From the NCBI GenBank assembly GCA_028284285.1, contig JANQSA010000018.1:1-64000 (forward strand): a DNA stretch of 64,000 bases, read 5' to 3'. This document shows positions 1 through 64,000 of the stretch, one piece after another. This DNA is from Croceivirga sp. Lineage in GTDB: Bacteria; Bacteroidota; Bacteroidia; Flavobacteriales; Flavobacteriaceae. Under the pieces are notes generated by a model. The model ran no database searches. It was not told the DNA's origin and was given only the letters and a program-made list of their open reading frames with translations. Positions within the stretch are counted from its first letter, which is position 1. Every line of letters starts with the position of its first letter. The position numbers and the translations under genes are program-made.

Positions 1-231
1 GCCGGTGGAAACTATTTTGGTGTAAAACCCTACCACGGCCGTTTTGATTCGTTCCCCGGAGCATTGATAAAAAAAGAAAACGAGATCATTCCGGGAAATC
101 GATTAGGACTGGATTTTACACAAAAATCCATAAGGCATATGGCAATTTTGGATCTTCCGAAAAAAGACTATTTATTAGTGGTATATAACAATGACCACGC
201 GGAAACCTATCAAATAAATACAAATAAATAA
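1..231 (+). CDS. C-terminal end of an FG-GAP/VCBS repeat protein (partial)
   Basis: The frame is open from the first base and stops with TAA at 229-231, giving the last 76 residues of a protein whose start lies outside the window. The visible part (AGGNYFGVKPYHGRFDS at its left end, then LALD-like and YLLVVYNND segments) resembles the C-terminal end of secreted VCBS/FG-GAP (ASPIC/UnbV-like) repeat proteins of Bacteroidetes, which are predicted to be calcium-binding beta-propellers at the cell surface. Only 8 bp separate it from the haloperoxidase-like gene downstream, so the two are probably co-transcribed; pairing of these two families is familiar in this phylum. Family assignment rests on a short stretch. 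Confidence 0.6.
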   Translation, partial: AGGNYFGVKPYHGRFDSFPGALIKKENEIIPGNRLGLDFTQKSIRHMAILDLPKKDYLLVVYNNDHAETYQINTNK

Positions 232-239
232 AACTATCC

Positions 240-1571
240 ATGAAACGTTTTGTGTTGATTTCTATACTGGCACTTACGGTGCTTTCCTGTAAAAAGGAAC
301 AAAAGCCAATTACTATTGGCGCTGAAGACTTTCATACGGCTGTAGACAAAGTGACAGAAATAATGGTGCATGACATTTTCTCTCCTCCTGTAGCAAGCAG
401 GATCTATGCCTATCCTAATATTGGCGCTTATGAGATCATTGCGGAGAAAGAGTCAGGGTATCAATCCCTTGCCGGCCAGATCAGGGGATTACAGCATATT
501 CCAAAGCCTGAAGATACCGTAGGACTCAATTATCATCTGGCAGCATTAGTAGCGCATATGGATTTAAGCAGGCAATTGATTTTTTCAGAAGATAAGATGA
601 CTACCTACCGGGACAGTTTGTACACCCTTTGGGAGACACAAAATGAAGAGGAATTCATTAAATCCAAACAATATGGTCTTATAGTATCGGAACATATTGC
701 TTCATGGATGGACCAGGATAATTATAAGCAGACCCGTACTATGCCCAAATTCAGTGTTGATACCGATGACCCTTCCCGCTGGCAACCTACTCCTCCTGCT
801 TATATGGACGGGATAGAGCCCCATTGGAATAAGATACGGCCTTTTGTGATTGACTCCGCCGGTCAGTTTCAACCTGCTCCACCCCCCCCTTTTTCCATGG
901 AACAAAACTCGGATTTCTACAAGGAAGTACGGGAAGTGTATGACATAAGTAATGAAATTACCGCCAAAGGCGATGACTCTGAAGAAGTGGCTATTGCACA
1001 GTTCTGGGATTGTAATCCCTATGTATCCGTTACACGAGGTCACCTTATGTTTGCCACTAAAAAGATAACACCGGGGGCTCATTGGATTGGCATCGCCAAA
1101 ATTGCCAGCAGAAACTCACAGGCCGATGTGGGCAAAACAATGCATGCGTATACCAAAACATCCATAGCCATTGCCGATGCCTTTATCAGTTGCTGGGATG
1201 AAAAATACAGAAGTAATCTAATTCGGCCGGAAACCCTTATAAACGAACATATTGATGACAGTTGGGAGCCTGTGCTGCAAACCCCTCCTTTCCCCGAGTA
1301 CACCAGCGGACATAGTGTGGTCTCCGGGGCGGCTGCAGAAGCCTTGACCAGTATTTTTGGCGACAACTTTGCTTTTGATGACGATACCGAAATTCCGTAC
1401 GGCTTGCCTGTGCGTTCTTTTGCCTCCTTTAGAGAAGCGGCAAATGAAGCTGCGATAAGCCGGATGTATGGAGGCATACACTATAGAGCTGCAGTTGATG
1501 TGGGGGTACAGCAAGGTAGGGATTTGGGACAATTTGTGGTGCAACGCCTGGACATGAAAACCGAACTCTAA
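240..1571 (+). CDS. Vanadium-dependent haloperoxidase / PAP2-superfamily lipoprotein
   Basis: 443 residues. The N-terminus (MKRFVLISILALTVLSC) is a lipoprotein signal with the lipid-modified cysteine at about residue 17, so the protein is probably anchored in the envelope. The C-terminal third carries the three PAP2/vanadium-haloperoxidase motifs in order: K322-x6-RP (residues 329-330), TSGH with H358 in place of PSGH, and SRMYGGIH (residues 407-414). In this superfamily these residues bind vanadate or phosphate, and the motif-2 histidine is the general acid. The protein could be a vanadium haloperoxidase or an acid phosphatase, and sequence alone does not decide. The ATG at 240 follows the preceding FG-GAP gene by 8 bp. 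The family call is strong; the substrate is unknown. Confidence 0.87.
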   Translation: MKRFVLISILALTVLSCKKEQKPITIGAEDFHTAVDKVTEIMVHDIFSPPVASRIYAYPNIGAYEIIAEKESGYQSLAGQIRGLQHIPKPEDTVGLNYHLAALVAHMDLSRQLIFSEDKMTTYRDSLYTLWETQNEEEFIKSKQYGLIVSEHIASWMDQDNYKQTRTMPKFSVDTDDPSRWQPTPPAYMDGIEPHWNKIRPFVIDSAGQFQPAPPPPFSMEQNSDFYKEVREVYDISNEITAKGDDSEEVAIAQFWDCNPYVSVTRGHLMFATKKITPGAHWIGIAKIASRNSQADVGKTMHAYTKTSIAIADAFISCWDEKYRSNLIRPETLINEHIDDSWEPVLQTPPFPEYTSGHSVVSGAAAEALTSIFGDNFAFDDDTEIPYGLPVRSFASFREAANEAAISRMYGGIHYRAAVDVGVQQGRDLGQFVVQRLDMKTEL

Positions 1572-1652
1572 ATCATTATAACTTCTCAACGCAATGAAAC
1601 GAAAATGAATTTTTTTAATCAAAAATTCACACAGTTATAATGATTAAAATAA

Positions 1653-1670
1653 CCCCGATAGCTATCGGGG
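1653..1670. repeat. 18-bp perfect palindrome
   Basis: CCCCGATAGCTATCGGGG is a perfect self-complementary palindrome in the 204-bp intergenic region between the haloperoxidase gene and the effector-domain gene. It lacks a T-run, so it does not look like an intrinsic terminator. Together with the second palindrome 25 bp downstream it resembles the short dispersed palindromic repeats seen in flavobacterial genomes. The role as a dispersed repeat is an inference from recollection of such sequences. Confidence 0.7.
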
Positions 1671-1695
1671 CATATGAGAACGAGTGCAACGAGTG

Positions 1696-1714
1696 CCTGC
1701 CTGCCGCAGGCAGG
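1696..1714. repeat. 9-bp-arm inverted repeat around one central base
   Basis: CCTGCCTGC-C-GCAGGCAGG forms two perfect 9-bp arms. It is GC-rich against an AT-rich surround and is preceded by a direct repeat, GAGTGCAACGAGTGC. There is no T-tract. With the palindrome at 1653-1670 it forms a compact composite that looks like a mobile repeat rather than a regulatory site. Confidence 0.65.
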
Positions 1715-1775
1715 GTCGCATGAGTTCTTAAATTTTTAAATAACTTATTTAAAGGTGATTAAAAATTTTAAACAC

Positions 1776-2678
1776 ATGAAAAAGGTGATATACGTTGCCC
1801 TCTTTGTAGTGATAGGCGCATTACTATGGTACTTTACCATTAAACCTTCTGATTATACCATTCGATTCACGGCAAATGCCATCCCGGGTACTATAAATCA
1901 ATCCTTAAAGCTTTGGGACCAAACACTGGACACTGTTCGAAAAATACGACAGGAGGGAGATCTTTATCATCTGTCTCAAAAGGTGAAATATGGAGATTCT
2001 GTGCATACCTACCGTTGGAGTATCCGGCCTTTAACGGATACCACTTCTCAGGTTATTGTAAACATTGTCGATGAAGACCACAGTGTGATGAACAGAATAC
2101 AGGTTCCTTTTCAGGAGACCGATTTTGTCAGGCGATCCAAGAAAATGGCCATAAGCTTTATGAAAAATCTCAAGGATCATACCCAAAAGTTCAAAGTGAA
2201 GGTTATTGGGAAGGAAGAGCTTCCCAACACCTATATTGCCTATGTTCCCTTACAACTAACCCAATTCCAAAAAGCCCGCGGTATGATGCGGAACTTCTCC
2301 TACCTCACTAATGAATTGGTAGCCAACAAGGTTCAGTTAAATGGCCCCCCTATAATAGAAGTTACCCACTGGGATATGGAAAACGATAGTTTGCATTACA
2401 ATTTTGGCCAGCCCATTATCCAATCGGAGCGTTTGCCTGTTGAAACCGATATCAAGTACAAAAGAATTTTTCCCAAACAGGCACTAAAAGCAGAGTACAA
2501 TGGCAACTATATCACATCAGATCGGGCGTGGTACGCACTACTGGACTATGCCAAAAAGCACAATATAGAAGTGGAGCCTACTCCTATAGAAATCTTTTAC
2601 AACAATCCCAATATAGGTGGTGGCGAAGAACAATGGAAAGCAGAAATCTATATGCCGATAAAAGAAGTCCATGAATAA
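1776..2678 (+). CDS. Membrane-anchored SRPBCC/GyrI-like effector-binding domain protein
   Basis: 300 residues from the ATG at 1776 (MKKVIYVALFVVIGALLWYF), which starts with one N-terminal transmembrane helix. An upstream GTG in the same frame at 1755 would add seven polar residues and is less likely. After the helix the first half (about residues 30-140) looks like an SRPBCC-type domain. The second half (about 145-300) resembles the AraC effector-binding/GyrI-like domain: an alternating strand pattern with an aromatic-rich core and a C-terminal IYMPIKE strand. There is no DNA-binding domain, so it is not a regulator by itself. The stop overlaps the next start by 8 bp, so translation is probably coupled. 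The ligand is unknown. Confidence 0.6.
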   Translation: MKKVIYVALFVVIGALLWYFTIKPSDYTIRFTANAIPGTINQSLKLWDQTLDTVRKIRQEGDLYHLSQKVKYGDSVHTYRWSIRPLTDTTSQVIVNIVDEDHSVMNRIQVPFQETDFVRRSKKMAISFMKNLKDHTQKFKVKVIGKEELPNTYIAYVPLQLTQFQKARGMMRNFSYLTNELVANKVQLNGPPIIEVTHWDMENDSLHYNFGQPIIQSERLPVETDIKYKRIFPKQALKAEYNGNYITSDRAWYALLDYAKKHNIEVEPTPIEIFYNNPNIGGGEEQWKAEIYMPIKEVHE

Positions 2679-3528
2679 AGTAGTAGTAATTGTTGGACTC
2701 GTTTTTCTTCAGGCCTGTGCACAGCCCCCTTATCATGGTGACCTGATTTTCCTTGGTAAATTCCCCTCAAGACTCAGTGAAGTATCCGGAGTGGACATTG
2801 CCGGAGACGGTAGTATTTGGGTCTTGGAAGATAATGGCAATAAGGACAAGCTTTATCAAGTTGACACCATAGCGCAAGTGGTCAGAGAACTTAAAGTGGA
2901 CAATGCTAAAAACAGGGATTGGGAAGATTTGACTATTTCCGAAGAAGGCACCTTTTTTATTGGCGATTTCGGCAACAATGCCAATTCCAGGAAAGATTTG
3001 CTGATCTATAAAATTACCCAACAAGAACTGCGCAAAGAGCACCCTAAAGCCGAAAAAATAAAATTTCATTATCCCGAACAAAAAAAATTTCCACCAAAGT
3101 CCAAGGAATTATTATTTGATGCTGAAGGTTTTTTTCACTGGGAGGGACATCTTTACATCTTTACCAAAAATAGGACACGTCCCTACAACGGTAAAACGCT
3201 GGTTTACCGCATCTCAGATAAAAAAGAAAAACAAAAGGCCGAACTTTTGGGCAGTCTTATACTTTGCGAAGATCAAGAGCATTGTTCTGTTACAGGCGCT
3301 GATATTTCTGCAGATGGAAAAACCATAGCCTTGATTGGATATGGCCGCCTCTATCTCTTATCCGATTTTTCTTTTCCCAATATTCCCCGGGCAACAGTTA
3401 GTACCATTGACTTGGGGTACACCACTCAAATTGAATCGGTTTGTTTTCTCAACGATTCCACATTGTTAATCGCGGATGAGCAATCCAAAACTGCAGGAAG
3501 AAATTTGTACAAATATCTTTTAAAATGA
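2671..3528 (+). CDS. Lipoprotein, predicted beta-propeller-like
   Basis: 285 residues. The N-terminus (MNKVVVIVGLVFLQAC) gives a lipobox with Cys at residue 16. The mature part contains repeated strand-turn elements of the type SVDIAGDGSIWVLEDN, DLTISEEGTFFIGDFGNN and ADGKTIALIGYGRLYLLS, as in NHL/SdiA-regulated/phytase-like beta-propellers. No catalytic motif is recognisable. It overlaps the preceding gene by 8 bp (ATGAATAA), so the two form an operon. The precise family is not recognised; the fold call is an inference from repeat periodicity and aspartate-rich loops. Confidence 0.6.
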   Translation: MNKVVVIVGLVFLQACAQPPYHGDLIFLGKFPSRLSEVSGVDIAGDGSIWVLEDNGNKDKLYQVDTIAQVVRELKVDNAKNRDWEDLTISEEGTFFIGDFGNNANSRKDLLIYKITQQELRKEHPKAEKIKFHYPEQKKFPPKSKELLFDAEGFFHWEGHLYIFTKNRTRPYNGKTLVYRISDKKEKQKAELLGSLILCEDQEHCSVTGADISADGKTIALIGYGRLYLLSDFSFPNIPRATVSTIDLGYTTQIESVCFLNDSTLLIADEQSKTAGRNLYKYLLK

Positions 3529-3582
3529 TTCTTCGCGATAAGCCGCCCTTATCTTCAATTCAAATTACAACAGCCTTTCGGA

Positions 3583-6500
3583 TCAAAAGCCAAAACCAAA
3601 GCCGAACGCAAAACGCAACCCGTCTACACTATTGAAAAGGCCTACACTGGCCGATAGTATCCCTGCCCCATTAGCAAAAAAACCTCCGCCATAGGAATTA
3701 TGCCATCGCGTGGAGTTATCATCCGGAAACCAAACCCTGCCATAGTCAAACCCACCGTAAATTCCAGGGGTCACCGGCAATAAACCCGTACGCCTTTTTC
3801 TAAAACTCCATCGAATATCTGTGTTTTGGAAATACGCCGATTTCCCCGTAAAGCGCTGAAAACGGAACCCTCTTAAACCGTTATTGGCTCCAATACTGGC
3901 GCCCTGATAAAACTCAAAATCGTCCCCAAAATTGACATGCCCTTTAAACTCTGTAGCTAACACCACACTGCCGTTTGATGCAATTTTATAGGCCAGGGAA
4001 AGACTGGGAATTACATACCCAAATGTCCTGTCAGAATCATCCAAATTTGCTGTGTACCCTCCTTGTAGTGTAAAAGCCATCCCCATGGTAGGAAAGGCTT
4101 CGTCATCGGCATTGGAATAGCTGTATTCTGCATTGACCCCTAAAAACTGTTGTTGGGTATCCCGTCCTTCATCCGTAAAAAATCCATCGATGAACCGGTC
4201 TTCCGTTTCTTCAACTTCGAAATTCTGATAGGCAACCCCCAGTTTTACTTTAGATCCCAATTGCCCCCTCCACACCAGGGAAGGTGCAAATTCTAGGGTA
4301 CGGATCTTTACCCTATTGAAATCAAACTCCAGATCATCATCAAAATTTGGGGTCTCATTCCCAAAACCAAAAAAGTTCATGGCGAAATTGGGACTTGTAA
4401 ACCGCGCAGCAAGCTCCAGGTTTACCTTTTCAAAAACATGGGCAAATTCCCCGGAATATTTCAAATCAAAGCCACTGGTAGCAAAGTAAAACCCTGCGGT
4501 CAACGTATGGCGTTGCGTAAAAGGATTCCGGCGAAAACTGTTAAACGTATAGGTATTGGTAACCCCAAGATTTATCCCATCATCCGGATTAAACCCCAGA
4601 GAGGGCAAGAATTGGTTGTTGCTCGCTTTTATATCCAGAAATTGATAGGTATTGGTCTCATAATTGTTGATTTTGTGCAAACGCCCACGGAAAGCTTCGT
4701 CATAGGTGTTCTTCTTTGATTTAAAATCGTACACATGTACATTTTTACTGGCTTTGTGAATTTTGTAGATATCATTGTTTTGCCCTCCTATCAACCGGAC
4801 CTTGATCTTCCCTCTATTACCAACTACTTCCATAACATCATCGTCATCAAGTCCATAGATCCAGATCTCCCTGGTAAACTGAGGGTCATAGCTCCTGTCA
4901 AAAAATACATCCGCTTTTTCCCCACCTTTGATGCGATAGCCTTTTACGTCCAGTTTTCCTTCAGGCAATGGCGTAATTACAAAGTGGTCATCTTTATCCG
5001 TTCCCGTTACCACACTGTATTTGTTGATCACCTTAAAATACCCTTCCGCCGTTTTAGACAATTGCTCTTTCCTGGCCAGAAGAATTTCTTTAATCTCCGT
5101 TATAGTATCATCCCGAACTTCTTCGGGGAAAGCTTCAAATGCACTATCAATACTTTCTTCATCAATATTTTCCTGAATGTACTTTGCTTGAGCCAGCCAA
5201 GTATCCAGATCAACCTCTGCAAGCAGGGCCATATCCAATGCAAAAGTTCGTGGAGAAGAATTAAATCCCTTAACACTCCGTATTTCTTTTTGAAACCCTT
5301 CAAATAACTGCAATGAGGGAACAGCACGAGTGGCAAAGCCCATCAAAGCCCCATCTCCCAGGATAGAAAAGGCCTGATCCCTATCCCTCGGTATAGGCTT
5401 AAAAAGCTTTGTACCATCTGCCTGTTTGAATTGCGCCCATCGCCATTGATCGGTATGCCTGTCCCAATCCCCTATCATCATATCGAAAAGTCGTGCCCGG
5501 ACATAGGTGGCCTTATCCAGGCGATACTCTTCATCTTTCCGTAACTTCTCTATGAAATCTGTAGTGCTTTCTATTTTTTTAGCAAATCCAAAACTTTCCA
5601 GATCGTCATGCCCCTCGGATACATGCTCTTCAATCATATAGAGTTCATCTCCAAATTCCGAATTAAAACGCCCTAAAGCCGATTGCTTTGGAATATAATA
5701 CAAGGTGGGGTTGGTATGAAATAGCCCAACTGCATCAGAAAGTGCGCCAATAACAAAAGGAGCATAAGGATGTGCTCCTGTATAAAAATCCTTAAGAATG
5801 GCCTCTGTTACTGTTCCATCAAAATCCCCTACAATATATTGATCCCTAAACGCGATCGCTTGCAAGTACAATTCCGCGCTTTTACGCAAGGCGCGCATTA
5901 CAAATTGCCTGCCGTCCTTATGTTGCAATCGAAGCGATTTGGATTGATTTCCGCCACCCTTTCTCACGGGTTGTAGTCCTCCAAAAAGGGTGTCTAAACT
6001 TACGGTAGGTGCCTTTACCTTGGTAGCGTAGTATTTGCGGTACCGCTCTCCCCAGACCGTCCTGAAAAACCCCGTTTTATTCACTTCCTCATCCGAATAA
6101 ACAGAAGCGGTAACAAAGGCCGGCATTTCTTCCGTTGCTTTAAATTCCTTTTCTTCCGAGTCGGGCGGTAACACCTCCGATGTAAATGCCGGAACCTTGC
6201 TGCCATTATCCACGGTATAAAAGTTGACCTCGGAAGAACCATTCTTAAAAACCTCTAAAACAGCATAACCCATTTGCCCCGAGGAAAACTTACTGCCGTT
6301 TAACAAACGCGTGGCACCCTTTTTGGCGCCGGAACCACTAACGATCTGTGGCGTGTTTTCCTCCACAATATATTGCAACGTATGTTCATGTCCGGATACA
6401 AAAATGACTTTCTCCGATTTCTGGGCAAGCGTCACTACTCTCTTTCGCAATTCGTTATATCGTTTGTTTTGTAAATCTGCAATAGAGGCGCCAGAGGTTC

Positions 6501-7290
6501 TTCTCAGGATATTGATCAGGCTTCCAAGGACAGGTAAGGGAACCTTCCCGTTAGTAGGGAAAATATGCTGCCGAAACGAATACTGTCCGCCATGCGAACC
6601 GTAACTAAACATGGGATTGTGCAAGGCGATGATCGTTGTGCGCTGGCGGTTATCTTTTATCTCATCCTCCAATTCCAGGAAAAACTGCTCCCGATCTTTG
6701 ATCTCACATTCATCATTTATGGTAGGGTGCTTATCCCAGTTGACCAGGAACCATTCCGTATCCAATGCAATTACCACGATGTCTTCCCCTATTTCAATGG
6801 TTTCCATCGGACAGCCATTTTCCGGAAAGAAAACCTCTTTGCTATCTAACTTTTCTTCAATATAGTTTTCCTGCCGTTTTAAACCTTTAAGCCCCTTGCT
6901 GTACCAGTCATGATTCCCGGGTATAAATACGGTTTCCCCTCGAAAATTTTCCAGGGTCTTTAATTGGGCGTCCAGGTGACTTTTGGCTTCTAAGTAAGCA
7001 TCGGGATCATCGTCTTTGTCCGGAAAGCCCGAAGGGTAAATATTGTCTCCTAAAAAAATGGCAGTGCTGTTTTTATCTGCCTTGTCTAACCTTTCTTTAA
7101 ACGCTTTAAGTGCCGGGTTCATACCCCCTATTGGGGATTTTCCTGCATCACCGATAAGATAAAAGGTGTGACTTACCTCTTTAGTTTCTGTGCGGGACAC
7201 CAAAGTAGTTTCTTCGGCATATTTGGCCTCGTAAGTAGCGCAACTCCCCAGAAGCAGAACCGCCAGCACAACAGGGTAGAATCTCTTCAT
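3583..7290 (-). CDS. Lipoprotein with metallophosphoesterase, kinase-like middle and BamA-like C-terminal barrel
   Basis: 1235 residues from the ATG at 7290, which gives a lipoprotein signal (MKRFYPVVLAVLLLGSCAT, Cys 17); a longer start at 7341 would bury the signal. Residues 42-360 are a calcineurin-type metallophosphoesterase: GDAG (47-50), GDNIYP (81-86), GNHDW (125-129), ALHNP (222-226), GHEH (300-303). Residues about 440-720 are not part of that domain. They hold GDWDRHTDQW (607-616) and PRDRDQAF (634-641), which resemble the catalytic loop and metal-binding motif of HipA/Fam20-type kinases, with a candidate lysine near 470. From about 880 to the terminal FGFGFGF the protein is strand-rich and glycine/aromatic-rich like a BamA/surface-antigen 16-strand barrel, including GLRGFRFQRFTG, which resembles the VRGF/Y loop-6 motif. 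It probably sits in the outer membrane. The substrate is unknown. It is divergent from the HD gene. Confidence 0.8.
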   Translation of the reverse strand: MKRFYPVVLAVLLLGSCATYEAKYAEETTLVSRTETKEVSHTFYLIGDAGKSPIGGMNPALKAFKERLDKADKNSTAIFLGDNIYPSGFPDKDDDPDAYLEAKSHLDAQLKTLENFRGETVFIPGNHDWYSKGLKGLKRQENYIEEKLDSKEVFFPENGCPMETIEIGEDIVVIALDTEWFLVNWDKHPTINDECEIKDREQFFLELEDEIKDNRQRTTIIALHNPMFSYGSHGGQYSFRQHIFPTNGKVPLPVLGSLINILRRTSGASIADLQNKRYNELRKRVVTLAQKSEKVIFVSGHEHTLQYIVEENTPQIVSGSGAKKGATRLLNGSKFSSGQMGYAVLEVFKNGSSEVNFYTVDNGSKVPAFTSEVLPPDSEEKEFKATEEMPAFVTASVYSDEEVNKTGFFRTVWGERYRKYYATKVKAPTVSLDTLFGGLQPVRKGGGNQSKSLRLQHKDGRQFVMRALRKSAELYLQAIAFRDQYIVGDFDGTVTEAILKDFYTGAHPYAPFVIGALSDAVGLFHTNPTLYYIPKQSALGRFNSEFGDELYMIEEHVSEGHDDLESFGFAKKIESTTDFIEKLRKDEEYRLDKATYVRARLFDMMIGDWDRHTDQWRWAQFKQADGTKLFKPIPRDRDQAFSILGDGALMGFATRAVPSLQLFEGFQKEIRSVKGFNSSPRTFALDMALLAEVDLDTWLAQAKYIQENIDEESIDSAFEAFPEEVRDDTITEIKEILLARKEQLSKTAEGYFKVINKYSVVTGTDKDDHFVITPLPEGKLDVKGYRIKGGEKADVFFDRSYDPQFTREIWIYGLDDDDVMEVVGNRGKIKVRLIGGQNNDIYKIHKASKNVHVYDFKSKKNTYDEAFRGRLHKINNYETNTYQFLDIKASNNQFLPSLGFNPDDGINLGVTNTYTFNSFRRNPFTQRHTLTAGFYFATSGFDLKYSGEFAHVFEKVNLELAARFTSPNFAMNFFGFGNETPNFDDDLEFDFNRVKIRTLEFAPSLVWRGQLGSKVKLGVAYQNFEVEETEDRFIDGFFTDEGRDTQQQFLGVNAEYSYSNADDEAFPTMGMAFTLQGGYTANLDDSDRTFGYVIPSLSLAYKIASNGSVVLATEFKGHVNFGDDFEFYQGASIGANNGLRGFRFQRFTGKSAYFQNTDIRWSFRKRRTGLLPVTPGIYGGFDYGRVWFPDDNSTRWHNSYGGGFFANGAGILSASVGLFNSVDGLRFAFGFGFGF

Positions 7291-7343
7291 ACAAAAGTGT
7301 TTCACTCCAAAATTTTGTATTTTGGATATTTCAATATACAACT

Positions 7344-8537
7344 ATGTCGGAAATCGTTCAAAAAGCTGAGGATTTTGTTACCGAACTCTTGACCACCGAA
7401 CTGGACCCAAAGTTCTTATACCACAATCTAAAGCATACTCAACGCGTGGTAAAAAGCGCAGGTGAGCTTCTAGAGTTTTACGATTTACCGGAAGAAGAAG
7501 TTGAAAAACTCTTACTGGCGGCGTGGTTCCATGATACCGGCTACACCAAAGGAGTGGAAAAACATGAAGAAAAGAGTTGTGTGGTGGCCTCGAGCTTTTT
7601 GGAAACAGCAGGATATGATCCTGAAAAGGTTCAGCATATTGAAGAGCTAATCATGGCGACCCAGCGGTATTATGATCCCAAAAATTTGCATGAAGAAATT
7701 ATACGAGATGCGGATGCCTCGCACTTCGCACAAAAAAGCTATTGGGAAACCACAGATTTTTTGAAAGAAGAGTTAGAAGGACTGGGAATGGGAAAATACT
7801 CCCAAAAAGAATGGCGGGACATCAATATCAAAATGTTTCGGAATGAACACCGCTTCTACACGCAATACGCTCAAGAAAACTGGGAAAGTGGTAAGGAAAA
7901 AAACCTAAAACAACTGGTAAAAGAGAAAAAGAGCGAAAAAGACATTGCCAAAAAGGAAGCCCTAAAGGCAAAATATAAAACGGAAAGCCCGGATCGTGGG
8001 ATTCAAACCCTATTCAGGGTTACTCTTAAGAACCATTTGACATTGAGCGATATTGCGGATACCAAAGCCAATATTCTGTTATCGGTAAACGCCATAATAA
8101 TCTCCGTAGCCTTGTCCAATCTGATCCCAAAATTGGACAATCCCTCCAATACCTACCTTATTTATCCTACCGTTATTTTCATCACTTTTAGTGTGATTTC
8201 AATGGTATTAGCCGTGCTGGCCACCCGCCCCAATGTCACTAGCGGGAAATTCACCAAGGAGGATGTGGAACAAAAGAAAGTGAATCTGCTGTTCTTTGGC
8301 AATTTTCATAAAATGCAGTTGGATGAATATGAGTGGGCCATTAAAGAACTGGTTAAGGACAAGGACTACATTTATAGTTCCCTAACCAAGGACCTGTATT
8401 TTTTGGGATTAGTATTGGACCGAAAGTATAAAATACTACGGTATACCTACACCATCTTTATTATTGGCATTGTAATATCCGTAATTGCCTTTGGGATAGC
8501 CTTCCGCTACTTTGGCCCGGAGCGGATGAATTTTTAA
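7344..8537 (+). CDS. HD-domain phosphohydrolase fused to a Pycsar-effector-type (PycTM) membrane domain
   Basis: 397 residues. The N-terminal half is an HD-domain metal-dependent phosphohydrolase: YHNLKHTQRV (H31), AAWFHDTGY (H63-D64), ELIMATQ and IRDADASHF (D122/D124). A charged linker follows (about residues 180-222). The C-terminal part (223-390) begins LSDIADTKANILLSVNAI and has helices at about 243-260, 271-293 and 368-388, with a soluble segment between the second and third. This is the DUF5706/PycTM signature of Pycsar anti-phage effectors, which disrupt the inner membrane when a cyclase makes cCMP or cUMP. No cyclase gene is visible nearby. The HD domain may instead hydrolyse a nucleotide signal. 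The gene is divergent from the metallophosphoesterase lipoprotein, with 53 bp between the start codons. Confidence 0.85.
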   Translation: MSEIVQKAEDFVTELLTTELDPKFLYHNLKHTQRVVKSAGELLEFYDLPEEEVEKLLLAAWFHDTGYTKGVEKHEEKSCVVASSFLETAGYDPEKVQHIEELIMATQRYYDPKNLHEEIIRDADASHFAQKSYWETTDFLKEELEGLGMGKYSQKEWRDINIKMFRNEHRFYTQYAQENWESGKEKNLKQLVKEKKSEKDIAKKEALKAKYKTESPDRGIQTLFRVTLKNHLTLSDIADTKANILLSVNAIIISVALSNLIPKLDNPSNTYLIYPTVIFITFSVISMVLAVLATRPNVTSGKFTKEDVEQKKVNLLFFGNFHKMQLDEYEWAIKELVKDKDYIYSSLTKDLYFLGLVLDRKYKILRYTYTIFIIGIVISVIAFGIAFRYFGPERMNF

Positions 8538-8718
8538 TCGCAATAGCAAAAATCCTGGTAACAAATTATCCTAAAACCTCCCTGTTTTTTACAGCTTTTT
8601 GCGCATTGTGGGCTATACCTCTTTCAAATACTTTTCCGTTTATTCCGGGCTAAGGAGTGTTTTCAGGGCTTCTCCTTGGCCCTTGCAATCCTTTTAATGT
8701 ATTGCACGAGATTAGTGC

Positions 8719-9972
8719 TCAATCAATTTTACGCTTGATAAACCAAAAATCCCTTAAACTTAGATTGACGTTAAGGGTATGTATGCTTTCCTCCACCAAT
8801 ATCCCGGTGATGTCCCCACGTCGTTGAAAACCGTATGAAATGTTCAAATGTGATAACGACCGATTACCTAAAGGTATTCCCAACCCTCCGGTAATGGAAT
8901 AGGATGCCACGGGATTATCATTTACCTTCAGATATCCCGTATTATAATTGAATCCGGCCCTGTATATAATTCGCCTGGAGTATTTGTAGCTTTTGGCATC
9001 CGCTACATATTGAAGCCCGATAACGTATTGTTGCTCGTCTACAAAAACCCCTACATTGTCTCGCTGCTCTGTTTCGTTCCAAAGCTTTAAAACATAATCC
9101 AACGAGAGACCCATGCCTTCTATGGGTTTAAACAAAACACCGGTATTCAGTTGTGTTGGTAGCTGAAAAGACGCTATTTTCTCGTCCACTTCGTTTTCTA
9201 CGGTTGAAGGAATAAAATCCAGATTTTTCTGAACTGTTCTATCCCTTCTTGCCGACAGATAAGTGGTAAGGTCAACCCCCCATCCAAAGGTAAGCTTGGG
9301 GGAAACATCGTACTGTATCCCTATTCCAAACCGGATACCACGATAATAGTTTTCCTCCAGTACGTTTAATGTACTTTCATTTATAAAAGTACGGCTTGCA
9401 TCGGTAATCTCACGTTCTTCTATCACTCCAAAAAGGTAAGAGGCATATATTCCAGCCCTAAAATTGTCCACAATGCTCCTGCCATAGGAAAGTCGTAGAT
9501 CATTTAAACCGCCGGAGCCAAAAACATTACTGGTGAAACTATCAAAAGAGCCCTCTATATTGCTTTCTACTCCTATTAAAGAATATCCTACATCACTATA
9601 AGGGCTAACAGACAACCCAAAAGCGCTTTTAGGTCCCAGACTTGAGGCTAGTGCAATATTTGAAAAGCTGCTCGCAATGCGATTTTCTGAGGCGCTTCTG
9701 TTTTGTATAGCGCTTATTTCTGCTAAGAAACCAAAATCAAACAAGAAGTTTTGCTCTCCCATTTTTCCGTAAGAAGCAGGGTTAAGGTTATTAATAAAGG
9801 AATTCCCTCCTACAGCGTATCCGCCATTACCTATAGCATTGTTTATTCCGATGTTTGAGTTGCTGGATACCCCAAGCCCAAAAAGGGAGTAAGGTGAGCC
9901 TGTTAGATTATTAGTTTGGCTTAGCGCCTTTCCAACAAGTAACAAAGCAAACAGCCAAATTGGCTTATTCAT
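8719..9972 (-). CDS. Outer membrane beta-barrel protein (FadL/OMPP1-like)
   Basis: 417 residues from the ATG at 9972, which yields a clean signal peptide (MNKPIWLFALLLVGKALSQ). ATGs at 9975 and 9984 are alternatives. The mature part begins GSPYSLFGLG, continues with NNLNPASYG, and is built of glycine/aromatic strands throughout, as in FadL/TodX-like barrels of Bacteroidetes. The NPAS motif is typical of that group. It is downstream of and overlaps the DUF4270 lipoprotein gene by 8-20 bp depending on start, so the two are one operon. No specific ligand can be named. Confidence 0.7.
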   Translation of the reverse strand: MNKPIWLFALLLVGKALSQTNNLTGSPYSLFGLGVSSNSNIGINNAIGNGGYAVGGNSFINNLNPASYGKMGEQNFLFDFGFLAEISAIQNRSASENRIASSFSNIALASSLGPKSAFGLSVSPYSDVGYSLIGVESNIEGSFDSFTSNVFGSGGLNDLRLSYGRSIVDNFRAGIYASYLFGVIEEREITDASRTFINESTLNVLEENYYRGIRFGIGIQYDVSPKLTFGWGVDLTTYLSARRDRTVQKNLDFIPSTVENEVDEKIASFQLPTQLNTGVLFKPIEGMGLSLDYVLKLWNETEQRDNVGVFVDEQQYVIGLQYVADAKSYKYSRRIIYRAGFNYNTGYLKVNDNPVASYSITGGLGIPLGNRSLSHLNISYGFQRRGDITGILVEESIHTLNVNLSLRDFWFIKRKID

Positions 9973-11299
9973 CATAAATGGCATACGTTATAATGATTCT
10001 CGCCCTGAAATCCGAATTGCCTTCCCCTTGTAAAACCACTCTATTGACTGTTTCATTAAAATTTTCGTTAAAAAGCACTAAGGCATCCTCCGTTTCAGGT
10101 TGTTCAGTTAGTTTTTCATCTAAAAAGATCCCTACCGGAACTTCATAAAGAACGGTTCCGAATTCCTCATCCTCCCCAATAAGCACCCCCCGAACAAGCC
10201 CTGCTCCCGCTACAAGCTCTCTTGATATCACATTGTTGACGTCTATTACCGAGATATTAAGTGAATCCCTGAGCGGTGTTTCATTGGTTACACTAGCGCT
10301 TAACGGCTTAATCTGGAGCAGTGCACTCAGAATTGTCCCGGTTCCCGGGATATCGTACAGGGATTTAATGTTAGGGAAAGTAACCTTGGTGGCAAATCCC
10401 GTCCCCGATTGAATATAGGAAAGGTCATTGGCGTCTTCGGACTTTAATTCCACTTCCTGTTCAATCAACCCTCCTAAGACCGTGTCTTGTGCTTCCGCCT
10501 GTACATTATGGAAGGCAACCGGAGCACTGGTGGATGGGTTGATGACCAAATCCAATACCTCTTCTTCATCCTCCAATGCCCCGGGAACAGAGTAAAAAAA
10601 ACGTAAATAAGTGCTTTCCTGATTTCTGGAAAATCCAATTATGCTCCCATTATCATTTTCATTAGGCAATAGTGCCAAACCCGGTAGGTTATCCCTTAAA
10701 TCTTCGTTATCGTTAATTTCATTCTCCTGAATTTTAGCGAAAAGTTCTAATCCAAATTCGAAGGGAATAGAAATATGCAGGGAATCCTCATCGAACGGCT
10801 CCGGGAAAAACGTTTTGGAAGTTATTGGAATACTATCAAACTCCAATGTACTGGTGTTATAAAAAATATCCTCTTCAGGAATCACTTCTTCCAACAGCGA
10901 GTGGACATTAATTTGAAGGGTTGTGGTGGTATCCTGATAAAAATAGTCATCATATCCAAGGATAAGTGCTACACTGTCTAATTCCGCATCCGTGGGAATG
11001 TCATATGGCTGAATATTGTTTTCGGTTACCACGGCAATCAGTTCCAGGTAAGCACTGGCTTGTACCTTCCCAAAATAGGTGTCTTCAAATCTGCCAAAAA
11101 GTAGTCTGTCACTTGCTGAGGTGTTGATACTATCAAACTTGAAGGTGCTTAACTCCAGATCCAGGGTATCCAATACAATTAAACGCACATTCGAATCCAC
11201 AAAATCCTGACCCACCTCGAGTGTAGGAATCTCCCCGGATTGCAGAGAACACGCCAAAACTGATATGAAGATCAGAACACTTAATATACGTCTCACCAT
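9965..11299 (-). CDS. DUF4270 family lipoprotein
   Basis: 444 residues with a lipoprotein signal (MVRRILSVLIFISVLAC, Cys 17). The sequence after the signal (EVGQDFVDSNVRLIVLDTL, then SDRLLFGRFEDTYFGKVQA) has the hallmark start of DUF4270, a Bacteroidetes-restricted lipoprotein family of unknown function. These proteins consist of beta-rich repeats with the phrases LLFGRFED and LALILGYD-like strands. It overlaps the downstream OMP gene. It is divergent from the DUF6268/Kelch/DUF4907/LytSR set, with about 208 bp between starts. Family call is good; function is unknown. Confidence 0.82.
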   Translation of the reverse strand: MVRRILSVLIFISVLACSLQSGEIPTLEVGQDFVDSNVRLIVLDTLDLELSTFKFDSINTSASDRLLFGRFEDTYFGKVQASAYLELIAVVTENNIQPYDIPTDAELDSVALILGYDDYFYQDTTTTLQINVHSLLEEVIPEEDIFYNTSTLEFDSIPITSKTFFPEPFDEDSLHISIPFEFGLELFAKIQENEINDNEDLRDNLPGLALLPNENDNGSIIGFSRNQESTYLRFFYSVPGALEDEEEVLDLVINPSTSAPVAFHNVQAEAQDTVLGGLIEQEVELKSEDANDLSYIQSGTGFATKVTFPNIKSLYDIPGTGTILSALLQIKPLSASVTNETPLRDSLNISVIDVNNVISRELVAGAGLVRGVLIGEDEEFGTVLYEVPVGIFLDEKLTEQPETEDALVLFNENFNETVNRVVLQGEGNSDFRARIIITYAIYDE

Positions 11300-11507
11300 G
11301 GAATTTTACCTGCTAAATAAAAGCCCCTTCAAAGGCTTCAGAAGTATTTTATACCAGTAGTGGTATTGTCTCTACCAAAGGCTAACATTTGTCGGTTCAG
11401 CAGCCAGTAGGTAGAATTTGTCGATCCATAGGAAAAACTAAAGAGTTGGTATATTTTTTTTATCCCAGCTTGTATGGACCTGTAGCTTTGGTCAAAATCT
11501 CAGGTTT

Positions 11508-12407
11508 TTGAAACAACTGATTGTGATGTTAACGCTGACAACCCCTTTTTTAAAAACTCCAGCACAAAGACTGGAGCAAGCTGATAACATGGCGTTTAGT
11601 TATGCCGCTGTTCCCAGCCTGGGAAAACATCAATTAGAGACCTTCTCATTTTCCTTCAATAGTACACCGAACCTTGGATTTGCCAACATGGCCGTAGGGA
11701 TTGACTATCAAAACACAGATTACCTTTATTTTGATGTATCCGGAATTACCCGATTAGAGAGTTTTGAAAAACTTCACTTACTATCCACCCATATCGGGAT
11801 TTCCAAACCATTAAAGAACGAATGGAAATTGCAGGCATACGCAACACCTGTAATTTCATCAAACTTATCAAATGGATTAACTCAGGAAGATATAATTCTT
11901 GGGTATGGGTTTCAAATAGTCAAACGCTGGAAGCGTAACGATTCTTTCACAGAACTGGGGATAGGATTTGAATACGGTACAACCGTATTGGGGTCTCCCA
12001 GCCTGTTTCCTGTGGTAACCTATCAAAAAAAACTGAGTGAACATCTTTCCTTCCTTTTAGGTTATCCGCAAAGCGGTGTTACCTATACGGCTTCCTCCAG
12101 GCATACAATACGCCTGAGCGGATCTTTACAGGGATTTTACTATAACAATTCCGATGCGGTAGTGTTCAATAACAGTGCGCCAATAACCAATACAAAATTG
12201 GTTTTTAGCGGTTTGGATTTTGGGCTGGCTCATTTGTATAGAATTCAACCAAGAATAACCACTACAGTAAAGATTGGTTATTTAACCTCCAATAATTTGG
12301 AGATAGAAACAGCAGATGGCACATCGCTGTATGATTTTTCCCCCAACGACTCAATTTATTTTTCAATGGGAATTATGTATAATTTAAAGATGGATTTTGA
12401 TGAATGA
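11508..12407 (+). CDS. DUF6268-like outer membrane beta-barrel protein
   Basis: 299 residues. The start is probably the TTG at 11508 because it gives a complete signal peptide (MKQLIVMLTLTTPFLKTPAQ). The first in-frame ATG is at 11526 and would shorten the signal to about 14 residues. The mature protein is strand-rich with repeated patterns such as FSFSFNSTPNLGF, LGYGFQIVKRW and FSMGIMYNLKMDF ending near the C-terminus, as expected of a small outer membrane barrel; it fits the DUF6268 family. It overlaps the Kelch lipoprotein gene by 8 bp and heads a five-gene run ending in LytS/LytR. Role unknown. Confidence 0.65.
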   Translation: MKQLIVMLTLTTPFLKTPAQRLEQADNMAFSYAAVPSLGKHQLETFSFSFNSTPNLGFANMAVGIDYQNTDYLYFDVSGITRLESFEKLHLLSTHIGISKPLKNEWKLQAYATPVISSNLSNGLTQEDIILGYGFQIVKRWKRNDSFTELGIGFEYGTTVLGSPSLFPVVTYQKKLSEHLSFLLGYPQSGVTYTASSRHTIRLSGSLQGFYYNNSDAVVFNNSAPITNTKLVFSGLDFGLAHLYRIQPRITTTVKIGYLTSNNLEIETADGTSLYDFSPNDSIYFSMGIMYNLKMDFDE

Positions 12408-13416
12408 AAAAAATGATATTTCCTTAAGTAAAGGATTTTTATCCTTTGTTGCTCTGGTAATGATTTTGATGCTATGCTACGCTTGTTCTAACGATGACGG
12501 CGACGATGACAATATAGGTAACTGGGTAGATCGGTCAGTTTTTAATGGCACTCCCAGAAGTGGCCCCTTTGCTTTTACCGTTGGGAATATGGGCTATATG
12601 GGAACAGGTTTTGACGGAGATGACCGACTTTCTGATGTATGGGTCTATGATATGGAAGGTAATTTTTGGGCGCAATTGGCGGACTTTCCGGGAACACCCA
12701 GGAGTTCGGCGGTTGCCTTTACCATTAATAATAATGGATATGTGGGCTTAGGATACGACGGAGATGATGAATTAGGAGATTTTTACCGCTATAATATAAC
12801 CACAAACACCTGGGATAGTATTTCCCCATTTGGAGGTTCTGCAAGAAGAGGGGCTGTGGCTTTTAATTCCGCAACATTGGGCTATGTAGGAACAGGGTTT
12901 GATGGGGATAATGACAAAAAAGATTTTTGGCGGTACGAACCGGATAGTGATACGTGGCTTGAATTAGTGGGTTTTGGTGGAAATAAAAGAAGGGATGCGG
13001 CAACATTTACCATTGAAAATAATGTATATCTGGGTACAGGAGTGTCCAATGGATTGAACCAGACTGATTTTTGGGTTTTTGACCTGGAAACGGAACAATG
13101 GAGATCGCTATTGGATTTGGATGACGATGACGATTATTTTATCCTTCGTAACAATGGGGTTGGGTTTAGTATTGGTAACAGAGGTTACTTTGCCACAGGC
13201 GATTCCGGTTTTGGAGCATCCGTAGATGTTTGGGAATACAACCCTTCTACGGATCTGTGGGAAGAAAAAACCGAATACGAAGGAACTACAAGGCAAGGTG
13301 CAATTGCCTTTTACAACGGTACTCGTGCCTTTTTGGCCCTGGGGAGGAGTGGAAATCTTTATCTTGATGATAACAGGGAGTTCTTTCCGAACGAAGAAGA
13401 AGATGAGGACGATTAA
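12400..13416 (+). CDS. Kelch-type beta-propeller lipoprotein
   Basis: 338 residues from the ATG at 12400. A hydrophobic segment ends in CYACSNDDG (lipobox Cys at about residue 29), followed by an acidic tether, giving a surface lipoprotein. About six Kelch repeats follow, each of the pattern G-x-R-x-x-A-x-A-F-t/s-I/V-x-x-x-G-Y-x-G-T/L-G followed by DD.L.DFWxYd...W, for example SSAVAFTINNNGYVGLGYDG and RGAVAFNSATLGYVGTGFDG. The C-terminus is very acidic (EEEDEDD). It overlaps the DUF6268 gene by 8 bp. Kelch propellers mediate binding; no enzyme motif is visible. It probably works with the OMP and DUF4907 neighbours at the cell surface. Confidence 0.85.
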   Translation: MNEKNDISLSKGFLSFVALVMILMLCYACSNDDGDDDNIGNWVDRSVFNGTPRSGPFAFTVGNMGYMGTGFDGDDRLSDVWVYDMEGNFWAQLADFPGTPRSSAVAFTINNNGYVGLGYDGDDELGDFYRYNITTNTWDSISPFGGSARRGAVAFNSATLGYVGTGFDGDNDKKDFWRYEPDSDTWLELVGFGGNKRRDAATFTIENNVYLGTGVSNGLNQTDFWVFDLETEQWRSLLDLDDDDDYFILRNNGVGFSIGNRGYFATGDSGFGASVDVWEYNPSTDLWEEKTEYEGTTRQGAIAFYNGTRAFLALGRSGNLYLDDNREFFPNEEEDEDD

Positions 13417-13505
13417 GATAATCCTAACGAAATGTTGAATTTGTTCAGTTATTTTTTAAGCGGTCAAACCAGTTTCATCTTGAGGAGCTGGTTTTGATTT
13501 TCAAC

Positions 13506-13859
13506 ATGAGGGCAAAAGCATCACTTTCGTTGATTATTTTAGCTACGGTTAGTGGCGGTATCCTTATTTTGCTGGGGCTTAGCATGAAAGAAGGTTCTTC
13601 AAAGAAGAGTGATCCTTCCGACGTCTATAGGTTGGAGATTAAAAAAAATGAAGAAAACGGGTATTGGTGGTATGAGATATATCAATACAATACTCTGATG
13701 ATCAAACAGGAATTTGTTCCGGGAATGTCCCGGAAAACACCTTTTACAAAAAAAGAGCAGGCAAAAATAATAGGAGAGTTGGTGGTTACCCGCCTAAACA
13801 ACAATGAACCCCCGATAGTTACCCAAAGGGACTTGGAAAAGCACCTGGGTAAAAAATAG
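13506..13859 (+). CDS. DUF4907 family protein
   Basis: 117 residues from the ATG at 13506. A TTG at 13494 is possible but adds only four residues. It has one N-terminal hydrophobic segment (SLIILATVSGGILILLGL), then a soluble domain with YWWYEIYQYNTLMIKQEFVPG and a C-terminal helix (VTQRDLEKHLG). The pattern of tryptophan-tyrosine strand, I-x-Q-x-x-I/V-P and PF..KxxAxxIGELVVxRL matches DUF4907, a small Bacteroidetes family of unknown function. It lies between the Kelch lipoprotein and the LytS gene, 12 bp before the latter. Confidence 0.75.
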   Translation: MRAKASLSLIILATVSGGILILLGLSMKEGSSKKSDPSDVYRLEIKKNEENGYWWYEIYQYNTLMIKQEFVPGMSRKTPFTKKEQAKIIGELVVTRLNNNEPPIVTQRDLEKHLGKK

Positions 13860-13871
13860 ATCGAACATATT

Positions 13872-14900
13872 TTGGAAAGAAGAAAGCTAGTACGAGAAAC
13901 TTGGATACATATTATTGTTTGGATATGCTTAATACTTTTTCCAACCGCGCTTACCATAAACCAATTTGGCAGTTTCCAAACAGGATTCTTACCCAGATTA
14001 TTGTTGAATCCCGCCCTGGTTTATATTAATTATCTTCTTCTTGTCCCTAAATTTTTGTTGAAAAGAAAGATTTTGCAATACATAGTGATCTCAATAGTCG
14101 TACTGGGACTCTTCAACTTTGTAATTAATACGGCATTTCTACCGGTTCCGCTTCGCAGACTTCAGGACTTCGCGGCCCTGGAACAAGTAAAAGCCTTTAA
14201 ATACGCCCCTTACGCCATGACATTTATTGTTTCGCTGTCATTTTTCCTGCTAGGAGGGGTATTGGCGCTTACAAAAGACTTTTACCGCCGGGATAGAATA
14301 ACACAAGCAATTAGGGCCCAACGCAATGAAACGGAACTCCAGTTTCTGAGAGCACAATTGAATCCGCATTTTCTTTTTAATTCTCTGAATAGTATTTACT
14401 CTATGGTCAGAAATAAATCTAATGAAGCCCCCGAAGCCATCATCGCATTGTCAGAATTAATGCGATATATGTTATACGAGGCTAAAGAAGATTTGGTGCC
14501 GATAACTAAAGAGATTGATTATATTAAAAATTATGTTGAACTTCAATTGTTCCGCCTGTCAGACACTGAAAATGTTAAACTCAGGGTCTCCGGAGAGTAT
14601 GAGGATAAAAAGATCCCTCCCCTTTTGTTAATACCATTTGTGGAGAACGCCTTTAAGTATGGCACGGACTTCAAGGGGAAAACCGAGGTTTCCATAACGT
14701 TGCAAATTCTTAGCAACAGTTTGTTTTTTGAGGTGGTCAACAAAATAAACACCTACCGTAAGGACAAAATAAACTCGGGTATTGGCCTGGAAAACATAAA
14801 AACGCGATTGGCACTGTTATATCCTAACACTCATGTTCTTAGAATTGACAAAAAGGATAAGAGATTTGTAGTACACCTGGAATTAAATCTTAACGAATGA
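13872..14900 (+). CDS. LytS-type sensor histidine kinase
   Basis: 342 residues. The start is a TTG at 13872; I see no nearby in-frame ATG before the first membrane helix. Four transmembrane helices occupy about residues 12-30, 42-60, 68-88 and 113-133. The His_kinase domain follows with QLNPHFLFNSLNSI (H166), and the ATPase region with PPLLLIPFVENAFKYG and GIGLENIKTRL. There is no separate sensor domain, so sensing would involve the membrane part or a partner such as the upstream envelope proteins. It overlaps the LytTR regulator by 4 bp (ATGA), so the two are a two-component pair. Confidence 0.93.
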   Translation: MERRKLVRETWIHIIVWICLILFPTALTINQFGSFQTGFLPRLLLNPALVYINYLLLVPKFLLKRKILQYIVISIVVLGLFNFVINTAFLPVPLRRLQDFAALEQVKAFKYAPYAMTFIVSLSFFLLGGVLALTKDFYRRDRITQAIRAQRNETELQFLRAQLNPHFLFNSLNSIYSMVRNKSNEAPEAIIALSELMRYMLYEAKEDLVPITKEIDYIKNYVELQLFRLSDTENVKLRVSGEYEDKKIPPLLLIPFVENAFKYGTDFKGKTEVSITLQILSNSLFFEVVNKINTYRKDKINSGIGLENIKTRLALLYPNTHVLRIDKKDKRFVVHLELNLNE

Positions 14901-15622
14901 AATGTGTAATAATTGATGACGAACCGTTGGCGCTGGGCATCATTAAATCCTACTGCGATGATATGGGTGGAATGCATGTACTAGGTGCATTTAACAATCC
15001 CTTGGAAGCAATTGATATTATCCAGAAGCAGGATGTGGATCTCATCTTCTTGGATATTGAAATGCCGCAGATTACCGGATTAGATTTCATAAACGCTATC
15101 GATAAAAAGCCGCTTTTTATTTTAACTACAGCTTATCCACAATACGCTATTGAAGGATTTGAATTAAATGCTGTGGACTATTTGGTGAAGCCCATTCCTT
15201 TTCCAAGGTTTATCAAGGCGGTTAACAGAGCCAAAGAACTGATCAAGTTAAAACAAAGCGCTAAAAGCCATGAAAATGTTTCGTCTGCTGCCGGAACGGT
15301 GGTTAGCGAACACGAATTTATCTTTGTCAAGGCTGATTATGGTAATGTAAAAATCAGGTTAGAGGATATCATTTACATCCAGGGACTTAAAGATTATCTT
15401 AAAATTTATGTTTCCGATAAAAAACCAATACTTACCTTAATGAACTTCAGGGATATACAGGCCAAACTGGCAAGCGACTATTTTTTTAGGGTACATCGCT
15501 CTTTTATTGTGAATATTCATAGAATTGAATCCATACAACGCAGTAAAATAATAATTAATGCGATGCGGATCCCTATTGGCGAAAGCTATAAAGAAAGCTT
15601 TATGAAAAGAGTAGGACTATAG
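14897..15622 (+). CDS. LytTR-family response regulator
   Basis: 241 residues. The receiver domain spans residues 1-120 with the acidic pair D7-D8, the phosphoacceptor D53 in LIFLDIEMP, T at about 78 and K in YLVKPIPFPRF. The LytTR DNA-binding domain spans about 140-241 (FIFVKADYGNVKIRLEDIIYI, then FFRVHRSFIVNIHRI). It overlaps the kinase gene by 4 bp and ends the cluster. By family it binds direct repeats at promoters. The natural targets would be the divergent DUF4270 and DUF6268 promoters between 11300 and 11507, but I cannot point to a site with confidence. Confidence 0.95.
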   Translation: MKCVIIDDEPLALGIIKSYCDDMGGMHVLGAFNNPLEAIDIIQKQDVDLIFLDIEMPQITGLDFINAIDKKPLFILTTAYPQYAIEGFELNAVDYLVKPIPFPRFIKAVNRAKELIKLKQSAKSHENVSSAAGTVVSEHEFIFVKADYGNVKIRLEDIIYIQGLKDYLKIYVSDKKPILTLMNFRDIQAKLASDYFFRVHRSFIVNIHRIESIQRSKIIINAMRIPIGESYKESFMKRVGL

Positions 15623-15659
15623 CCTAAGGCATCTACCTGGTAGTAGGGTATTGCGCCAG

Positions 15660-18032
15660 CTAAGCCTTTAACGCCTCCATAAGATCATCATAAGTATAGG
15701 TCTTCTCGGAAGTTTCATCCGTTTTGTATAAAATCTCCGCGCGTATTGCTTTTAATCCCGTTACCCCTTGTAAACCCTCCAGTTCTACAATCTCAATATT
15801 GTTGGTAAAGTAGCCTTTGTGTTTAAGGAAATGCACATAACGCAGATACTCCCGCTCATCTTTTTTCTGGGAATACACTATGGAGAGTTTGCCTTTTTGG
15901 GTGAGTCTTTCCCGGGTTCCTTTGATAAGTGATTTATCAATACGCTTTTTGATGATCTCGTACCGGGCGTTATACGTACCATCTACATCAAACCGTTTTT
16001 CATCCATTCGAAACCGTATAGCCAAAGGTGTACTGTACACTAACAAAAGGGAAGCCACATCCAAGGGTACGGGCAGTTTAGGTTTTAGAACATAATGCCT
16101 GTTTTCCATTTCGACCATCACTTGCAACTGCCATAACCTAAGATTGTTCAGGTAGAGTTCGTCAAAAGTACGGTGGTTTGCAATGGAACTTCCAATATAG
16201 AGATTGTGTTCCACCCCATCGGTTTTATAGCGTTCAAAGTAGTGTGGAAACATTTCCTGGGCTTCCAGTTGTCGCTGGTCCAATAAAGCTGCCAACTGCA
16301 TATTGATCTCCCGCACGCTTTCATCGTAATTCCGTCGATGGTCGTAATATGATTCGGTATTCTCATCTATTTGGGACTCGTATTTTTCGATCAACCTTCG
16401 GATAGCGGCATCTTCACGTTTCAGATGATGAAAAGCCGGTGTAATTTCCTCCTGAACAAAATCAAAGACGGACTGCTCCGTGTTGGTATACAAGACCTCT
16501 GTCACCTCTTCCAGATGCGTATTCACCCTGAACATAAGCTCTTCGTATATCGGAAGTTTCAAGGTATCCAGCGCCTGCTGCAAAATATCCCGGATCTCAG
16601 AGAGTTGTATCATCAGATCCCGCTGGATAGCCAGGTTTCTCTCTCTGGAAGATTCTTTAATATCAATCTGGCCGTACAAAGGATGTACTTCCTTAAAAAC
16701 AATTTCTTGAAAAGCAGGTTGTTTTCCTTGCAATTCCTCTGCCATAAAGCGCTTGGCTTCCTCTTGAAATTTCCAGTATACCGAAGAATGTACGGTAGTG
16801 CATTCGTGCTGTATGATGGCATCAATAAGGTTGTGCTCTTCCTCAATAGATCTCAGCACGGCAGAAACGATAAATGGCATTACATCCACCAGTTTTGTGG
16901 CATTTACACTATTCAATTCATTTACCTTATCTGAAACCAATTCCAGGACTCCTAATAAATTGCCGTCATCCGCAATTGGAGCCAGGATAGCGCTTTTTAT
17001 CCCTTGCTCGTGCAAACTTTTGTAGGGTTGTTGGCCTCCGGATTTTTCAAAGTATTTCTCTACATTACTAACTGCTACAAAATCACTCTCATCCAATAGC
17101 CTGCTATACGAATGATCACACAACATGGCATCACAGGACTCCCCCTCTTTTCCCTGTAAGATATAGCTTTCAATTCCCTTTCCATGAATCTTAAGAAACC
17201 TGTTGGTACTGGGATCGTAACCTGCAAAACCCACATTAATGGTATTAAGGCCAAAAAGGGATCGGAATGTTTCCTGGAAATTATCCATAAAACTATCACT
17301 GGTCCGCTTATTTCCACCAATCAATGCAGATTTGATCTCAGAGATAGAGTGTTCAGCTGTAACATCAAACATATTGGAAATAACAAAGCCTTTGGCAATA
17401 AAGCTGTTAGGTGGTATTTTGTCTTTCCAAAGCTCTACATCATCAAAGTTTTCCAATAACTCATCAATGTCATTCTGGGTCAATTCCTTTGCTTTTTCCG
17501 TAGGATCGATCTCCATAAAATCAGCATTATATAAAATGCGATAATGCCGCATTACTCCATTTGCATCCGGAATATCATAAAACAATGGCCGCTTGAAATC
17601 CATCTTGTAACCGTAGTAAAAGTTCAGGATTACGGTACACTGCAAAATATATTGTAACCTGTCCGGCAAATTCCGTATCTCCAGTTGAAAATCTTCCCCG
17701 GCATTTTCTAAAATCTTTTTGAACCGTTCCGAGGAGTTAAAAACGAGATTGGCAAAAGGTATGGAAGCCGCTTTGATCTCGTTCTGGGTTAATACAGCGG
17801 AAAAGGTATCCATCAAAATAGTGTGGATAACATCTTTTCGTTTCTCAACGATGGACAGGTCATCAAATCCCTCCCGAAGTTCAGGGTAAGGTGCTTGTAT
17901 CTCCAGAATATGTTTCGCGCGTTGCCGTAGTTGCTCGTTATCGCTCTCCAACATGGCATCGTATTGTTCCAGCAGCTTATTAAAACTTACCAACTGGATT
18001 AATGGCGCTTCTCCATTGTAGTGCTGTTCCAT
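15660..18032 (-). CDS. Large GAF-domain protein of unknown function
   Basis: 790 residues, no signal peptide or membrane helix, so cytoplasmic. Residues about 235-395 fit a GAF domain: FRSLFGLNTINVGFAGYDPS, then VAVSNVEKYFEK and IKSAILAPIADDGNLLGVLEL. The flanking regions are helical. The last 200 residues contain an RYKTDGVEHNLYIGSSI stretch and a basic helix. I recognise no kinase, cyclase, EAL/GGDEF or DNA-binding output domain. This looks like the GAF-containing protein family common in Flavobacteria. It is convergent with the LytSR operon (37 bp between ends) and divergent from the metallophosphoesterase gene at 18143. Function is unknown. Confidence 0.75.
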   Translation of the reverse strand: MEQHYNGEAPLIQLVSFNKLLEQYDAMLESDNEQLRQRAKHILEIQAPYPELREGFDDLSIVEKRKDVIHTILMDTFSAVLTQNEIKAASIPFANLVFNSSERFKKILENAGEDFQLEIRNLPDRLQYILQCTVILNFYYGYKMDFKRPLFYDIPDANGVMRHYRILYNADFMEIDPTEKAKELTQNDIDELLENFDDVELWKDKIPPNSFIAKGFVISNMFDVTAEHSISEIKSALIGGNKRTSDSFMDNFQETFRSLFGLNTINVGFAGYDPSTNRFLKIHGKGIESYILQGKEGESCDAMLCDHSYSRLLDESDFVAVSNVEKYFEKSGGQQPYKSLHEQGIKSAILAPIADDGNLLGVLELVSDKVNELNSVNATKLVDVMPFIVSAVLRSIEEEHNLIDAIIQHECTTVHSSVYWKFQEEAKRFMAEELQGKQPAFQEIVFKEVHPLYGQIDIKESSRERNLAIQRDLMIQLSEIRDILQQALDTLKLPIYEELMFRVNTHLEEVTEVLYTNTEQSVFDFVQEEITPAFHHLKREDAAIRRLIEKYESQIDENTESYYDHRRNYDESVREINMQLAALLDQRQLEAQEMFPHYFERYKTDGVEHNLYIGSSIANHRTFDELYLNNLRLWQLQVMVEMENRHYVLKPKLPVPLDVASLLLVYSTPLAIRFRMDEKRFDVDGTYNARYEIIKKRIDKSLIKGTRERLTQKGKLSIVYSQKKDEREYLRYVHFLKHKGYFTNNIEIVELEGLQGVTGLKAIRAEILYKTDETSEKTYTYDDLMEALKA

Positions 18033-18142
18033 ACCTGTATTGGTCTTGGTTTAACGGATAAAATTACAAAAAACGGCGGTACACTATTGTTAACGGTTTC
18101 TTTATGGAGTATTGGACATTTTTTGGATATTTAAACAAATAA

Positions 18143-19048
18143 ATGCAAATGTCCTCCAACCGAAGATTACAAAGGGCGTATGAAAAGGCAAAAAGGATCC
18201 CTTTTAATGACGCCTCAAAGTTCATTTTTTTCAGTGATTGTCACAGGGGGGACAACAGTTTTGCCGATGATTTTGCCAACAACCGCAACATTTATTTTCA
18301 CGCTTTAAATCACTATTACCGGGAAGGATTTCATTATTGTGAACTTGGGGATGGGGATGAGTTATGGGAAAATGTGCATTTCGAACCCATTTTTGAAGCA
18401 CACAAAAACGTGTTTCAACTGTTGCGGCAGTTTCATCTGGAAAACAAACTACACATGGTATGGGGGAATCATGATATGGTTTACAGGAATCAAAGCTATG
18501 TGGATAAGCATCTTACCCATTATTTTGAGCCAATAGACGGTAAAGACAAAGCACTCTTTGAAGGCATTGTTTACCACGAAGCCTTGCTCCTGCAACACGA
18601 GATCTCTGGTCAGGAAATCTTCTGTACCCATGGCCATCAGGCAGATTGGTGGAACTACGTCTGCTGGAGAATAGGACGTTTCCTTGTTCGGGTGCTTTGG
18701 AAACCCCTGCAGGTTCTCGGTATAGCAGATCCTACCAGTCCTGCCAAAAATTACAAGGAATTGATCCGCATAGAACGACGAATAAAAAAATGGATCTTAA
18801 GGAACAATCTGAAAATAACCATTGCCGGGCATACCCACCGCCCTCGATTCCCTGAACCCGGCCAAATCCCTTTTTTTAATGATGGCAGTTGTGTGCATCC
18901 TCGCAGTATAACCGGTATTGAGTTAGAAGAAGGTATTATTTCCCTGGTAAAATGGCATATTGATACCAAACCCGATGGAACTTTACAAATCGTAAGATTA
19001 GTATTGGAGGGGCCGGAAAAACTGACAGACTATCTGAATCCTGATTGA
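18143..19048 (+). CDS. Calcineurin-like metallophosphoesterase
   Basis: 301 residues, cytoplasmic. It has the metallophosphoesterase motifs FFSDCHRGDN (D and H near residue 31), ELGDGDELW, VWGNHDMVY, FCTHGHQADW and AGHTHRPRF, in the correct order. The arrangement D-x-H...GDGDE...GNHD...GH...GHTH is that of UDP-2,3-diacylglucosamine pyrophosphatase (LpxH)-like and related enzymes. However, the long WNYVCWRIGRF segment and the chromosomal context do not prove that activity. The start is the ATG at 18143, with a second in-frame ATG at 18149. It ends exactly where the decayed gene on the other strand ends. Confidence 0.82.
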   Translation: MQMSSNRRLQRAYEKAKRIPFNDASKFIFFSDCHRGDNSFADDFANNRNIYFHALNHYYREGFHYCELGDGDELWENVHFEPIFEAHKNVFQLLRQFHLENKLHMVWGNHDMVYRNQSYVDKHLTHYFEPIDGKDKALFEGIVYHEALLLQHEISGQEIFCTHGHQADWWNYVCWRIGRFLVRVLWKPLQVLGIADPTSPAKNYKELIRIERRIKKWILRNNLKITIAGHTHRPRFPEPGQIPFFNDGSCVHPRSITGIELEEGIISLVKWHIDTKPDGTLQIVRLVLEGPEKLTDYLNPD

Positions 19049-19249
19049 TCATACTTTCTTAGCAATGGTTTTCTTAACATCCACAAAACGGGCTAACTCT
19101 TCAATAATGGTATAGATGTTAGGGGGGAATTCGACCACCCTGTACATTGGTGTGATCAATGGCTAGTCCGGATATTGAACTGGAGCCGTCAGGAAAGGTG
19201 AAGCAAGAGCCACCTGCCCAAAAAGTTTTAGAAATTGTCTTTTCTGCAT
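19049..19249 (-). pseudogene. Remnant of a secreted-protein gene (signal peptide plus C-terminal tail)
   Basis: On the minus strand an ATG at 19249 opens a frame that reads MQKRQFLKLFGQVALASPF and then TAPVQYPD, a signal-peptide-like start. A TAG follows, and the same frame then stays open as PLITPMYRVVEFPPNIYTII...KKTIAKKV to a TGA at 19049-19051. An export signal joined to what looks like a native C-terminal end, with no body between and one stop, is what a large internal deletion of an exported protein gene would leave. The parent family is not recognisable. It could be chance, but the same-frame continuity and ends make a relic more likely. Confidence 0.5.
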
Positions 19250-19288
19250 TTTTCTTGTTCTTAGTTGACAATTTTCAATACACGGAAA

Positions 19289-20503
19289 ATGTATCGTAAA
19301 TTGCCTTTGACCATCAACAATTTACAATTAAATAGGTATTTGGAACAAGTACAACCTATTATAGATCAAATCCCAATACGACATAATCTGGTTTCTCATT
19401 TTATGTTCCTGGGTATTGTTCAAGCCTATTTCCTAACACTTGTAATATTCTTACGATCCCGTTCCGGTTCTCCTATTCGAATGTTTGGTTGGTCATTGCT
19501 ATTTCAGGCTATCGTATGTACGGATACATATCTCTGTTATACCGGACTAATGAAATATTCGTTACACTGGAACGACTCCACAGAATTTCTGGTATTGCTC
19601 ATTGCCCCAAGTATATACTTTTTTACCTACGCCCTTTTGAAGCGAAAACCCATTACCTTAAAGAAACATTGGATCCATTTTTTGGTGCCTCTAGCATATC
19701 CGATAACGCAAATCGGATATTTCTCAAATCCGCTGTCGGTAAAACTCAATGCTTACCTGGATGCCTATCACCCTTCCATTCCCATGGTGGAGGTTCCGGA
19801 AACAGTACGCTTTGAATATCAGGTGATCAAGGATGAATTTCGATGGTTGGTCCTTTTTAGCTTTATGACCTATAGTATCCTATCTATCCGATTAGTGTTG
19901 AAAAGCAGAAAAAACAGAAAACTACCCAGTAAAAATGTCCGAATAGACAAATATGCCTTTACCCGTAACACACTAATTTTTCTTGTCTTACTACTGACAT
20001 TGGTTTTCATCGTATATCTAAATTATGATGATGATGGTGGAGATCATTACATCGTGTTGTCCATGACGGCAATTACCTATATCAGTAGCTTTTTTGTACT
20101 TTCCGAATCGCGGTTTTTCGAAAATTCCTGGATTGCGGATAAGTACGAAACGCTCTCTACACCGGAAATACCTTTTGAAGCCATAGAAAAGGCCTGCGCA
20201 GATCAAAACTATTTTCTTTCAACCGAAGCCAGCTTAAAAGGATTAGCGAACAGAGTAGGCATAAATGCCAATACGGTATCCCAGGTGATCAATACGGAAA
20301 AACGTATGAATTTTAACGACTTTCTCAACCAAAAACGAATACGAGTAGCTCAGCAAAGGCTTTTAGACACTTCTTTCAAACATCTTACTATTGAAGGGGT
20401 AGGACAATCAGTAGGGTTTCGGTCTAAATCTGCTTTTTACAGTGCCTTTAAAAAACATACCGGGGTCTCCCCTTCGATGTTTATCCAGAAAAACAAGACT
20501 TAA
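19289..20503 (+). CDS. AraC-family transcriptional regulator with multi-helix membrane sensor domain
   Basis: 404 residues from the ATG at 19289. A shorter form starting at ATG 19403 (MFLGIVQAYFLTLVIFL) would begin at the first membrane helix, as many homologues do. Several transmembrane helices fill roughly residues 39-260, ending with FVLSESRFF. The last 110 residues are an AraC/XylS domain: FNDFLNQKRIRVAQQRLLD, then LTIEGVGQSVGFRSKSAF and FKKHTGVSPSMF. The architecture is a one-component membrane sensor/regulator. Neighbours are the divergent gene relic and, 103 bp downstream, an acyltransferase gene preceded by dyad symmetries. That acyltransferase is a plausible but unproven target. Confidence 0.88.
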   Translation: MYRKLPLTINNLQLNRYLEQVQPIIDQIPIRHNLVSHFMFLGIVQAYFLTLVIFLRSRSGSPIRMFGWSLLFQAIVCTDTYLCYTGLMKYSLHWNDSTEFLVLLIAPSIYFFTYALLKRKPITLKKHWIHFLVPLAYPITQIGYFSNPLSVKLNAYLDAYHPSIPMVEVPETVRFEYQVIKDEFRWLVLFSFMTYSILSIRLVLKSRKNRKLPSKNVRIDKYAFTRNTLIFLVLLLTLVFIVYLNYDDDGGDHYIVLSMTAITYISSFFVLSESRFFENSWIADKYETLSTPEIPFEAIEKACADQNYFLSTEASLKGLANRVGINANTVSQVINTEKRMNFNDFLNQKRIRVAQQRLLDTSFKHLTIEGVGQSVGFRSKSAFYSAFKKHTGVSPSMFIQKNKT

Positions 20504-20520
20504 AAACACTCCTTCTTCTC

Positions 20521-20575
20521 CGGAATTGTAATTCCGCACGCCTTATGGCCCTCAAAATTAGGCCATTCCATAAGG
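20521..20575. other. Two consecutive dyads upstream of the acyltransferase gene
   Basis: CGGAATT-GT-AATTCCG at 20521-20536 is a perfect 7-bp inverted repeat. Directly after it, CCTTATGG (20541-20548) and CCATAAGG (20568-20575) form 8-bp arms with 19 bp between. Neither is followed by a T-run, so a terminator is unlikely. They lie 32 bp or more before the ATG at 20607 and just after the AraC gene, so operator or leader-structure roles are possible. Confidence 0.4.
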
Positions 20576-20606
20576 GCAAAGAATATTTGTGGCAAATAAC
20601 AGAATT

Positions 20607-21737
20607 ATGGGGGAAAAAATTCGGCGCTACGATTTGGACTGGCTGCGAGTATTGGTTTTTGCCTTGCTCATTTTTTATCATGTAGGGATGTTCTTTGTGC
20701 CCTGGGGATGGCATATTAAAAATAACGTTATTTATGATTGGTTACGTTGGCCAATGTTATTCTTAAACCAATGGCGCCTTCCCATCCTGTTTGTCATCTC
20801 GGGAATGGGGACCTATTATGCACTTTCCAAAAGGAATTTAAAGCAGTTTATCTGGGAAAGGTATCTAAGATTGGGAATTCCATTAGTGGTAGGCATGTTG
20901 CTTATCGTTCCTCCGCAAATCTATATTGAACGCCTGGTAAACGGGCAGTTTGAGGGAACATACCTGGAGTATTACCAGACAATGGCCTTCAGAAATGGTA
21001 CTTATCCTGAAGGAGATATTAGTTGGCATCACCTTTGGTTTTTGCCATACTTGCTTCTTTTTTCCTGGACGCTTTCACCTATCTTCATTCTGCTAAAACA
21101 GCGACCTACACGATTTATCGCCTGGATAAAAAAGATCCTTCAGAAACCCTATGGGTTCTATGTGTTTATAATTCCCCTGTTTCTTCTTGAAGCTTTTATG
21201 GAGCCCTTTTTTGATATTACCCATGCCTTAATTGATGACTGGTTTACTATTTGTTTTTCAATTACTTTTTTCTTCTACGGGTTTTTGTTTGTTGCTGCAG
21301 GAGAGGTGTTTTGGGAGAGTCTACATAAAATAAAGAAGAAGGCCCTGATCATTGGGATAATTGCATTTGCGCTTTTGGTGGGTAGGTGGCTGTTTATTGA
21401 AGCAGATGATTGGCCCCAACACCTTACTGAAGCCTTTTTAAAGATAGTTAATCTTTGGTCCTGGATTCTTGTACTTTTTGGTTATGCCGCAAAGTATTTA
21501 AACAAACCTAGCAAACAATTGACCTATTCTAACAGAGCAGTATATCCCTTCTATATCTTACATCAGACGATAACCATTTTGATTGGTTATTATCTTATTG
21601 ATTTGGATTGGTCCTTTTTTGCCAAAGCTGCAATTCTTGTGATCGGGACTTTCGGGATCAGTTGGTTGATTTACGATCTTATTATCCTTAGAATTCCCAT
21701 CCTGCACCCGCTGTTTGGATTAAAAAAAGCCCGCTGA
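20607..21737 (+). CDS. Acyltransferase family 3 membrane protein
   Basis: 376 residues from the ATG at 20607 (MGEKIRRYDLDWLRV); a GTG at 20589 would add six residues. The N-terminal RRYDLDWLRVLVFALLIFYH and the following QWRLPILFVISGMGTYYAL are typical of the AT3 (acyl_transf_3) family, with about ten transmembrane helices and a short cytoplasmic C-terminus. AT3 enzymes transfer acyl groups to extracytoplasmic sugars or lipids; the conserved histidine in FYHVG fits. The substrate is unknown. The stop codon lies inside the stem of the following terminator. The AraC-type regulator is immediately upstream. Confidence 0.87.
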   Translation: MGEKIRRYDLDWLRVLVFALLIFYHVGMFFVPWGWHIKNNVIYDWLRWPMLFLNQWRLPILFVISGMGTYYALSKRNLKQFIWERYLRLGIPLVVGMLLIVPPQIYIERLVNGQFEGTYLEYYQTMAFRNGTYPEGDISWHHLWFLPYLLLFSWTLSPIFILLKQRPTRFIAWIKKILQKPYGFYVFIIPLFLLEAFMEPFFDITHALIDDWFTICFSITFFFYGFLFVAAGEVFWESLHKIKKKALIIGIIAFALLVGRWLFIEADDWPQHLTEAFLKIVNLWSWILVLFGYAAKYLNKPSKQLTYSNRAVYPFYILHQTITILIGYYLIDLDWSFFAKAAILVIGTFGISWLIYDLIILRIPILHPLFGLKKAR

Positions 21738-21753
21738 TACCAGCGGGCTTTTC
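21722..21753. terminator. Bidirectional intrinsic terminator
   Basis: A 9-bp stem (AGCCCGCTG at 21728-21736 with CAGCGGGCT at 21741-21749) with loop ATAC, preceded by seven A and followed by T-rich sequence, so it can end transcripts from both sides. It serves the acyltransferase gene (plus) and the beta-barrel gene ending at 21764 (minus). Confidence 0.88.
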
Positions 21754-21763
21754 CCATATTCCA

Positions 21764-22447
21764 TCAGAAATAATACGATAGTCCAAAGAAAACATTGGCA
21801 GGATTCAGCTCAAAATCGAATCGTCTGGAATCGTTTTCCGAAGTCCCACCATCACTGTTTTCTTCACTATTGGAAGTGGAATACCCCAAAGCTCCCAAAT
21901 TGGCTTCCAGCGCAAAGCTTTTGGAGACAAAATAGGTTAACCCGGGCCGAATGCCAAAAAACCAGGATTCGGAATCCGAATCGGAATTGAAGGTGGTTGT
22001 CTCATCAAGAATTCGGGTTACCTCGTTGGAACCATTAGTATATCTAGCCTCCCCCTGGACAAAAAAGGCAAAATTCTTACTCACACCAAAAAATTTCCTT
22101 GCGTAAGGAAAAATGCTATACCCGCTTCCTTCCGATTCAAATTCGTTAATTAAACCATCATTATCCACATTATTCGATTCACCGGAAGATGTCCCGTAGC
22201 CCAGTCCAAGCCCAACCACGAAATTGTTGTTCAATGCATATCCAAATGACGGACTAAAGGAAAACGAGTTGAAATCGCCGGAACCTGAAAGGGATGCACT
22301 CTCAGAATCATTTGATCCAAATGAAAGGGATAAGCTGCCGGTTGCATTCCAGGTGCCTTTTTCAATGGTTAATCGATCTGTTTGGTCGGTTTGAGCTAGC
22401 GTGACTCCTAAAGTCAGGAGCGCAGAAGCAAGTAAAATTTTCTTCAT
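21764..22447 (-). CDS. Outer membrane beta-barrel protein
   Basis: 227 residues with signal peptide MKKILLASALLTLGVTLAQ. The mature part starts with LTIEKGTWNATGSLSLSFGS and has alternating strands such as FSFSPSFGYALNNNFVVGLG, FPYARKFFGVSKNFAFFVQG and FGIRPGLTYFVSKSFALEA. It ends in NPANVFFGLSYYF with a terminal aromatic residue, so it is an eight-strand-class outer membrane barrel. Loops are serine/aspartate/asparagine-rich. It is a single-gene unit with its own terminator. No more specific function can be given. Confidence 0.75.
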   Translation of the reverse strand: MKKILLASALLTLGVTLAQTDQTDRLTIEKGTWNATGSLSLSFGSNDSESASLSGSGDFNSFSFSPSFGYALNNNFVVGLGLGYGTSSGESNNVDNDGLINEFESEGSGYSIFPYARKFFGVSKNFAFFVQGEARYTNGSNEVTRILDETTTFNSDSDSESWFFGIRPGLTYFVSKSFALEANLGALGYSTSNSEENSDGGTSENDSRRFDFELNPANVFFGLSYYF

Positions 22448-22627
22448 TTTTTGGATGTTTTAGGGTTAAAACCAGAGGCCAACAATGATCATTCCATACC
22501 ACCTCGTAAAATCACCGACTCTTTGACTTTAACCGAACTTTATGAAAAACATCGAATTTAACAGCACTTTATTAGAGGCTTGGCCCGGTAATTGTTAACT
22601 TTAATTAAGTTTTTCGACCAAATTGCT

Positions 22628-23269
22628 ATGAAATCTTATCTCCTTTTTATCCTTTTATGCGGTTTTGGACTTGCTGTATCCGCGCAGGGGGATTTACCCA
22701 CTACCAAACCCCTGGAGATCGGGAGAAAAAATAATCTGGATGCCCTACCCAGCAATCAGGGGACGGTACTTCGTATGCCCTCAGTCCTTGATAAGGATCT
22801 GGTTTCCAAAGAACGTACCATAAAAATGCTTCCTGACCGCCAATTGCTTCAAGCCGGCCATGATCTTAAAATAGACCCTAAAGTTGGGGAACGCGAGAAA
22901 AAAGGCAGCACTCAATTTTTTGGCGACCAATACCTTGGTGATTTTAAGACCAACGCCAAGTTTGTAGGGATTGTATGCCGGGATCATGAATATGTAGATG
23001 GTGATCGGGTGAAGATTTATGTGAATGGCGAAGTAGTGGAATACAATTTATTGCTTTCAGGCTCCTTTAAAGGGGTAAATGTGGATTTGGCAGAGGGGTT
23101 TAACCGTTTGGATTTTGAAGCCCTTAACCAGGGCTCTTCCGGGCCAAATACAGCCCAAATTGTAGTAACAGATGAAGCCGGGAAAGTGTTGCATAATAAT
23201 CGATGGAACCTTTCCACCGGTTCCAAAGCCAGCCTTATCGTGGTAAAAGAACCTGAAGCAGAAGACTAA
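22628..23269 (+). CDS. Secreted protein of unknown function
   Basis: 213 residues from the ATG at 22628, which gives the signal peptide MKSYLLFILLCGFGLAVSAQ; an in-frame TTG at 22592 would add twelve residues ahead of it. The mature protein has an unstructured, lysine-rich N-terminal half. The C-terminal half is beta-sandwich-like (DHEYVDGDRVKIYVNGEVVE, then LAEGFNRLDFEALNQG and AQIVVTDEAGKVL). I do not recognise a named family. It stands alone between divergent and convergent neighbours. It is probably periplasmic or surface-exposed. Confidence 0.65.
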   Translation: MKSYLLFILLCGFGLAVSAQGDLPTTKPLEIGRKNNLDALPSNQGTVLRMPSVLDKDLVSKERTIKMLPDRQLLQAGHDLKIDPKVGEREKKGSTQFFGDQYLGDFKTNAKFVGIVCRDHEYVDGDRVKIYVNGEVVEYNLLLSGSFKGVNVDLAEGFNRLDFEALNQGSSGPNTAQIVVTDEAGKVLHNNRWNLSTGSKASLIVVKEPEAED

Positions 23270-23331
23270 GCGTCTAGAAATCAAACAGGTTGAACGCTGA
23301 ACCCAGCGTTAAGCATATTCTTTTTTCCTTA

Positions 23332-25506
23332 TTACTCCCTTTTCCCAGGTTGATACGTTTCTTTGGCTCTTTTTAGGACATCCTCTTTGTAATACGCTGC
23401 ATCTTTCCATACAACATCGGCATACCTTTGTATTTGGTCCTTAAAATGGGGGGAAGCTGGGTTCCCGCTTTGCCCTCCGGCTAAAATGGTTTTTGCTTTA
23501 ACTTTATCTCCAAACTCTACCACCGCTACAAAACTATTGCCCCGTGTGCCATAGATCTTTTTGGTAGTATTGCCGTAACGCGCCCCATAAGCGGCCAGGG
23601 CGCCCCAATGCCCGCTGGCAAAACCGATGGGAATACTGGGTTGGGCATCATCAAAAGCCTGACGAATATCCCCGTTTAACCGTTGATACCGATTTACCTC
23701 TCCCCAGGGGATGTCCCAACGGCCAAAGTCGTTTTGCAATTGTGAAACTGTCTCTTTAAACAGGTCCAGTTTTTCAGAATCCGGGGAATCACTACCCCAA
23801 TACTCAATAAGTTGCATGGCATATAATCCATCTGGCCTTTCCGCTTTTTGATAACATAATGTTCCATAATAATGGGACAAAGTCATAGCAACTGATTCCT
23901 TCGAAGTTTTGTAATCCCAATTACGCAATTCCTCAATCGGTTCCCTCAATACCGATTTATCATGATCACTGGCATCATACGCCTTTATAAGACCGGGAAC
24001 CAAGGCTTCAAAGGCAGGTAAATAGGGGTCATGCGCCAGTTGTATCACACTATCCAGGGTGTATCCGCTCCGGTCTTTCAATAATTCAATGGCGTGCACC
24101 CCCCTGAAATTCTCCTGATCCCGAGACATATATTTTGGGTAACCTTCTCTTTTGGGGCTGTAGTTCAAAGCTGCAGTATAAGGTGTTGAGTTGCAGTTTT
24201 GTATCCACCCGTTTTCAGGATTTAAAATGAGAATATTTTCATCTACGGTGTGCAGGCCCTGCCAATCCGTTCCGGGATCGCTTCCATCTACGGGTTGGGT
24301 ATAGTCAAAAAGGGGATCCCTTTTTGGAATAAAATTCCCATGGAAATAGGCAATATTCCCCTCCGCATCCGCATACACCGTGTTGTTTGAAGAATTTGTT
24401 CGAATATCCATCATCTGCCGAAAACCATCATATCCTTCCTGCTTTGTTCGTATATATGATTGCTCCAGGGCTTTTGCCGGCTCCCACATCATAGCGCTTG
24501 CGGTCCATTGGCTGTCAACGGTATGGGTAACAGGGCCGTGATGGGTGCGGTATATCGGAAAAACCTTTTCAGCCATGCCTTCCTTGGTTGTATACTTCAA
24601 ACTGATGTTCAGGGAATCTACAGGGCGTAATTCCTCCCCATATTGATAGTACATTTTTCCATTATTCTTTACAATGGTTTCTTTAAATTCATCCATAACA
24701 TCGGTATAGGTGCTGGTGTGCATCCACCCGGTTTTTTCATTAAAACCCTGATACACAAAAAACTGCCCCCAGGTTACTGCTCCATACGCATTTAGGCCTT
24801 CTTCACTTACTACATGCACCTCTCCCCTGAAATAAAATGAGGTATGCGGATTGATCAGTAACATCGTCTTCCCGGATTGTGTCAATTTTCCGGAAATGGC
24901 AATCCCATTGGAGCCCTGCGGTTCTGACACTTCTTTTTCCTTTTCCATTTCCAGCAGTTGCATTTCAGGAAGTTCCAGACCTGCTTCATAAAAAGCCCTG
25001 ATCTTACTGGTAGAAATACGCTCAATATCACCCCCAATACTCCCCTCGCTAAAATACATAGGCATCCAGGGTTCAAAACGCGTTAATAATCTGGGTTGCA
25101 CTTCCGGGTGGGTGTGTAGATAGTAGTTAATCCCATCCGCAAAGGCATCGCAAAGCGCTTTAAGCCAATCCGGAGCGCTTTCATATGCAGATTTGGCTTC
25201 TTCTTCCGTCATAAACATATTGGCACGAAGATCACTGTAAATAGCGTCTTTTCCTTCAACCTCAGCTAACCGTCCGGTAGCCCAAATATAGTTTTGTTCT
25301 ACCCTGTTAAAATCATCCTCACACTGCGCATACAGCAATCCAAAAACAGCATCCGCATCCGTTTTTCCATAAATATGGGGTACACCAAAATCATCCCGAA
25401 TAATGGTCACATTTTCGGCCTGTTGTTTCCAATTCTCTGTTTCGGTAGCATTATCAGCAATTCCACAGGAAGTAATGAGTAGAAAGATGATCCAAAGGTA
25501 TTTCAT
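23332..25506 (-). CDS. Penicillin acylase family lipoprotein (Ntn-hydrolase)
   Basis: 724 residues. A lipoprotein signal (MKYLWIIFLLITSC, Cys 14) is followed by VTIIRDDFGVPHIYGKTDAD, the conserved start of the alpha subunit. The likely autoproteolysis point is QGSNGIA at Ser 199, the N-terminal nucleophile of the beta subunit. Further family features are YQGFNEKTGWMHTST, VYADAEGNIAYFHGN and FASGHWGAL near the end. Family members hydrolyse amides, including penicillins and acyl-homoserine lactones (PvdQ/QuiP/AHL acylases); the substrate here is not known. It is convergent with the secreted-protein gene and divergent from the ABC exporter gene at 25629. Confidence 0.9.
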   Translation of the reverse strand: MKYLWIIFLLITSCGIADNATETENWKQQAENVTIIRDDFGVPHIYGKTDADAVFGLLYAQCEDDFNRVEQNYIWATGRLAEVEGKDAIYSDLRANMFMTEEEAKSAYESAPDWLKALCDAFADGINYYLHTHPEVQPRLLTRFEPWMPMYFSEGSIGGDIERISTSKIRAFYEAGLELPEMQLLEMEKEKEVSEPQGSNGIAISGKLTQSGKTMLLINPHTSFYFRGEVHVVSEEGLNAYGAVTWGQFFVYQGFNEKTGWMHTSTYTDVMDEFKETIVKNNGKMYYQYGEELRPVDSLNISLKYTTKEGMAEKVFPIYRTHHGPVTHTVDSQWTASAMMWEPAKALEQSYIRTKQEGYDGFRQMMDIRTNSSNNTVYADAEGNIAYFHGNFIPKRDPLFDYTQPVDGSDPGTDWQGLHTVDENILILNPENGWIQNCNSTPYTAALNYSPKREGYPKYMSRDQENFRGVHAIELLKDRSGYTLDSVIQLAHDPYLPAFEALVPGLIKAYDASDHDKSVLREPIEELRNWDYKTSKESVAMTLSHYYGTLCYQKAERPDGLYAMQLIEYWGSDSPDSEKLDLFKETVSQLQNDFGRWDIPWGEVNRYQRLNGDIRQAFDDAQPSIPIGFASGHWGALAAYGARYGNTTKKIYGTRGNSFVAVVEFGDKVKAKTILAGGQSGNPASPHFKDQIQRYADVVWKDAAYYKEDVLKRAKETYQPGKRE

Positions 25507-25628
25507 GATCGTAAGGATTATGGGGTCATAAAGCGTTAAACTACCCTAAAATTGGTATAGTCACTTCTCTAAGTTTAATTCAAAATCTCAATTTAGATTA
25601 AATTGCAGGCTTATGCAAAAAATAGCTG

Positions 25629-27365
25629 ATGGCGGATAAGAAAGTAAGCATCCTCAAAGCATTCAAGACCATTATCTGGCCAAAACGGAATTTGGTCATT
25701 ATTGGATTGATCTTGATTGTGATCAGTAAGGGCGCCAGTTTTGTAGCGCCCATGTCCTTAAAATACCTGATGGACGACATTATTCCCAATAAAGACCTGG
25801 AATTTCTGAAACTGCTGGTAGCCGTGGTCATTTTTGCTATTTTAATTCAGGCCGTAACTTCCTTTCTATTGACACGCATCTTAAGTGTGCAAGCACAGTT
25901 TTTGATTTCCGAGCTCAGGGCTCAAGTACAAAAACAAGTGCTTTCTCTGCCTATCCGTTTTTTTGACAACACCAAATCCGGGGAATTGGTATCCCGGATC
26001 ATGACCGATGTTCAAGGCGTTCGAAATCTTATCGGCACCGGCCTTGTCCAACTGGTTGGAGGAACGGTGACCGCGGTAGTTGCTTTGGTGTTGTTACTGC
26101 GGATAAGTGTTTCAATGACCTTATTTACCCTAATCCCCCTGGGTATTTTTGCCATCATTGCCTTAAAGGCCTTTAAAATTATACGCCCTATTTTTCGAAA
26201 TCGCGGGAAGATCAACGCCGAAGTTACAGGAAGGCTAACCGAAACATTAGGTGGCGTGAGGGTAATAAAAGGTTTTAATGCTGAGGCACAGGAAGCCAAA
26301 GTATTTGAACAAGGGGTACTGAAAATTTATCAAAACGTGAAAAAGAGCTTAACCGCCACCGCCTTTATGACCAGTTCCTCTACTTTTCTGCTGGGAGTAG
26401 CCACTACGGGGATTATGGGGATAGGTGGTTATAAAATAATGATAGATGAACTAACCGTAGGGGAGTTTCTAACGTTTACTTTCCTTTTGGGACTGATGAT
26501 CGCTCCCATTGTGCAAATGAGCAATATTGGCAGCCAGTTAACCGAAGCACTGGCGGGGCTGGACCGTACCGAAGAGTTAATGAACAAAACCGCCGAAGCC
26601 TATGAAAGCCATAGAACCATCAAGCTTCAGGATGTACACGGGGAAATCCTGTTTCAAGATGTGCGTTTTGCCTACCAAGAAGATAAAGAAGTGTTGCATG
26701 GGATTACATTTGAAGTACGGTCCGGAGAAGTAATAGCACTGGTAGGAAGCTCAGGTTCCGGAAAATCTACTATTGCCGGCCTGGCAGCAAGCTTTCTAAC
26801 CCCGGACTCCGGTACCATCTTAATTGATGGGCACGATTTGTCCAAAGTAGATCTGGAGAGTTATCGTCAATTCCTTGGGGTAGTCCTTCAAGACGATTTT
26901 TTGTTTGAAGGCAGTATTCGGGAAAATATCCTGTTTCCCAGACCTAACGCTTCGGAGGAAGAATTACAGCATGCTGTTAAAACGGCGTATGTGGATGAGT
27001 TTACCAATCGGTTTGACGATGGCCTGGAGACATTGATTGGGGAGCGGGGCATAAAACTCTCCGGGGGCCAACGCCAACGGATAGCCATAGCCCGGGCGGT
27101 TTTGGCCGACCCAAAAATCCTGATCCTGGACGAGGCTACTTCCAACCTGGATATGGAAAGCGAGGCCTTGATACAGAAAAGTTTAGCACAACTTACTCAG
27201 GGCAGGACTACTTTTGTGATTGCTCATAGGTTAAGCACCATACGCAAAGCGGATCAAATACTGGTCATTGAAAAAGGAAAAATTGCGGAAAAAGGTACGC
27301 ATGACCAACTTATAGCGGCCCAGGGAAGATACCACCATTTATTTACTTATCAGGCAAGGATCTAA
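25629..27365 (+). CDS. ABC transporter, fused permease and ATPase (MsbA/lipid-exporter type)
   Basis: 578 residues. Six transmembrane helices lie in residues about 25-310. The ATPase has Walker A GSSGSGKST, Q-loop LGVVLQDDFLF, signature LSGGQRQRIAIARAVL, Walker B LILDEAT and the H-loop FVIAHRLST. This is a half-size exporter that works as a homodimer; MsbA, heterodimeric drug exporters and lipid exporters share this form, so the substrate is not determined. Its TAA overlaps the end of the ferredoxin gene on the opposite strand by 4 bp. It is a monocistronic unit. Confidence 0.93.
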   Translation: MADKKVSILKAFKTIIWPKRNLVIIGLILIVISKGASFVAPMSLKYLMDDIIPNKDLEFLKLLVAVVIFAILIQAVTSFLLTRILSVQAQFLISELRAQVQKQVLSLPIRFFDNTKSGELVSRIMTDVQGVRNLIGTGLVQLVGGTVTAVVALVLLLRISVSMTLFTLIPLGIFAIIALKAFKIIRPIFRNRGKINAEVTGRLTETLGGVRVIKGFNAEAQEAKVFEQGVLKIYQNVKKSLTATAFMTSSSTFLLGVATTGIMGIGGYKIMIDELTVGEFLTFTFLLGLMIAPIVQMSNIGSQLTEALAGLDRTEELMNKTAEAYESHRTIKLQDVHGEILFQDVRFAYQEDKEVLHGITFEVRSGEVIALVGSSGSGKSTIAGLAASFLTPDSGTILIDGHDLSKVDLESYRQFLGVVLQDDFLFEGSIRENILFPRPNASEEELQHAVKTAYVDEFTNRFDDGLETLIGERGIKLSGGQRQRIAIARAVLADPKILILDEATSNLDMESEALIQKSLAQLTQGRTTFVIAHRLSTIRKADQILVIEKGKIAEKGTHDQLIAAQGRYHHLFTYQARI

Positions 27366-27694
27366 GGTTCCTCGGGCGCCAACTCCACTTCTACACCGTC
27401 CAGATCCTCTGTGATCCGGATTTGACATCCCAGCCGACTGTTGTCCCGTACAAAAAACGCCTCAGATAGCATGGCTTCTTCGTCATCCGATTTTTCCGGG
27501 AGGGGATGCCCGGAGTTCACATAGCACTGGCAGGAAGCACACATTGCCATACCACCGCAAATACCGATAGTCCCTTCCGGGGCCAGCTCATAGGAACGGA
27601 CCACCTCCATGAGGTTCATATTCATATCCGTAGGGGCGTCTACTTCGTGGAGTACTCCCTCTCGATCGGTTATTTTTATTTTGATGTCGCTCAT
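27362..27694 (-). CDS. 2Fe-2S ferredoxin (adrenodoxin-like)
   Basis: 110 residues. The cluster ligands are C46, C52, C55 (CGGMAMCASC) and C90 (LGCQIRI), the C-x5-C-x2-C...C spacing of [2Fe-2S] plant/adrenodoxin ferredoxins. The DLDGVEVELAPEE C-terminus is typical of the bacterial adrenodoxin subgroup. It lies in the same orientation as the ferredoxin reductase type gene at 28037-29098, with the DUF559 relic in between. The likely role is electron transfer for Fe-S assembly or redox enzymes. It overlaps the ABC gene end by 4 bp. Confidence 0.93.
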   Translation of the reverse strand: MSDIKIKITDREGVLHEVDAPTDMNMNLMEVVRSYELAPEGTIGICGGMAMCASCQCYVNSGHPLPEKSDDEEAMLSEAFFVRDNSRLGCQIRITEDLDGVEVELAPEEP

Positions 27695-27708
27695 TGTAAA
27701 ATCCAGAA

Positions 27709-27750
27709 TAACCCTCCCTCCTAAAAAGGAGGGATTAAGGGAGGTGTAAA
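27709..27750. repeat. Left terminal inverted repeat of the DUF559 element
   Basis: 42 bp running TAACCCTCC...GGTGTAAA, itself containing a hairpin (CCCTCC, loop TAAAAA, GGAGGG at 27716-27733). Its reverse complement aligns over its full length, with several mismatches and one gap, to the repeat at 27998-28039. The two repeats bracket the decayed DUF559 reading frame, whose last codons (TPPLIPPF) are encoded by this repeat. Confidence 0.7.
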
Positions 27751-27997
27751 CCCGTTTTCCTCAAATTGAACAATATAGTCCTCAATTACTAAAAGTACGT
27801 TTTCCATATGGTTCAAAACTTCATAATCAGAAAAACGCAACACGTTTATATTCATCTATGGGTTTTTGTCTGTGAAAATCGTAGCCATACATTTGACTAA
27901 GCTTCAACTTTTGCCATAATCGAATTTCCGATTTGGTAGCATTGTTTCGAAGTTGCCTTGCTAATTCTTTACGTTTTGGATTGTACTTTACTATCAT
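27721..27997 (-). pseudogene. DUF559 (restriction-endonuclease-like) gene with internal deletion and frameshift
   Basis: From the ATG at 27997 the minus strand encodes MIVKYNPKRKELARQLRNN, then KSEIRLWQKLK and YGYDFHRQKPIDEYK, the start of DUF559 proteins, before stopping after 56 codons. A different frame continues with VLRFSDYEVLNHMENVLLVI and ends TPPLIPPF at a TAG (27721-27723), the DUF559 C-terminus. The middle (the PD-(D/E)xK core with the VDFYC and EIDG-like motifs, usually 35-45 residues) is missing, and the frame shifts at the joint. The product cannot be active. It is embedded between 42-bp inverted repeats inside the Fe-S/redox gene set. Confidence 0.75.
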
Positions 27998-28039
27998 TTT
28001 AACACACCCCTCAATCCCCTCTTTCTAGAGGGGAGGTTA
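27998..28039. repeat. Right terminal inverted repeat of the DUF559 element
   Basis: 42 bp running TTTAACACACC...GGAGGTTA, with an internal perfect hairpin (CCCCTCT, loop TTCT, AGAGGGG at 28016-28033). It is the partner of 27709-27750. Its outer three bases (TTA at 28037-28039) are at the same time the stop codon of the reductase gene read on the minus strand. Confidence 0.7.
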
Positions 28040-29098
28040 GTTAATTGCTTTAATAACGGCTTTGGGCGCTTCTTTTTTACTCCCGTCAAACCCTTCCACA
28101 CCTCCTACGGTAGTATACTTCATTATATATTTTTTATCCGGGTGTATCCGCTGGTAAGCGCTTTGGCACATTAAGGTGGCCTCGTGGAAACCGCATAGAA
28201 TCAACTTTAATTTCCCGGGATAGGTATTTACGTCACCAATGGCATAAATTCCGGGAATATTGGTTTGATAATCCAGGGTATTATCTACTTTAATCGCGTT
28301 CTTTTCTATTTCCAAGCCCCAATCCGCAATAGGGCCCAACTTTGGAGAAAGCCCAAAGAGCGGAATAAAAGTATCCACTTCAATGCTGAGATGCTCTTCA
28401 TCATTGCCGTTTTTACGCACCAAAACGGCCTCTAATTTAGACTCCCCTTCCAACGCTACCACTTCTGCAGGGGTGATCAGCCGAATCTTTCCCAAATTCT
28501 TCAACTCTTGTACCTTTTCCACGGAATCCAGGGCGCCACGAAATTCATTCCTGCGATGGACCAAGGTAACCTCCTCTGCCACATCTGCTAAAAAAATGGT
28601 CCAATCCAGGGCAGAATCCCCGCCCCCGGCAATGAGCACTTTTTTTCCACGATACACCTCAGGATCACGAATGATATAGGTCACACCATTCTCCTCATAT
28701 TTTTTAAGATTTTCCAGAATAGGCTTCCGGGGCTCAAAACTTCCCAACCCCCCTGCAATAGCAACTACCGGGGCATGGTGTTTCGTACCTTTGTTAGTGG
28801 TTACTACAAAAGAGCCATCCGCTAACTTTTCAATAGTATCTGCTCTTTCTCCCAAGGTAAATCCCGGCTGAAACGGCTGTATCTGCTCCATTAAATTGTC
28901 TACCAATTCCCCGGCAAGTATTTCCGGAAAACCTGGGATATCGTAAATGGGCTTTTTAGGATAAATCTCCGCACACTGTCCGCCAGGTTGGGGCAGCGCA
29001 TCGATCAAATGACATTTTAACTTTAGAAGTCCCGCCTCAAAAACTGCAAAAAGCCCAGTAGGGCCCGCACCAATAATCAAAATATCGGTAGTAATCAT
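28037..29098 (-). CDS. Ferredoxin-NADP reductase type 2 (thioredoxin-reductase-like flavoprotein)
   Basis: 353 residues. The FAD-binding motif is IIGAGPTGLFA (residues 8-18), followed by PQPGGQCAEIYPKKPIYDIP. The NADPH-binding site is LIAGGGDSALDW at about 157-168, and GIYAIGDVNTYPGKLKLILC is near the end. There is no redox-active CxxC, which separates it from thioredoxin reductase and places it with TrxR-like FNRs (YumC type). It probably reduces the 2Fe-2S ferredoxin encoded downstream. It follows nfu in the same direction with a 59-bp gap and ends inside the inverted repeat of the DUF559 element. Confidence 0.88.
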   Translation of the reverse strand: MITTDILIIGAGPTGLFAVFEAGLLKLKCHLIDALPQPGGQCAEIYPKKPIYDIPGFPEILAGELVDNLMEQIQPFQPGFTLGERADTIEKLADGSFVVTTNKGTKHHAPVVAIAGGLGSFEPRKPILENLKKYEENGVTYIIRDPEVYRGKKVLIAGGGDSALDWTIFLADVAEEVTLVHRRNEFRGALDSVEKVQELKNLGKIRLITPAEVVALEGESKLEAVLVRKNGNDEEHLSIEVDTFIPLFGLSPKLGPIADWGLEIEKNAIKVDNTLDYQTNIPGIYAIGDVNTYPGKLKLILCGFHEATLMCQSAYQRIHPDKKYIMKYTTVGGVEGFDGSKKEAPKAVIKAIN

Positions 29099-29157
29099 AA
29101 TTTTCCGAAAAATATGGGCAAATCTATGGTTTTGAAAGTGTGGCTTTACAACAAAAA

Positions 29158-29403
29158 TCAGGCTTTACTCAGATTAACCACTTCTTCAATCTGAGGGGCA
29201 TATTTTTTTATGGTCATTTCCACCCCGCTCTTTAATGTCATCTGATTTACCGTACACCCTATGCAATTACCTTCCAGGCGCACTTTCACCGAGGTTCCAT
29301 TGTCTATAGACACTAAAGAAATGTCGCCTCCATCGCTTTGCAGAAAGGGACGGATCTCATCCAACGCCTTTTCTACATTTAATTTTGTCTCCTCCTTTGT
29401 CAT
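29158..29403 (-). CDS. NifU C-terminal domain protein (Nfu, Fe-S scaffold/carrier)
   Basis: 81 residues consisting of only the Nfu domain: LQSDGGDISLVS and GNCIGCTVNQMTLKSGVE with the cluster-binding pair C47-x2-C50. The protein carries Fe-S clusters to apoproteins, probably as a dimer. It lies 2 bp after the Mrp-family ATPase stop and 59 bp before the flavoprotein gene, so the three are one operon with matching functions. Typical of the small Bacteroidetes Nfu. Confidence 0.93.
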   Translation of the reverse strand: MTKEETKLNVEKALDEIRPFLQSDGGDISLVSIDNGTSVKVRLEGNCIGCTVNQMTLKSGVEMTIKKYAPQIEEVVNLSKA

Positions 29404-29405
29404 CT

Positions 29406-30545
29406 CTATTTCTTTTTAATGGCAGCACATCCTGCCATGGTAGTAATTTTAATAGCTTCCGTAGGCGGGAGATCCTGATTTCTCTTTACCAATTCCCGTA
29501 CTACGTTTTTGGTCAATGTTTCAAAAGCTTCTTCACTTGGCGTAGCGGTTTGTAAGGCGGCAGGCCTCCCCACATCTCCCGCTTCTCTAATACTCTGTAC
29601 CAGTGGTATCTCTCCAAGGAACGGCACATTTAAATCCTCAGCGAGGTTTTTAGCACCGTCTTTACCAAAGATATGATATTTGTTGTTTGGTAGCTCCTCC
29701 GGAGTGAAATAGGCCATGTTTTCCACGATACCCAAAACCGGCACGCTAATGGCTTCCTGCTGGAACATAGCTACCCCTTTTCGTGCATCGGCCAATGCAA
29801 TTTCCTGAGGAGTACTCACAACAACAGCCCCGGTGACCGGTAGGGACTGCATGATACTCAAATGAATATCCCCGGTTCCCGGTGGTAAATCCAACAACAA
29901 AAAATCCAATTCTCCCCAATGCGCATCAAATATCATCTGATTTAAGGCCTTACTGGCCATAGGGCCTCTCCATATAACCGCCTGATTGGGCTGGGTGAAA
30001 AACCCGATAGACAACATTTTTACGCCGTAGTTCTCAACAGGTTTCATTTTGTTTTTCCCATTAACGTTAATGGAAAGAGGCTTCTCCAAAGCTACATCAA
30101 ACATAATAGGCATAGAAGGGCCGTAAATATCAGTATCCAGTAAGCCTACCTTAAATCCCATTTTGGCTAAAGTAACTGCAATATTAGCAGTGACCGTGGA
30201 CTTTCCTACCCCACCTTTGCCGGAAGCGACAGCAATAATATTTTGAATCCCCGGGATGGGTTTGCCTTTAATTTGATTGACCTTAGGTTTAGTAGGGGCA
30301 TCTACTTTAAGGTTTATCTTGATCTTGGCTTTTTGATATACTTTTTCATGGATAATCTTCAATATCTCTACTTCCGTCTTTTTTCTGGCTTGAAGACTCG
30401 GGTTTTTAATCGTAATATCCACCACTACCTCGTCTCCAAATACCTGCACATTGGTTACTGCTCCGCTTTCCACCATGTTCTGCCCTTCACCCGGTACTGT
30501 AATGAGCTCCAACGCCGCCAAGACCTCTTTTTTAGTAAACTTCAT
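29406..30545 (-). CDS. apbC: Mrp/ApbC-family Fe-S cluster carrier ATPase
   Basis: 379 residues. The N-terminal DUF59/MIP18-like domain is about 1-90, then the ATPase with the deviant Walker A ASGKGGVGKST, DTDIYGPSMPIMF, LLLDLPPGTGDIHL and ENMAYF. The usual CxxC (ligand) motif of the family after ENM is replaced here by AYFTPEEL, a variation seen in Bacteroidetes members, while the C-terminus holds MAGCAAIKK with a single conserved cysteine. It heads the operon with nfu and the flavoprotein. The role is Fe-S cluster delivery. Confidence 0.9.
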   Translation of the reverse strand: MKFTKKEVLAALELITVPGEGQNMVESGAVTNVQVFGDEVVVDITIKNPSLQARKKTEVEILKIIHEKVYQKAKIKINLKVDAPTKPKVNQIKGKPIPGIQNIIAVASGKGGVGKSTVTANIAVTLAKMGFKVGLLDTDIYGPSMPIMFDVALEKPLSINVNGKNKMKPVENYGVKMLSIGFFTQPNQAVIWRGPMASKALNQMIFDAHWGELDFLLLDLPPGTGDIHLSIMQSLPVTGAVVVSTPQEIALADARKGVAMFQQEAISVPVLGIVENMAYFTPEELPNNKYHIFGKDGAKNLAEDLNVPFLGEIPLVQSIREAGDVGRPAALQTATPSEEAFETLTKNVVRELVKRNQDLPPTEAIKITTMAGCAAIKKK

Positions 30546-30726
30546 CTGATATATTTGAATACTATTCGTTTATATTGATTCCAAACCTGCCCGACTCTGT
30601 CGTTCAGGGGGTCTACAAAGATAGCCCAAGCCAGGGAGATTTTATCGTAACAACATTGAAAATAAAGATGATAAGATAACCAGGTATTATACGATGGTCC
30701 ACCTTACCTTTTAAAATCGAATAGAA

Positions 30727-31065
30727 TTATATATCCGGATGAAGTTCCTTTGCCGGGTCCCAAAAGTGTTTTTGGAAATCCACAATTTGATTGTCAACCA
30801 CTTTTATCCCCTCATTTTCCAACAACTGTTGCATCATATGGGTCCCCCCAAAATGGTGCTTCCCGGTTAACACCCCTACACGATTTACTACCCTGTGTGC
30901 AGGCACCTCTTCCATTGCAAATGCCCCATTCATAGCCCAGCCTACCATTCGTGCACTACGTGCTGCCCCCAGATATTTGGCAATAGCCCCGTAGGAGGTC
31001 ACCCTACCATAGGGGATTTGTTTGGCTACTTCATAAACCTTTTCAAAGAAATTGGGTTCTTCCAT
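30727..31065 (-). CDS. Alkyltransferase-like protein (ATL, MGMT-related, no active-site cysteine)
   Basis: 112 residues matching the DNA-binding core of O6-alkylguanine DNA alkyltransferase: QIPYGRVTSYGAIAKYLGA, then ARMVGWAMN and VPAHRVVNRVG. The catalytic PCHR motif reads P55-A56-H57-R58, so the acceptor cysteine is absent. This defines an ATL, which binds O6-alkylguanine and channels it to nucleotide excision repair. The gene starts directly after the LysE-family stop codon (no gap), so it is the last gene of the trmB-lysE-atl set. Confidence 0.9.
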   Translation of the reverse strand: MEEPNFFEKVYEVAKQIPYGRVTSYGAIAKYLGAARSARMVGWAMNGAFAMEEVPAHRVVNRVGVLTGKHHFGGTHMMQQLLENEGIKVVDNQIVDFQKHFWDPAKELHPDI

Positions 31066-31695
31066 TTAATTGTAAAAAATTCGGATCAAGGTGATCATTA
31101 ATAGTATGAGCATTAAGGCACTCAAAATATAATTGGAATTCTTGGAAAATCTATTGGTTTTTGTCTCCAGCTTATTGAAATAAAAAACGTATAAATACAA
31201 TACCGTAAATGTTCCTAGTGCTGCCGCCACCACAAAAACGGTAATATCCTTTGCTTCAAATTGTATCCACCCCGCCTCATTCCACATGGCATTAAGGCTG
31301 CTGTAGTACGGGATGGTCAGAAGATTAAGGGCGGCCAAAAGCGCTCCTTTTAAAAAACTATTCCTTTTGGTCACCGTAATCTGTTGCGGCTTGCGTTTCA
31401 CTTTTCGTTTGGCAGAAACAAAAAAGTAAATAGCAAAGAAAGCAAAGACTACTATTGCCGTTTTCAATAACCAATCAATTACTGTAGGATTATTGTATAA
31501 AAACTTGGAAATGTTCACGGCAATATAGGCTTGCAACATGATCATTGAAGATACGCCCATGCTGAAGATCACCCCATTAAGTTTTCCTTTTTCCACACTG
31601 GTTTTAGCGGCATTCATGTTTAACAAGCCAGGAGGGACAGTCGCCATAAAAGCGGCAGAATACGTAGCAAAAAAAAGAATGAGCAAATGTTCCAT
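31066..31695 (-). CDS. LysE/RhtB-family exporter
   Basis: 209 residues with six predicted membrane helices. The start MEHLLILFFATYSAAFMATV followed by PPGLLNMNAAKTSVEKGKLN has the conserved PPG and the following charged loop of the LysE superfamily, and GVSSMIMLQAYIA is the second helix. These proteins export amino acids or related small molecules; the substrate cannot be told. Start overlaps the trmB stop by one base (TAATG), and the stop abuts the atl start. Confidence 0.8.
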   Translation of the reverse strand: MEHLLILFFATYSAAFMATVPPGLLNMNAAKTSVEKGKLNGVIFSMGVSSMIMLQAYIAVNISKFLYNNPTVIDWLLKTAIVVFAFFAIYFFVSAKRKVKRKPQQITVTKRNSFLKGALLAALNLLTIPYYSSLNAMWNEAGWIQFEAKDITVFVVAAALGTFTVLYLYVFYFNKLETKTNRFSKNSNYILSALMLILLMITLIRIFYN

Positions 31696-32366
31696 TAAAG
31701 GTTAGGCCTGAATTGGATGTAGGTTATTGGTTTTCCTTCTTCAAGATACTGATTTTCATAAAATGTCTGGATTTCCAACACCTCCCCGGGACTACCTTCA
31801 TTCCTGTATACATCGTGGTTGGCATAGATGACCTCACCCCCCAAACCATGTAAAAGCCCCAGGGTATACCCATGTAAAAACTCACTATCTGTTTTTAGGT
31901 GAAGCACTCCCGACGGGTAGAGTATCTGAGCATATTTTTGCAGAAAGCTGGCGTTGGTCATTCGGTGTTTCGTGCGCTTGTACTTTATCTGCGGGTCCGG
32001 GAAAGTGATCCAGATCTCAGCGACCTCCCCAGTATCGAAAAGCAGGTCAATCAATTCTATCTGGGTGCGCAGGAAAGCTACATTTTCCAGTCCTTCCTCC
32101 AAAGCGGTTTTTGCACCTCGCCAAAACCGCGCTCCTTTAATGTCTATACCGATATAATTTTTATCCGGATTCCGACGTGCCAGCTCAAGGGTATACTCCC
32201 CTTTTCCACAACCCAGTTCCAGTAATAGCGGCCCGCTTTTCTTAAAAAAATCGTTCCACTTACCCCGCCATGAAAAACCAGACAACACTTCCTCCCTGGT
32301 TGGCTGGATAACATTTGGAAAAGCCGCATTTTCGGCAAACCGTTTTAACTTATTCTTGCTACCCAA
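31695..32366 (-). CDS. trmB: tRNA (guanine-N7-)-methyltransferase
   Basis: 223 residues from a TTG at 32366 (GSKNKLKRFAEN...), which matches the usual Bacteroidetes TrmB start; an ATG at 32435 would give a 23-residue extension. The methyltransferase core shows the SAM site LLLELGCGKGEYTLELA, then NYIGIDIKGARFWRGAK, WITFPDPQIKYKRTKHR and LKTDSEF. The enzyme makes m7G46 in tRNA. It heads the operon with the LysE-family exporter and atl and is divergent from the MurG-like glycosyltransferase gene. Confidence 0.9.
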   Translation of the reverse strand: MGSKNKLKRFAENAAFPNVIQPTREEVLSGFSWRGKWNDFFKKSGPLLLELGCGKGEYTLELARRNPDKNYIGIDIKGARFWRGAKTALEEGLENVAFLRTQIELIDLLFDTGEVAEIWITFPDPQIKYKRTKHRMTNASFLQKYAQILYPSGVLHLKTDSEFLHGYTLGLLHGLGGEVIYANHDVYRNEGSPGEVLEIQTFYENQYLEEGKPITYIQFRPNL

Positions 32367-32433
32367 AATAAAATAGTATCTGGGCAAAACTAATGATTTC
32401 CACCAAAGCCGGGGTTTTTGTTTCTTTGTAACC

Positions 32434-33546
32434 ATGCAGTCTTCAAAACGGATTTTAGTGGCTCCTCTGAACTGGGGTTTAGGACATGCTACACGATGTA
32501 TTCCCATCATCAAGGCCTTGCTACAACACAGCTGTGAAGTGTATTTGGCGTCCGATGGGGTAGCCCTGTCATTGCTACAAAAAGAATTTCCGGACCTGAC
32601 GGCATTTGAATTGTCTTCGTATAAGATCAAATATGCCGAAAAAGGGAAAAATTTTAAAATAAAAATGCTCTGGGACTCGCCAAAGGTGCTCAAGGCCATG
32701 GCAAATGAGAAAAGGCAGATCAAGCAGTTGGTAAAAACGCATCAACTTGATGGCATCATTTCGGATAACCGACTGGGGGTATATCATAAAAAAATCCCTT
32801 GTGTGTTTATCACGCATCAGCTTAACGTCCTATCCGGGAACACTACCTGGTTCAGTTCTAAAATGCACCAGGGGATCATCAAAAAGTTTAAAGAATGCTG
32901 GGTTCCCGATGTAGCTGGGAAACCCAACCTAACGGGTAAACTGGGGCATCTGAAGAAATCCAAACGCAACATTAAGTATTTAGGGCCTTTGAGCCGATTT
33001 GAAAAGCAGGACCTCATTCCGGTGTATGATATAATGATCCTGCTTTCCGGTCCCGAACCGCAACGTACGCTGTTAGAAGAAAAACTATTGGAAGAGTTAA
33101 AGCAATATCGTGGGAAAGTCCTGTTTGTAAAAGGCAAAATAGAATCTGCCCAACACAGGGAAACCACAACTATAGGCAATGCTTCCGTAACTGTAGTTAA
33201 CTTTATGCAGTCTGGGGAACTGGAAGAGGCCATTAATAAAAGTCGTTTAGTGGTTTCCCGTTCCGGATACACCACCGTAATGGATCTGGCCAAACTGGAA
33301 AAAAAGGCTTTTTTTATCCCTACTCCGGGGCAGTACGAACAAGAATATCTGGCCAAACGCCTGGAAAAACAAGGGCTGGTCCCTTATGCCACACAAGATA
33401 ACTTCTCCATCTCCGATGTAGGGCGGGTAGCCGGTTTTAAGGGATTAACCCAGTTTGATACTACCATGGATTATGCTTCATTGTTTTCTGCCTTCTCCAA
33501 TGTGAAGGAGAACTCGGAGCCTACATCTTCTTCACTTTCCACATAG
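32434..33546 (+). CDS. MurG-like glycosyltransferase
   Basis: 370 residues, GT-B fold. It starts ILVAPLNWGLGHATRCIPII, the N-terminal glycine loop found in MurG/GT28-like proteins. The C-terminal part has RLVVSRSGYTTVMDLAKLEK and FIPTPGQYEQEYLAKRLEKQ, which resemble the UDP-sugar binding region. The donor is probably a UDP-sugar; the acceptor is unknown, and this is not MurG itself. The last 76 bp run antisense into the 3' end of the phoR-type kinase gene. Divergent from trmB. Confidence 0.78.
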   Translation: MQSSKRILVAPLNWGLGHATRCIPIIKALLQHSCEVYLASDGVALSLLQKEFPDLTAFELSSYKIKYAEKGKNFKIKMLWDSPKVLKAMANEKRQIKQLVKTHQLDGIISDNRLGVYHKKIPCVFITHQLNVLSGNTTWFSSKMHQGIIKKFKECWVPDVAGKPNLTGKLGHLKKSKRNIKYLGPLSRFEKQDLIPVYDIMILLSGPEPQRTLLEEKLLEELKQYRGKVLFVKGKIESAQHRETTTIGNASVTVVNFMQSGELEEAINKSRLVVSRSGYTTVMDLAKLEKKAFFIPTPGQYEQEYLAKRLEKQGLVPYATQDNFSISDVGRVAGFKGLTQFDTTMDYASLFSAFSNVKENSEPTSSSLST

Positions 33547-34526
33547 ATTTTTTCGCCATGCGCCTCAATAATATGTTTTACTATGGCCAGGCCCAGACCG
33601 GAACCCCCTTCTTTCCGACTGCCACTTTGGTCTACCCGATAGAAGCGTTCAAACAGGCGGGGAATATGTTGTTTGGGGATACCTTCCCCATTGTCCGTTA
33701 CTCTAACAATTACCCTGTTCTTTATCAAATTCTCAACACTCACTTCCGTAGTGCCGTTCATATGGCCATATTTTATGGAATTCACCAGCAAATTACTTAC
33801 TACCTGTTGTATTTTTTCCACATCACCCAATACATAAATAGGTTCCTGGTATTCAATATCAAAGGTGAGGGTAATTTCCTTTTTGGAAGCCCGCATCTCT
33901 AACAACTCAAATACATTCTTAATCAAATCTATGATATCAAATTTCTCTTTTACCAAATTCATATCCCCGGATTCCAGTTTGGTGATCATATCCAGGTCCT
34001 TGACGATGTAAATCAACCGTTCCACCCCCTTGCTGGCCCGTTTTAAATATTTCTCCCGTACTCTTTTGTCATTGATCGCCCCATCCAACAATGTCAGAAT
34101 ATAGCCCTGTACGGTAAATAAAGGGGTTTTCAATTCGTGTGATACATTCCCCAGAAAGTCCCTCCGGTATTCCTCCCGGATTTTAAGGGTATCAATTTCT
34201 ATTTTCTTGTCTTTGGCAAACTTCTCTATCTCCTCTGTAAGGGTTTTCATATCAGTGGTGATGGGCTTGGAAGAGAAAGAGGAAGACTCCAGCAAAGACA
34301 CATCGTCATATATCTTTTTTACCCTGCGATAGATAAAGCGTTCTACCCGGGATTGAATGATAAAAAAAGCAGAGATAAAGGCAGCCAGCGCAAAAATGAC
34401 AGGGATATACCAAAGGAAACGGTTAAACACAAACAACAACAAGGCCAATGTAGCGGCAAGGGCAAGCGCAATAAAAAGGGAGGAGCGTATCGCAAAGCGA
34501 TACGACTTTTTAAGGGCTACCGCCAT
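33471..34526 (-). CDS. phoR: PhoR-type sensor histidine kinase
   Basis: 351 residues. Two N-terminal transmembrane helices (about 13-33 and 38-57), no periplasmic domain of note. The dimerisation/phosphoacceptor region DFLGNVSHELKTPL has H130, and the ATPase has N-box VVSNLLVNSIKYG, DNGEGIPKQH, and GSGLGLAIVKHI. Together with the OmpR-type regulator upstream (1-bp overlap, TAATG) it looks like the PhoR-PhoB pair conserved in Flavobacteria. The gene symbol is by this similarity and context. It overlaps the 3' end of the glycosyltransferase gene by 76 bp. Confidence 0.85.
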   Translation of the reverse strand: MAVALKKSYRFAIRSSLFIALALAATLALLLFVFNRFLWYIPVIFALAAFISAFFIIQSRVERFIYRRVKKIYDDVSLLESSSFSSKPITTDMKTLTEEIEKFAKDKKIEIDTLKIREEYRRDFLGNVSHELKTPLFTVQGYILTLLDGAINDKRVREKYLKRASKGVERLIYIVKDLDMITKLESGDMNLVKEKFDIIDLIKNVFELLEMRASKKEITLTFDIEYQEPIYVLGDVEKIQQVVSNLLVNSIKYGHMNGTTEVSVENLIKNRVIVRVTDNGEGIPKQHIPRLFERFYRVDQSGSRKEGGSGLGLAIVKHIIEAHGEKIYVESEEDVGSEFSFTLEKAENNEA

Positions 34527-35212
34527 TAGAGTACAAACTTATAGCCGACACCTTTTACCGTTTTAAAGTGATGATCGCCTATTTTCTCACGAAGTTTCCG
34601 GATATGCACATCTATGGTACGCCCGCCAACCACTACTTCATTACCCCATACCTTATCCAAGATCACCTCACGCTTAAACACCTTGCTGGGTTTAGAAGTA
34701 AGCAGCGCCAACAGTTCAAATTCTTTCCTGGGCAATACAATCTCCTCGCCATTGTTCACTATCTTATATTCCTCACGGTTTATGACGATATTGCCCACTT
34801 TTACAATATCTTCAACTTCCGTTTTATCCTCTTTCAATCTTCGCAACAGGGCTTTCACTTTACTTACCAGCACCTTGGGTTTAATGGGTTTGGTAATGTA
34901 ATCATCCGCCCCGGCATCAAAACCAGCCACCTGGGAATAGTCTTCTCCCCTTGCGGTAAGGAAGGTAATTATGGTATTCTCCAGGCCGGGTGTGCTACGC
35001 ATAACCTCACAGGCCTCAATCCCGTCCATTTCCGGCATCATGACATCCAGAATAATCAAATGCGGAATCTTCTTTTTTGCTTTGGCTACCCCGTCTACGC
35101 CGTTTTTGGCGGTGATCACATCATAGCCCTCAGCGGAAAGGTTATAACTCACAATTTCCAAAATATCAGGCTCATCGTCTACAAGAAGTATCCTAATATC
35201 TTTCGTTTTCAT
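34526..35212 (-). CDS. phoB: PhoB-like OmpR-family response regulator
   Basis: 228 residues from the ATG at 35212 (MKTKDIRILLVDDEPD); upstream codons in frame to 35278 give a non-conserved extension. Receiver domain 1-120 (D12-D13, D56 in LIILDVMMP, K in DYITKPIKP). Winged-helix domain about 130-228 (EFELLALLTSKPSKVFKREV, VVVGGRTIDVHIRKLREKIG, VKGVGYKF). It is the first gene of the kinase operon and is divergent from the TonB receptor gene, whose intergenic region carries two Pho-box-like repeats. That context supports the PhoB identity over a generic OmpR-type name. Confidence 0.88.
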   Translation of the reverse strand: MKTKDIRILLVDDEPDILEIVSYNLSAEGYDVITAKNGVDGVAKAKKKIPHLIILDVMMPEMDGIEACEVMRSTPGLENTIITFLTARGEDYSQVAGFDAGADDYITKPIKPKVLVSKVKALLRRLKEDKTEVEDIVKVGNIVINREEYKIVNNGEEIVLPRKEFELLALLTSKPSKVFKREVILDKVWGNEVVVGGRTIDVHIRKLREKIGDHHFKTVKGVGYKFVL

Positions 35213-35236
35213 GACAGTGAACTTAGTGATTTTGCC

Positions 35237-35244
35237 CAAATGTA
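35237..35244 (-). promoter_or_regulatory. Bacteroidetes -7 element for the phoB-type gene
   Basis: The minus strand reads TACATTTG, an exact match to TAnnTTTG, 24 bp before the phoB-type start codon at 35212. I see no convincing -33 TTTG at the usual spacing. Confidence 0.6.
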
Positions 35245-35271
35245 AATATAATACAATAACCCCTGCGCCCC

Positions 35272-35289
35272 TTAACATTGATTTAATGT
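35272..35289 (+). promoter_or_regulatory. Candidate Pho box 1
   Basis: TTAACAT-TGAT-TTAATGT is a heptamer repeat with 4 bp between (7-4-7), the geometry of PhoB Pho boxes (CTGTCAT-N4-CTGTCAC). It ends 16 bp before the -7 element at 35306-35313, the position that replaces a -35 region in PhoB-activated promoters. It lies between the divergent phoB-type and TonB receptor genes. Confidence 0.55.
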
Positions 35290-35305
35290 CATAACGCTAT
35301 GGTAA

Positions 35306-35313
35306 TATTTTTG
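35306..35313 (+). promoter_or_regulatory. -7 element for the TonB receptor gene
   Basis: TATTTTTG matches TAnnTTTG exactly. It lies 79 bp before the TonB receptor ATG at 35393, between the two candidate Pho boxes, with no clear -33 element. Loss of the -33 element is what an activator-dependent promoter would show. Confidence 0.5.
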
Positions 35314-35323
35314 AAATAAACTG

Positions 35324-35341
35324 TTAACATACACCTAACAC
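35324..35341 (+). promoter_or_regulatory. Candidate Pho box 2
   Basis: TTAACAT-ACAC-CTAACAC repeats the 7-4-7 geometry; the second heptamer matches the PhoB consensus CTGTCAC at five of seven positions. A weak -7-like GTTCTTTG occurs 19 bp downstream at 35361-35368, so this box may serve a second start site or act as a repressor-like site downstream of the first. Confidence 0.5.
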
Positions 35342-35392
35342 GACTTTTACAGCCTCTCTCGTTCTTTGCGGCAAATACCTAGCACTATATTA

Positions 35393-38299
35393 ATGAGAAT
35401 TTACCTATTGATTATTGCCTTGGCAGCCCCAGTACTGGTAAGCGCACAATCTACCGGAAGTATCGTAGGAAAACTGACCGACCAAGAACTAAATAATGAA
35501 CCTTTAGCTTTTGCAAATGTATTGATTCAAGGAACCACAATTGGAACCACTTCTGACTTTGATGGACTTTACGAGATATCAGGCGTAGAACCAGGCACCT
35601 ATACCGTAGTATATAGTTATCTTGGATATGAGACGGTAGAAATACCTAATGTAGTAGTGGAGGCAGGTAAGGTGACCAGTGTAGACGTTCCAATGAGTGC
35701 TTCCGAAGGAGTGGCATTAGACGAAGTTGTAGTAGTCACTGTTGCAAGAAAAGATTCTGAAACGGCATTGCTTTTAGATCAAAAACGAGCGGTTGAAATC
35801 AAAGAAAGTATTGGTGCTATCGAATTATCAAACCTTGGGGTTAACGATGTTAAATCCGCTGCTACCAGAATTTCTGGTGTTACTGAGAGTGAAGCATCAG
35901 GAGATGTATTTGTAAGGGGATTGGGTGATCGTTACCTCACGACAACTTTCAATGGCTTACCCATTCCTTCCGATGACATAGAAAAGAAAAATATTGATCT
36001 GGGCTTATTTCCTACAAGGGTCATTCAAAATGTAAGCATCAGCAAAACTTACGCGGCTACCCAGTCCGCAGATCAGGCCTCCGGAAATATCAATATTGCT
36101 TCAAGAGAACTCACGGGAACCGATGAGTTATTTGTTGGTGTTCGTGTAGGAGCCAATACCAACGCTATTCAAGATGGTGTTGGGGATAATTTTAAAGTCA
36201 GTGCCAACTACGATGATACCACTCTTGGATTCTATGATACGGATGTTGATATTTTGGATCAGGTTTCCCAACAATCCTGGGACGCCTCAACCATAGAAAC
36301 TCCAATGAACTACGGTTTTAACATTGGTGGAGGAAAATCTTTCTTCGACAATAAGTTTAAAGTGTTCTTTACAGCATCGAATTCCAAATCCCATAGGTAC
36401 CTATCCCCCGGAGTTTTTAAGGTTAGGGATAGAACTTTTGTAACTGACTCCATTCAGGATTTCACCCAATGGGAAACGCGTCATGTTACCAATGGACTTT
36501 TAGATCTCACCTTTCAGAATGAAAAAAATATTATTAAATCCGTAACCTTATTTGTCAATACCCTAAACGATATTGTAGCGGAAGGCGGTAGAGATGGGTT
36601 TGCAACACTTCAAGAAGAAACCCAAGGAGAAATATCCGACTTTCTCAGGGATCAAAACACTAAACAAACCAGGCTTTTCGTCACCCAATTGCTCGGGAAT
36701 CACAAATTATCGGAAAAAAATGAATTGGACTGGGCCGTCAGCTACAATTTGTTAAATGCTGATGAACCCAATAGGATTAGAAATGTAATAAACTTCACAC
36801 CGGAAACCGGAGATGTATTTCTTTTTGAGGATAGTGCTTTCGAGTCTCGAAAATTACTTCAAAAAATCGAAGATGAGGAATTCAATGGCCTTTTAAAGAA
36901 TAGGCTTACGATTATAGATGAGGACACCAAAAATTTCTATATCGATTTAGGCGCCACATATAGAAGAAAAACCAGGGATTTTGAATCTACCTTTTATGGT
37001 GTGGGTATTAATGAACAACAAGATATCAGACCTACATCCAATTCTCTTGATGAACTGGATCAAATATTCACCTCTCAGAATTTTGCTAACAACGTTTTGG
37101 AGATTATTAGTTTTCAGGAGACCGAGGATGGTGAAATCAAGGATATTTATACTGGAACCTACGAATCCATAGCTGCTTTTGCGGCATTCAATGTGGGTTT
37201 GAACAAATGGAATATCAATGCAGGGCTCCGTTTTCAACAAGACGATATTCTAGTAGAATATGATGTTATACCCGTTAATGACGGTTCCGTAGAAAGGGAT
37301 TATTCTAATTTCTATCCTAGTCTAAATGTAAAATATGATATTAACGAGAAGCACGGATTAAGGTTTGCAGCAAGTAGAAGTATTACCCTTCCCGAATTTA
37401 AGGAAATAGCCCCTTTTAGATATATTTCCCCTACCGGACAACAAGTTTTCGGTACTGTTGGCGAAGATGCCATTGAAGCTTCCTTCTCCAATAATTTTGA
37501 TTTAAAGTGGGAGTTTTTTCCAACAAGGGGTCAATTGGTTTCCGCTTCCCTTTTTTATAAATTGATTGAAGACCCTATCAATAAGGTTCGGAACAGGGGT
37601 GCTGACGGACAACTATTTACTTTTAGAAATACTGGAGATGAAGCCACCGTATATGGTATAGAACTGGAGTCAAAAATAGATTTAATCAAATCCCGGATTA
37701 ATGATGAAGATGGCAGCCCGGTTGGGCCCGAATTGAGCCTTGTTCTTAATTTGAGTAGAATGTGGCATGAACAAGATTTACTGGAAGAACGTTCTGAAGC
37801 CGACCCAAACAGAATTGCAGAGACCTTCCGATATGGAACCAACAGGGAATCTGGTCTTCAGGGAGCCTCTGATTGGATTGCCAATTCCAGTCTAAACTTT
37901 GAGACTTTGGGAAAGAATCCTTTCACGGCAAATGTATCGGCCAGCTTTGCTTCTGACAAGGTTTTTGCCTTAGGCTTTGCCAGAAATCAAGAAGAATGGG
38001 ATATCAGATATAATGACGCTATTGTTGAACAAGGATTTGTGGTCTTAAACAGTAGAATTAGCAAACAATTTGGAGAAAACTTGGAAATCTCCCTTTTTGG
38101 ACAAAACCTGTTAAATCCGTTCATAAAACAGACCCAAGAATTTTTGACGCAAGAAAGCATTAATGAGTTGCTGGCATTTTCCGATGATAGAGATGAACGC
38201 TTAAGCTCAAGTGCCCCCGCAAGGGAAACCGAAGAAGATGTTGTAAGGTCTTACAAGATCGGAAGAACATTTAGACTTGGAATTACCTATAGTTTCTAA
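35393..38299 (+). CDS. TonB-dependent outer membrane receptor
   Basis: 968 residues from the ATG at 35393 (MRIYLLIIALAAPVLVSAQ signal peptide). A carboxypeptidase-like regulatory domain (about 20-100: GKLTDQELNNEPLAFANVLI, TSDFDGLYEISGVEPGTYTV) precedes the plug (about 125-245: AIELSNLGVNDVKSAATRIS, DVFVRGLGDRYLTTTFNGLP, SADQASGNINIASRE). A C-terminal 22-strand barrel follows, ending SYKIGRTFRLGITYSF with a terminal phenylalanine. It is an importer powered by TonB-ExbBD. Its substrate is unknown; its position beside PhoBR and two Pho-box candidates points to phosphate or a phosphorylated compound. The repeat lipoprotein gene follows 46 bp downstream. Confidence 0.92.
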   Translation: MRIYLLIIALAAPVLVSAQSTGSIVGKLTDQELNNEPLAFANVLIQGTTIGTTSDFDGLYEISGVEPGTYTVVYSYLGYETVEIPNVVVEAGKVTSVDVPMSASEGVALDEVVVVTVARKDSETALLLDQKRAVEIKESIGAIELSNLGVNDVKSAATRISGVTESEASGDVFVRGLGDRYLTTTFNGLPIPSDDIEKKNIDLGLFPTRVIQNVSISKTYAATQSADQASGNINIASRELTGTDELFVGVRVGANTNAIQDGVGDNFKVSANYDDTTLGFYDTDVDILDQVSQQSWDASTIETPMNYGFNIGGGKSFFDNKFKVFFTASNSKSHRYLSPGVFKVRDRTFVTDSIQDFTQWETRHVTNGLLDLTFQNEKNIIKSVTLFVNTLNDIVAEGGRDGFATLQEETQGEISDFLRDQNTKQTRLFVTQLLGNHKLSEKNELDWAVSYNLLNADEPNRIRNVINFTPETGDVFLFEDSAFESRKLLQKIEDEEFNGLLKNRLTIIDEDTKNFYIDLGATYRRKTRDFESTFYGVGINEQQDIRPTSNSLDELDQIFTSQNFANNVLEIISFQETEDGEIKDIYTGTYESIAAFAAFNVGLNKWNINAGLRFQQDDILVEYDVIPVNDGSVERDYSNFYPSLNVKYDINEKHGLRFAASRSITLPEFKEIAPFRYISPTGQQVFGTVGEDAIEASFSNNFDLKWEFFPTRGQLVSASLFYKLIEDPINKVRNRGADGQLFTFRNTGDEATVYGIELESKIDLIKSRINDEDGSPVGPELSLVLNLSRMWHEQDLLEERSEADPNRIAETFRYGTNRESGLQGASDWIANSSLNFETLGKNPFTANVSASFASDKVFALGFARNQEEWDIRYNDAIVEQGFVVLNSRISKQFGENLEISLFGQNLLNPFIKQTQEFLTQESINELLAFSDDRDERLSSSAPARETEEDVVRSYKIGRTFRLGITYSF

Positions 38300-38345
38300 T
38301 AACACTAATTTTTAAACATTAAATTTTTTAAATCTCGAATTAATT

Positions 38346-41300
38346 ATGAAAACGAAAATCTTTAGATTTCTTATGATTTTTGCCGCTACTTCCGCCCTGT
38401 TTCTGGCGAGTTGTAGTGACGATGATAATGGTGGGGACGGCCCCACGTGTACGGATGGTATCCGAAATGGAGATGAAGAAGGTGTAGACTGTGGCGGTTC
38501 ATGCCCAGACACTTGTGACACCTCCACTTGTGATGACGGTATCCAGAACGGAGATGAAGAAGGTGTAGACTGTGGCGGCTCTTGTCCCAATACCTGCGAA
38601 ACTTCTGTTGACCTCACAGGTTCCATAACGGAAGATACCACTTTGGATCCCAGTTTAACCTATACGCTTAATGGAGAAGTAAGTGTGGAAAGCGGGTTCA
38701 CCTTGACTATTCCTGCAGGAACAACCATTACGGCCACTGCCGACAGGGGGGACGCCACAGAGACGTATATTGTTATTCAAAAGGGAGCTTCCATTGACAT
38801 ACAAGGTACTGCTGCAAATCCAGTAATCATGACATCCTCCGGTGAGGAGCCTGGAGATTGGGGTGGTCTTGTCATAGCTGGTGATGCCACTACAACAGAA
38901 GGTGAAAATGCAACCGCAGAAGTGGGTAATATTGCGTATGGCGGTGCTAATGATACTGACAATTCAGGTAATATCGATTATCTGATCATTAACTATGCTG
39001 GTGCACAGATTGATTCAGAATCCCAATACAATGGGCTTTCCCTTTATGCCGTGGGATCTGAAACGACCATTGACAACGTTGCCATTTTGAATGGCTCTGA
39101 TGATGGAATTGAGTTTTTCGGGGGAACAGCTTCCGCCAGCAACCTATACCTTGAAAACAATCAAGATGACGCTATAGATTGGACAGAGGGCTGGAACGGA
39201 ACTGTTACAAATGCTTATGTTTATCACACTGCTGGTTTCTCTACCGCTGTTGAAGCTGACGGACAAGATGGTAGCCCTACATTGGCGAACATTACTGCTG
39301 TTTCTACTGTTGGTGGAACTGCCCTACAATTCAAAGCGGATTCCGGAGCGACTATCACAGGGCTTTCCCTGAGTGGTTATGATACTTCCGTAGATTTCCC
39401 GGTCGTTGGTCGAGATATCACAAATGTTACTGTTGACGGTGCTACTATAGACCCAAGTCTCTCTTACGTCGGTCCGGCCACGGTAGATATTGCCTTATTT
39501 GATTGGGCCGATGCAACTGGAGGTGAAAGCAATGTTTTAACAGGAAGTATTGCCGCCGATTTAACATTGGATGCCACTGTGGACTACTTTTTACAAGGAA
39601 ATTTAAGCATAGAATCCGGTGCCACATTGACCATCCCTGCGGGAACCAGAATTGTTGCTGATGTGGAAGAAGGAGATGAAACGGAAACATATATTGTCAT
39701 TCAAAAAGGTGCATCCATTGACATCCAGGGAACAGCTGCGAACCCTGTTGTGATGACTTCTTCCGACGAAACTCCCGGTGATTGGGGTGGTCTTGTCATA
39801 GCTGGTGATGCCACTACAACAGAAGGTGAAAATGCAATAGCCGAAGTTGGAAATATTCCTTATGGTGGCACCAATGACACAGATAACTCCGGTAATATCG
39901 ACTATTTAATCATCAACTATGCCGGTGCACAGATTGACTCAGAATCCCAGTATAACGGGCTTTCCCTCTATGCAGTAGGTTCTCAAACTACAATAGATAA
40001 CGTAGCTATTTTGAATGGTTCCGATGACGGAATTGAGTTTTTTGGGGGAACTGCTTCCGCCAGCAACCTATACCTTGAAAACAACCAGGATGATGCCATT
40101 GACTGGACCGAAGGATGGAACGGAAACGTAACCAATGCCTATGTGTTGCATACGGCAGGCTTCTCAACAGCTGTTGAAGCTGATGGACAAGACGGTGAGC
40201 CTACATTGGACAATATTACTGCGGTTTCTACCGTTGGTGGAACTGCCTTACAGTTCAAGGCTGATTCGGGAGCTATCATTACCGGACTTTCCTTAAGCGG
40301 TTATGACACTACTGTAGACTTCCCGGTTGTTGGCCGAGACATCACAAATGTTACTGTTGACGGTGCTACTATAGATCCGGCAGAACCCTACGGCGTGCCC
40401 CCAACTGTTGATGTTACTTCATTTGCATGGGCCACCGGAAACGAAGAAGCACAGTCCGTTACCCTAACAGGATCAACTAGTTCGGACATCACATTGGATC
40501 CATCTGTAACATACTTCTTACAGAATTCGTTCAGTGTAGAAGATGGGACTACCTTAACTATTCCAGCAGGTACCGTAATCGTTGCTGATGTGGAAGAAGG
40601 TAATGAAACAGAAACCTACATCGTAGTTCAAAAAGGTGGTCAAATTGACATCCAGGGCACAGCAGCGAACCCTGTTGTGATGACTTCTTCCGAAGAAACT
40701 CCCGGTGATTGGGGTGGTCTTGTCATAGCTGGTGATGCCACTACAACAGAAGGAGAAAATGCTCAAGCTGAAGTAGGGAACATTATTTATGGAGGTGTAA
40801 ATGATTCGGATAACTCCGGTAATATTGACTATTTAATCATCAACTATGCCGGTGCACAAATCGATTCTGAATCTCAGTATAATGGATTAACATTGTACGC
40901 TGTTGGTTCAGACACCACAATTGATAATGTGGCTATTTTGAATGGTACTGATGATGGAATCGAATTTTTTGGAGGAACGGTTTCCGCTACCAACTTGTAC
41001 CTTGAAAACAACCAGGACGATGCTATAGATTGGACCGAAGGATGGAGTGGCACTGTAACCAACGCTTATGTGCTGCATACGGGAGACTTCTCCACTGCTG
41101 TTGAAGCTGATGGGCAAGATGGTGAGCCTACACTTACCAACATCACAGCTGTTTCTACCGTTGGTGGAACTGCCCTGCAATTCAAAGCAGATTCGGGAGC
41201 AACTATCACGGGGCTTTCCCTGAGTGGCTATGACACGACAGTGGATTTCCCAGTGATGGGTCGCGACATCACCAATGTTACCGTAGACGGTGCTACCATA

Positions 41301-41372
41301 GATCCGGCAGAAGCCTATGATAATGCCCCTACTGTAAATGTAGCTGATTTTGCCTGGGCTACCGGAATCTAA
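38346..41372 (+). CDS. Large surface lipoprotein with three ~308-residue repeats
   Basis: 1008 residues. The N-terminus ([23 protein letters not shown]) is a lipoprotein signal. Residues about 36-85 hold two cysteine-rich repeats ([18 protein letters not shown] and [18 protein letters not shown]), which resemble delta-proteobacterial DCGGxCP repeats. Three tandem repeats of about 308 residues follow, each beginning LTGS, with [27 protein letters not shown]-like and [20 protein letters not shown] segments. These are strand-ladder sequences of a right-handed beta-helix or similar surface fold. It lacks a T9SS sorting domain. It probably works with the TonB receptor 46 bp upstream. A strong terminator follows. 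Confidence 0.75.
38610..41369 (+). repeat. Three tandem intragenic repeats (~925 bp units)
   Basis: The units begin at the LTGS codons at 38613, 39537 and 40464 (periods of 924 and 927 bp). Stretches such as the [17 protein letters not shown] coding segment are near-identical in DNA between all three units, so the duplications are recent or are kept alike by recombination. Confidence 0.85.
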
Positions 41373-41404
41373 AAATTAGAATAAACACATATCCTATTTT
41401 AAAG

Positions 41405-41426
41405 CCCCGCTAACGCGGGGTTTTTT
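41405..41426 (+). terminator. Intrinsic terminator after the repeat lipoprotein
   Basis: CCCCGC-TAAC-GCGGGG followed by six T, 33 bp after the stop codon. A clear rho-independent terminator ending the TonB receptor/repeat lipoprotein operon. Confidence 0.92.
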
Positions 41427-41753
41427 AGTCTCCAAATGTAATTGCGTTGACATGATCCTATTCCTTTCTATAAATTATTGCGAAGAAAACGGTTAAGGTT
41501 AAGAAATCATTATGTTTGAAGTTGCCTCTGCCATGGGTAGAATTGAACGTTAAAAGAAAGTAAAGTTTTGCTCCTGGCCATATCAAAGGAGGTTTACTTC
41601 ACGGGGTATTCCCCTGGTTATCAATACCCTCTATTCTTCCGATACAAAGGTGTACTTTTTTGGAAGAAAGCACTTCTCACCAATGATTTTTATCATGAGT
41701 GTTTGTAGGTTTTTTCTTGAATTTTAAGAAGTAAAATCTTAAATATTCACATC
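41427..41753 (+). other. Gene-poor intergenic stretch with an imperfect hairpin
   Basis: No credible gene is seen here. A short inverted repeat, TTCTTCC (41634-41640) with GGAAGAA (41662-41668) around an inner AAAG/CTTT pair, could form a hairpin in the leader of the gene at 41754. Otherwise it is AT-rich sequence without exact TAnnTTTG elements. Confidence 0.4.
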
Positions 41754-42689
41754 ATGAAAAAAATTCTATTGTTCTTGCTACTACTATTAGTACAACAAGG
41801 TTTTTCGCAACTTCCGGATGTCCGGAACTTTGTTGTTACTGCCGATCCAAACGTTAGTTATACGCACGGTGATCGATTTGATATCGAATTCGATATCCGA
41901 GGGAATTACGGAACCCGGGAAATTCAGTTATGGCTATACACAGGACGAAAAACCTCGAAACCTTCCAACAATAATGATTTGGTTTGGTTAATACGATGGA
42001 ACCGGGAAGGCGACGATGTCTTAAATTTTCCGAATTATTTCACCAAAGCCACATGGAACCTATGGTTTCCTTCTGGAAGGGGCGCTGATCCATTACCAAC
42101 CATAAAGAATCAAACGTTCACTTTATTGGTCCAATATCAAGGTTCGAGTAGATTTCTATATTATACCGTACCAGGTGCCGACGCTGATAATGACGGCGTA
42201 CCTGATAGTCAAGATCAGTGTCCCAACGACCCAGGACCCCCTTCAAATAATGGCTGCCCCAGTAAACCGGAACTCTCAATAGACCTTTTTGGCTCCTCCA
42301 TAACCAGTGATTGCTTCAGCTGCGACAGTGGCTTTAGCTTTATCGGTTCCGATAGGCATTTCATTAATTCTCCTACCGGTATTGCCAGCATAAATGTATT
42401 GGTTCGAAATTCAGGAAATACTACCTCCAGTTCAAGCAGTGTGGGTATATATATTTCTAACAACTCTACGTTCGAAAGCGGTTCCGACATACGCATAAAG
42501 GGATTTTCCCTAGGCACAATTAGTCCGGGAAACGTTAGATTTTCTTCCGGAGCACTTTTTATTCCTGATTTTAACCCTAGTGGTTTTAGAGGTAATACCT
42601 GGCTCATCATACGCGTAGATGATGCTGAAAACAATGATGAAACCAACGAAAACAATAATGTATTTGCCTTACGTTTCAGAGTAAATTAA
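41754..42689 (+). CDS. Secreted protein with thrombospondin-type-3 repeat and CARDB-like domain
   Basis: 311 residues. Signal peptide MKKILLFLLLLLVQQGFSQ. Residues about 20-140 are an aromatic-rich beta domain. The calcium-binding segment DADNDGVPDSQDQCPND matches a thrombospondin type-3/OmpA-like linker repeat. The C-terminal half (INVLVRNSGNTTSSSSSVGI, then NDETNENNNVFALRF) resembles CARDB/DUF11 adhesion modules. No sorting domain is present at the C-terminus, so export would not be by T9SS. It starts after a 380-bp intergenic region and is followed 33 bp later by a lipoprotein gene in the same direction. Confidence 0.7.
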   Translation: MKKILLFLLLLLVQQGFSQLPDVRNFVVTADPNVSYTHGDRFDIEFDIRGNYGTREIQLWLYTGRKTSKPSNNNDLVWLIRWNREGDDVLNFPNYFTKATWNLWFPSGRGADPLPTIKNQTFTLLVQYQGSSRFLYYTVPGADADNDGVPDSQDQCPNDPGPPSNNGCPSKPELSIDLFGSSITSDCFSCDSGFSFIGSDRHFINSPTGIASINVLVRNSGNTTSSSSSVGIYISNNSTFESGSDIRIKGFSLGTISPGNVRFSSGALFIPDFNPSGFRGNTWLIIRVDDAENNDETNENNNVFALRFRVN

Positions 42690-42722
42690 AATTGCACATT
42701 CAAAATATATAATTCACAGATC

Positions 42723-43259
42723 ATGAAAGCAAAAAAATTAATATACAGTCTTACATTACTTATCAGCCTATTGTTTATTGCCTGTTCAACGGATAATGAA
42801 CCCGTAGAATTGGATACTCCATCGATAGAAACCGTGAATGATGATGCTCTATTGTTTCAATTCGGACAGCGGACCTTTACGGACTCCACAAATCTCGATC
42901 TTACTATCCCCGGATATGTCGGTGATATGGAGACATGGGAGCCTCGCATAACTTTAATCTTTTATAGTCCTGCTGAAGCGGATGCAACTACCTGGTTTTC
43001 CATTCCCAATGTCAACCCGGAAAAAGACTATAAGATCTATTACACCTATCTGCTAAACTCGAGCGAATCCGAGGATATTATTGTGAAGCTCCTAACTGAA
43101 AAAACAGGTAGTACGGAGTTATTGGGTACTCCCCTGAGCTTTAGGGATATCCACCTTGTTGCTATCAAGTTATCCGTATTCCAAGAGCTTACTTTAGAAG
43201 ATTTGGATCTCAGAGATTATAACGAAGTAATCGAATACTTTAACTTGGCACAAGACTAG
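42723..43259 (+). CDS. Lipoprotein of unknown function
   Basis: 178 residues. Signal MKAKKLIYSLTLLISLLFIAC with the lipid Cys at 21, then an acidic threonine-rich tether. Two SP-like phrases in the body (LTIPGYVGDMETWEPRITLI and ITWFSIPNVNP-like) suggest a small beta-sandwich; no family is recognised. It is co-directional with the thrombospondin-repeat protein gene and ends at a terminator, so the two are probably an operon. Confidence 0.65.
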   Translation: MKAKKLIYSLTLLISLLFIACSTDNEPVELDTPSIETVNDDALLFQFGQRTFTDSTNLDLTIPGYVGDMETWEPRITLIFYSPAEADATTWFSIPNVNPEKDYKIYYTYLLNSSESEDIIVKLLTEKTGSTELLGTPLSFRDIHLVAIKLSVFQELTLEDLDLRDYNEVIEYFNLAQD

Positions 43260-43292
43260 AAAAGGTTATATCAAAACCATTGTATAGCATAA

Positions 43293-43319
43293 ACCCCTGC
43301 CAACGCGGGGGTTTTTTTA
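43293..43319 (+). terminator. Intrinsic terminator
   Basis: ACCCCTGC (43293-43300), loop CAAC, GCGGGGGT (43305-43312), then a run of T. It is the same CAAC/TAAC-loop form as the terminator at 41405 and ends the thrombospondin-repeat/lipoprotein operon. Confidence 0.88.
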
Positions 43320-43382
43320 TACCGTTCATCGAAAAGTGTGGGGATTTTCCTTAGCCCTCCTTAGGACAAGCAGTCAATTTGC

Positions 43383-43390
43383 TATATTTG
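43383..43390 (+). promoter_or_regulatory. -7 element of the first mini-T9SS gene
   Basis: TATATTTG is an exact TAnnTTTG 28 bp before the ATG at 43418, after the terminator at 43319. It is a plausible sole promoter for the gene. Confidence 0.6.
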
Positions 43391-43417
43391 TGGCATAGCC
43401 TTTGTTACCAGTACTTT

Positions 43418-43729
43418 ATGAAACAACTTTACTTTGGTTTCTTTCTTTTTGTTTGTCTTTTGGGTACCGCACAGGAATCCCAAACCTCCACTGGTGATAT
43501 AGAAGGCTTTAAACTCTATCCCAACCCCACGCTTAACGGAAAGGTGTTTATTGAAACCACCCTGAAAGCCCCAAAGAAAATCCTCGTTTTTGATGTATTG
43601 GGTACCCCGGTACTTCAAACTACCTTATTGGGAAATGAACTTAATGTTTCCCATCTGAACAAAGGGGTATATATCCTACGGGTGTTTGAGAAGGACAAGG
43701 TGGCTACCAGAAAGCTGGTGATCAAGTAG
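43418..43729 (+). CDS. Minimal secreted protein: signal peptide plus T9SS type A sorting domain
   Basis: 103 residues from the ATG at 43418 (MKQLYFGFFLFVCLLGTAQ), a better start than upstream in-frame codons. Almost the whole mature protein is a type A sorting domain: FKLYPNPTLNGKVFIETTLK, ILVFDVLGTPVLQT, LNVSHLNKGVYILRVFEKDK and a C-terminal KLVIK. Only about 13 residues separate signal and sorting domain, so there is no cargo domain. By family it would be exported by the T9SS and cleaved or anchored at the surface. A second such gene follows at 43876. Confidence 0.85.
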   Translation: MKQLYFGFFLFVCLLGTAQESQTSTGDIEGFKLYPNPTLNGKVFIETTLKAPKKILVFDVLGTPVLQTTLLGNELNVSHLNKGVYILRVFEKDKVATRKLVIK

Positions 43730-43875
43730 TATTTTTCTGATTTATGCTAATCCACAGTGCTTTGGCCCTGCGGTGGCTTACGCTTACCTACAAACTTTTG
43801 CGTTTCACAACATTTTCTGGGGCTCCGTAAAGGCTTTCACTACCTTTATGTTGCCTAAATCCCAAATCGGTATGT

Positions 43876-44196
43876 ATGAAGAAAATCTACTTAATTCTAT
43901 TTATGGCACCCCTGTTTTCATTCGGACAAGAATTGGTTAGTGTCAATGATACACAAGTAAAGGCGGTAGGGGGATTTAAAATGTACCCTAATCCGGTCTA
44001 CGGAGAAGAAATTTACATTACTACCGAGACCAATGGTACCAAAGCCATTCAAATATTTGATGTCTTTGGAGAGGTAGTATTGACAGACAAAATAACAACG
44101 AACACCTTAAATATTGCAAGACTGGTCCCCGGAGTGTACGTACTTCAGGTGACCGAAAACAAACATACCATGACCCGTAAATTAGTGGTCAAATAA
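43876..44196 (+). CDS. Second minimal protein: signal peptide plus T9SS type A sorting domain
   Basis: 106 residues. Signal peptide MKKIYLILFMAPLFSFGQ, then a sorting domain: GGFKMYPNPVYGEEIYITTE, IQIFDVFGEVVLT, LNIARLVPGVYVLQVTENKH and a C-terminal RKLVVK. Again only about 18 residues lie between signal and sorting domain, so there is no cargo. It is a diverged paralogue of the preceding gene (147 bp between them) and is closed by its own terminator. Confidence 0.85.
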   Translation: MKKIYLILFMAPLFSFGQELVSVNDTQVKAVGGFKMYPNPVYGEEIYITTETNGTKAIQIFDVFGEVVLTDKITTNTLNIARLVPGVYVLQVTENKHTMTRKLVVK

Positions 44197-44220
44197 CTAG
44201 CTGAACTTAACCCCAGATCC

Positions 44221-44250
44221 AGCCCTGGCAACAATGCCAGGGCTTTTTAT
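44221..44250 (+). terminator. Intrinsic terminator
   Basis: A perfect 10-bp stem, AGCCCTGGCA (44221-44230) with TGCCAGGGCT (44235-44244), loop ACAA, then a T-rich tail. It closes the mini-T9SS gene pair immediately before the LuxE-like gene. Confidence 0.9.
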
Positions 44251-44256
44251 TTTGGC

Positions 44257-44264
44257 TACTTTTG
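44257..44264 (+). promoter_or_regulatory. -7 element close to the LuxE-like start codon
   Basis: TACTTTTG matches TAnnTTTG and lies only 5 bp before the ATG at 44270, so transcription would begin at or near the A of the start codon and make a leaderless mRNA. Confidence 0.5.
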
Positions 44265-44269
44265 CTGCT

Positions 44270-45256
44270 ATGGCAGCCTTTGATACCAACTGGATATTCC
44301 ACATAAAAAACGAAGAGGAATTTCGCCATGGCGCTCTTCAGATTTTTAATCACCAGGCAAAACATAACCCTGTGTACAGCGCCTTTTGCCACCACCTGGA
44401 AACCGATTTGCAAAACATACAGGCTATTGAAGACATTCCTTTTCTCCCTATCCAGTTCTTTAGGTCACATAAAGTGATTACCGGGAAACAAGAACACTCT
44501 GTGGTTTTTAGCAGCAGCGGCACCACCGGTACTACTCCAAGCCAACACCTTGTATCGGATATTACTATTTACGAACAAAGCTATTCCCGCTGTTTTGAAA
44601 ACTTCTACGGCTCCCCATCCGAATATTGCATTTTGGCATTATTACCCTCTTACCTGGAGCGGGAGGGTTCCTCACTTATTTATATGGTAAGGGATCTTAT
44701 TGACCGGTCAGGACATCCGGACAGCGGTTTTTATCTTAAAGATTTGAACGCCTTAAAGAAAAAACTAAGCGCTTTGGAACAACAACAGGTAAAAACACTG
44801 TTGATTGGAGTATCCTTTGCGCTGTTAGATCTGGTTGTCGGTTTCCCATTTCAACTCAAGCATACCGTAGTTATGGAAACCGGCGGCATGAAAGGGAGAA
44901 GAAAAGAAATGGTCCGTAAAGAATTGCACCAAATACTAGAACAGTCTCTTGGGGTTACTGCAATTCATTCGGAATACGGGATGACAGAACTGCTCTCTCA
45001 GGCCTACTCCAAAGGAAAAGGGAGATTTTGGTGCCCCCCCTGGATGAAGGTGTTGTCCCGGGAGCCGGAAGACCCCTTATCCTTACAAAAACCAGGAAGA
45101 ACCGGAGGCTTGAATGTCATTGATCTGGCCAATATACATTCCTGTTCTTTTATCGCTACTCAAGATTTAGGAAAAGTGTATGATGACGGGTCTTTTGAAG
45201 TGCTGGGCCGCTTTGACCATGCTGAGATCCGGGGTTGTAACTTGATGGTCATCTGA
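44270..45256 (+). CDS. LuxE/PaaK-like acyl-protein synthetase (adenylate-forming)
   Basis: 328 residues from the ATG at 44270 (MAAFDTNWIFHIKNEEEF); an in-frame ATG at 44234 lies in the terminator. The adenylation motif is VFSSSGTTGTTPSQH at about residues 88-102. HSEYGMTELLSQAYSKGKGR is the second conserved region, and ATQDLGKVYDDGSFEVLGRF the third, as in LuxE (acyl-protein synthetase) and phenylacetate-CoA ligases. The enzyme activates a carboxylic acid with ATP. The acid is not known. There is no luxCD-like partner here, and it is convergent with tyrS. The protein is cytoplasmic. Confidence 0.85.
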   Translation: MAAFDTNWIFHIKNEEEFRHGALQIFNHQAKHNPVYSAFCHHLETDLQNIQAIEDIPFLPIQFFRSHKVITGKQEHSVVFSSSGTTGTTPSQHLVSDITIYEQSYSRCFENFYGSPSEYCILALLPSYLEREGSSLIYMVRDLIDRSGHPDSGFYLKDLNALKKKLSALEQQQVKTLLIGVSFALLDLVVGFPFQLKHTVVMETGGMKGRRKEMVRKELHQILEQSLGVTAIHSEYGMTELLSQAYSKGKGRFWCPPWMKVLSREPEDPLSLQKPGRTGGLNVIDLANIHSCSFIATQDLGKVYDDGSFEVLGRFDHAEIRGCNLMVI

Positions 45257-45257
45257 A

Positions 45258-46553
45258 TTACCGAAATGAAAGTATGAAGTAATTTCTCCTTCCCTTCTGG
45301 AGTAAAACAAAGCGATTATTAATCAGATCCTCCCGGGTAATCACATAGTCCTCGGTTACTTTATCCTTGTTTACAGCAATGGAATTCTGTTTTAACTCCC
45401 GTCGGGCTTCTCCGTTGGAACTAAGGAATCGCGTTTTGGCCGCTAATGCTGCGATCATGTCCAACCCCTGCTCTAACTCAGCTATTGGAAGTTCTGCCTG
45501 TGGGACACCTTCAAACACCTCTAAAAAAGTGGTCTCATTCAACTGTTTCAGGTCTTCCCCCGTTGATTTTCCAAACAATATGGTACTCGCCTTTTGGGCA
45601 TTTTCTAAGTCCGTTTTTGAATGAACCGTAAGTGTTACTTCTTCCGCCAATGTACGTTGCAATTCCCTGCTATGTGGGGCTTCTTTATGCCTTTCTACCA
45701 GAGCGTCGATTTCAGGTTTAGACAAAAAAGTAAAGATCTTGATATACTTTTCAGCATCTTCATCTGAAGTGTTTAACCAATACTGATAGAATTTGTAGGG
45801 AGAGGTGCGTTCGGGATCCAGCCAAATATTACCACTTTCCGTCTTTCCAAATTTTGTGCCGTCTGCCTTGGTTATCAGGGGGCACGTTAGCGCGTAACCT
45901 TTACCTCCGTCTATCCTTCTTATCAGTTCCGTACCTGTAGTAATATTACCCCACTGGTCGCTTCCTCCCATTTGGAGGGTACACCCAAATTCACGAAATA
46001 AGTGAAGAAAATCATACCCCTGTACCAACTGGTAGGTAAACTCTGTAAAAGACATGCCTTCTTTGGCATCTGCAGACAACCTCTTTTTTACCGAATCTTT
46101 CGCCATCATATAATTGACGGTGATATGTTTGCCTATATCCCGGATGAAATCCAAAAAAGTAACGTCTTTCATCCAGTTGTAATTATTTACCAGAACAGCC
46201 GCATTGGAGTCTTTGCTGGTGAAGTCCAAAAATTTAGAAAGTTGTCCTTTGATGGCGTTCTCATTGTGTCTTAGGGTATCCTCATTCAAAAGATTGCGTT
46301 CGGAGGATTTTCCCGAGGGGTCCCCTATCATCCCTGTAGCACCACCCACCAAAGCCAGTGGCTTATGCCCGGCAAGTTGAAAATGCCTAAGCATCATTAC
46401 ACCTACCAAATGTCCTATGTGAAGAGAATCTGCCGTAGGATCAATTCCCACATAAGCGGCTTGCATCCCTGTTAAAAGATGTTCTTCCGTTCCGGGCATT
46501 ACATCGTGTAGCATACCCCTCCACGCTAATTCAGCAACAAAATTTTTGGCCAT
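45258..46553 (-). CDS. tyrS: Tyrosyl-tRNA synthetase
   Basis: 431 residues from the ATG at 46553 ([17 protein letters not shown]); a longer frame to 46679 is not conserved. Class I motif HIGH in [14 protein letters not shown], the tyrosine-binding [26 protein letters not shown], and the KMSKS equivalent [13 protein letters not shown]. The C-terminal S4-like RNA-binding domain spans about the last 90 residues ([20 protein letters not shown]-like to the end). Charges tRNA-Tyr. It is a single gene with its own -7 element. Confidence 0.96.
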
Positions 46554-46575
46554 GGTGTTTTCTAGAAAATCCCTG

Positions 46576-46583
46576 CAAATATA
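46576..46583 (-). promoter_or_regulatory. -7 element of tyrS
   Basis: The minus strand reads TATATTTG, an exact TAnnTTTG match, 22 bp before the tyrS ATG at 46553. No clear -33 partner is seen. Confidence 0.6.
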
Positions 46584-46626
46584 GAATCTTACGCCGTCCC
46601 GGCTAAGAAATATAGCCTTAAATCGG

Positions 46627-46634
46627 TACATTTG
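46627..46634 (+). promoter_or_regulatory. -7 element of the epimerase gene
   Basis: TACATTTG matches TAnnTTTG and ends three bases before the ATG at 46638, so the transcript would again have almost no leader. It overlaps an in-frame TTG codon at 46632, which is therefore an unlikely start. Confidence 0.5.
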
Positions 46635-46637
46635 AAT

Positions 46638-47642
46638 ATGATTTTGGTTACCGGTGGTACAGGCTTGCTGGGGGCACACCTGCTTTTTAAATTGGCAACG
46701 GCCGGATATGCTGTCAGAGCCACTTATCGCAATTCAGAAAAGATCACAGTGACAGAAAAAGTCTTTTCCTACTACTCCAAAACCCCTGAAATACTAATGG
46801 ATCAAATTGAATGGCACGAGGCCGACATCAATGATCTACCGGCTTTGGAGACTGCTTTTCACGGAATCACTGAGGTGTACCATTGTGCTGCCCTGGTTTC
46901 GTTTGACCCGAAAGATGATAAAGCACTGCTAAAAACAAACGTTCAGGGGACAGAAAATATCGTCAATCTCAGCATAGCCAATACAATTGAAAAGCTTTGC
47001 TTTGCCAGTTCCATCGCTGCAATTGGCCCCGGTATCCATGGAGAGATGATTAATGAGGAAAACGAATGGTCAGATGTTCCAACTACTACCTATGCCCTTT
47101 CTAAGTATCTGGCGGAAATGAAGGTGTGGCGCGCTTCTCAGGAAGGGATCCCGGTGATTATAGTAAATCCCGGAATAATTATAGGTCCCGGATTTTGGCG
47201 CAAGGGTAGCGGGAGTTTCTTCACTTTTGCGGCAAAGGCACCAAAATATTTCTTGCCGGGGGGGACTGGTTTTGTGAGTGTAGAAGATGTAGTGAATTCC
47301 ATGTATCAGCTAATGCAAAGCTCCGTCCAAAACCAGCGTTTTATTCTGGTGAGTAAGAACCTGAGTTTTAAAAAATTCAGTGCGATCCTGGCAAAAGGAT
47401 TGGGAAAAATGCCTCCATTGTTTGAACTCAAAAAATGGATGATCTCCTTGTTTTGGCGGTGGGATTGGTTACGCTCCAAGATTCTGGGGAAAAGGCGCAG
47501 GCTTTCCAAAACGGTGGCACGGAGGCTCCATCTTATGGAGAAATATGAGAATTCTAAACTTCCTAACCAATTGGATTTTAACTACGGGGATTTGGAGCAC
47601 ACCATTTTGCAGTGCTGTACTATTTACCTAAAGGACTCCTAA
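46638..47642 (+). CDS. NAD-dependent epimerase/dehydratase (extended SDR)
   Basis: 334 residues from the ATG at 46638. The Rossmann motif is [19 protein letters not shown]. The active site is carried by [17 protein letters not shown] with the catalytic Y-x3-K, preceded by the serine region [10 protein letters not shown]. The family covers NAD-dependent sugar epimerases, dihydroflavonol-like reductases and hydroxysteroid-type dehydrogenases; without more, the substrate is unresolved. It is divergent from tyrS and convergent with the DUF4296 gene at 47653. Confidence 0.88.
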
Positions 47643-47652
47643 CCGGAACAGG

Positions 47653-48063
47653 TTACGTTTTTTTTCTTAGACTATCCCTTACCTTATCCGTTCTCTGCTT
47701 GATACTATCATTTTTTTGCTTTCTGGCTTCCTCCATTGCCCTTACTTGCTCATCCAGCCTTTTCTCGACCTCTTGATACAGGGATTGGTATATTTCGGGA
47801 ACAGAAGCATAATATTGATCGCTAAGCACAAACTGAAGACTGTCTACCTCATGTTTGTCATAAATGTAAGGCATTGTCTCTATTTTATACTCTTCAATTA
47901 CGGCAGGATTCGTGGATTGAATACCATTTAACACCGCCAGATCATACAAGATCTCGATCATTTTATCCTCAGGGATAAGATCGTCAGGAGGTTCAATGAG
48001 TTTCTTTTTACATGAAACAGTGAGTACTACTGACAGCCCCAATCCTATAAGCAAAGCTCTCAT
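47653..48063 (-). CDS. DUF4296 lipoprotein
   Basis: 136 residues. Signal MRALLIGLGLSVVLTVSC with Cys 18. The mature start KKKLIEPPDDLIPEDKMIEI followed by LYDLAVLNG, and the conserved IYDKHEVDSLQFVLSDQYYA, match DUF4296, a short Bacteroidetes lipoprotein family. The C-terminal 40 residues are a charged helix (AMEEARKQKNDSIKQRTDKV), likely coiled. The gene is 7 bp after the dihydroorotase stop on the same strand, so it lies in the operon with that gene and the mannosyltransferase. Confidence 0.82.
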   Translation of the reverse strand: MRALLIGLGLSVVLTVSCKKKLIEPPDDLIPEDKMIEILYDLAVLNGIQSTNPAVIEEYKIETMPYIYDKHEVDSLQFVLSDQYYASVPEIYQSLYQEVEKRLDEQVRAMEEARKQKNDSIKQRTDKVRDSLRKKT

Positions 48064-48070
48064 AGGGCGA

Positions 48071-49405
48071 TTATCTATTAAAAGTTAAGCGCATGGCATG
48101 ACGTTCTTCGGAGAATGATCCCCGGTAGTACGCCAAATGCCCATTAACAAGGGTCCGTTGTACCCTGGCGCCAAAAGCATGCCCTTCAAAAGGCGACCAC
48201 TGACATTTATAGAGAAGATTGTCCTTTGTTACCTCCCAGGGCGAATCCAGGTTTACCTGTGTTAAGTCCGCATAGTACCCTTCCCGTACAAACCCCCTTT
48301 TCTCAATTTCGAACAATATGGCCGGATTATGACACATTTTTTGCACGATCTGTTCCAAACGTATCGCTCCTGTTTTGTGCTTCTCCAACATAGCCACCAA
48401 AGCATGTTGTACCAAGGGTCCCCCGGAAGGGGCCTTGGTATATACGTTTTCTTTTTCTTCCAGGGTGTGCGGGGCATGATCTGTCGCAATTACATCTATT
48501 CGGTCGTCCAGAAGGGCCTTCCATAAGGCTTCCCTGTCTTGAACGGTTTTTACTGCTGGATTCCACTTGATCAATGTCCCCTTATCTTCATAATCCTCAT
48601 CTGAAAACCAGAGATGATGAATACAGACTTCCGCGGTGATCTTCTTTTGATGTAACGGCAGGGTATTATCAAAAAGTGCCATTTCCCTGGCGGTAGAAAG
48701 ATGGAATACGTGCAATCTTGCGCCTGTTTTTTTTGCCAATGCTATGGCCTTTGATGAGGAAAGGTAACAGGCCTCCTCACTTCTGATTTTAGGGTGGAAG
48801 GCAATGGGAATATCATCTCCATATTGCTGGCGGTAGTGTTCCAGGTTTTTTCTAATCGTCCCTTCGTCTTCACAATGGACTGAAATGACCATTTCTGTAT
48901 TGGAAAAGATCTGCTCCAAAACTGCCTCATTATCTACTAACATGTTACCGGTTGAGGATCCTAAAAACAACTTAACCCCGGAACACTGTTGCTTATCCAA
49001 ACGTTTTAGCTCTTCCAGATTATCATTGGTACCTCCAAACAGAAAGGAATAATTGGCCCAGGAGCTTTCTGCTGCTATTTGAAATTTTTCTTCTAGTTTT
49101 TTAAGGGTAGTGCTTTGCGGGATAGTATTGGGTTGCTCCATATAGGTAGTAATACCTCCGGCTATTGCGGCCCTGCTTTCTGTATAAATACTTCCTTTGT
49201 GCGTTAGTCCGGGTTCCCGGAAATGTACCTGGTCATCTATAATTCCAGGAAGTAAATAGTCCCCTTCAAGATCTATGGTTCTTGCATTACTATCCGTAAT
49301 AGCGACATCTATCCGCTCTATAAACTTTCCTTTAAGCAAAACATCAGCTTCAACAATCTGACCCTCATTGACGACCCTTGCATTTTTAAGTAATATGCGA
49401 TTCAT
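48071..49405 (-). CDS. pyrC: Dihydroorotase
   Basis: 444 residues. Metal-binding start DDQVHFREPGLTHKGSIYTE (HxR form) and the KLFLGSS segment with the carboxylated lysine. HCEDEG, HVFHLSTAREM, and ATDHAPHTLEEKE complete the active site. This is the amidohydrolase of pyrimidine synthesis, carbamoyl-aspartate to dihydroorotate. The length fits class I-type dihydroorotases. It overlaps the mannosyltransferase gene by one base (shared 49405) and precedes DUF4296. Confidence 0.93.
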   Translation of the reverse strand: MNRILLKNARVVNEGQIVEADVLLKGKFIERIDVAITDSNARTIDLEGDYLLPGIIDDQVHFREPGLTHKGSIYTESRAAIAGGITTYMEQPNTIPQSTTLKKLEEKFQIAAESSWANYSFLFGGTNDNLEELKRLDKQQCSGVKLFLGSSTGNMLVDNEAVLEQIFSNTEMVISVHCEDEGTIRKNLEHYRQQYGDDIPIAFHPKIRSEEACYLSSSKAIALAKKTGARLHVFHLSTAREMALFDNTLPLHQKKITAEVCIHHLWFSDEDYEDKGTLIKWNPAVKTVQDREALWKALLDDRIDVIATDHAPHTLEEKENVYTKAPSGGPLVQHALVAMLEKHKTGAIRLEQIVQKMCHNPAILFEIEKRGFVREGYYADLTQVNLDSPWEVTKDNLLYKCQWSPFEGHAFGARVQRTLVNGHLAYYRGSFSEERHAMRLTFNR

Positions 49406-50136
49406 TATCCGAACGAATTTTTAAAAAAAATACTCCTGAACTTCATTATTATCACGCCAAAAACAGCTTCCCAGATAATCTTAGTACTCATTTTGGATTT
49501 TCCATTAATGCGATCCGTAAAAATTATGGAAACTTCTTCCATCTTGAACTTTTTTAGGTAAGCTCTAAACTTCATCTCTATCTGAAAAGCATACCCTATA
49601 AAACGAATAGAGTCCAAATCTATCGCTTCCAGCACCTTTCGTCTATAACAAACAAATCCGGCAGTAGGGTCATGAACGGGCATTCCCGTAATCAGTTTTA
49701 CATAAAAGGATGCCCCGTAGGATAACAAGATACGGCTCAACGGCCAATTTACCACATTTACTCCTTTTTTATACCGTGATCCGATGGCCACATCGGCCCC
49801 ATTGAGACAGGCGCGATGCAATCGCAAAAGATCGCTGGGTTTATGGGAAAAATCAGCATCCATCTCAAAAATATATTCATAACCCCTTTCCAAAGCCCAC
49901 TTAAAGCCATGTATATATGCCGTTCCCAAACCGGATTTCTGCGTTCTGACTTCTAAAAATAAGTGTTCTGGAAATTGCTGTTGCAACTGTTCCACATTTT
50001 GGGCGGTGCCATCCGGGGAGTTATCATCCACCACCAGGACATGAAAATCCTTCCTCAGGTCAAAGACCGTTTTGATTATCGCTTCAATGTTTTCAATTTC
50101 ATTGAAGGTAGGTATGATTACCAATCCCTCAGCCAC
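49405..50136 (-). CDS. Polyprenol-phosphate mannosyltransferase (DPM1-like glycosyltransferase)
   Basis: 243 residues, GT-A fold. EGLVIIPTFNEIENIEAII at the start, VVDDNSPDGTAQ and FEMDADFSHKPSDLL with the DxD motif, then SRYKKGVNVVNWPLSR and GFVCYRRKVLEAID. It lacks C-terminal membrane helices. It resembles dolichol-phosphate mannose synthase and makes polyprenyl-phosphate-linked sugar for glycosylation. It is the first gene of the mannosyltransferase-pyrC-DUF4296 operon and is divergent from the membrane glycosyltransferase at 50253. Confidence 0.9.
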   Translation of the reverse strand: MAEGLVIIPTFNEIENIEAIIKTVFDLRKDFHVLVVDDNSPDGTAQNVEQLQQQFPEHLFLEVRTQKSGLGTAYIHGFKWALERGYEYIFEMDADFSHKPSDLLRLHRACLNGADVAIGSRYKKGVNVVNWPLSRILLSYGASFYVKLITGMPVHDPTAGFVCYRRKVLEAIDLDSIRFIGYAFQIEMKFRAYLKKFKMEEVSIIFTDRINGKSKMSTKIIWEAVFGVIIMKFRSIFFKNSFG

Positions 50137-50252
50137 AGCTTCAAATTTAAAACACCAAAAATAGTGTATTGTGGACTTTTCCGGGTACCGTTCTGTAAAC
50201 CTGTTTAGAATACTTTACCATAATGCTTAACTTTAAGGGCTGAAATACTGCT

Positions 50253-51920
50253 TTGATGGGAAACCTGTTTTCCAAATCCTTTTTTGTCTTTTTAGGAGTC
50301 CTGCTACTTATCAATTTAGTTCAGGCACATTTTACACCGCTTATTTATGACGAAACCTACTATTGGTATTATGCCCAGAACATGGCCTGGGGGTATTTTG
50401 ACCACCCTCCCATGGTGGCCCTTCTGGTCAAGTTGAGCCTGTTTTTTTTTGAAGGAGAACTCGGTGTACGTTTTTTTAGCTGCCTATTCGGGTCCGGCAC
50501 AGTAATGATAATTTGGTTATTAATTGACCGGGATGCGAAAGAAAAGTATATCCCTCACTTTTTTGTGCTCCTTTTTGCCATGGTGCTCTTTAACGCTTAC
50601 GGTTTTCTAATACTTCCGGATACACCTCTACTTTTCTTTACGGCATTGTTTTTACTACTATACAAAAGGTTCTTGGAAAAGGGTGGTTTGCCGTTGGCTA
50701 TCTTGTTGGGGTTAGCCATGGCAGCGTTGCTGTATAGCAAATATCATGCGGTGCTGGTTATTTTCTTTGTATTGCTTTCCAATTTGGCCCTGCTCCGCAA
50801 TAAATTGGCCTGGGTAGCCGTATTGGTGGCGGTCTTGGCGTACCTCCCGCATTTAAATTGGTTATATCAAAACGATTTTATTTCCGTGAAATATCATCTT
50901 TTTGAACGACCTAATCAACCCTATGATTTCGCCGAGTTTACCCTGGGCTATTTTTTGAATCTTATCGTGAACTTTGGTTTACTTTTTCCCTGGTTCTATT
51001 GGGCCCTTATCACCACAAAACCGAAGGATCTTTTTACCAGGTCTTTGACCTATGTAAGCTATGGGATCATTTTTTTCTTCTTCCTGTCAAGTTTTCACAG
51101 AAGGGCCCAGGCACAATGGGTTATCGCCATTAGTGTCCCTATGATGGTACTTGCTTTTCAATATTTGATAGACCATCGGAAAAGCAGAAAATGGATGTAC
51201 CGTTTGGGTATAGTAAGTGTTGTCCTGTTGTTTTATACAAGGGCATGGTTAGTGTATCAACCTTTACTGCCATTTATGGGGTACGAAACACACGGCCCCA
51301 AAGAATGGGTAAAAACATTAAAAGACATTGTTGGAGACACTCCGGTAGTATTTGAAAACAGTTACCGAAGAGCTCCTATGTATTCTTTTTACTCCGGAAA
51401 TACTTCTTTTTCCCTAAATAACATCTACTACAGGCAAAACCAATACAGCATAGACAGTGCTGAGGCAGCTGTCCAACACCGACGGGTTGCTTACGTAACC
51501 CCGTTTGCCAATTCCGGGGAATTTACTTACGTCCCATTTAGAAGCAACCGGTATTACGGTTGGTATATTGACAATTTTGAGTCGTATAGAAAACTCCGTT
51601 GTTTTCTGGAGGATCCTGAATTGGATTTGAGTAAAGGAATACAGCTGGTACAGATATATAATCCTTATTCAGATACCATACCTTTGGACAAAATCAAGAT
51701 AAACATTGCCTATTTAGATCGTTATAAAGATATTTTGGAGCTACTTCCGGTGGAAATGAAATCTCCGGAAGCTCGTTTTTTATTTCCCAAAGACACCACT
51801 ATGATTAACTGCCAACTGCCCACTCCAACAAAGGAACATCCTGCCTATATTAAGTTCAGCATATCGGAAAATGAATTGCGCTCAGGCATTAACAGCGCCA
51901 GCATAAAAGTAAAACAATGA
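50253..51920 (+). CDS. Membrane glycosyltransferase, GT39/ArnT-like
   Basis: 555 residues. About ten or eleven transmembrane helices. The first luminal loop holds YDETYYWYYAQNMAWGYFDH, followed by PPMVALLV, the conserved acidic motif of PMT/ArnT-type enzymes. The C-terminal ~200 residues are a soluble domain. These enzymes transfer a sugar from a polyprenyl-phosphate donor to proteins or lipid A; the divergent DPM1-like gene would supply a polyprenyl-phosphate donor. Overlaps the DUF4271 gene by 4 bp. Confidence 0.88.
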   Translation: MMGNLFSKSFFVFLGVLLLINLVQAHFTPLIYDETYYWYYAQNMAWGYFDHPPMVALLVKLSLFFFEGELGVRFFSCLFGSGTVMIIWLLIDRDAKEKYIPHFFVLLFAMVLFNAYGFLILPDTPLLFFTALFLLLYKRFLEKGGLPLAILLGLAMAALLYSKYHAVLVIFFVLLSNLALLRNKLAWVAVLVAVLAYLPHLNWLYQNDFISVKYHLFERPNQPYDFAEFTLGYFLNLIVNFGLLFPWFYWALITTKPKDLFTRSLTYVSYGIIFFFFLSSFHRRAQAQWVIAISVPMMVLAFQYLIDHRKSRKWMYRLGIVSVVLLFYTRAWLVYQPLLPFMGYETHGPKEWVKTLKDIVGDTPVVFENSYRRAPMYSFYSGNTSFSLNNIYYRQNQYSIDSAEAAVQHRRVAYVTPFANSGEFTYVPFRSNRYYGWYIDNFESYRKLRCFLEDPELDLSKGIQLVQIYNPYSDTIPLDKIKINIAYLDRYKDILELLPVEMKSPEARFLFPKDTTMINCQLPTPTKEHPAYIKFSISENELRSGINSASIKVKQ

Positions 51921-52573
51921 ACCTTATCCCACGTGATATGCCCAATTGGGATTGGATCACTTTGATTCTATTCTCTAGTTTGGTCATTATTACCGTGGGC
52001 AAGTATTTTTTTAAAAATTCCTTTTTCGTCTTCCTGATGTTACCCTTTAACAACAAGTATCTTACTTTAAACAAGAAAAAAGGGAAACTCGTTAACGGTT
52101 TTCATATCCTACTAACCATTTCGCAAGTCATTAACATATCCTTATTCATTTTTCTGTCCCGCAACCGTTTATTGGAACGGGATCCAGGAGCCAATATCAC
52201 TGAATTCTGGATAGTTACAGGTTTGGTTTTAGGATTTATCCTTGTGAAAATTATCCTGCAACTGGGGAACGGATTTTTTTTTGAAAACCACACTTTAATG
52301 CTGGATTTGATCTTTGAAAAACTTACCTATTTCAATTATGCCGGGCTCATTGCCTTTGTTGCGAACATCTTCCTCATGTATATTGCAAAAGGTAATATTC
52401 CCGCGGTTTACGTGATTTTTATACTCCTGGTAATAGTAAATCTCGTTGGGCTGGGAAATATGTTTAGACATCATCAAAAATTGATTGTCCCTAACTTATT
52501 CTATTTTATTTTGTACCTTTGCACTCTCGAAATTGCACCCTTGGTAATTCTGATCAGCTTTTTAAACGGTTGA
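51917..52573 (+). CDS. DUF4271 integral membrane protein
   Basis: 218 residues with about six hydrophobic segments (LILFSSLVIITVGKYFF, FHILLTISQVINISLFIFL, FWIVTGLVLGFILVKIIL, then more to the end). Family DUF4271, a Bacteroidetes-restricted membrane protein of unknown function. Its start overlaps the GT39-type gene by 4 bp (ATGA). The hemD gene follows, with a promoter element of its own inside this gene's last 60 bp. Confidence 0.78.
   Translation: MNLIPRDMPNWDWITLILFSSLVIITVGKYFFKNSFFVFLMLPFNNKYLTLNKKKGKLVNGFHILLTISQVINISLFIFLSRNRLLERDPGANITEFWIVTGLVLGFILVKIILQLGNGFFFENHTLMLDLIFEKLTYFNYAGLIAFVANIFLMYIAKGNIPAVYVIFILLVIVNLVGLGNMFRHHQKLIVPNLFYFILYLCTLEIAPLVILISFLNG
52514..52521 (+). promoter_or_regulatory. 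-7 element inside DUF4271 for hemD
   Basis: TACCTTTG, an exact TAnnTTTG in the context TTTTGTACCTTTGCA, typical of strong flavobacterial promoters, 57 bp before the hemD ATG at 52579. Confidence 0.65.
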
Positions 52574-52578
52574 AAAAT

Positions 52579-53325
52579 ATGAAAGTAAAGACGATTTTGG
52601 TTTCCCAGCCAGAACCGAAAATGGAAAACTCCCCGTATTCCAAATTAATTGAAAAATCCAAAGTAAAGGTAGATTTCAGACCTTTTATTCATGTGGAGGG
52701 AGAGACAGCAAAAAGTGTTCGTCAACAAAAAATAGATCTCAATGAATACACCGCAATTATCCTAACCAGTAGAAATGCGGTGGATCATTTTTTTAGAATA
52801 GCTGAGGAAATGCGTTTTAAGGTGCCAGACACCATGAAGTACTTTTGCCAGTCTGAAGCAGTAGCCTATTATCTTCAAAAGTATGTGGTGTACCGAAAGC
52901 GTAAGATCTATGTGGGACAACGGATGTTTAATGACCTGATCCCCATGTTTAAGAAATATAAAGATGAAAAGTTCCTTCTGCCTTCTTCCGACACCTTGAA
53001 ATCCGACATCCCAAAAGTACTTGACGATTTGAAACTGAACTGGAAACGCGGTATTTTTTACAAAACCGTAATTAGTGACCTGTCGGATCTAAGGGACGTA
53101 TATTATGATATCTTGGTGTTCTTTAGCCCTTCCGGTATTGAATCCTTGTTGCAAAATTTTCCGGACTTCAAACAAAACGATACCCGTATTGCGGTTTTCG
53201 GTAACAGTACGGTAAAGGCCGCTACAGATGCCGGGTTGCGGATAGACATTAAAGCGCCAACACCGGAAACACCTTCCATGACTATGGCTCTGCAAAAGTA
53301 CATTGCAGATGCCAATAAAGGATAA
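52579..53325 (+). CDS. hemD: Uroporphyrinogen-III synthase
   Basis: 248 residues from the ATG at 52579 (MKVKTILVSQPEPKMENSPY), after the promoter element. HemD-type features: YTAIILTSRNAVDHFFRIAE, YDILVFFSPSGIESLLQNFP and VAVFGNSTVKAATDAGLRID-like C-terminal part followed by AKAPTPETPSMTMALQKY-like end. It closes hydroxymethylbilane to uroporphyrinogen III in haem synthesis. The overall sequence is diverged, as HemD generally is. It ends at the bidirectional terminator shared with pckA. Confidence 0.87.
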   Translation: MKVKTILVSQPEPKMENSPYSKLIEKSKVKVDFRPFIHVEGETAKSVRQQKIDLNEYTAIILTSRNAVDHFFRIAEEMRFKVPDTMKYFCQSEAVAYYLQKYVVYRKRKIYVGQRMFNDLIPMFKKYKDEKFLLPSSDTLKSDIPKVLDDLKLNWKRGIFYKTVISDLSDLRDVYYDILVFFSPSGIESLLQNFPDFKQNDTRIAVFGNSTVKAATDAGLRIDIKAPTPETPSMTMALQKYIADANKG

Positions 53326-53344
53326 AGAATTGAGACTTAACTAC

Positions 53345-53372
53345 AAAAGCCCCTGATAACAGGGGCTTTTTT
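53345..53372. terminator. Bidirectional intrinsic terminator
   Basis: AAAAGCCCCTG (53345-53355), loop ATAA, CAGGGGCTTTT (53360-53370) and further T. It has A-run and T-run on either side, ending hemD on the plus strand and pckA on the minus strand. Confidence 0.92.
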
Positions 53373-53374
53373 CT

Positions 53375-54991
53375 TTAAAAGGCGTATCGTTGTGGGCCTC
53401 CTCGCCGGATTTCTTCATTGGCATAGGCCTCAAACTTTTTAAAATTCTCCCGAAAAGCATTGGATAGTTTAAACGCTGTGTTATAGTAGGCCTCATCGTT
53501 ATTCCAGGTAGCACGGGGACTTAATACTTCCGTAGGGACCCCAGGGCACTTTCTGGGTTGGGCTACACCAAAAACCGAGTGAATATGGTAGGTATCATAG
53601 TTGTACAGCCCTAGTTTCCCGCTCATGGCAGCGCTGATCATAGCACGGGTATATTTTAACTTCATCCGAGTTCCCACACCATAGGGCCCGCCGGTCCAAC
53701 CCGTATTAATTAACCAAACATCAACCCCAGATTCCTTCATTTTCTTACTTAGCATTTCGGCATAAACGGTGGGATGCAACGGCATGAATGGCGCTCCAAA
53801 ACAGGCGGAGAAAGAAGGTTGGGGCTCAATGACCCCTGCCTCGGTTCCTGCCACTTTTGCGGTATATCCGGAGATAAAATGGTATGCCGCCTGCGCAGGG
53901 GTTAACTTGGAAATAGGCGGTAAAACTCCAAAAGCATCGGCGGTCAGAAAGAAAATATGCTTCACATTCTCTCCAATTGAAGGCTGCTGAATATTTTCAA
54001 TATGGTATATGGGATAACTCACCCTGGTATTTTGGGTAATAGAGGCATCCTCAAAGGCAACATCCCCGTTTTCACGCATCACTACATTTTCCAGGATAGC
54101 CCCCTTTTTAATAGCCCCATAGATTTCCGGCTCGCTTTCCCTGGAAAGGTTAATGACCTTTGCATAGCAACCGCCTTCAAAGTTGAATACAGAATTTTCG
54201 GGAGTCCATCCGTGTTCGTCATCACCAATCAATTTCCTGTCAGGATCCGTGGAGAGCGTAGTTTTCCCGGTACCGGACAATCCGAAAAACAAAGCGGTGT
54301 CACCTTCTTCCCCCAAATTAGCAGAGCAATGCATAGGAAGAACATCCTTATCTACCGGTAGAATGAAATTCAAAGCGGAAAAAATCCCTTTCTTAATTTC
54401 CCCGGTATATCCGGTACCTCCAACGAGTGCTATTTTTTTCGTGAAATTCAAGATGGCAAAGTTGTGTTGCCGTGTGCCATCTATGGCTGCATCGGCCATA
54501 AAACCCGGCGCATTCAATACGGTCCATTCCGGTTCAAAATTGTGAAGCTCTTCCTCCGTAGGTCGTAAAAACATATTATAAGCGAACATATTGGACCAGG
54601 GGTACTCATTTACTATTCTTAGGTTCATTGTGTATGCAGGATCAGAACAGATAAAGGCATCCCTTACATAAAGTTCCTTTTCATTGAGATACGCTACTAC
54701 TTTGTCATAAAGCGCATCAAACCGCTCCGGTGTAAAAGGAACATTGATACTGCCCCACCACACCTTGTCTTCCGTAATACTATCCTTCACAATAAACCGA
54801 TCCAGAGGAGATCTTCCGGTAAATTCACCTGTACTTACGGCAATGGCCCCCAGGGAGGTTTCTTGTCCCATACCTCTTTCTATCGTGATCTTGTGCAATT
54901 GATCCGGGGAGAGTTGGTAATGGAAATTGTTGTGGTGAATGCCATATGAGGCAAGCGAAATCGTTTTCGGCCCTAAGGTGGGATCAGTCAT
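53375..54991 (-). CDS. pckA: Phosphoenolpyruvate carboxykinase (ATP)
   Basis: 538 residues from the ATG at 54991 (MTDPTLGPKTISLASYG); a TTG at 55015 would add eight residues. The kinase motifs are FFGLSGTGKTTLSTDP (P-loop) and IGDDEHGWTPENSVFNFEGG (kinase-2), with SGYTAKVAGTEAGV and TGWTGGPYGVGTRM. It makes PEP from oxaloacetate with ATP, the entry to gluconeogenesis. It stands alone with a shared terminator downstream, and is co-directional with the DUF423 gene. Confidence 0.97.
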   Translation of the reverse strand: MTDPTLGPKTISLASYGIHHNNFHYQLSPDQLHKITIERGMGQETSLGAIAVSTGEFTGRSPLDRFIVKDSITEDKVWWGSINVPFTPERFDALYDKVVAYLNEKELYVRDAFICSDPAYTMNLRIVNEYPWSNMFAYNMFLRPTEEELHNFEPEWTVLNAPGFMADAAIDGTRQHNFAILNFTKKIALVGGTGYTGEIKKGIFSALNFILPVDKDVLPMHCSANLGEEGDTALFFGLSGTGKTTLSTDPDRKLIGDDEHGWTPENSVFNFEGGCYAKVINLSRESEPEIYGAIKKGAILENVVMRENGDVAFEDASITQNTRVSYPIYHIENIQQPSIGENVKHIFFLTADAFGVLPPISKLTPAQAAYHFISGYTAKVAGTEAGVIEPQPSFSACFGAPFMPLHPTVYAEMLSKKMKESGVDVWLINTGWTGGPYGVGTRMKLKYTRAMISAAMSGKLGLYNYDTYHIHSVFGVAQPRKCPGVPTEVLSPRATWNNDEAYYNTAFKLSNAFRENFKKFEAYANEEIRRGGPQRYAF

Positions 54992-55064
54992 ATGATAGTT
55001 TTTTAATGCGTACAAAACTAAAAAATTATAACCCCGGCACCGTATTAAAACTGAGGATTCTCCC

Positions 55065-55448
55065 CTATTTTTTAAACAGCAGGGAAAAAAGCAGATATCC
55101 CCAACCCAGAATGAGCAAAGTTCCTCCTATCGGGGTGATAAAACCTATCTTTCTAAAGTCAACGCCGGTGAGTTTATTGGTTGCGAGAAGATAAATAGAG
55201 AAGGAAAATAGGATCATTCCAATTACAATGAGGTAAAAAACCACTTTCTTCGTGTTTTCAGGGACAATCGTAATAACGCTAAGCACCAGTAGAAACAGGG
55301 CATGATACATTTGATACTTTACCCCGGTCTCAAAGGTGTTTAACGCTTCGGGAGTAAGGGCCTTTTTCAGGGCGTGCGCACCAAAGGCCCCCAAAACTAC
55401 GGCCAACATTCCAAACAGTAGCCCGGTGGCCAAAATTGTTTTGTTCAT
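55065..55448 (-). CDS. DUF423 membrane protein
   Basis: 127 residues with four transmembrane helices: LATGLLFGMLAVVLGAFGAH starts the protein and carries the conserved GAFGAHAL segment of DUF423 (YgdD/TMEM256-like). The second helix is YHALFLLVLSVITI, followed by VVFYLIVIGMILFSFSIYLL and IGGTLLILGWGYLL. Function is unknown. It is upstream of pckA with 73 bp between and divergent from the saccharopine reductase gene. Confidence 0.88.
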   Translation of the reverse strand: MNKTILATGLLFGMLAVVLGAFGAHALKKALTPEALNTFETGVKYQMYHALFLLVLSVITIVPENTKKVVFYLIVIGMILFSFSIYLLATNKLTGVDFRKIGFITPIGGTLLILGWGYLLFSLLFKK

Positions 55449-55527
55449 AACTTAAGGGTCTTATTTTCTTAAAAATATCACGATTTGATACTTTCGTATG
55501 GTTATGTCACAAAGGTAATTTAATCCT

Positions 55528-56901
55528 ATGGTTCGTAAAATTTTGGTGCTTGGCGCAGGAAAATCTACTTCATTTTTACTGAATTATTTAGTACAAAAAT
55601 CTGCTTCGGAAGCCTTACATTTAACTATTGGCGACATCAATCCAAAGGCTTTCCCAGCGGCAATTACCTCCCATGAAAATTGCAGTGTAATTCCCTTGAA
55701 CGTTCTGGAAGAAAAGTCCAGAAAAACGGCCATATCCGCTGCAGATATCGTAGTTTCCATGCTGCCTCCCAAGCTACATACCCTGGTGGCAAGGGACTGT
55801 GTCCACTATCAAAAACATCTGGTAACCGCTTCCTATATCAACAATGAGATTCGGGAATTGGATCCCGATACGAAGAAAAGTGGTTTGGTTTTCTTAAATG
55901 AAATTGGCCTGGATCCTGGTATTGACCATATGAGTGCTATGGAGGTTATTGATCGTATACGGGACAAAGGGGGAAAAATGCTGCTTTTCGAATCTTTCAC
56001 GGGAGGATTGGTAGCCCCCGAAAGCGATACCAACCTTTGGAACTACAAATTCACCTGGAATCCCGGAAATGTAGTGGTAGCCGGCCAGGGCGGTGCTGCT
56101 AAGTTTATTCAGGAAGGCACCTATAAATATATCCCCTACCATAAGTTATTCAGGAGAACTGAATTTTTGGATATTGAGGGTTATGGGAAATTTGAGGCCT
56201 ACGCCAACCGCGATTCCCTTTGGTATCGGGAAGCCTATGGTTTGGAGAAAGTACTGACCTTATACCGTGGCACCATGCGCAGAGTAGGTTTCTCCCGTGC
56301 CTGGAACATATTTGTGCAACTGGGAATGACAGACGACAGCTATCATCTTGAAAACTCTAAAGGAATGTCTTTCAGGGAATTTGTTAACCTGTTTCTACCC
56401 TATTCCCCAACAGATTCGGTTGAGTTAAAGCTCAGGCACTATTTAAAGATTGATCAGGATGATATTATGTGGGAGAAACTGGAGGAATTGGATCTATTCA
56501 ATCCTCACAAGAAAATTCCATTCCCCAATGCCACCCCTGCTCAGGCGTTGCAACATATTCTGGAAAACAGTTGGACACTTGGAGAAGATGAAAAAGACAT
56601 GATAGTCATGTATCATAAGTTTGGCTATGAACTCGATGGAAGAAAAAAACAGCTGGATGCCAATATGGTAGTGCTGGGTGAAGATAGGACCTATACGGCT
56701 ATGGCAAAGACAGTAGGGCTACCCGTGGCTATGGCTACCATCAACATTTTGAATGGGAAGATCACTACACCAGGAGTACAGATCCCGATCACCAAAGAAA
56801 TCTATGGTCCCATTCTATCGGAACTAAAAGCACAGGGCATTCAATTCAAAGAATACGAGACTCCCTATTTGGGGTATAATCCGGATTCTGTTGCCGGTTA
56901 A
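55528..56901 (+). CDS. Saccharopine dehydrogenase (saccharopine reductase type)
   Basis: 457 residues. N-terminal Rossmann motif VLGAGKSTSFLLNYLVQ; then the saccharopine dehydrogenase/NADP domain with LHTLVARDCVHYQKHLVTAS and EIGLDPGIDHMSAME; C-terminal catalytic domain with MGLEK-like and GLPVAMATINILNGKITTPG. The enzyme converts saccharopine to or from glutamate plus 2-aminoadipate semialdehyde in lysine metabolism. The Lrp-type regulator follows 47 bp downstream and may control it. Confidence 0.9.
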   Translation: MVRKILVLGAGKSTSFLLNYLVQKSASEALHLTIGDINPKAFPAAITSHENCSVIPLNVLEEKSRKTAISAADIVVSMLPPKLHTLVARDCVHYQKHLVTASYINNEIRELDPDTKKSGLVFLNEIGLDPGIDHMSAMEVIDRIRDKGGKMLLFESFTGGLVAPESDTNLWNYKFTWNPGNVVVAGQGGAAKFIQEGTYKYIPYHKLFRRTEFLDIEGYGKFEAYANRDSLWYREAYGLEKVLTLYRGTMRRVGFSRAWNIFVQLGMTDDSYHLENSKGMSFREFVNLFLPYSPTDSVELKLRHYLKIDQDDIMWEKLEELDLFNPHKKIPFPNATPAQALQHILENSWTLGEDEKDMIVMYHKFGYELDGRKKQLDANMVVLGEDRTYTAMAKTVGLPVAMATINILNGKITTPGVQIPITKEIYGPILSELKAQGIQFKEYETPYLGYNPDSVAG

Positions 56902-56918
56902 TAGATGTAACCATTTGT

Positions 56919-56926
56919 TATATTTG
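56919..56926 (+). promoter_or_regulatory. -7 element of the Lrp-type gene
   Basis: TATATTTG, an exact TAnnTTTG, 22 bp before the ATG at 56949, lying just after the saccharopine reductase stop. No clear -33 partner at normal spacing. Confidence 0.6.
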
Positions 56927-56948
56927 AATTTCAAAGTATCGCTTTAAA

Positions 56949-57419
56949 ATGAAAAATGGCAGCAATTTGTTTGATCTAGACGGAATTGACAAAAAAATAT
57001 TAAGGCATCTTATGGAAGATGCCCGTATCCCTATTCTGGAAATTGCCCGGAAAATCGGTATTTCAGGAGCGGCTATCCATCAGCGACTACGAAAATTAGA
57101 GGCGTCCCAGGTAATCTCCGGCTCCAAATTCATCATCAACCCAAAAGTATTGGGCTATACCACCATGGCCTATATTGGTATCTATTTGGACAGGGCAATG
57201 AGCAATCCCAGAGCGGTTGCAGCATTGGAAAAAATTCCCGAAGTCCTGGAGTGTCATTACACTACAGGTAATTGGTCCATTTTAATCAAGGTCCTCTGCA
57301 AAGACAATGAGCACCTAATGCAGGTGTTAAATAAAAAAATCCAACAAATAGAAGGTGTTTCCCGAACCGAAACCTTTATCTCTCTGAACCAGCAGATCAA
57401 TCGTCAGATCACGATTTGA
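56949..57419 (+). CDS. Lrp/AsnC-family transcriptional regulator
   Basis: 156 residues. N-terminal HTH (about 10-60: IDKKILRHLMEDARIPILEI, then AIHQRLRKLEASQVISGSKF). C-terminal RAM effector domain (about 68-150: TMAYIGIYLDRAM, ILIKVLCKDNEHLMQVLNKK). Family members respond to amino acids. Its position next to the saccharopine reductase gene points to lysine metabolism. Its last 11 bp overlap the end of the SDR gene on the other strand. Confidence 0.93.
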   Translation: MKNGSNLFDLDGIDKKILRHLMEDARIPILEIARKIGISGAAIHQRLRKLEASQVISGSKFIINPKVLGYTTMAYIGIYLDRAMSNPRAVAALEKIPEVLECHYTTGNWSILIKVLCKDNEHLMQVLNKKIQQIEGVSRTETFISLNQQINRQITI

Positions 57420-58233
57420 ATACCGTGTTTTCAGCGGTTTTAGTATGGTGATCCAAATCGGCCTGAACGCTGTCCAATTTCATCTGTATGGTCGTTAAAG
57501 GCACTTTGCCCAGTGGTAACCGCAGTGTGGTATTCTCCGAATGTACCATATCCAGTATGGCCTTAGCTGCTTTTTTAGGATCTCCTTCCTGTTTTCCATG
57601 TACCCCCTTTAGTTTGGAACGAAACGCTCCGGCGGTATCCGCATAATCATAGATCACCTTTTGTGCTTCAGGTAGCCCCTTTGCGGCGAATTCTGTCCGA
57701 AACGGGCCTGGTTCTACAATAATGGTTCGGATACCCAAAGGTCCTATTTCTTGTGCCATGGCCTCACTAAATCCTTCCAGGGCAAACTTGCTGGCGTTGT
57801 ATATCCCAAATCCGGCAAAGGCTTTGATCCCCCCGTGAGAGGAAATTTGTACAATATGACCCTTTCTCTTAGCCCTCATCTTAGGCAAGACTTCCTGGGT
57901 CATTTTCAATGTGCCAAAGAAATTTGCTTCGAAAACGCTTCGGGTCTCAGCGATACTGGTCTCTTCTATAGCGCCAACAAAACCTATTCCAGCGTTGTTG
58001 ACTAAAACATCTATTTCCGGAATAGCGGCAATAACTTTTTCAGTGGCCTTGTGATCTGTAATATCCAGAAGCACAGCATGTGCCTTTCCGGAGTACTTTG
58101 TGTTAAAATTGTTTACCTGGCTTTGTTTCCGTAGGGTACCTATAACGTAATCCCCGTGCTCCAGTACACTTTCCGCCAATGTCTTTCCCAATCCACTGGA
58201 AATTCCGGTGATCAACCAAACGTTTTTTTTCAT
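57409..58233 (-). CDS. Short-chain dehydrogenase/reductase
   Basis: 274 residues from the ATG at 58233 (MKKNVWLITGISSGLGKTLA). TGxxxGxG cofactor motif TGISSGLG, NNAGIGFVG, catalytic S in VQISSHGG, Y-x3-K in YNASKFALE, and VEPGPFRTEF. A classical SDR, NADP(H)-dependent by the basic residue in GTLRKQSQ. Substrate unknown. Convergent with the Lrp gene (11-bp overlap). A stretch of upstream in-frame sequence to 58296 is open but not conserved in this family. Confidence 0.92.
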   Translation of the reverse strand: MKKNVWLITGISSGLGKTLAESVLEHGDYVIGTLRKQSQVNNFNTKYSGKAHAVLLDITDHKATEKVIAAIPEIDVLVNNAGIGFVGAIEETSIAETRSVFEANFFGTLKMTQEVLPKMRAKRKGHIVQISSHGGIKAFAGFGIYNASKFALEGFSEAMAQEIGPLGIRTIIVEPGPFRTEFAAKGLPEAQKVIYDYADTAGAFRSKLKGVHGKQEGDPKKAAKAILDMVHSENTTLRLPLGKVPLTTIQMKLDSVQADLDHHTKTAENTVFKS

Positions 58234-58341
58234 AATTATCGGATTAAAATGTAAAATTTTTAGGACTATTCCCGGGAACAAAGTTGCGACCCTCATAAAG
58301 AATGAGAAATGAAATAGATTAGGAAAAACGGTTGAACCAGT

Positions 58342-58929
58342 TTAAGATACTGAAGTCAGTTTTTTACGGATCTTGCTTAAAAACTCCGGGGTCATCCCCA
58401 AATAGGAAGCAATGACCTTTTGAGGTACACGCTGAATCATAGAAGGATATAAACGTTGCAATTCCAGGAAACGTTCTTCGGCTGTTTTACTTAATCCCGA
58501 TAACGCGCGATTGCGCGAAAAGGCGAAGGCCCTTTCAGTGGAAACCCTAAAATATTCGCTCAACGCATGAAGTTCGCGGCACAAGGGTTCAATAGCATCA
58601 TAGTCCATTTGAAGGATATGGGAGTCCTCCAACGCTTCTACGAAAAGTGTAGCCGGTGTTTGGGTAATATAGCTGTAAAAGTCACTTACAAACCAGTCGT
58701 CCAAAGCAATTTGCACCGTGTGCTCCTTACCTTCCGAATCCAGAAAAAAAGAGCGGAAGGCTCCTTTTACAATATAGTTGCGGTATTTGCTGATAAAACC
58801 AGGTTGGTCAATAAACTGACGGCGCTTAATGGTTTTCAAGCTTGTTATTGCACTGATCTTATCTTTTTCTGCTTCGGTCAGAGCAACATAACGTTCAATA
58901 TTCTGAAATAAAGACTGCAGCGCTTTCAT
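58342..58929 (-). CDS. Crp/Fnr-family transcriptional regulator
   Basis: 195 residues from the ATG at 58929. Cyclic-nucleotide-binding-type domain: RRQFIDQPGFISKYRNYIVK, then GAFRSFFLDSEGKEHTVQIA and DDWFVSDFYSYI. C-terminal helix-turn-helix LVPQKVIASYLGMTPEFLSK-like, ending IRKKLTS. The effector is not known; the typical cAMP residues are not evident. The ATG follows only 14 bp after the hairpin at 58944-58970. A longer in-frame start at 58980 would be translated through that hairpin and is unlikely. Confidence 0.9.
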   Translation of the reverse strand: MKALQSLFQNIERYVALTEAEKDKISAITSLKTIKRRQFIDQPGFISKYRNYIVKGAFRSFFLDSEGKEHTVQIALDDWFVSDFYSYITQTPATLFVEALEDSHILQMDYDAIEPLCRELHALSEYFRVSTERAFAFSRNRALSGLSKTAEERFLELQRLYPSMIQRVPQKVIASYLGMTPEFLSKIRKKLTSVS

Positions 58930-58943
58930 AAGGCTAAAAATAA

Positions 58944-58970
58944 AAAAACCTGCCTTTGCGGCAGGTTTTT
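58944..58970 (-). terminator. Terminator hairpin between the metallopeptidase and Crp/Fnr genes
   Basis: On the minus strand, AAAAACCTGCC, loop GCAAA, GGCAGGTTTTTTT: an A/T-flanked stem that can end transcripts from the upstream metallopeptidase gene (stop at 59005). It is also symmetrical enough to act on the plus strand. Because it lies 14 bp from the Crp/Fnr start codon it may alternatively act as a leader attenuator of that gene. Confidence 0.78.
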
Positions 58971-59004
58971 GCTTTTGCATATATCAGTATTGGTAGAAGA
59001 TGGT

Positions 59005-59700
59005 TTAGTCCCTTCCTCCAAAAACTTGTAAACCCCAATACACCAAAGTGGCCAAAGAACCAATGGCGGCAACCAGATAGGTGCGGGCTGCCCATTTCAA
59101 AGCATCCTCGGAGCCGCTATATTCTTGTTGGGTGACCATATTTTTTTGTTTTAACCAGACCAAAGCCCTTTTACTGGCATCATATTCCACCGGAAGGGTG
59201 ATAAAACTGAACAAAGTGGCCATAGCCATCATTACTAATCCGGCAACCGCAATCCAGTAACCCAGCCCCACTCCGGCCGCAGCACCAAGCACCAAGCCTC
59301 CAAAAACCACCCAGGTTGACATTCCTGAGGTCACACTTACTACGGGGACCAATTTGGAACGCATGGTTAACCATTCATACGCCTGGGCATGTTGTACAGC
59401 GTGCCCTACTTCATGTGCCGCAACTGCTGCAGCCGCAGCGTTGCGTTGACTATAGACCCCTTCACTAAGATTTACCGTTTTATTCCTTGGGTTATAGTGA
59501 TCTGTTAACATCCCGGGGGTGGAGATCACTTTCACATCCCGGATACCGTGATCATCCAACATTTTCTGGGCAATTTCTGCCCCGCTCATTCCATTCCGGA
59601 GATGCACTTTTGAATAATGTTTAAACTTACTTTTTAAACGTGCACTTACCAACCAGCTTACCAAAGCAATTGCACCTATCAATATATAATATCCCATCAT
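59005..59700 (-). CDS. Membrane zinc metallopeptidase (YugP / Zn_peptidase_2)
   Basis: 231 residues from the ATG at 59700; an ATG at 59697 is equivalent. N-terminal helix YYILIGAIALVSWLVSARL, then NLSEGVYSQRNAAAAAVAAH leading to the zinc motif AAHEVGHAVQHA (HExGH), and helices VFGGLVLGAAAGVGLGYWIA, MMAMATLFSFITL and LVAAIGSLATLVYWG. Family PF04298, inner membrane, function poorly known. A terminator hairpin follows 35 bp after the stop. Confidence 0.9.
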   Translation of the reverse strand: MMGYYILIGAIALVSWLVSARLKSKFKHYSKVHLRNGMSGAEIAQKMLDDHGIRDVKVISTPGMLTDHYNPRNKTVNLSEGVYSQRNAAAAAVAAHEVGHAVQHAQAYEWLTMRSKLVPVVSVTSGMSTWVVFGGLVLGAAAGVGLGYWIAVAGLVMMAMATLFSFITLPVEYDASKRALVWLKQKNMVTQQEYSGSEDALKWAARTYLVAAIGSLATLVYWGLQVFGGRD

Positions 59701-59739
59701 GACCTTTTCGTTTTTAAATTTTACTAAATATACCCACAA

Positions 59740-59773
59740 AACAACAAAAACCCCGCCATTTTATGACGAGGTT
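59740..59773 (-). terminator. Terminator of ald
   Basis: On the minus strand AACCTCGTCA, loop TAAAA, TGGCGGGGTT, then TTTTGTTGTTTTG: a 10-bp stem with two G-T pairs and a T-run, 23 bp after the ald stop codon. Confidence 0.8.
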
Positions 59774-59796
59774 CACGTACTGACAAAATGTACGTT

Positions 59797-60900
59797 TTAT
59801 ACGAGTACCGGGGTATCCCAGTCAAAAGCTTCTATGATTTCCTTGTACACTACCTTCCCTTCAACAATGTTCACTCCTTTTTCCAGGGAAGCATCATTGC
59901 GGCAAGCGCTTTCCCAACCCTGGTTGGCCAATTTCAACACATACGGTAAGGTTACATTGGTCAAGGCTATGGTTGAGGTATAGGGTACGGCTCCGGGCAT
60001 ATTAGCCACACAATAGTGCACCACATCATCAATGATATAAACAGGATTCTCGTGCGTTGTGGGTTTTGAAGTCTCTACGCATCCGCCCTGATCTACCGCC
60101 ACATCCACAATAACGGTACCGGGATGCATATCTTTTAGCATATCCCTTGTGATCAAATTGGGAGCTTTTGCGCCTTTCAGTAATACGGCTCCAACGATCA
60201 AATCGTGGGTTTTAATGTGCTTTCTTACCCTGAACTCATTGGAATAATCGGTTACCACATGATTGGGCATCACATCATTTACATAACGTAATCGCTTCAT
60301 ATTGACGTCCATGATGGTGACATGAGCTCCCAGGCCTGCTGCCATTTTTGCAGCCTGTATCCCCACCGTACCAGCACCCAAAATCAACACTTTTCCCGGA
60401 GCAACACCAGGAACACCTCCTAAAAGGACTCCTTTCCCTTTTACCGGTTTTTCCAGGTATTTAGCACCCTGTTGGATAGCCATACGGCCGGCAACCTCAG
60501 ACATTGGTGTTAGCAGCGGAAGTGTGCCATCATCGTCCTCCACAGTTTCATAGGCTATACAAACCGATTTACTGGCGATCATTGCCTTGGTTAGGGGTTC
60601 ACTGGAGGCAAAATGAAAATAGGTGAACACAATTTGCCCTTCTCTTACAAGACCGTACTCCTGGGCAATAGGTTCTTTTACCTTTACGATCATATCTGAT
60701 TTGGCGTAAACCTCCTCAATAGTTGGCAAAATCTGAGCTCCGGCACTGATGTAGTCTTCATCAAAAAATCCACTGCCTTCTCCGGCCCTGGATTGCACAT
60801 ACACGGTATGCTTGTTCTTTACCAATTCGAAGACGCCTGAAGGGGTCATCCCTACGCGACTTTCGTTGTTTTTAATTTCTTTAGGTACCCCTACGATCAT
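59797..60900 (-). CDS. ald: Alanine dehydrogenase
   Basis: 367 residues. N-terminal MIVGVPKEIKNNESRVGMTP, VYVQSRAGEGSGFFDEDY and VKVKEPIAQEY, the AlaDH/PNT N-terminal domain. NAD-binding motif LILGAGTVGIQAAKMAAGLG, then VDVAVDQGGCVETSKPTTHE and MPGAVPYTSTIALTNVTLPY. Reversible oxidative deamination of L-alanine to pyruvate and ammonia with NAD+. Length is normal for the family. It is a stand-alone gene. 188 bp upstream of its start lies the SemiSWEET gene, in the same direction. Confidence 0.95.
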   Translation of the reverse strand: MIVGVPKEIKNNESRVGMTPSGVFELVKNKHTVYVQSRAGEGSGFFDEDYISAGAQILPTIEEVYAKSDMIVKVKEPIAQEYGLVREGQIVFTYFHFASSEPLTKAMIASKSVCIAYETVEDDDGTLPLLTPMSEVAGRMAIQQGAKYLEKPVKGKGVLLGGVPGVAPGKVLILGAGTVGIQAAKMAAGLGAHVTIMDVNMKRLRYVNDVMPNHVVTDYSNEFRVRKHIKTHDLIVGAVLLKGAKAPNLITRDMLKDMHPGTVIVDVAVDQGGCVETSKPTTHENPVYIIDDVVHYCVANMPGAVPYTSTIALTNVTLPYVLKLANQGWESACRNDASLEKGVNIVEGKVVYKEIIEAFDWDTPVLV

Positions 60901-61016
60901 GATTATTGTAATTATTTGAATTAATACTTCAAAAATGTGGGAATTACCCCTATCGTGGAAATAAAATCGATGAAATGCAGGGGTATATCAGACGAATAAC
61001 TACTTTTTTTCGATCA

Positions 61017-61039
61017 TACCCCCTCTTTTATAGGGGGTA
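61017..61039. other. Perfect 8-bp-arm hairpin upstream of ald
   Basis: TACCCCCT (61017-61024), 7-nt loop CTTTTAT, AGGGGGTA (61032-61039). It resembles in base composition and form the CCCCTCT...AGAGGGG hairpins of the DUF559 inverted repeats, though no DUF559 sequence is here. It lies between ald and the SemiSWEET gene. Confidence 0.6.
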
Positions 61040-61089
61040 ATGATTAAAAAATACTGTTTTTAGCCTGTGCCTTGCCGTTTTCCTTGTCG

Positions 61090-61344
61090 TTATTTGTGTT
61101 TTATTTTCAAAAAAAGCATGATTACCACCAATACTCCCGTGACCGTGTTGGCTAAAATGATCGCCAGACTATGATGGTAAATTCCATAGACTAACCAAAG
61201 TAGGAGTCCCACCATCAATACCAAATACATGGTAAGCGAGATATCCGCCGTGGACTTATGCTTTATGGCCTTGTACACCTGAGGGACAAAAGCGACAGTA
61301 GTGCAGGTAGCCGCAATAAGGCCGATAATTTCTATAGTGGGCAT
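61090..61344 (-). CDS. SemiSWEET sugar transporter
   Basis: 84 residues with three transmembrane helices: IIGLIAATCTTVAFVPQVYK (with the PQ motif), then LTMYLVLMVGLLLWLVYGIY and LAIILANTVTGVLVVIMLFL. This is a single three-helix PQ-loop repeat that dimerises to a pore. The substrate is probably a sugar. A 45-bp spacing separates its start from the leuS stop, in the same direction. Confidence 0.9.
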   Translation of the reverse strand: MPTIEIIGLIAATCTTVAFVPQVYKAIKHKSTADISLTMYLVLMVGLLLWLVYGIYHHSLAIILANTVTGVLVVIMLFLKIKHK

Positions 61345-61406
61345 AAATCGCGAGTAAAACGAAGCAATCTAATTTTTAAAGCAGATTACTGGGCGTTGTT
61401 CGCAAT

Positions 61407-64000
61407 TTACCCCACAATATTGACAATTTTCCCGGGCACCACAATTACTTTTTTAGGGGTACGACCTTCAAGGTATTTAGCCGTCCGATCATGGGCTAAA
61501 ACAGCGGCCTCTATACCGGCCTTGTCCATATCCAGAGGTAATTCCAGGGTAAAACGCATTTTTCCGTTGAACGATATAGGATACTCCTTGGTGCTTTCCA
61601 CCAGGTACTGCTCCTCAAATTGAGGGAAAGGCTCATAGGCGATAGACTCCGTATGTCCCAAACCTTCCCAAAGTGCTTCAGCTATATGCGGGGCATAGGG
61701 CGATACCAGAATAGCCAGGGGTTCCAAAACCGCTTTGCTGGTACATTTTTGTGCCGTTAGCTCGTTGACACAGATCATAAAGGTGGAGACCGAAGTGTTA
61801 AAACTAAAATTTTCGATGTCCTCTTCCACCTTTTTGATGGTTTTGTGCAGCGTCTTCAGATGCTCCGGTGTTGGAGTACTGTCGTCAACACTACGGTATA
61901 ACTTCCACAACTTTTTTAAGAAACTATGCACTCCTGTGATCCCGGCAGTGTTCCAGGGTTTGGACTGCTCCAGGGGCCCCAGGAACATTTCATACAAGCG
62001 CAGGGAATCTGCCCCATAGTCCTCACAGATCTGATCCGGGTTGACCACGTTGTATTTGGATTTGGACATTTTTTCAATTTCACGCCCAACGACGTATTTC
62101 CCCTCCTCAAGGACAAATTCCGCATCCTGGAATTCCGGTCGAAAGGTTTTGAAACCTGCTATGTCCAATTCGTCTGATGAATTAACTAAAGTTACATCCG
62201 CATGTAGAGGTATCACTTCTTTTCCAACAGTTAAACTCTTTGAGTATAACACATTTTTATCCTGGTCTTTATAAACAAAAGCACTCATCCCGGTGATCAT
62301 CCCCTGGTTGATCAGCTTTTTGGCATATTCCTTTTTAGGTGCCCAGCCCCGGTCATACATAAACTTCTGCCAGAAACGGGAATACAATAAGTGTCCGGTA
62401 GCGTGCTCGCTCCCGCCGATATAAAGATCCACGTCTTGCCAGTAATTGATCGCTTCGGGGGAAAAAATGGCCGCTTCATTACCGGGATCCATATAGCGGT
62501 TAAAATACTGGGAACTGCCCGCCCAGCCCGGCATGGTGTTTAATTCCAGGGGAAAGACCGTTGCATAATCTACCGAGGTATTGGCCACCACTTCAAAGGT
62601 TTCGGTATTCCAGGCCCAGTGCGAGGCATTCCCCAAAGGAGGTTCTCCGGTCTCCGTAGGCAGGTATTTCTCTACTTCCGGTAATTCCAGGGGCAAACAA
62701 GCTTCCGGCAGCATCTGCGGCATACCCTGGCTGTCGTAATAGACCGGAAAGGGCTCTCCCCAATACCGCTGTCTGCTAAACACCGCATCCCGCAACCGAT
62801 AATTGATCTTGCCTTTCCCCTGGCCTATTTCTTCCAGGGCCGCAATGACTTTGCGGGTGGCTTGCGGGTAATCCAGACCGTTCAGAAAATCGGAATTGGC
62901 TATAATCGTATTCCCTTTATCCGCAAAAGCTTCCTCGGAAATATCCACCCCCTCAAAAATATTGGGAATAGGAATATTGAAGTGTTTTGCAAAGTCATAA
63001 TCGCGTTGATCCCCACAGGGAACAGACATTACCGCACCGGTACCATAACCGGCCAGTACATAGTCCCCTATCCAAACGGGGATACGCGCCTTGGTAAAAG
63101 GATGTTCGGCATAAGCTCCGGTAAACACCCCGGAGATGGTCTTTACATCGGCAAGCCGGTCTCTTTCCGAACGTTTAGTAGTAGCCTCCACATAGGCTTC
63201 TACCGCAGCTTTTTGTTCCGGAGCAGTGATCTTATCTACCAGCTCGTGCTCCGGTGCCAGGGTCATAAAGGAAGCGCCAAAAATGGTATCCGGCCGGGTA
63301 GTAAAGACTTCTATTTTATGGGACACTGAGGTTCTCGAAGTAGCTACATCACCGGTCGCTTCGAGGGCCTCAACGTCCTTACTCGGAATTACATTAAATG
63401 TTACAGAAGCGCCTTCGGAACGTCCAATCCAATTGGTCTGGGCATCTTTTAAAGGTTGCGGCCAGTCAATATTATCCAGATCCTCCAACAGGCGTTGGGC
63501 ATAGGCAGTGATCCGCATCATCCATTGGGTCATTTTCTTCCGGATCACCGGATGCCCTCCCCGTTCCGAAACGCCGTTTACGATTTCGTCATTGGCCAAA
63601 ACAGTACCTAAAGCAGAACACCAGTTCACTTCCGCATCCGCCAAATAGGTGAGGCGGTATTTGAGTAACAATTGCTGTTGTTCCGATGCCGACAATCCTT
63701 TCCATTCTTCGGATGAGAATACAGGAGTATCCTCATCGCAGGCGGCCTGTATATTGATATTGCCCTCTTTTTCAAAAACGGCCATCAAGGACGTTATCGA
63801 TTCGGCTTTATCGGAACGTTTGTTATACCATGAATTGAACAGTTGAATAAAAATCCACTGGGTCCATTTGTAGTATTTAGGGTCCGAAGTCCGTACCTCA
63901 CGGCTCCAATCAAATGAGAACCCCAGTTGGTCCAACTGCTCACGATACCTTTTTATGTTTGTAGCCGTAGTAATTGCCGGATGTTGCCCGGTTTGAATGG
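61407..64000 (-). CDS. leuS: Leucyl-tRNA synthetase, 3' part (5' end outside window)
   Basis: The frame stays open from 61407 to the window edge at 64000, giving about 864 residues, so the HIGH-motif region lies outside to the right. The visible part begins IQTGQHPAITTATNIKRYRE, typical of LeuS just after its N-terminal part. It contains the editing domain (TTRPDTIFGASFMTLAPEHE), ALGTVLANDEIVNGVSERGG, IGGSEHATGHLLYSRFWQKF, the KMSKS motif (KMSKSKYNVVNPDQICEDYG) and the C-terminal anticodon-binding region. Charges tRNA-Leu. An apparent start at 63935 is an internal TTG, not the true start. Confidence 0.97.
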   Translation of the reverse strand, partial: IQTGQHPAITTATNIKRYREQLDQLGFSFDWSREVRTSDPKYYKWTQWIFIQLFNSWYNKRSDKAESITSLMAVFEKEGNINIQAACDEDTPVFSSEEWKGLSASEQQQLLLKYRLTYLADAEVNWCSALGTVLANDEIVNGVSERGGHPVIRKKMTQWMMRITAYAQRLLEDLDNIDWPQPLKDAQTNWIGRSEGASVTFNVIPSKDVEALEATGDVATSRTSVSHKIEVFTTRPDTIFGASFMTLAPEHELVDKITAPEQKAAVEAYVEATTKRSERDRLADVKTISGVFTGAYAEHPFTKARIPVWIGDYVLAGYGTGAVMSVPCGDQRDYDFAKHFNIPIPNIFEGVDISEEAFADKGNTIIANSDFLNGLDYPQATRKVIAALEEIGQGKGKINYRLRDAVFSRQRYWGEPFPVYYDSQGMPQMLPEACLPLELPEVEKYLPTETGEPPLGNASHWAWNTETFEVVANTSVDYATVFPLELNTMPGWAGSSQYFNRYMDPGNEAAIFSPEAINYWQDVDLYIGGSEHATGHLLYSRFWQKFMYDRGWAPKKEYAKKLINQGMITGMSAFVYKDQDKNVLYSKSLTVGKEVIPLHADVTLVNSSDELDIAGFKTFRPEFQDAEFVLEEGKYVVGREIEKMSKSKYNVVNPDQICEDYGADSLRLYEMFLGPLEQSKPWNTAGITGVHSFLKKLWKLYRSVDDSTPTPEHLKTLHKTIKKVEEDIENFSFNTSVSTFMICVNELTAQKCTSKAVLEPLAILVSPYAPHIAEALWEGLGHTESIAYEPFPQFEEQYLVESTKEYPISFNGKMRFTLELPLDMDKAGIEAAVLAHDRTAKYLEGRTPKKVIVVPGKIVNIVG

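Follow-up and report, generated by a model that had tools for sequence, protein, structure and literature searches.

A degenerate DUF559 gene between paired hairpin repeats in Croceivirga points to a probable single-gene mobile element with homing-type and REP-like features

The 64,000-nt stretch of Croceivirga sp. DNA analyzed here (positions 1 to 64,000 of contig JANQSA010000018.1; hereafter the window) contains, at positions 27709–28039, a copy, now dead, of what is probably a single-gene mobile element. The unit to which it belongs, a DUF559 gene enclosed by matched repeats, occupies many mutually unrelated sites across several phyla and is absent from the orthologous sites of relatives, and short derivatives that lack the DUF559 gene exist. 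Since the same package is found at many sites, even within essential genes, of very different bacteria, it looks like an unrecognised jumping gene; from these comparisons we infer movement, and we place at roughly 70% the reading that the unit is a one-gene mobile element that is driven by a homing-type nuclease and gives rise to REP-like derivatives.

The window element consists of two inverted repeats around the remains of a gene on the reverse strand. The left repeat, repeat B (27709–27750, core 27716–27746, forward strand), is built of a CCCTCCT-loop-AGGAGGG hairpin followed by ATTAA and a third strand, GGGAGGTG, while the right repeat, repeat A (27998–28039, core 28003–28033, reverse strand), has a CCCCTCT-loop-AGAGGGG hairpin followed by ATTG and AGGGGTGTG; both tails are directed towards the DUF559 gene. 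In intact relatives, repeat B encodes the C-terminus of the protein, and this second repeat gives it the end ...TPPLIPP. Local alignment of 27701–27760 with the reverse complement of 27991–28050 gave 29 identities over 38 columns and a score of 20; among 20,000 pairs of 60-nt stretches drawn at random from the window, none reached it (next best, 15). The two repeats had hairpin energies of -17.4 and -14.9 kcal/mol (RNA parameters). A generic repeat finder using ungapped seeds missed the pair. Of the dead gene, the 5′ part (27827–27997, reverse strand) is a 56-aa frame with a frameshifted end that corresponds to the DUF559 N-terminus (Pfam DUF559, 1e-9, profile positions 2–44 of 109), and the 3′ part (27747–27846, reverse strand), identified by comparison with the related genome G008, is out of frame with it after a deletion. 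The element lies between a Fer2 gene of the 2Fe-2S ferredoxin type (27362–27694, reverse strand) and a gene for a pyridine-nucleotide-disulphide oxidoreductase resembling ferredoxin-NADP reductase (28037–29098, reverse strand), whose stop codon, TTA on the forward strand at 28037–28039, abuts the outer edge of repeat A. Elsewhere in the window, a weak lone CCCCTC...GGGGG hairpin was seen in intergenic DNA at 61020–61037.

Relative to G008, whose gene at this site is intact, the window copy has lost 122 bp between two TGAATATA octamers, with the deletion scar at 27847–27854 on the reverse strand. This loss shifts the frame and removes the region with the conserved residues E64, D66, H70 and D79, which are invariant in 39 DUF559 sequences. 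Given that the missing segment lay between the two octamers, slippage between these 8-nt repeats probably inactivated the window copy, as judged from the sequence comparison. The initial annotation had described two imperfect inverted repeats, each with its own hairpin, around a DUF559 frame, an outer TTA/TAA coinciding with a neighbour's stop codon, and the loss of the catalytic middle, and these observations were all borne out.

We compared the history of the site across related genomes (G001–G008 and G010). An uninterrupted DUF559 gene with the same repeats occupies it in G006 and G008; the neighbouring genes are 3 bp apart in G007, and DUF559 is absent from the roughly 70 bp present in G001 and the roughly 400 bp present in G002 and G003. 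A different small gene is found there in G004, G005 and G010. This small gene (loci L039, L038 and L041, respectively) lies between roughly inverted AGGAATTAGGAGTTAG-like repeats, its protein in G010 is a member of the 23S_rRNA_IVP family, and its C-terminal remains adjoin the DUF559 element in G006 and G008; possibly this is a second element of the one-gene kind, built on a different protein family.

The source genome has four more DUF559 matches besides the window copy. One of these, L003, is intact, closely related and flanked by the same A and B repeats, with a lone A–B pair next to it. Exact-pattern matches to the repeat cores numbered five genome-wide, two in the window and three at one other locus. 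Thus the repeat, which the initial annotation had suggested searching for around other DUF559 genes, is not unique to the window locus, and most intact DUF559 genes were likewise found to have flanking inverted repeats. At 80 loci encoding window-type proteins we observed the same layout, in which TCCCCTCT-loop-AGAGGGG-ATTAA-GGGGTGTG is followed by the start codon, the gene and a second repeat, which encodes the final residues of the protein. These loci came from Flavobacteriaceae and from metagenome-assembled or other genomes labelled Brocadia, Scalindua, Nitrospirae, Actinomycetota and cyanobacteria.

We then counted loci with hairpins bearing a 5′ pyrimidine arm within 250 nt on each side of the gene. 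Such pairs were present at 44 of 70 scan loci (the other 10 of the 80 having less than 250 nt on one side) and at 28 of 47 loci of a second set that includes the window's genus, about eleven of which repeat the first set, compared with 1 of 137 control ORFs; the opposite polarity was found at 1 of 70 and 0 of 47, and neighbouring loci that share an ancestral site do not count as independent in either set. Phylum-wide samples chosen independently of similarity to the window (27 Bacteroidota and 19 cyanobacterial loci, after three clipped loci had been dropped) displayed pyrimidine/purine hairpins on both sides at 29 of 46 DUF559 loci and the opposite polarity at none of the 46, and no hairpin pair was detected at the remaining 17; a nearby-ORF control for these samples, which comprised just 5 ORFs, was left out of the comparison. 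Among 43 plasmid records that match DUF559 we examined 11, from 10 genera; hairpins stood on both sides in 6 of these 11 copies, and each side taken by itself was positive in 8. Tail polarity differed by subfamily, being inward in the window type and outward in the copies within recG, metH and leuS. GC-rich hairpins are common near bacterial gene ends, and an ordinary host gene flanked by transcription terminators would display hairpins on both sides; we rejected this explanation as scarcely credible, since such a pair occurred in so few control ORFs, the repeats code in frame within recG, metH and leuS, and sites are empty in relatives.

Several of these loci displayed further structure. A row of three DUF559 5′ pieces with an identical internal truncation, with hairpins between them, precedes an intact copy at L019 (G005:C1:3981088-3982392), and another palindrome, CCCGCCTGACTTGGACGGGCAGG, is nested in or beside the hairpin repeats at L024, L063, L067, L174 and L181. 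On the Deinococcus proteolyticus plasmid pDEIPR03 (L320), a further inverted repeat, GGGCCAGCGTTGCTG / CAGCAACGCTGGCCC, lies outside the hairpin repeats of the DUF559 gene.

The repeats and the protein vary together. Repeat similarity correlated with protein similarity at r = 0.77 over 120 loci (best of 2000 permutations, 0.21) and at r = 0.65 within the window's genus, and the correlation was 0.75 over 6907 pairs (best of 2000 permutations, 0.23) once 233 same-site pairs, those with homologous host flanks, had been excluded; this set may still include homologous sites whose nucleotide sequences have diverged beyond alignment. The exact window-type repeat was present in 15 of 299 Flavobacteriaceae genomes, and the reversed pattern in none. 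Among the matches listed, it occurred in 8 of the 9 genomes with the closest DUF559 relatives versus 7 of the 290 others (Fisher 4e-11, with the cut at nine genomes set afterwards).

Within the loci examined we also found nine distinct lone A–B pairs with inward tails and spacers shorter than 150 nt. Two of the seven spacers tested correspond to the DUF559 3′ end, a likeness reached by 0 of 500 shuffles for each; the remnant in L083 (Ulvibacter antarcticus) spans 27 nt and that in L078 (Algibacter pectinivorans) 64 nt, and the other five spacers had no likeness to the DUF559 gene. Exact repeats also occurred in three genomes with no close DUF559 relative among the matches listed (28 in G117, six in G223 and three in G193), which indicates that the repeats can persist or spread without the gene. 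Several of the 28 window-type repeats of G117 (L295–L305) stand as lone A–B pairs, and in this genome the repeats may have outlived or escaped their enzyme. These three genomes also lend some weight to a different reading, according to which the repeats are independent and spread by another agent, with DUF559 a passenger or a host repair or restriction gene, as does the description of a Caulobacter DUF559 protein as a Vsr-like repair enzyme (PMC12907096). We regard that reading as distinctly improbable: repeat type tracks DUF559 subfamily even within one genus, the exact repeat is concentrated in the genomes listed with the closest DUF559 relatives, and some lone spacers derive from the gene.

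Each repeat has the parts of an intrastrand triplex. For 194 units, the fit of a third strand after the purine arm averaged 5.91 in the antiparallel orientation versus 4.26 in the parallel control, and with tails permuted among units the best of 1000 values was 4.60, a permutation count that overstates independence given that the set includes related units. A stems gave a fit of 6.23 of 7 with A tails and 4.63 with B tails, and B stems gave 6.71 with B tails and 2.60 with A tails; stems thus fit tails of their own type better, and repeats A and B of the window differ in a coordinated way. As a group, 74 units of other kinds displayed little third-strand fit (3.80 vs. 3.23 in the parallel control). 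Repeats A and B are each predicted, from base pairing, to be able to fold as an intrastrand triplex.

This architecture is that of the PIT/TM_ECO repeats, which number 23 in E. coli MG1655 and 3610 in 262 proteobacterial genomes, comprise types A and B in inverted pairs, and form a triplex as single strands in vitro (PMC4666352). The accessible text of that report (Holder et al., 2015) describes them as having no promoter or terminator activity and mentions no mobility gene near them (PMC4666352). Like them, the window repeats consist of a pyrimidine stem, a loop, a purine stem, a short loop and a G-rich third strand, and window-type A and B repeats form inverted pairs; unlike the PIT/TM_ECO consensus, with its 9-nt stems (PMC4666352), they have 7-nt stems of other sequence (CCCTCCT and CCCCTCT). 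A further difference from the repeats as published is that a DUF559 gene is linked to them here, and also at E. coli ycjD.

The DUF559 gene ycjD of MG1655 extends into an imperfect TM-type repeat, with a canonical one about 170 bp beyond it; strain VTB96959v has a more complete 3′ repeat, which encodes ...SPSPQPSP. The TM-type repeat was found on the 3′ side of ycjD only; directly at the ycjD start, in L207, we noted a perfect palindrome unlike TM repeats. The strict pattern CCCTCTCCC...GGGAGAGGG had no match at ycjD because the copies there are imperfect, and the repeat was absent from one 50-kb stretch of MG1655. A ycjD query of 731 bases was covered to at least 80% in 3364 of 5426 genomes. 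We rejected ycjD as a clean presence/absence site, since two strains without it have TetR/RND efflux genes in its place, which marks an alternative allele and not an empty site; eefRABCD is likewise an alternative allele there (PMC12817139).

Many copies lie inside conserved genes. The recG genes of G004 and G005 carry DUF559 in frame between the motifs DEQHRFG and MTATPIP, and recG lacks it in nine other genomes of the genus, one of which has a different 30-nt insert; the empty recG site reads ACCTCCCC, which resembles the repeat. In metH, DUF559 is present in G003 and G005 and absent from the eight other genus genomes compared, and it is fused at the start of rnpA in G004, G005 and G007. Empty sites in related genomes, which the initial annotation had proposed looking for, were thus found in recG, in metH and in intergenic DNA. 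Because the ends of the element are C-rich, as are its targets, these occupied/empty pairs leave its exact ends and any target duplication ambiguous.

Across Flavobacteriaceae, at least 38 DUF559 matches in at least 34 genomes lie within open frames of 346–1282 codons, counted from stop to stop, and DUF559 was likewise seen in larger open frames in the phylum-wide samples of Bacteroidota and cyanobacteria. We examined 20 regions, assigning host genes by Pfam for six and by similarity to those six for the rest. DUF559 lies within leuS in nine of them and within ileS, metH and a type ISP restriction gene in one each, at the start of hemD in five and of a gene for a PLP-dependent enzyme in one, and at the end of one frame of unassigned family; the copy in G048 is not in a long frame. 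The metH frame of G235 (L279), of 1159 codons, has two DUF559 domains about 0.9 kb apart. Host and insert identity in LeuS correlated at r = 0.49 over 36 pairs, which fits both descent and re-invasion. The possibility that these inserts are inteins was rejected, as Pfam identified no intein or Hint domain in six DUF559-bearing ORFs.

The predicted fold of an intact relative (pLDDT 91) matches NGO0050 (3hrl) and the catalytic domain of the homing endonuclease I-Bth0305I (3r3p; profile 1.6e-5, fold TM 0.77 by target), and Vsr more weakly; the profile search also matches NGO0050 (3hrl). In agreement with this, DUF559 has been assigned to the EDxHD homing family (PMC9403480). Pfam found no HuH domain, with intact copies giving only DUF559 and MTES_1575 below the cut-off.

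Converted flanks are a trace of homing (PMC3943268), and we examined the flanks of inserted copies accordingly. Along metH, G003 and its sister genome G002 share about 98% identity. In the 60 nt to the left of the G003 insertion, 12 of 60 positions differ versus 21 of 1050 farther away (p 3e-8), and to the right 5 of 60 differ versus 22 of 850 (p 0.028); three pairs of empty genomes displayed no excess of differences near the site. Since the next relative, G001, mostly shares the G002 state, the imported sequence is in G003. For metH of G005, comparison with G007 gave a weak signal on the right side only (p 0.016), and comparison with G004 gave none. The recG insertion of G004 and G005 displayed no excess of differences near the site, and its right flank in G005 had fewer differences near the site relative to G007 (p 0.003).

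We favour homing-type copying because of the fold match to I-Bth0305I and the converted flank at metH of G003. Its main rival, which we consider rather unlikely, is a RAYT-like route in which DUF559 would act on folded, single-stranded repeats at the replication fork and the repeat pair would be moved or copied, with the gene optional, to sites with a short C-rich motif. That route would account for ends that each consist of a hairpin and a tail, with stem and tail covarying, for the lone A–B pairs, and for the similarity of the empty recG site to the repeat; against it, the solved relatives comprise only a homing endonuclease domain and Vsr, with no transposases, the metH flank tract is what double-strand-break repair leaves, and the HuH domain was not found. 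Under homing-type copying, a single DUF559 nuclease gene of EDxHD/Vsr fold, set between inverted, non-identical repeats A and B, would encode an enzyme that makes a cut or nick in DNA at or close to its cognate repeat or target, and the element would be copied into the break by repair. Internal deletion would then produce lone A–B pairs that persist as REPIN-like repeats, and in some lineages the element would come to lie in frame in conserved genes and be translated as an inserted domain.

The unit shares features with several known systems. As with REP/REPIN sequences and their RAYT (TnpA-REP), short hairpin repeats stand in inverted pairs, some lone and non-autonomous, a single cognate nuclease gene lies between copies, and the sequences of repeat and enzyme are coupled. 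The initial annotation had noted this likeness to REP-associated elements with a different enzyme family, and it holds as an analogy: the enzyme here is DUF559 and not a HuH tyrosine transposase, the repeats have a third strand, copies lie in frame inside genes, and on inspection the GTAG/CGTC tag of REPs (PMC3733652) is absent beside either window hairpin. RAYT membership itself was rejected, with no HuH transposase gene identified by Pfam. The suggestion of a single-gene transposable or homing-like element gained support, with homing again an analogy. The unit resembles the EDxHD homing endonuclease I-Bth0305I in the sequence and fold of the catalytic domain, in its occupied and empty alleles and in one converted flank, and differs from it in that no intein surrounds the six DUF559-bearing ORFs scanned, triplex-type repeats bracket the gene, and the protein has 132 aa without a separate DNA-binding domain. 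Rickettsia palindromic elements are, as here, palindromic inserts in frame inside conserved genes; to our knowledge they have no nuclease gene, unlike the DUF559 unit.

Our literature search found nothing linking DUF559 to inverted or triplex repeats, and the I-Bth0305I paper, Pfam pages and subscription journals may hold prior notice. We judge it somewhat better than an even chance that DUF559 genes and PIT/triplex repeats form a single, broadly distributed class of mobile element that spans Bacteroidota, Cyanobacteria, Proteobacteria, Nitrospirae, Planctomycetes and Deinococci, with a homing-endonuclease fold and with essential genes occupied in frame without splicing, of which ycjD would be the E. 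coli member and the orphan triplex repeats of E. coli and cyanobacteria would be non-autonomous descendants. If this is true, the PIT/TM repeats, which had no enzyme, would have one, and a domain of unknown function, DUF559, would have a role. YcjD would act on TM repeats, a claim that can be tested in E. coli, and a nuclease gene would persist as an inserted domain in LeuS, IleS, MetH and RecG, all essential enzymes, with neither intron nor intein.
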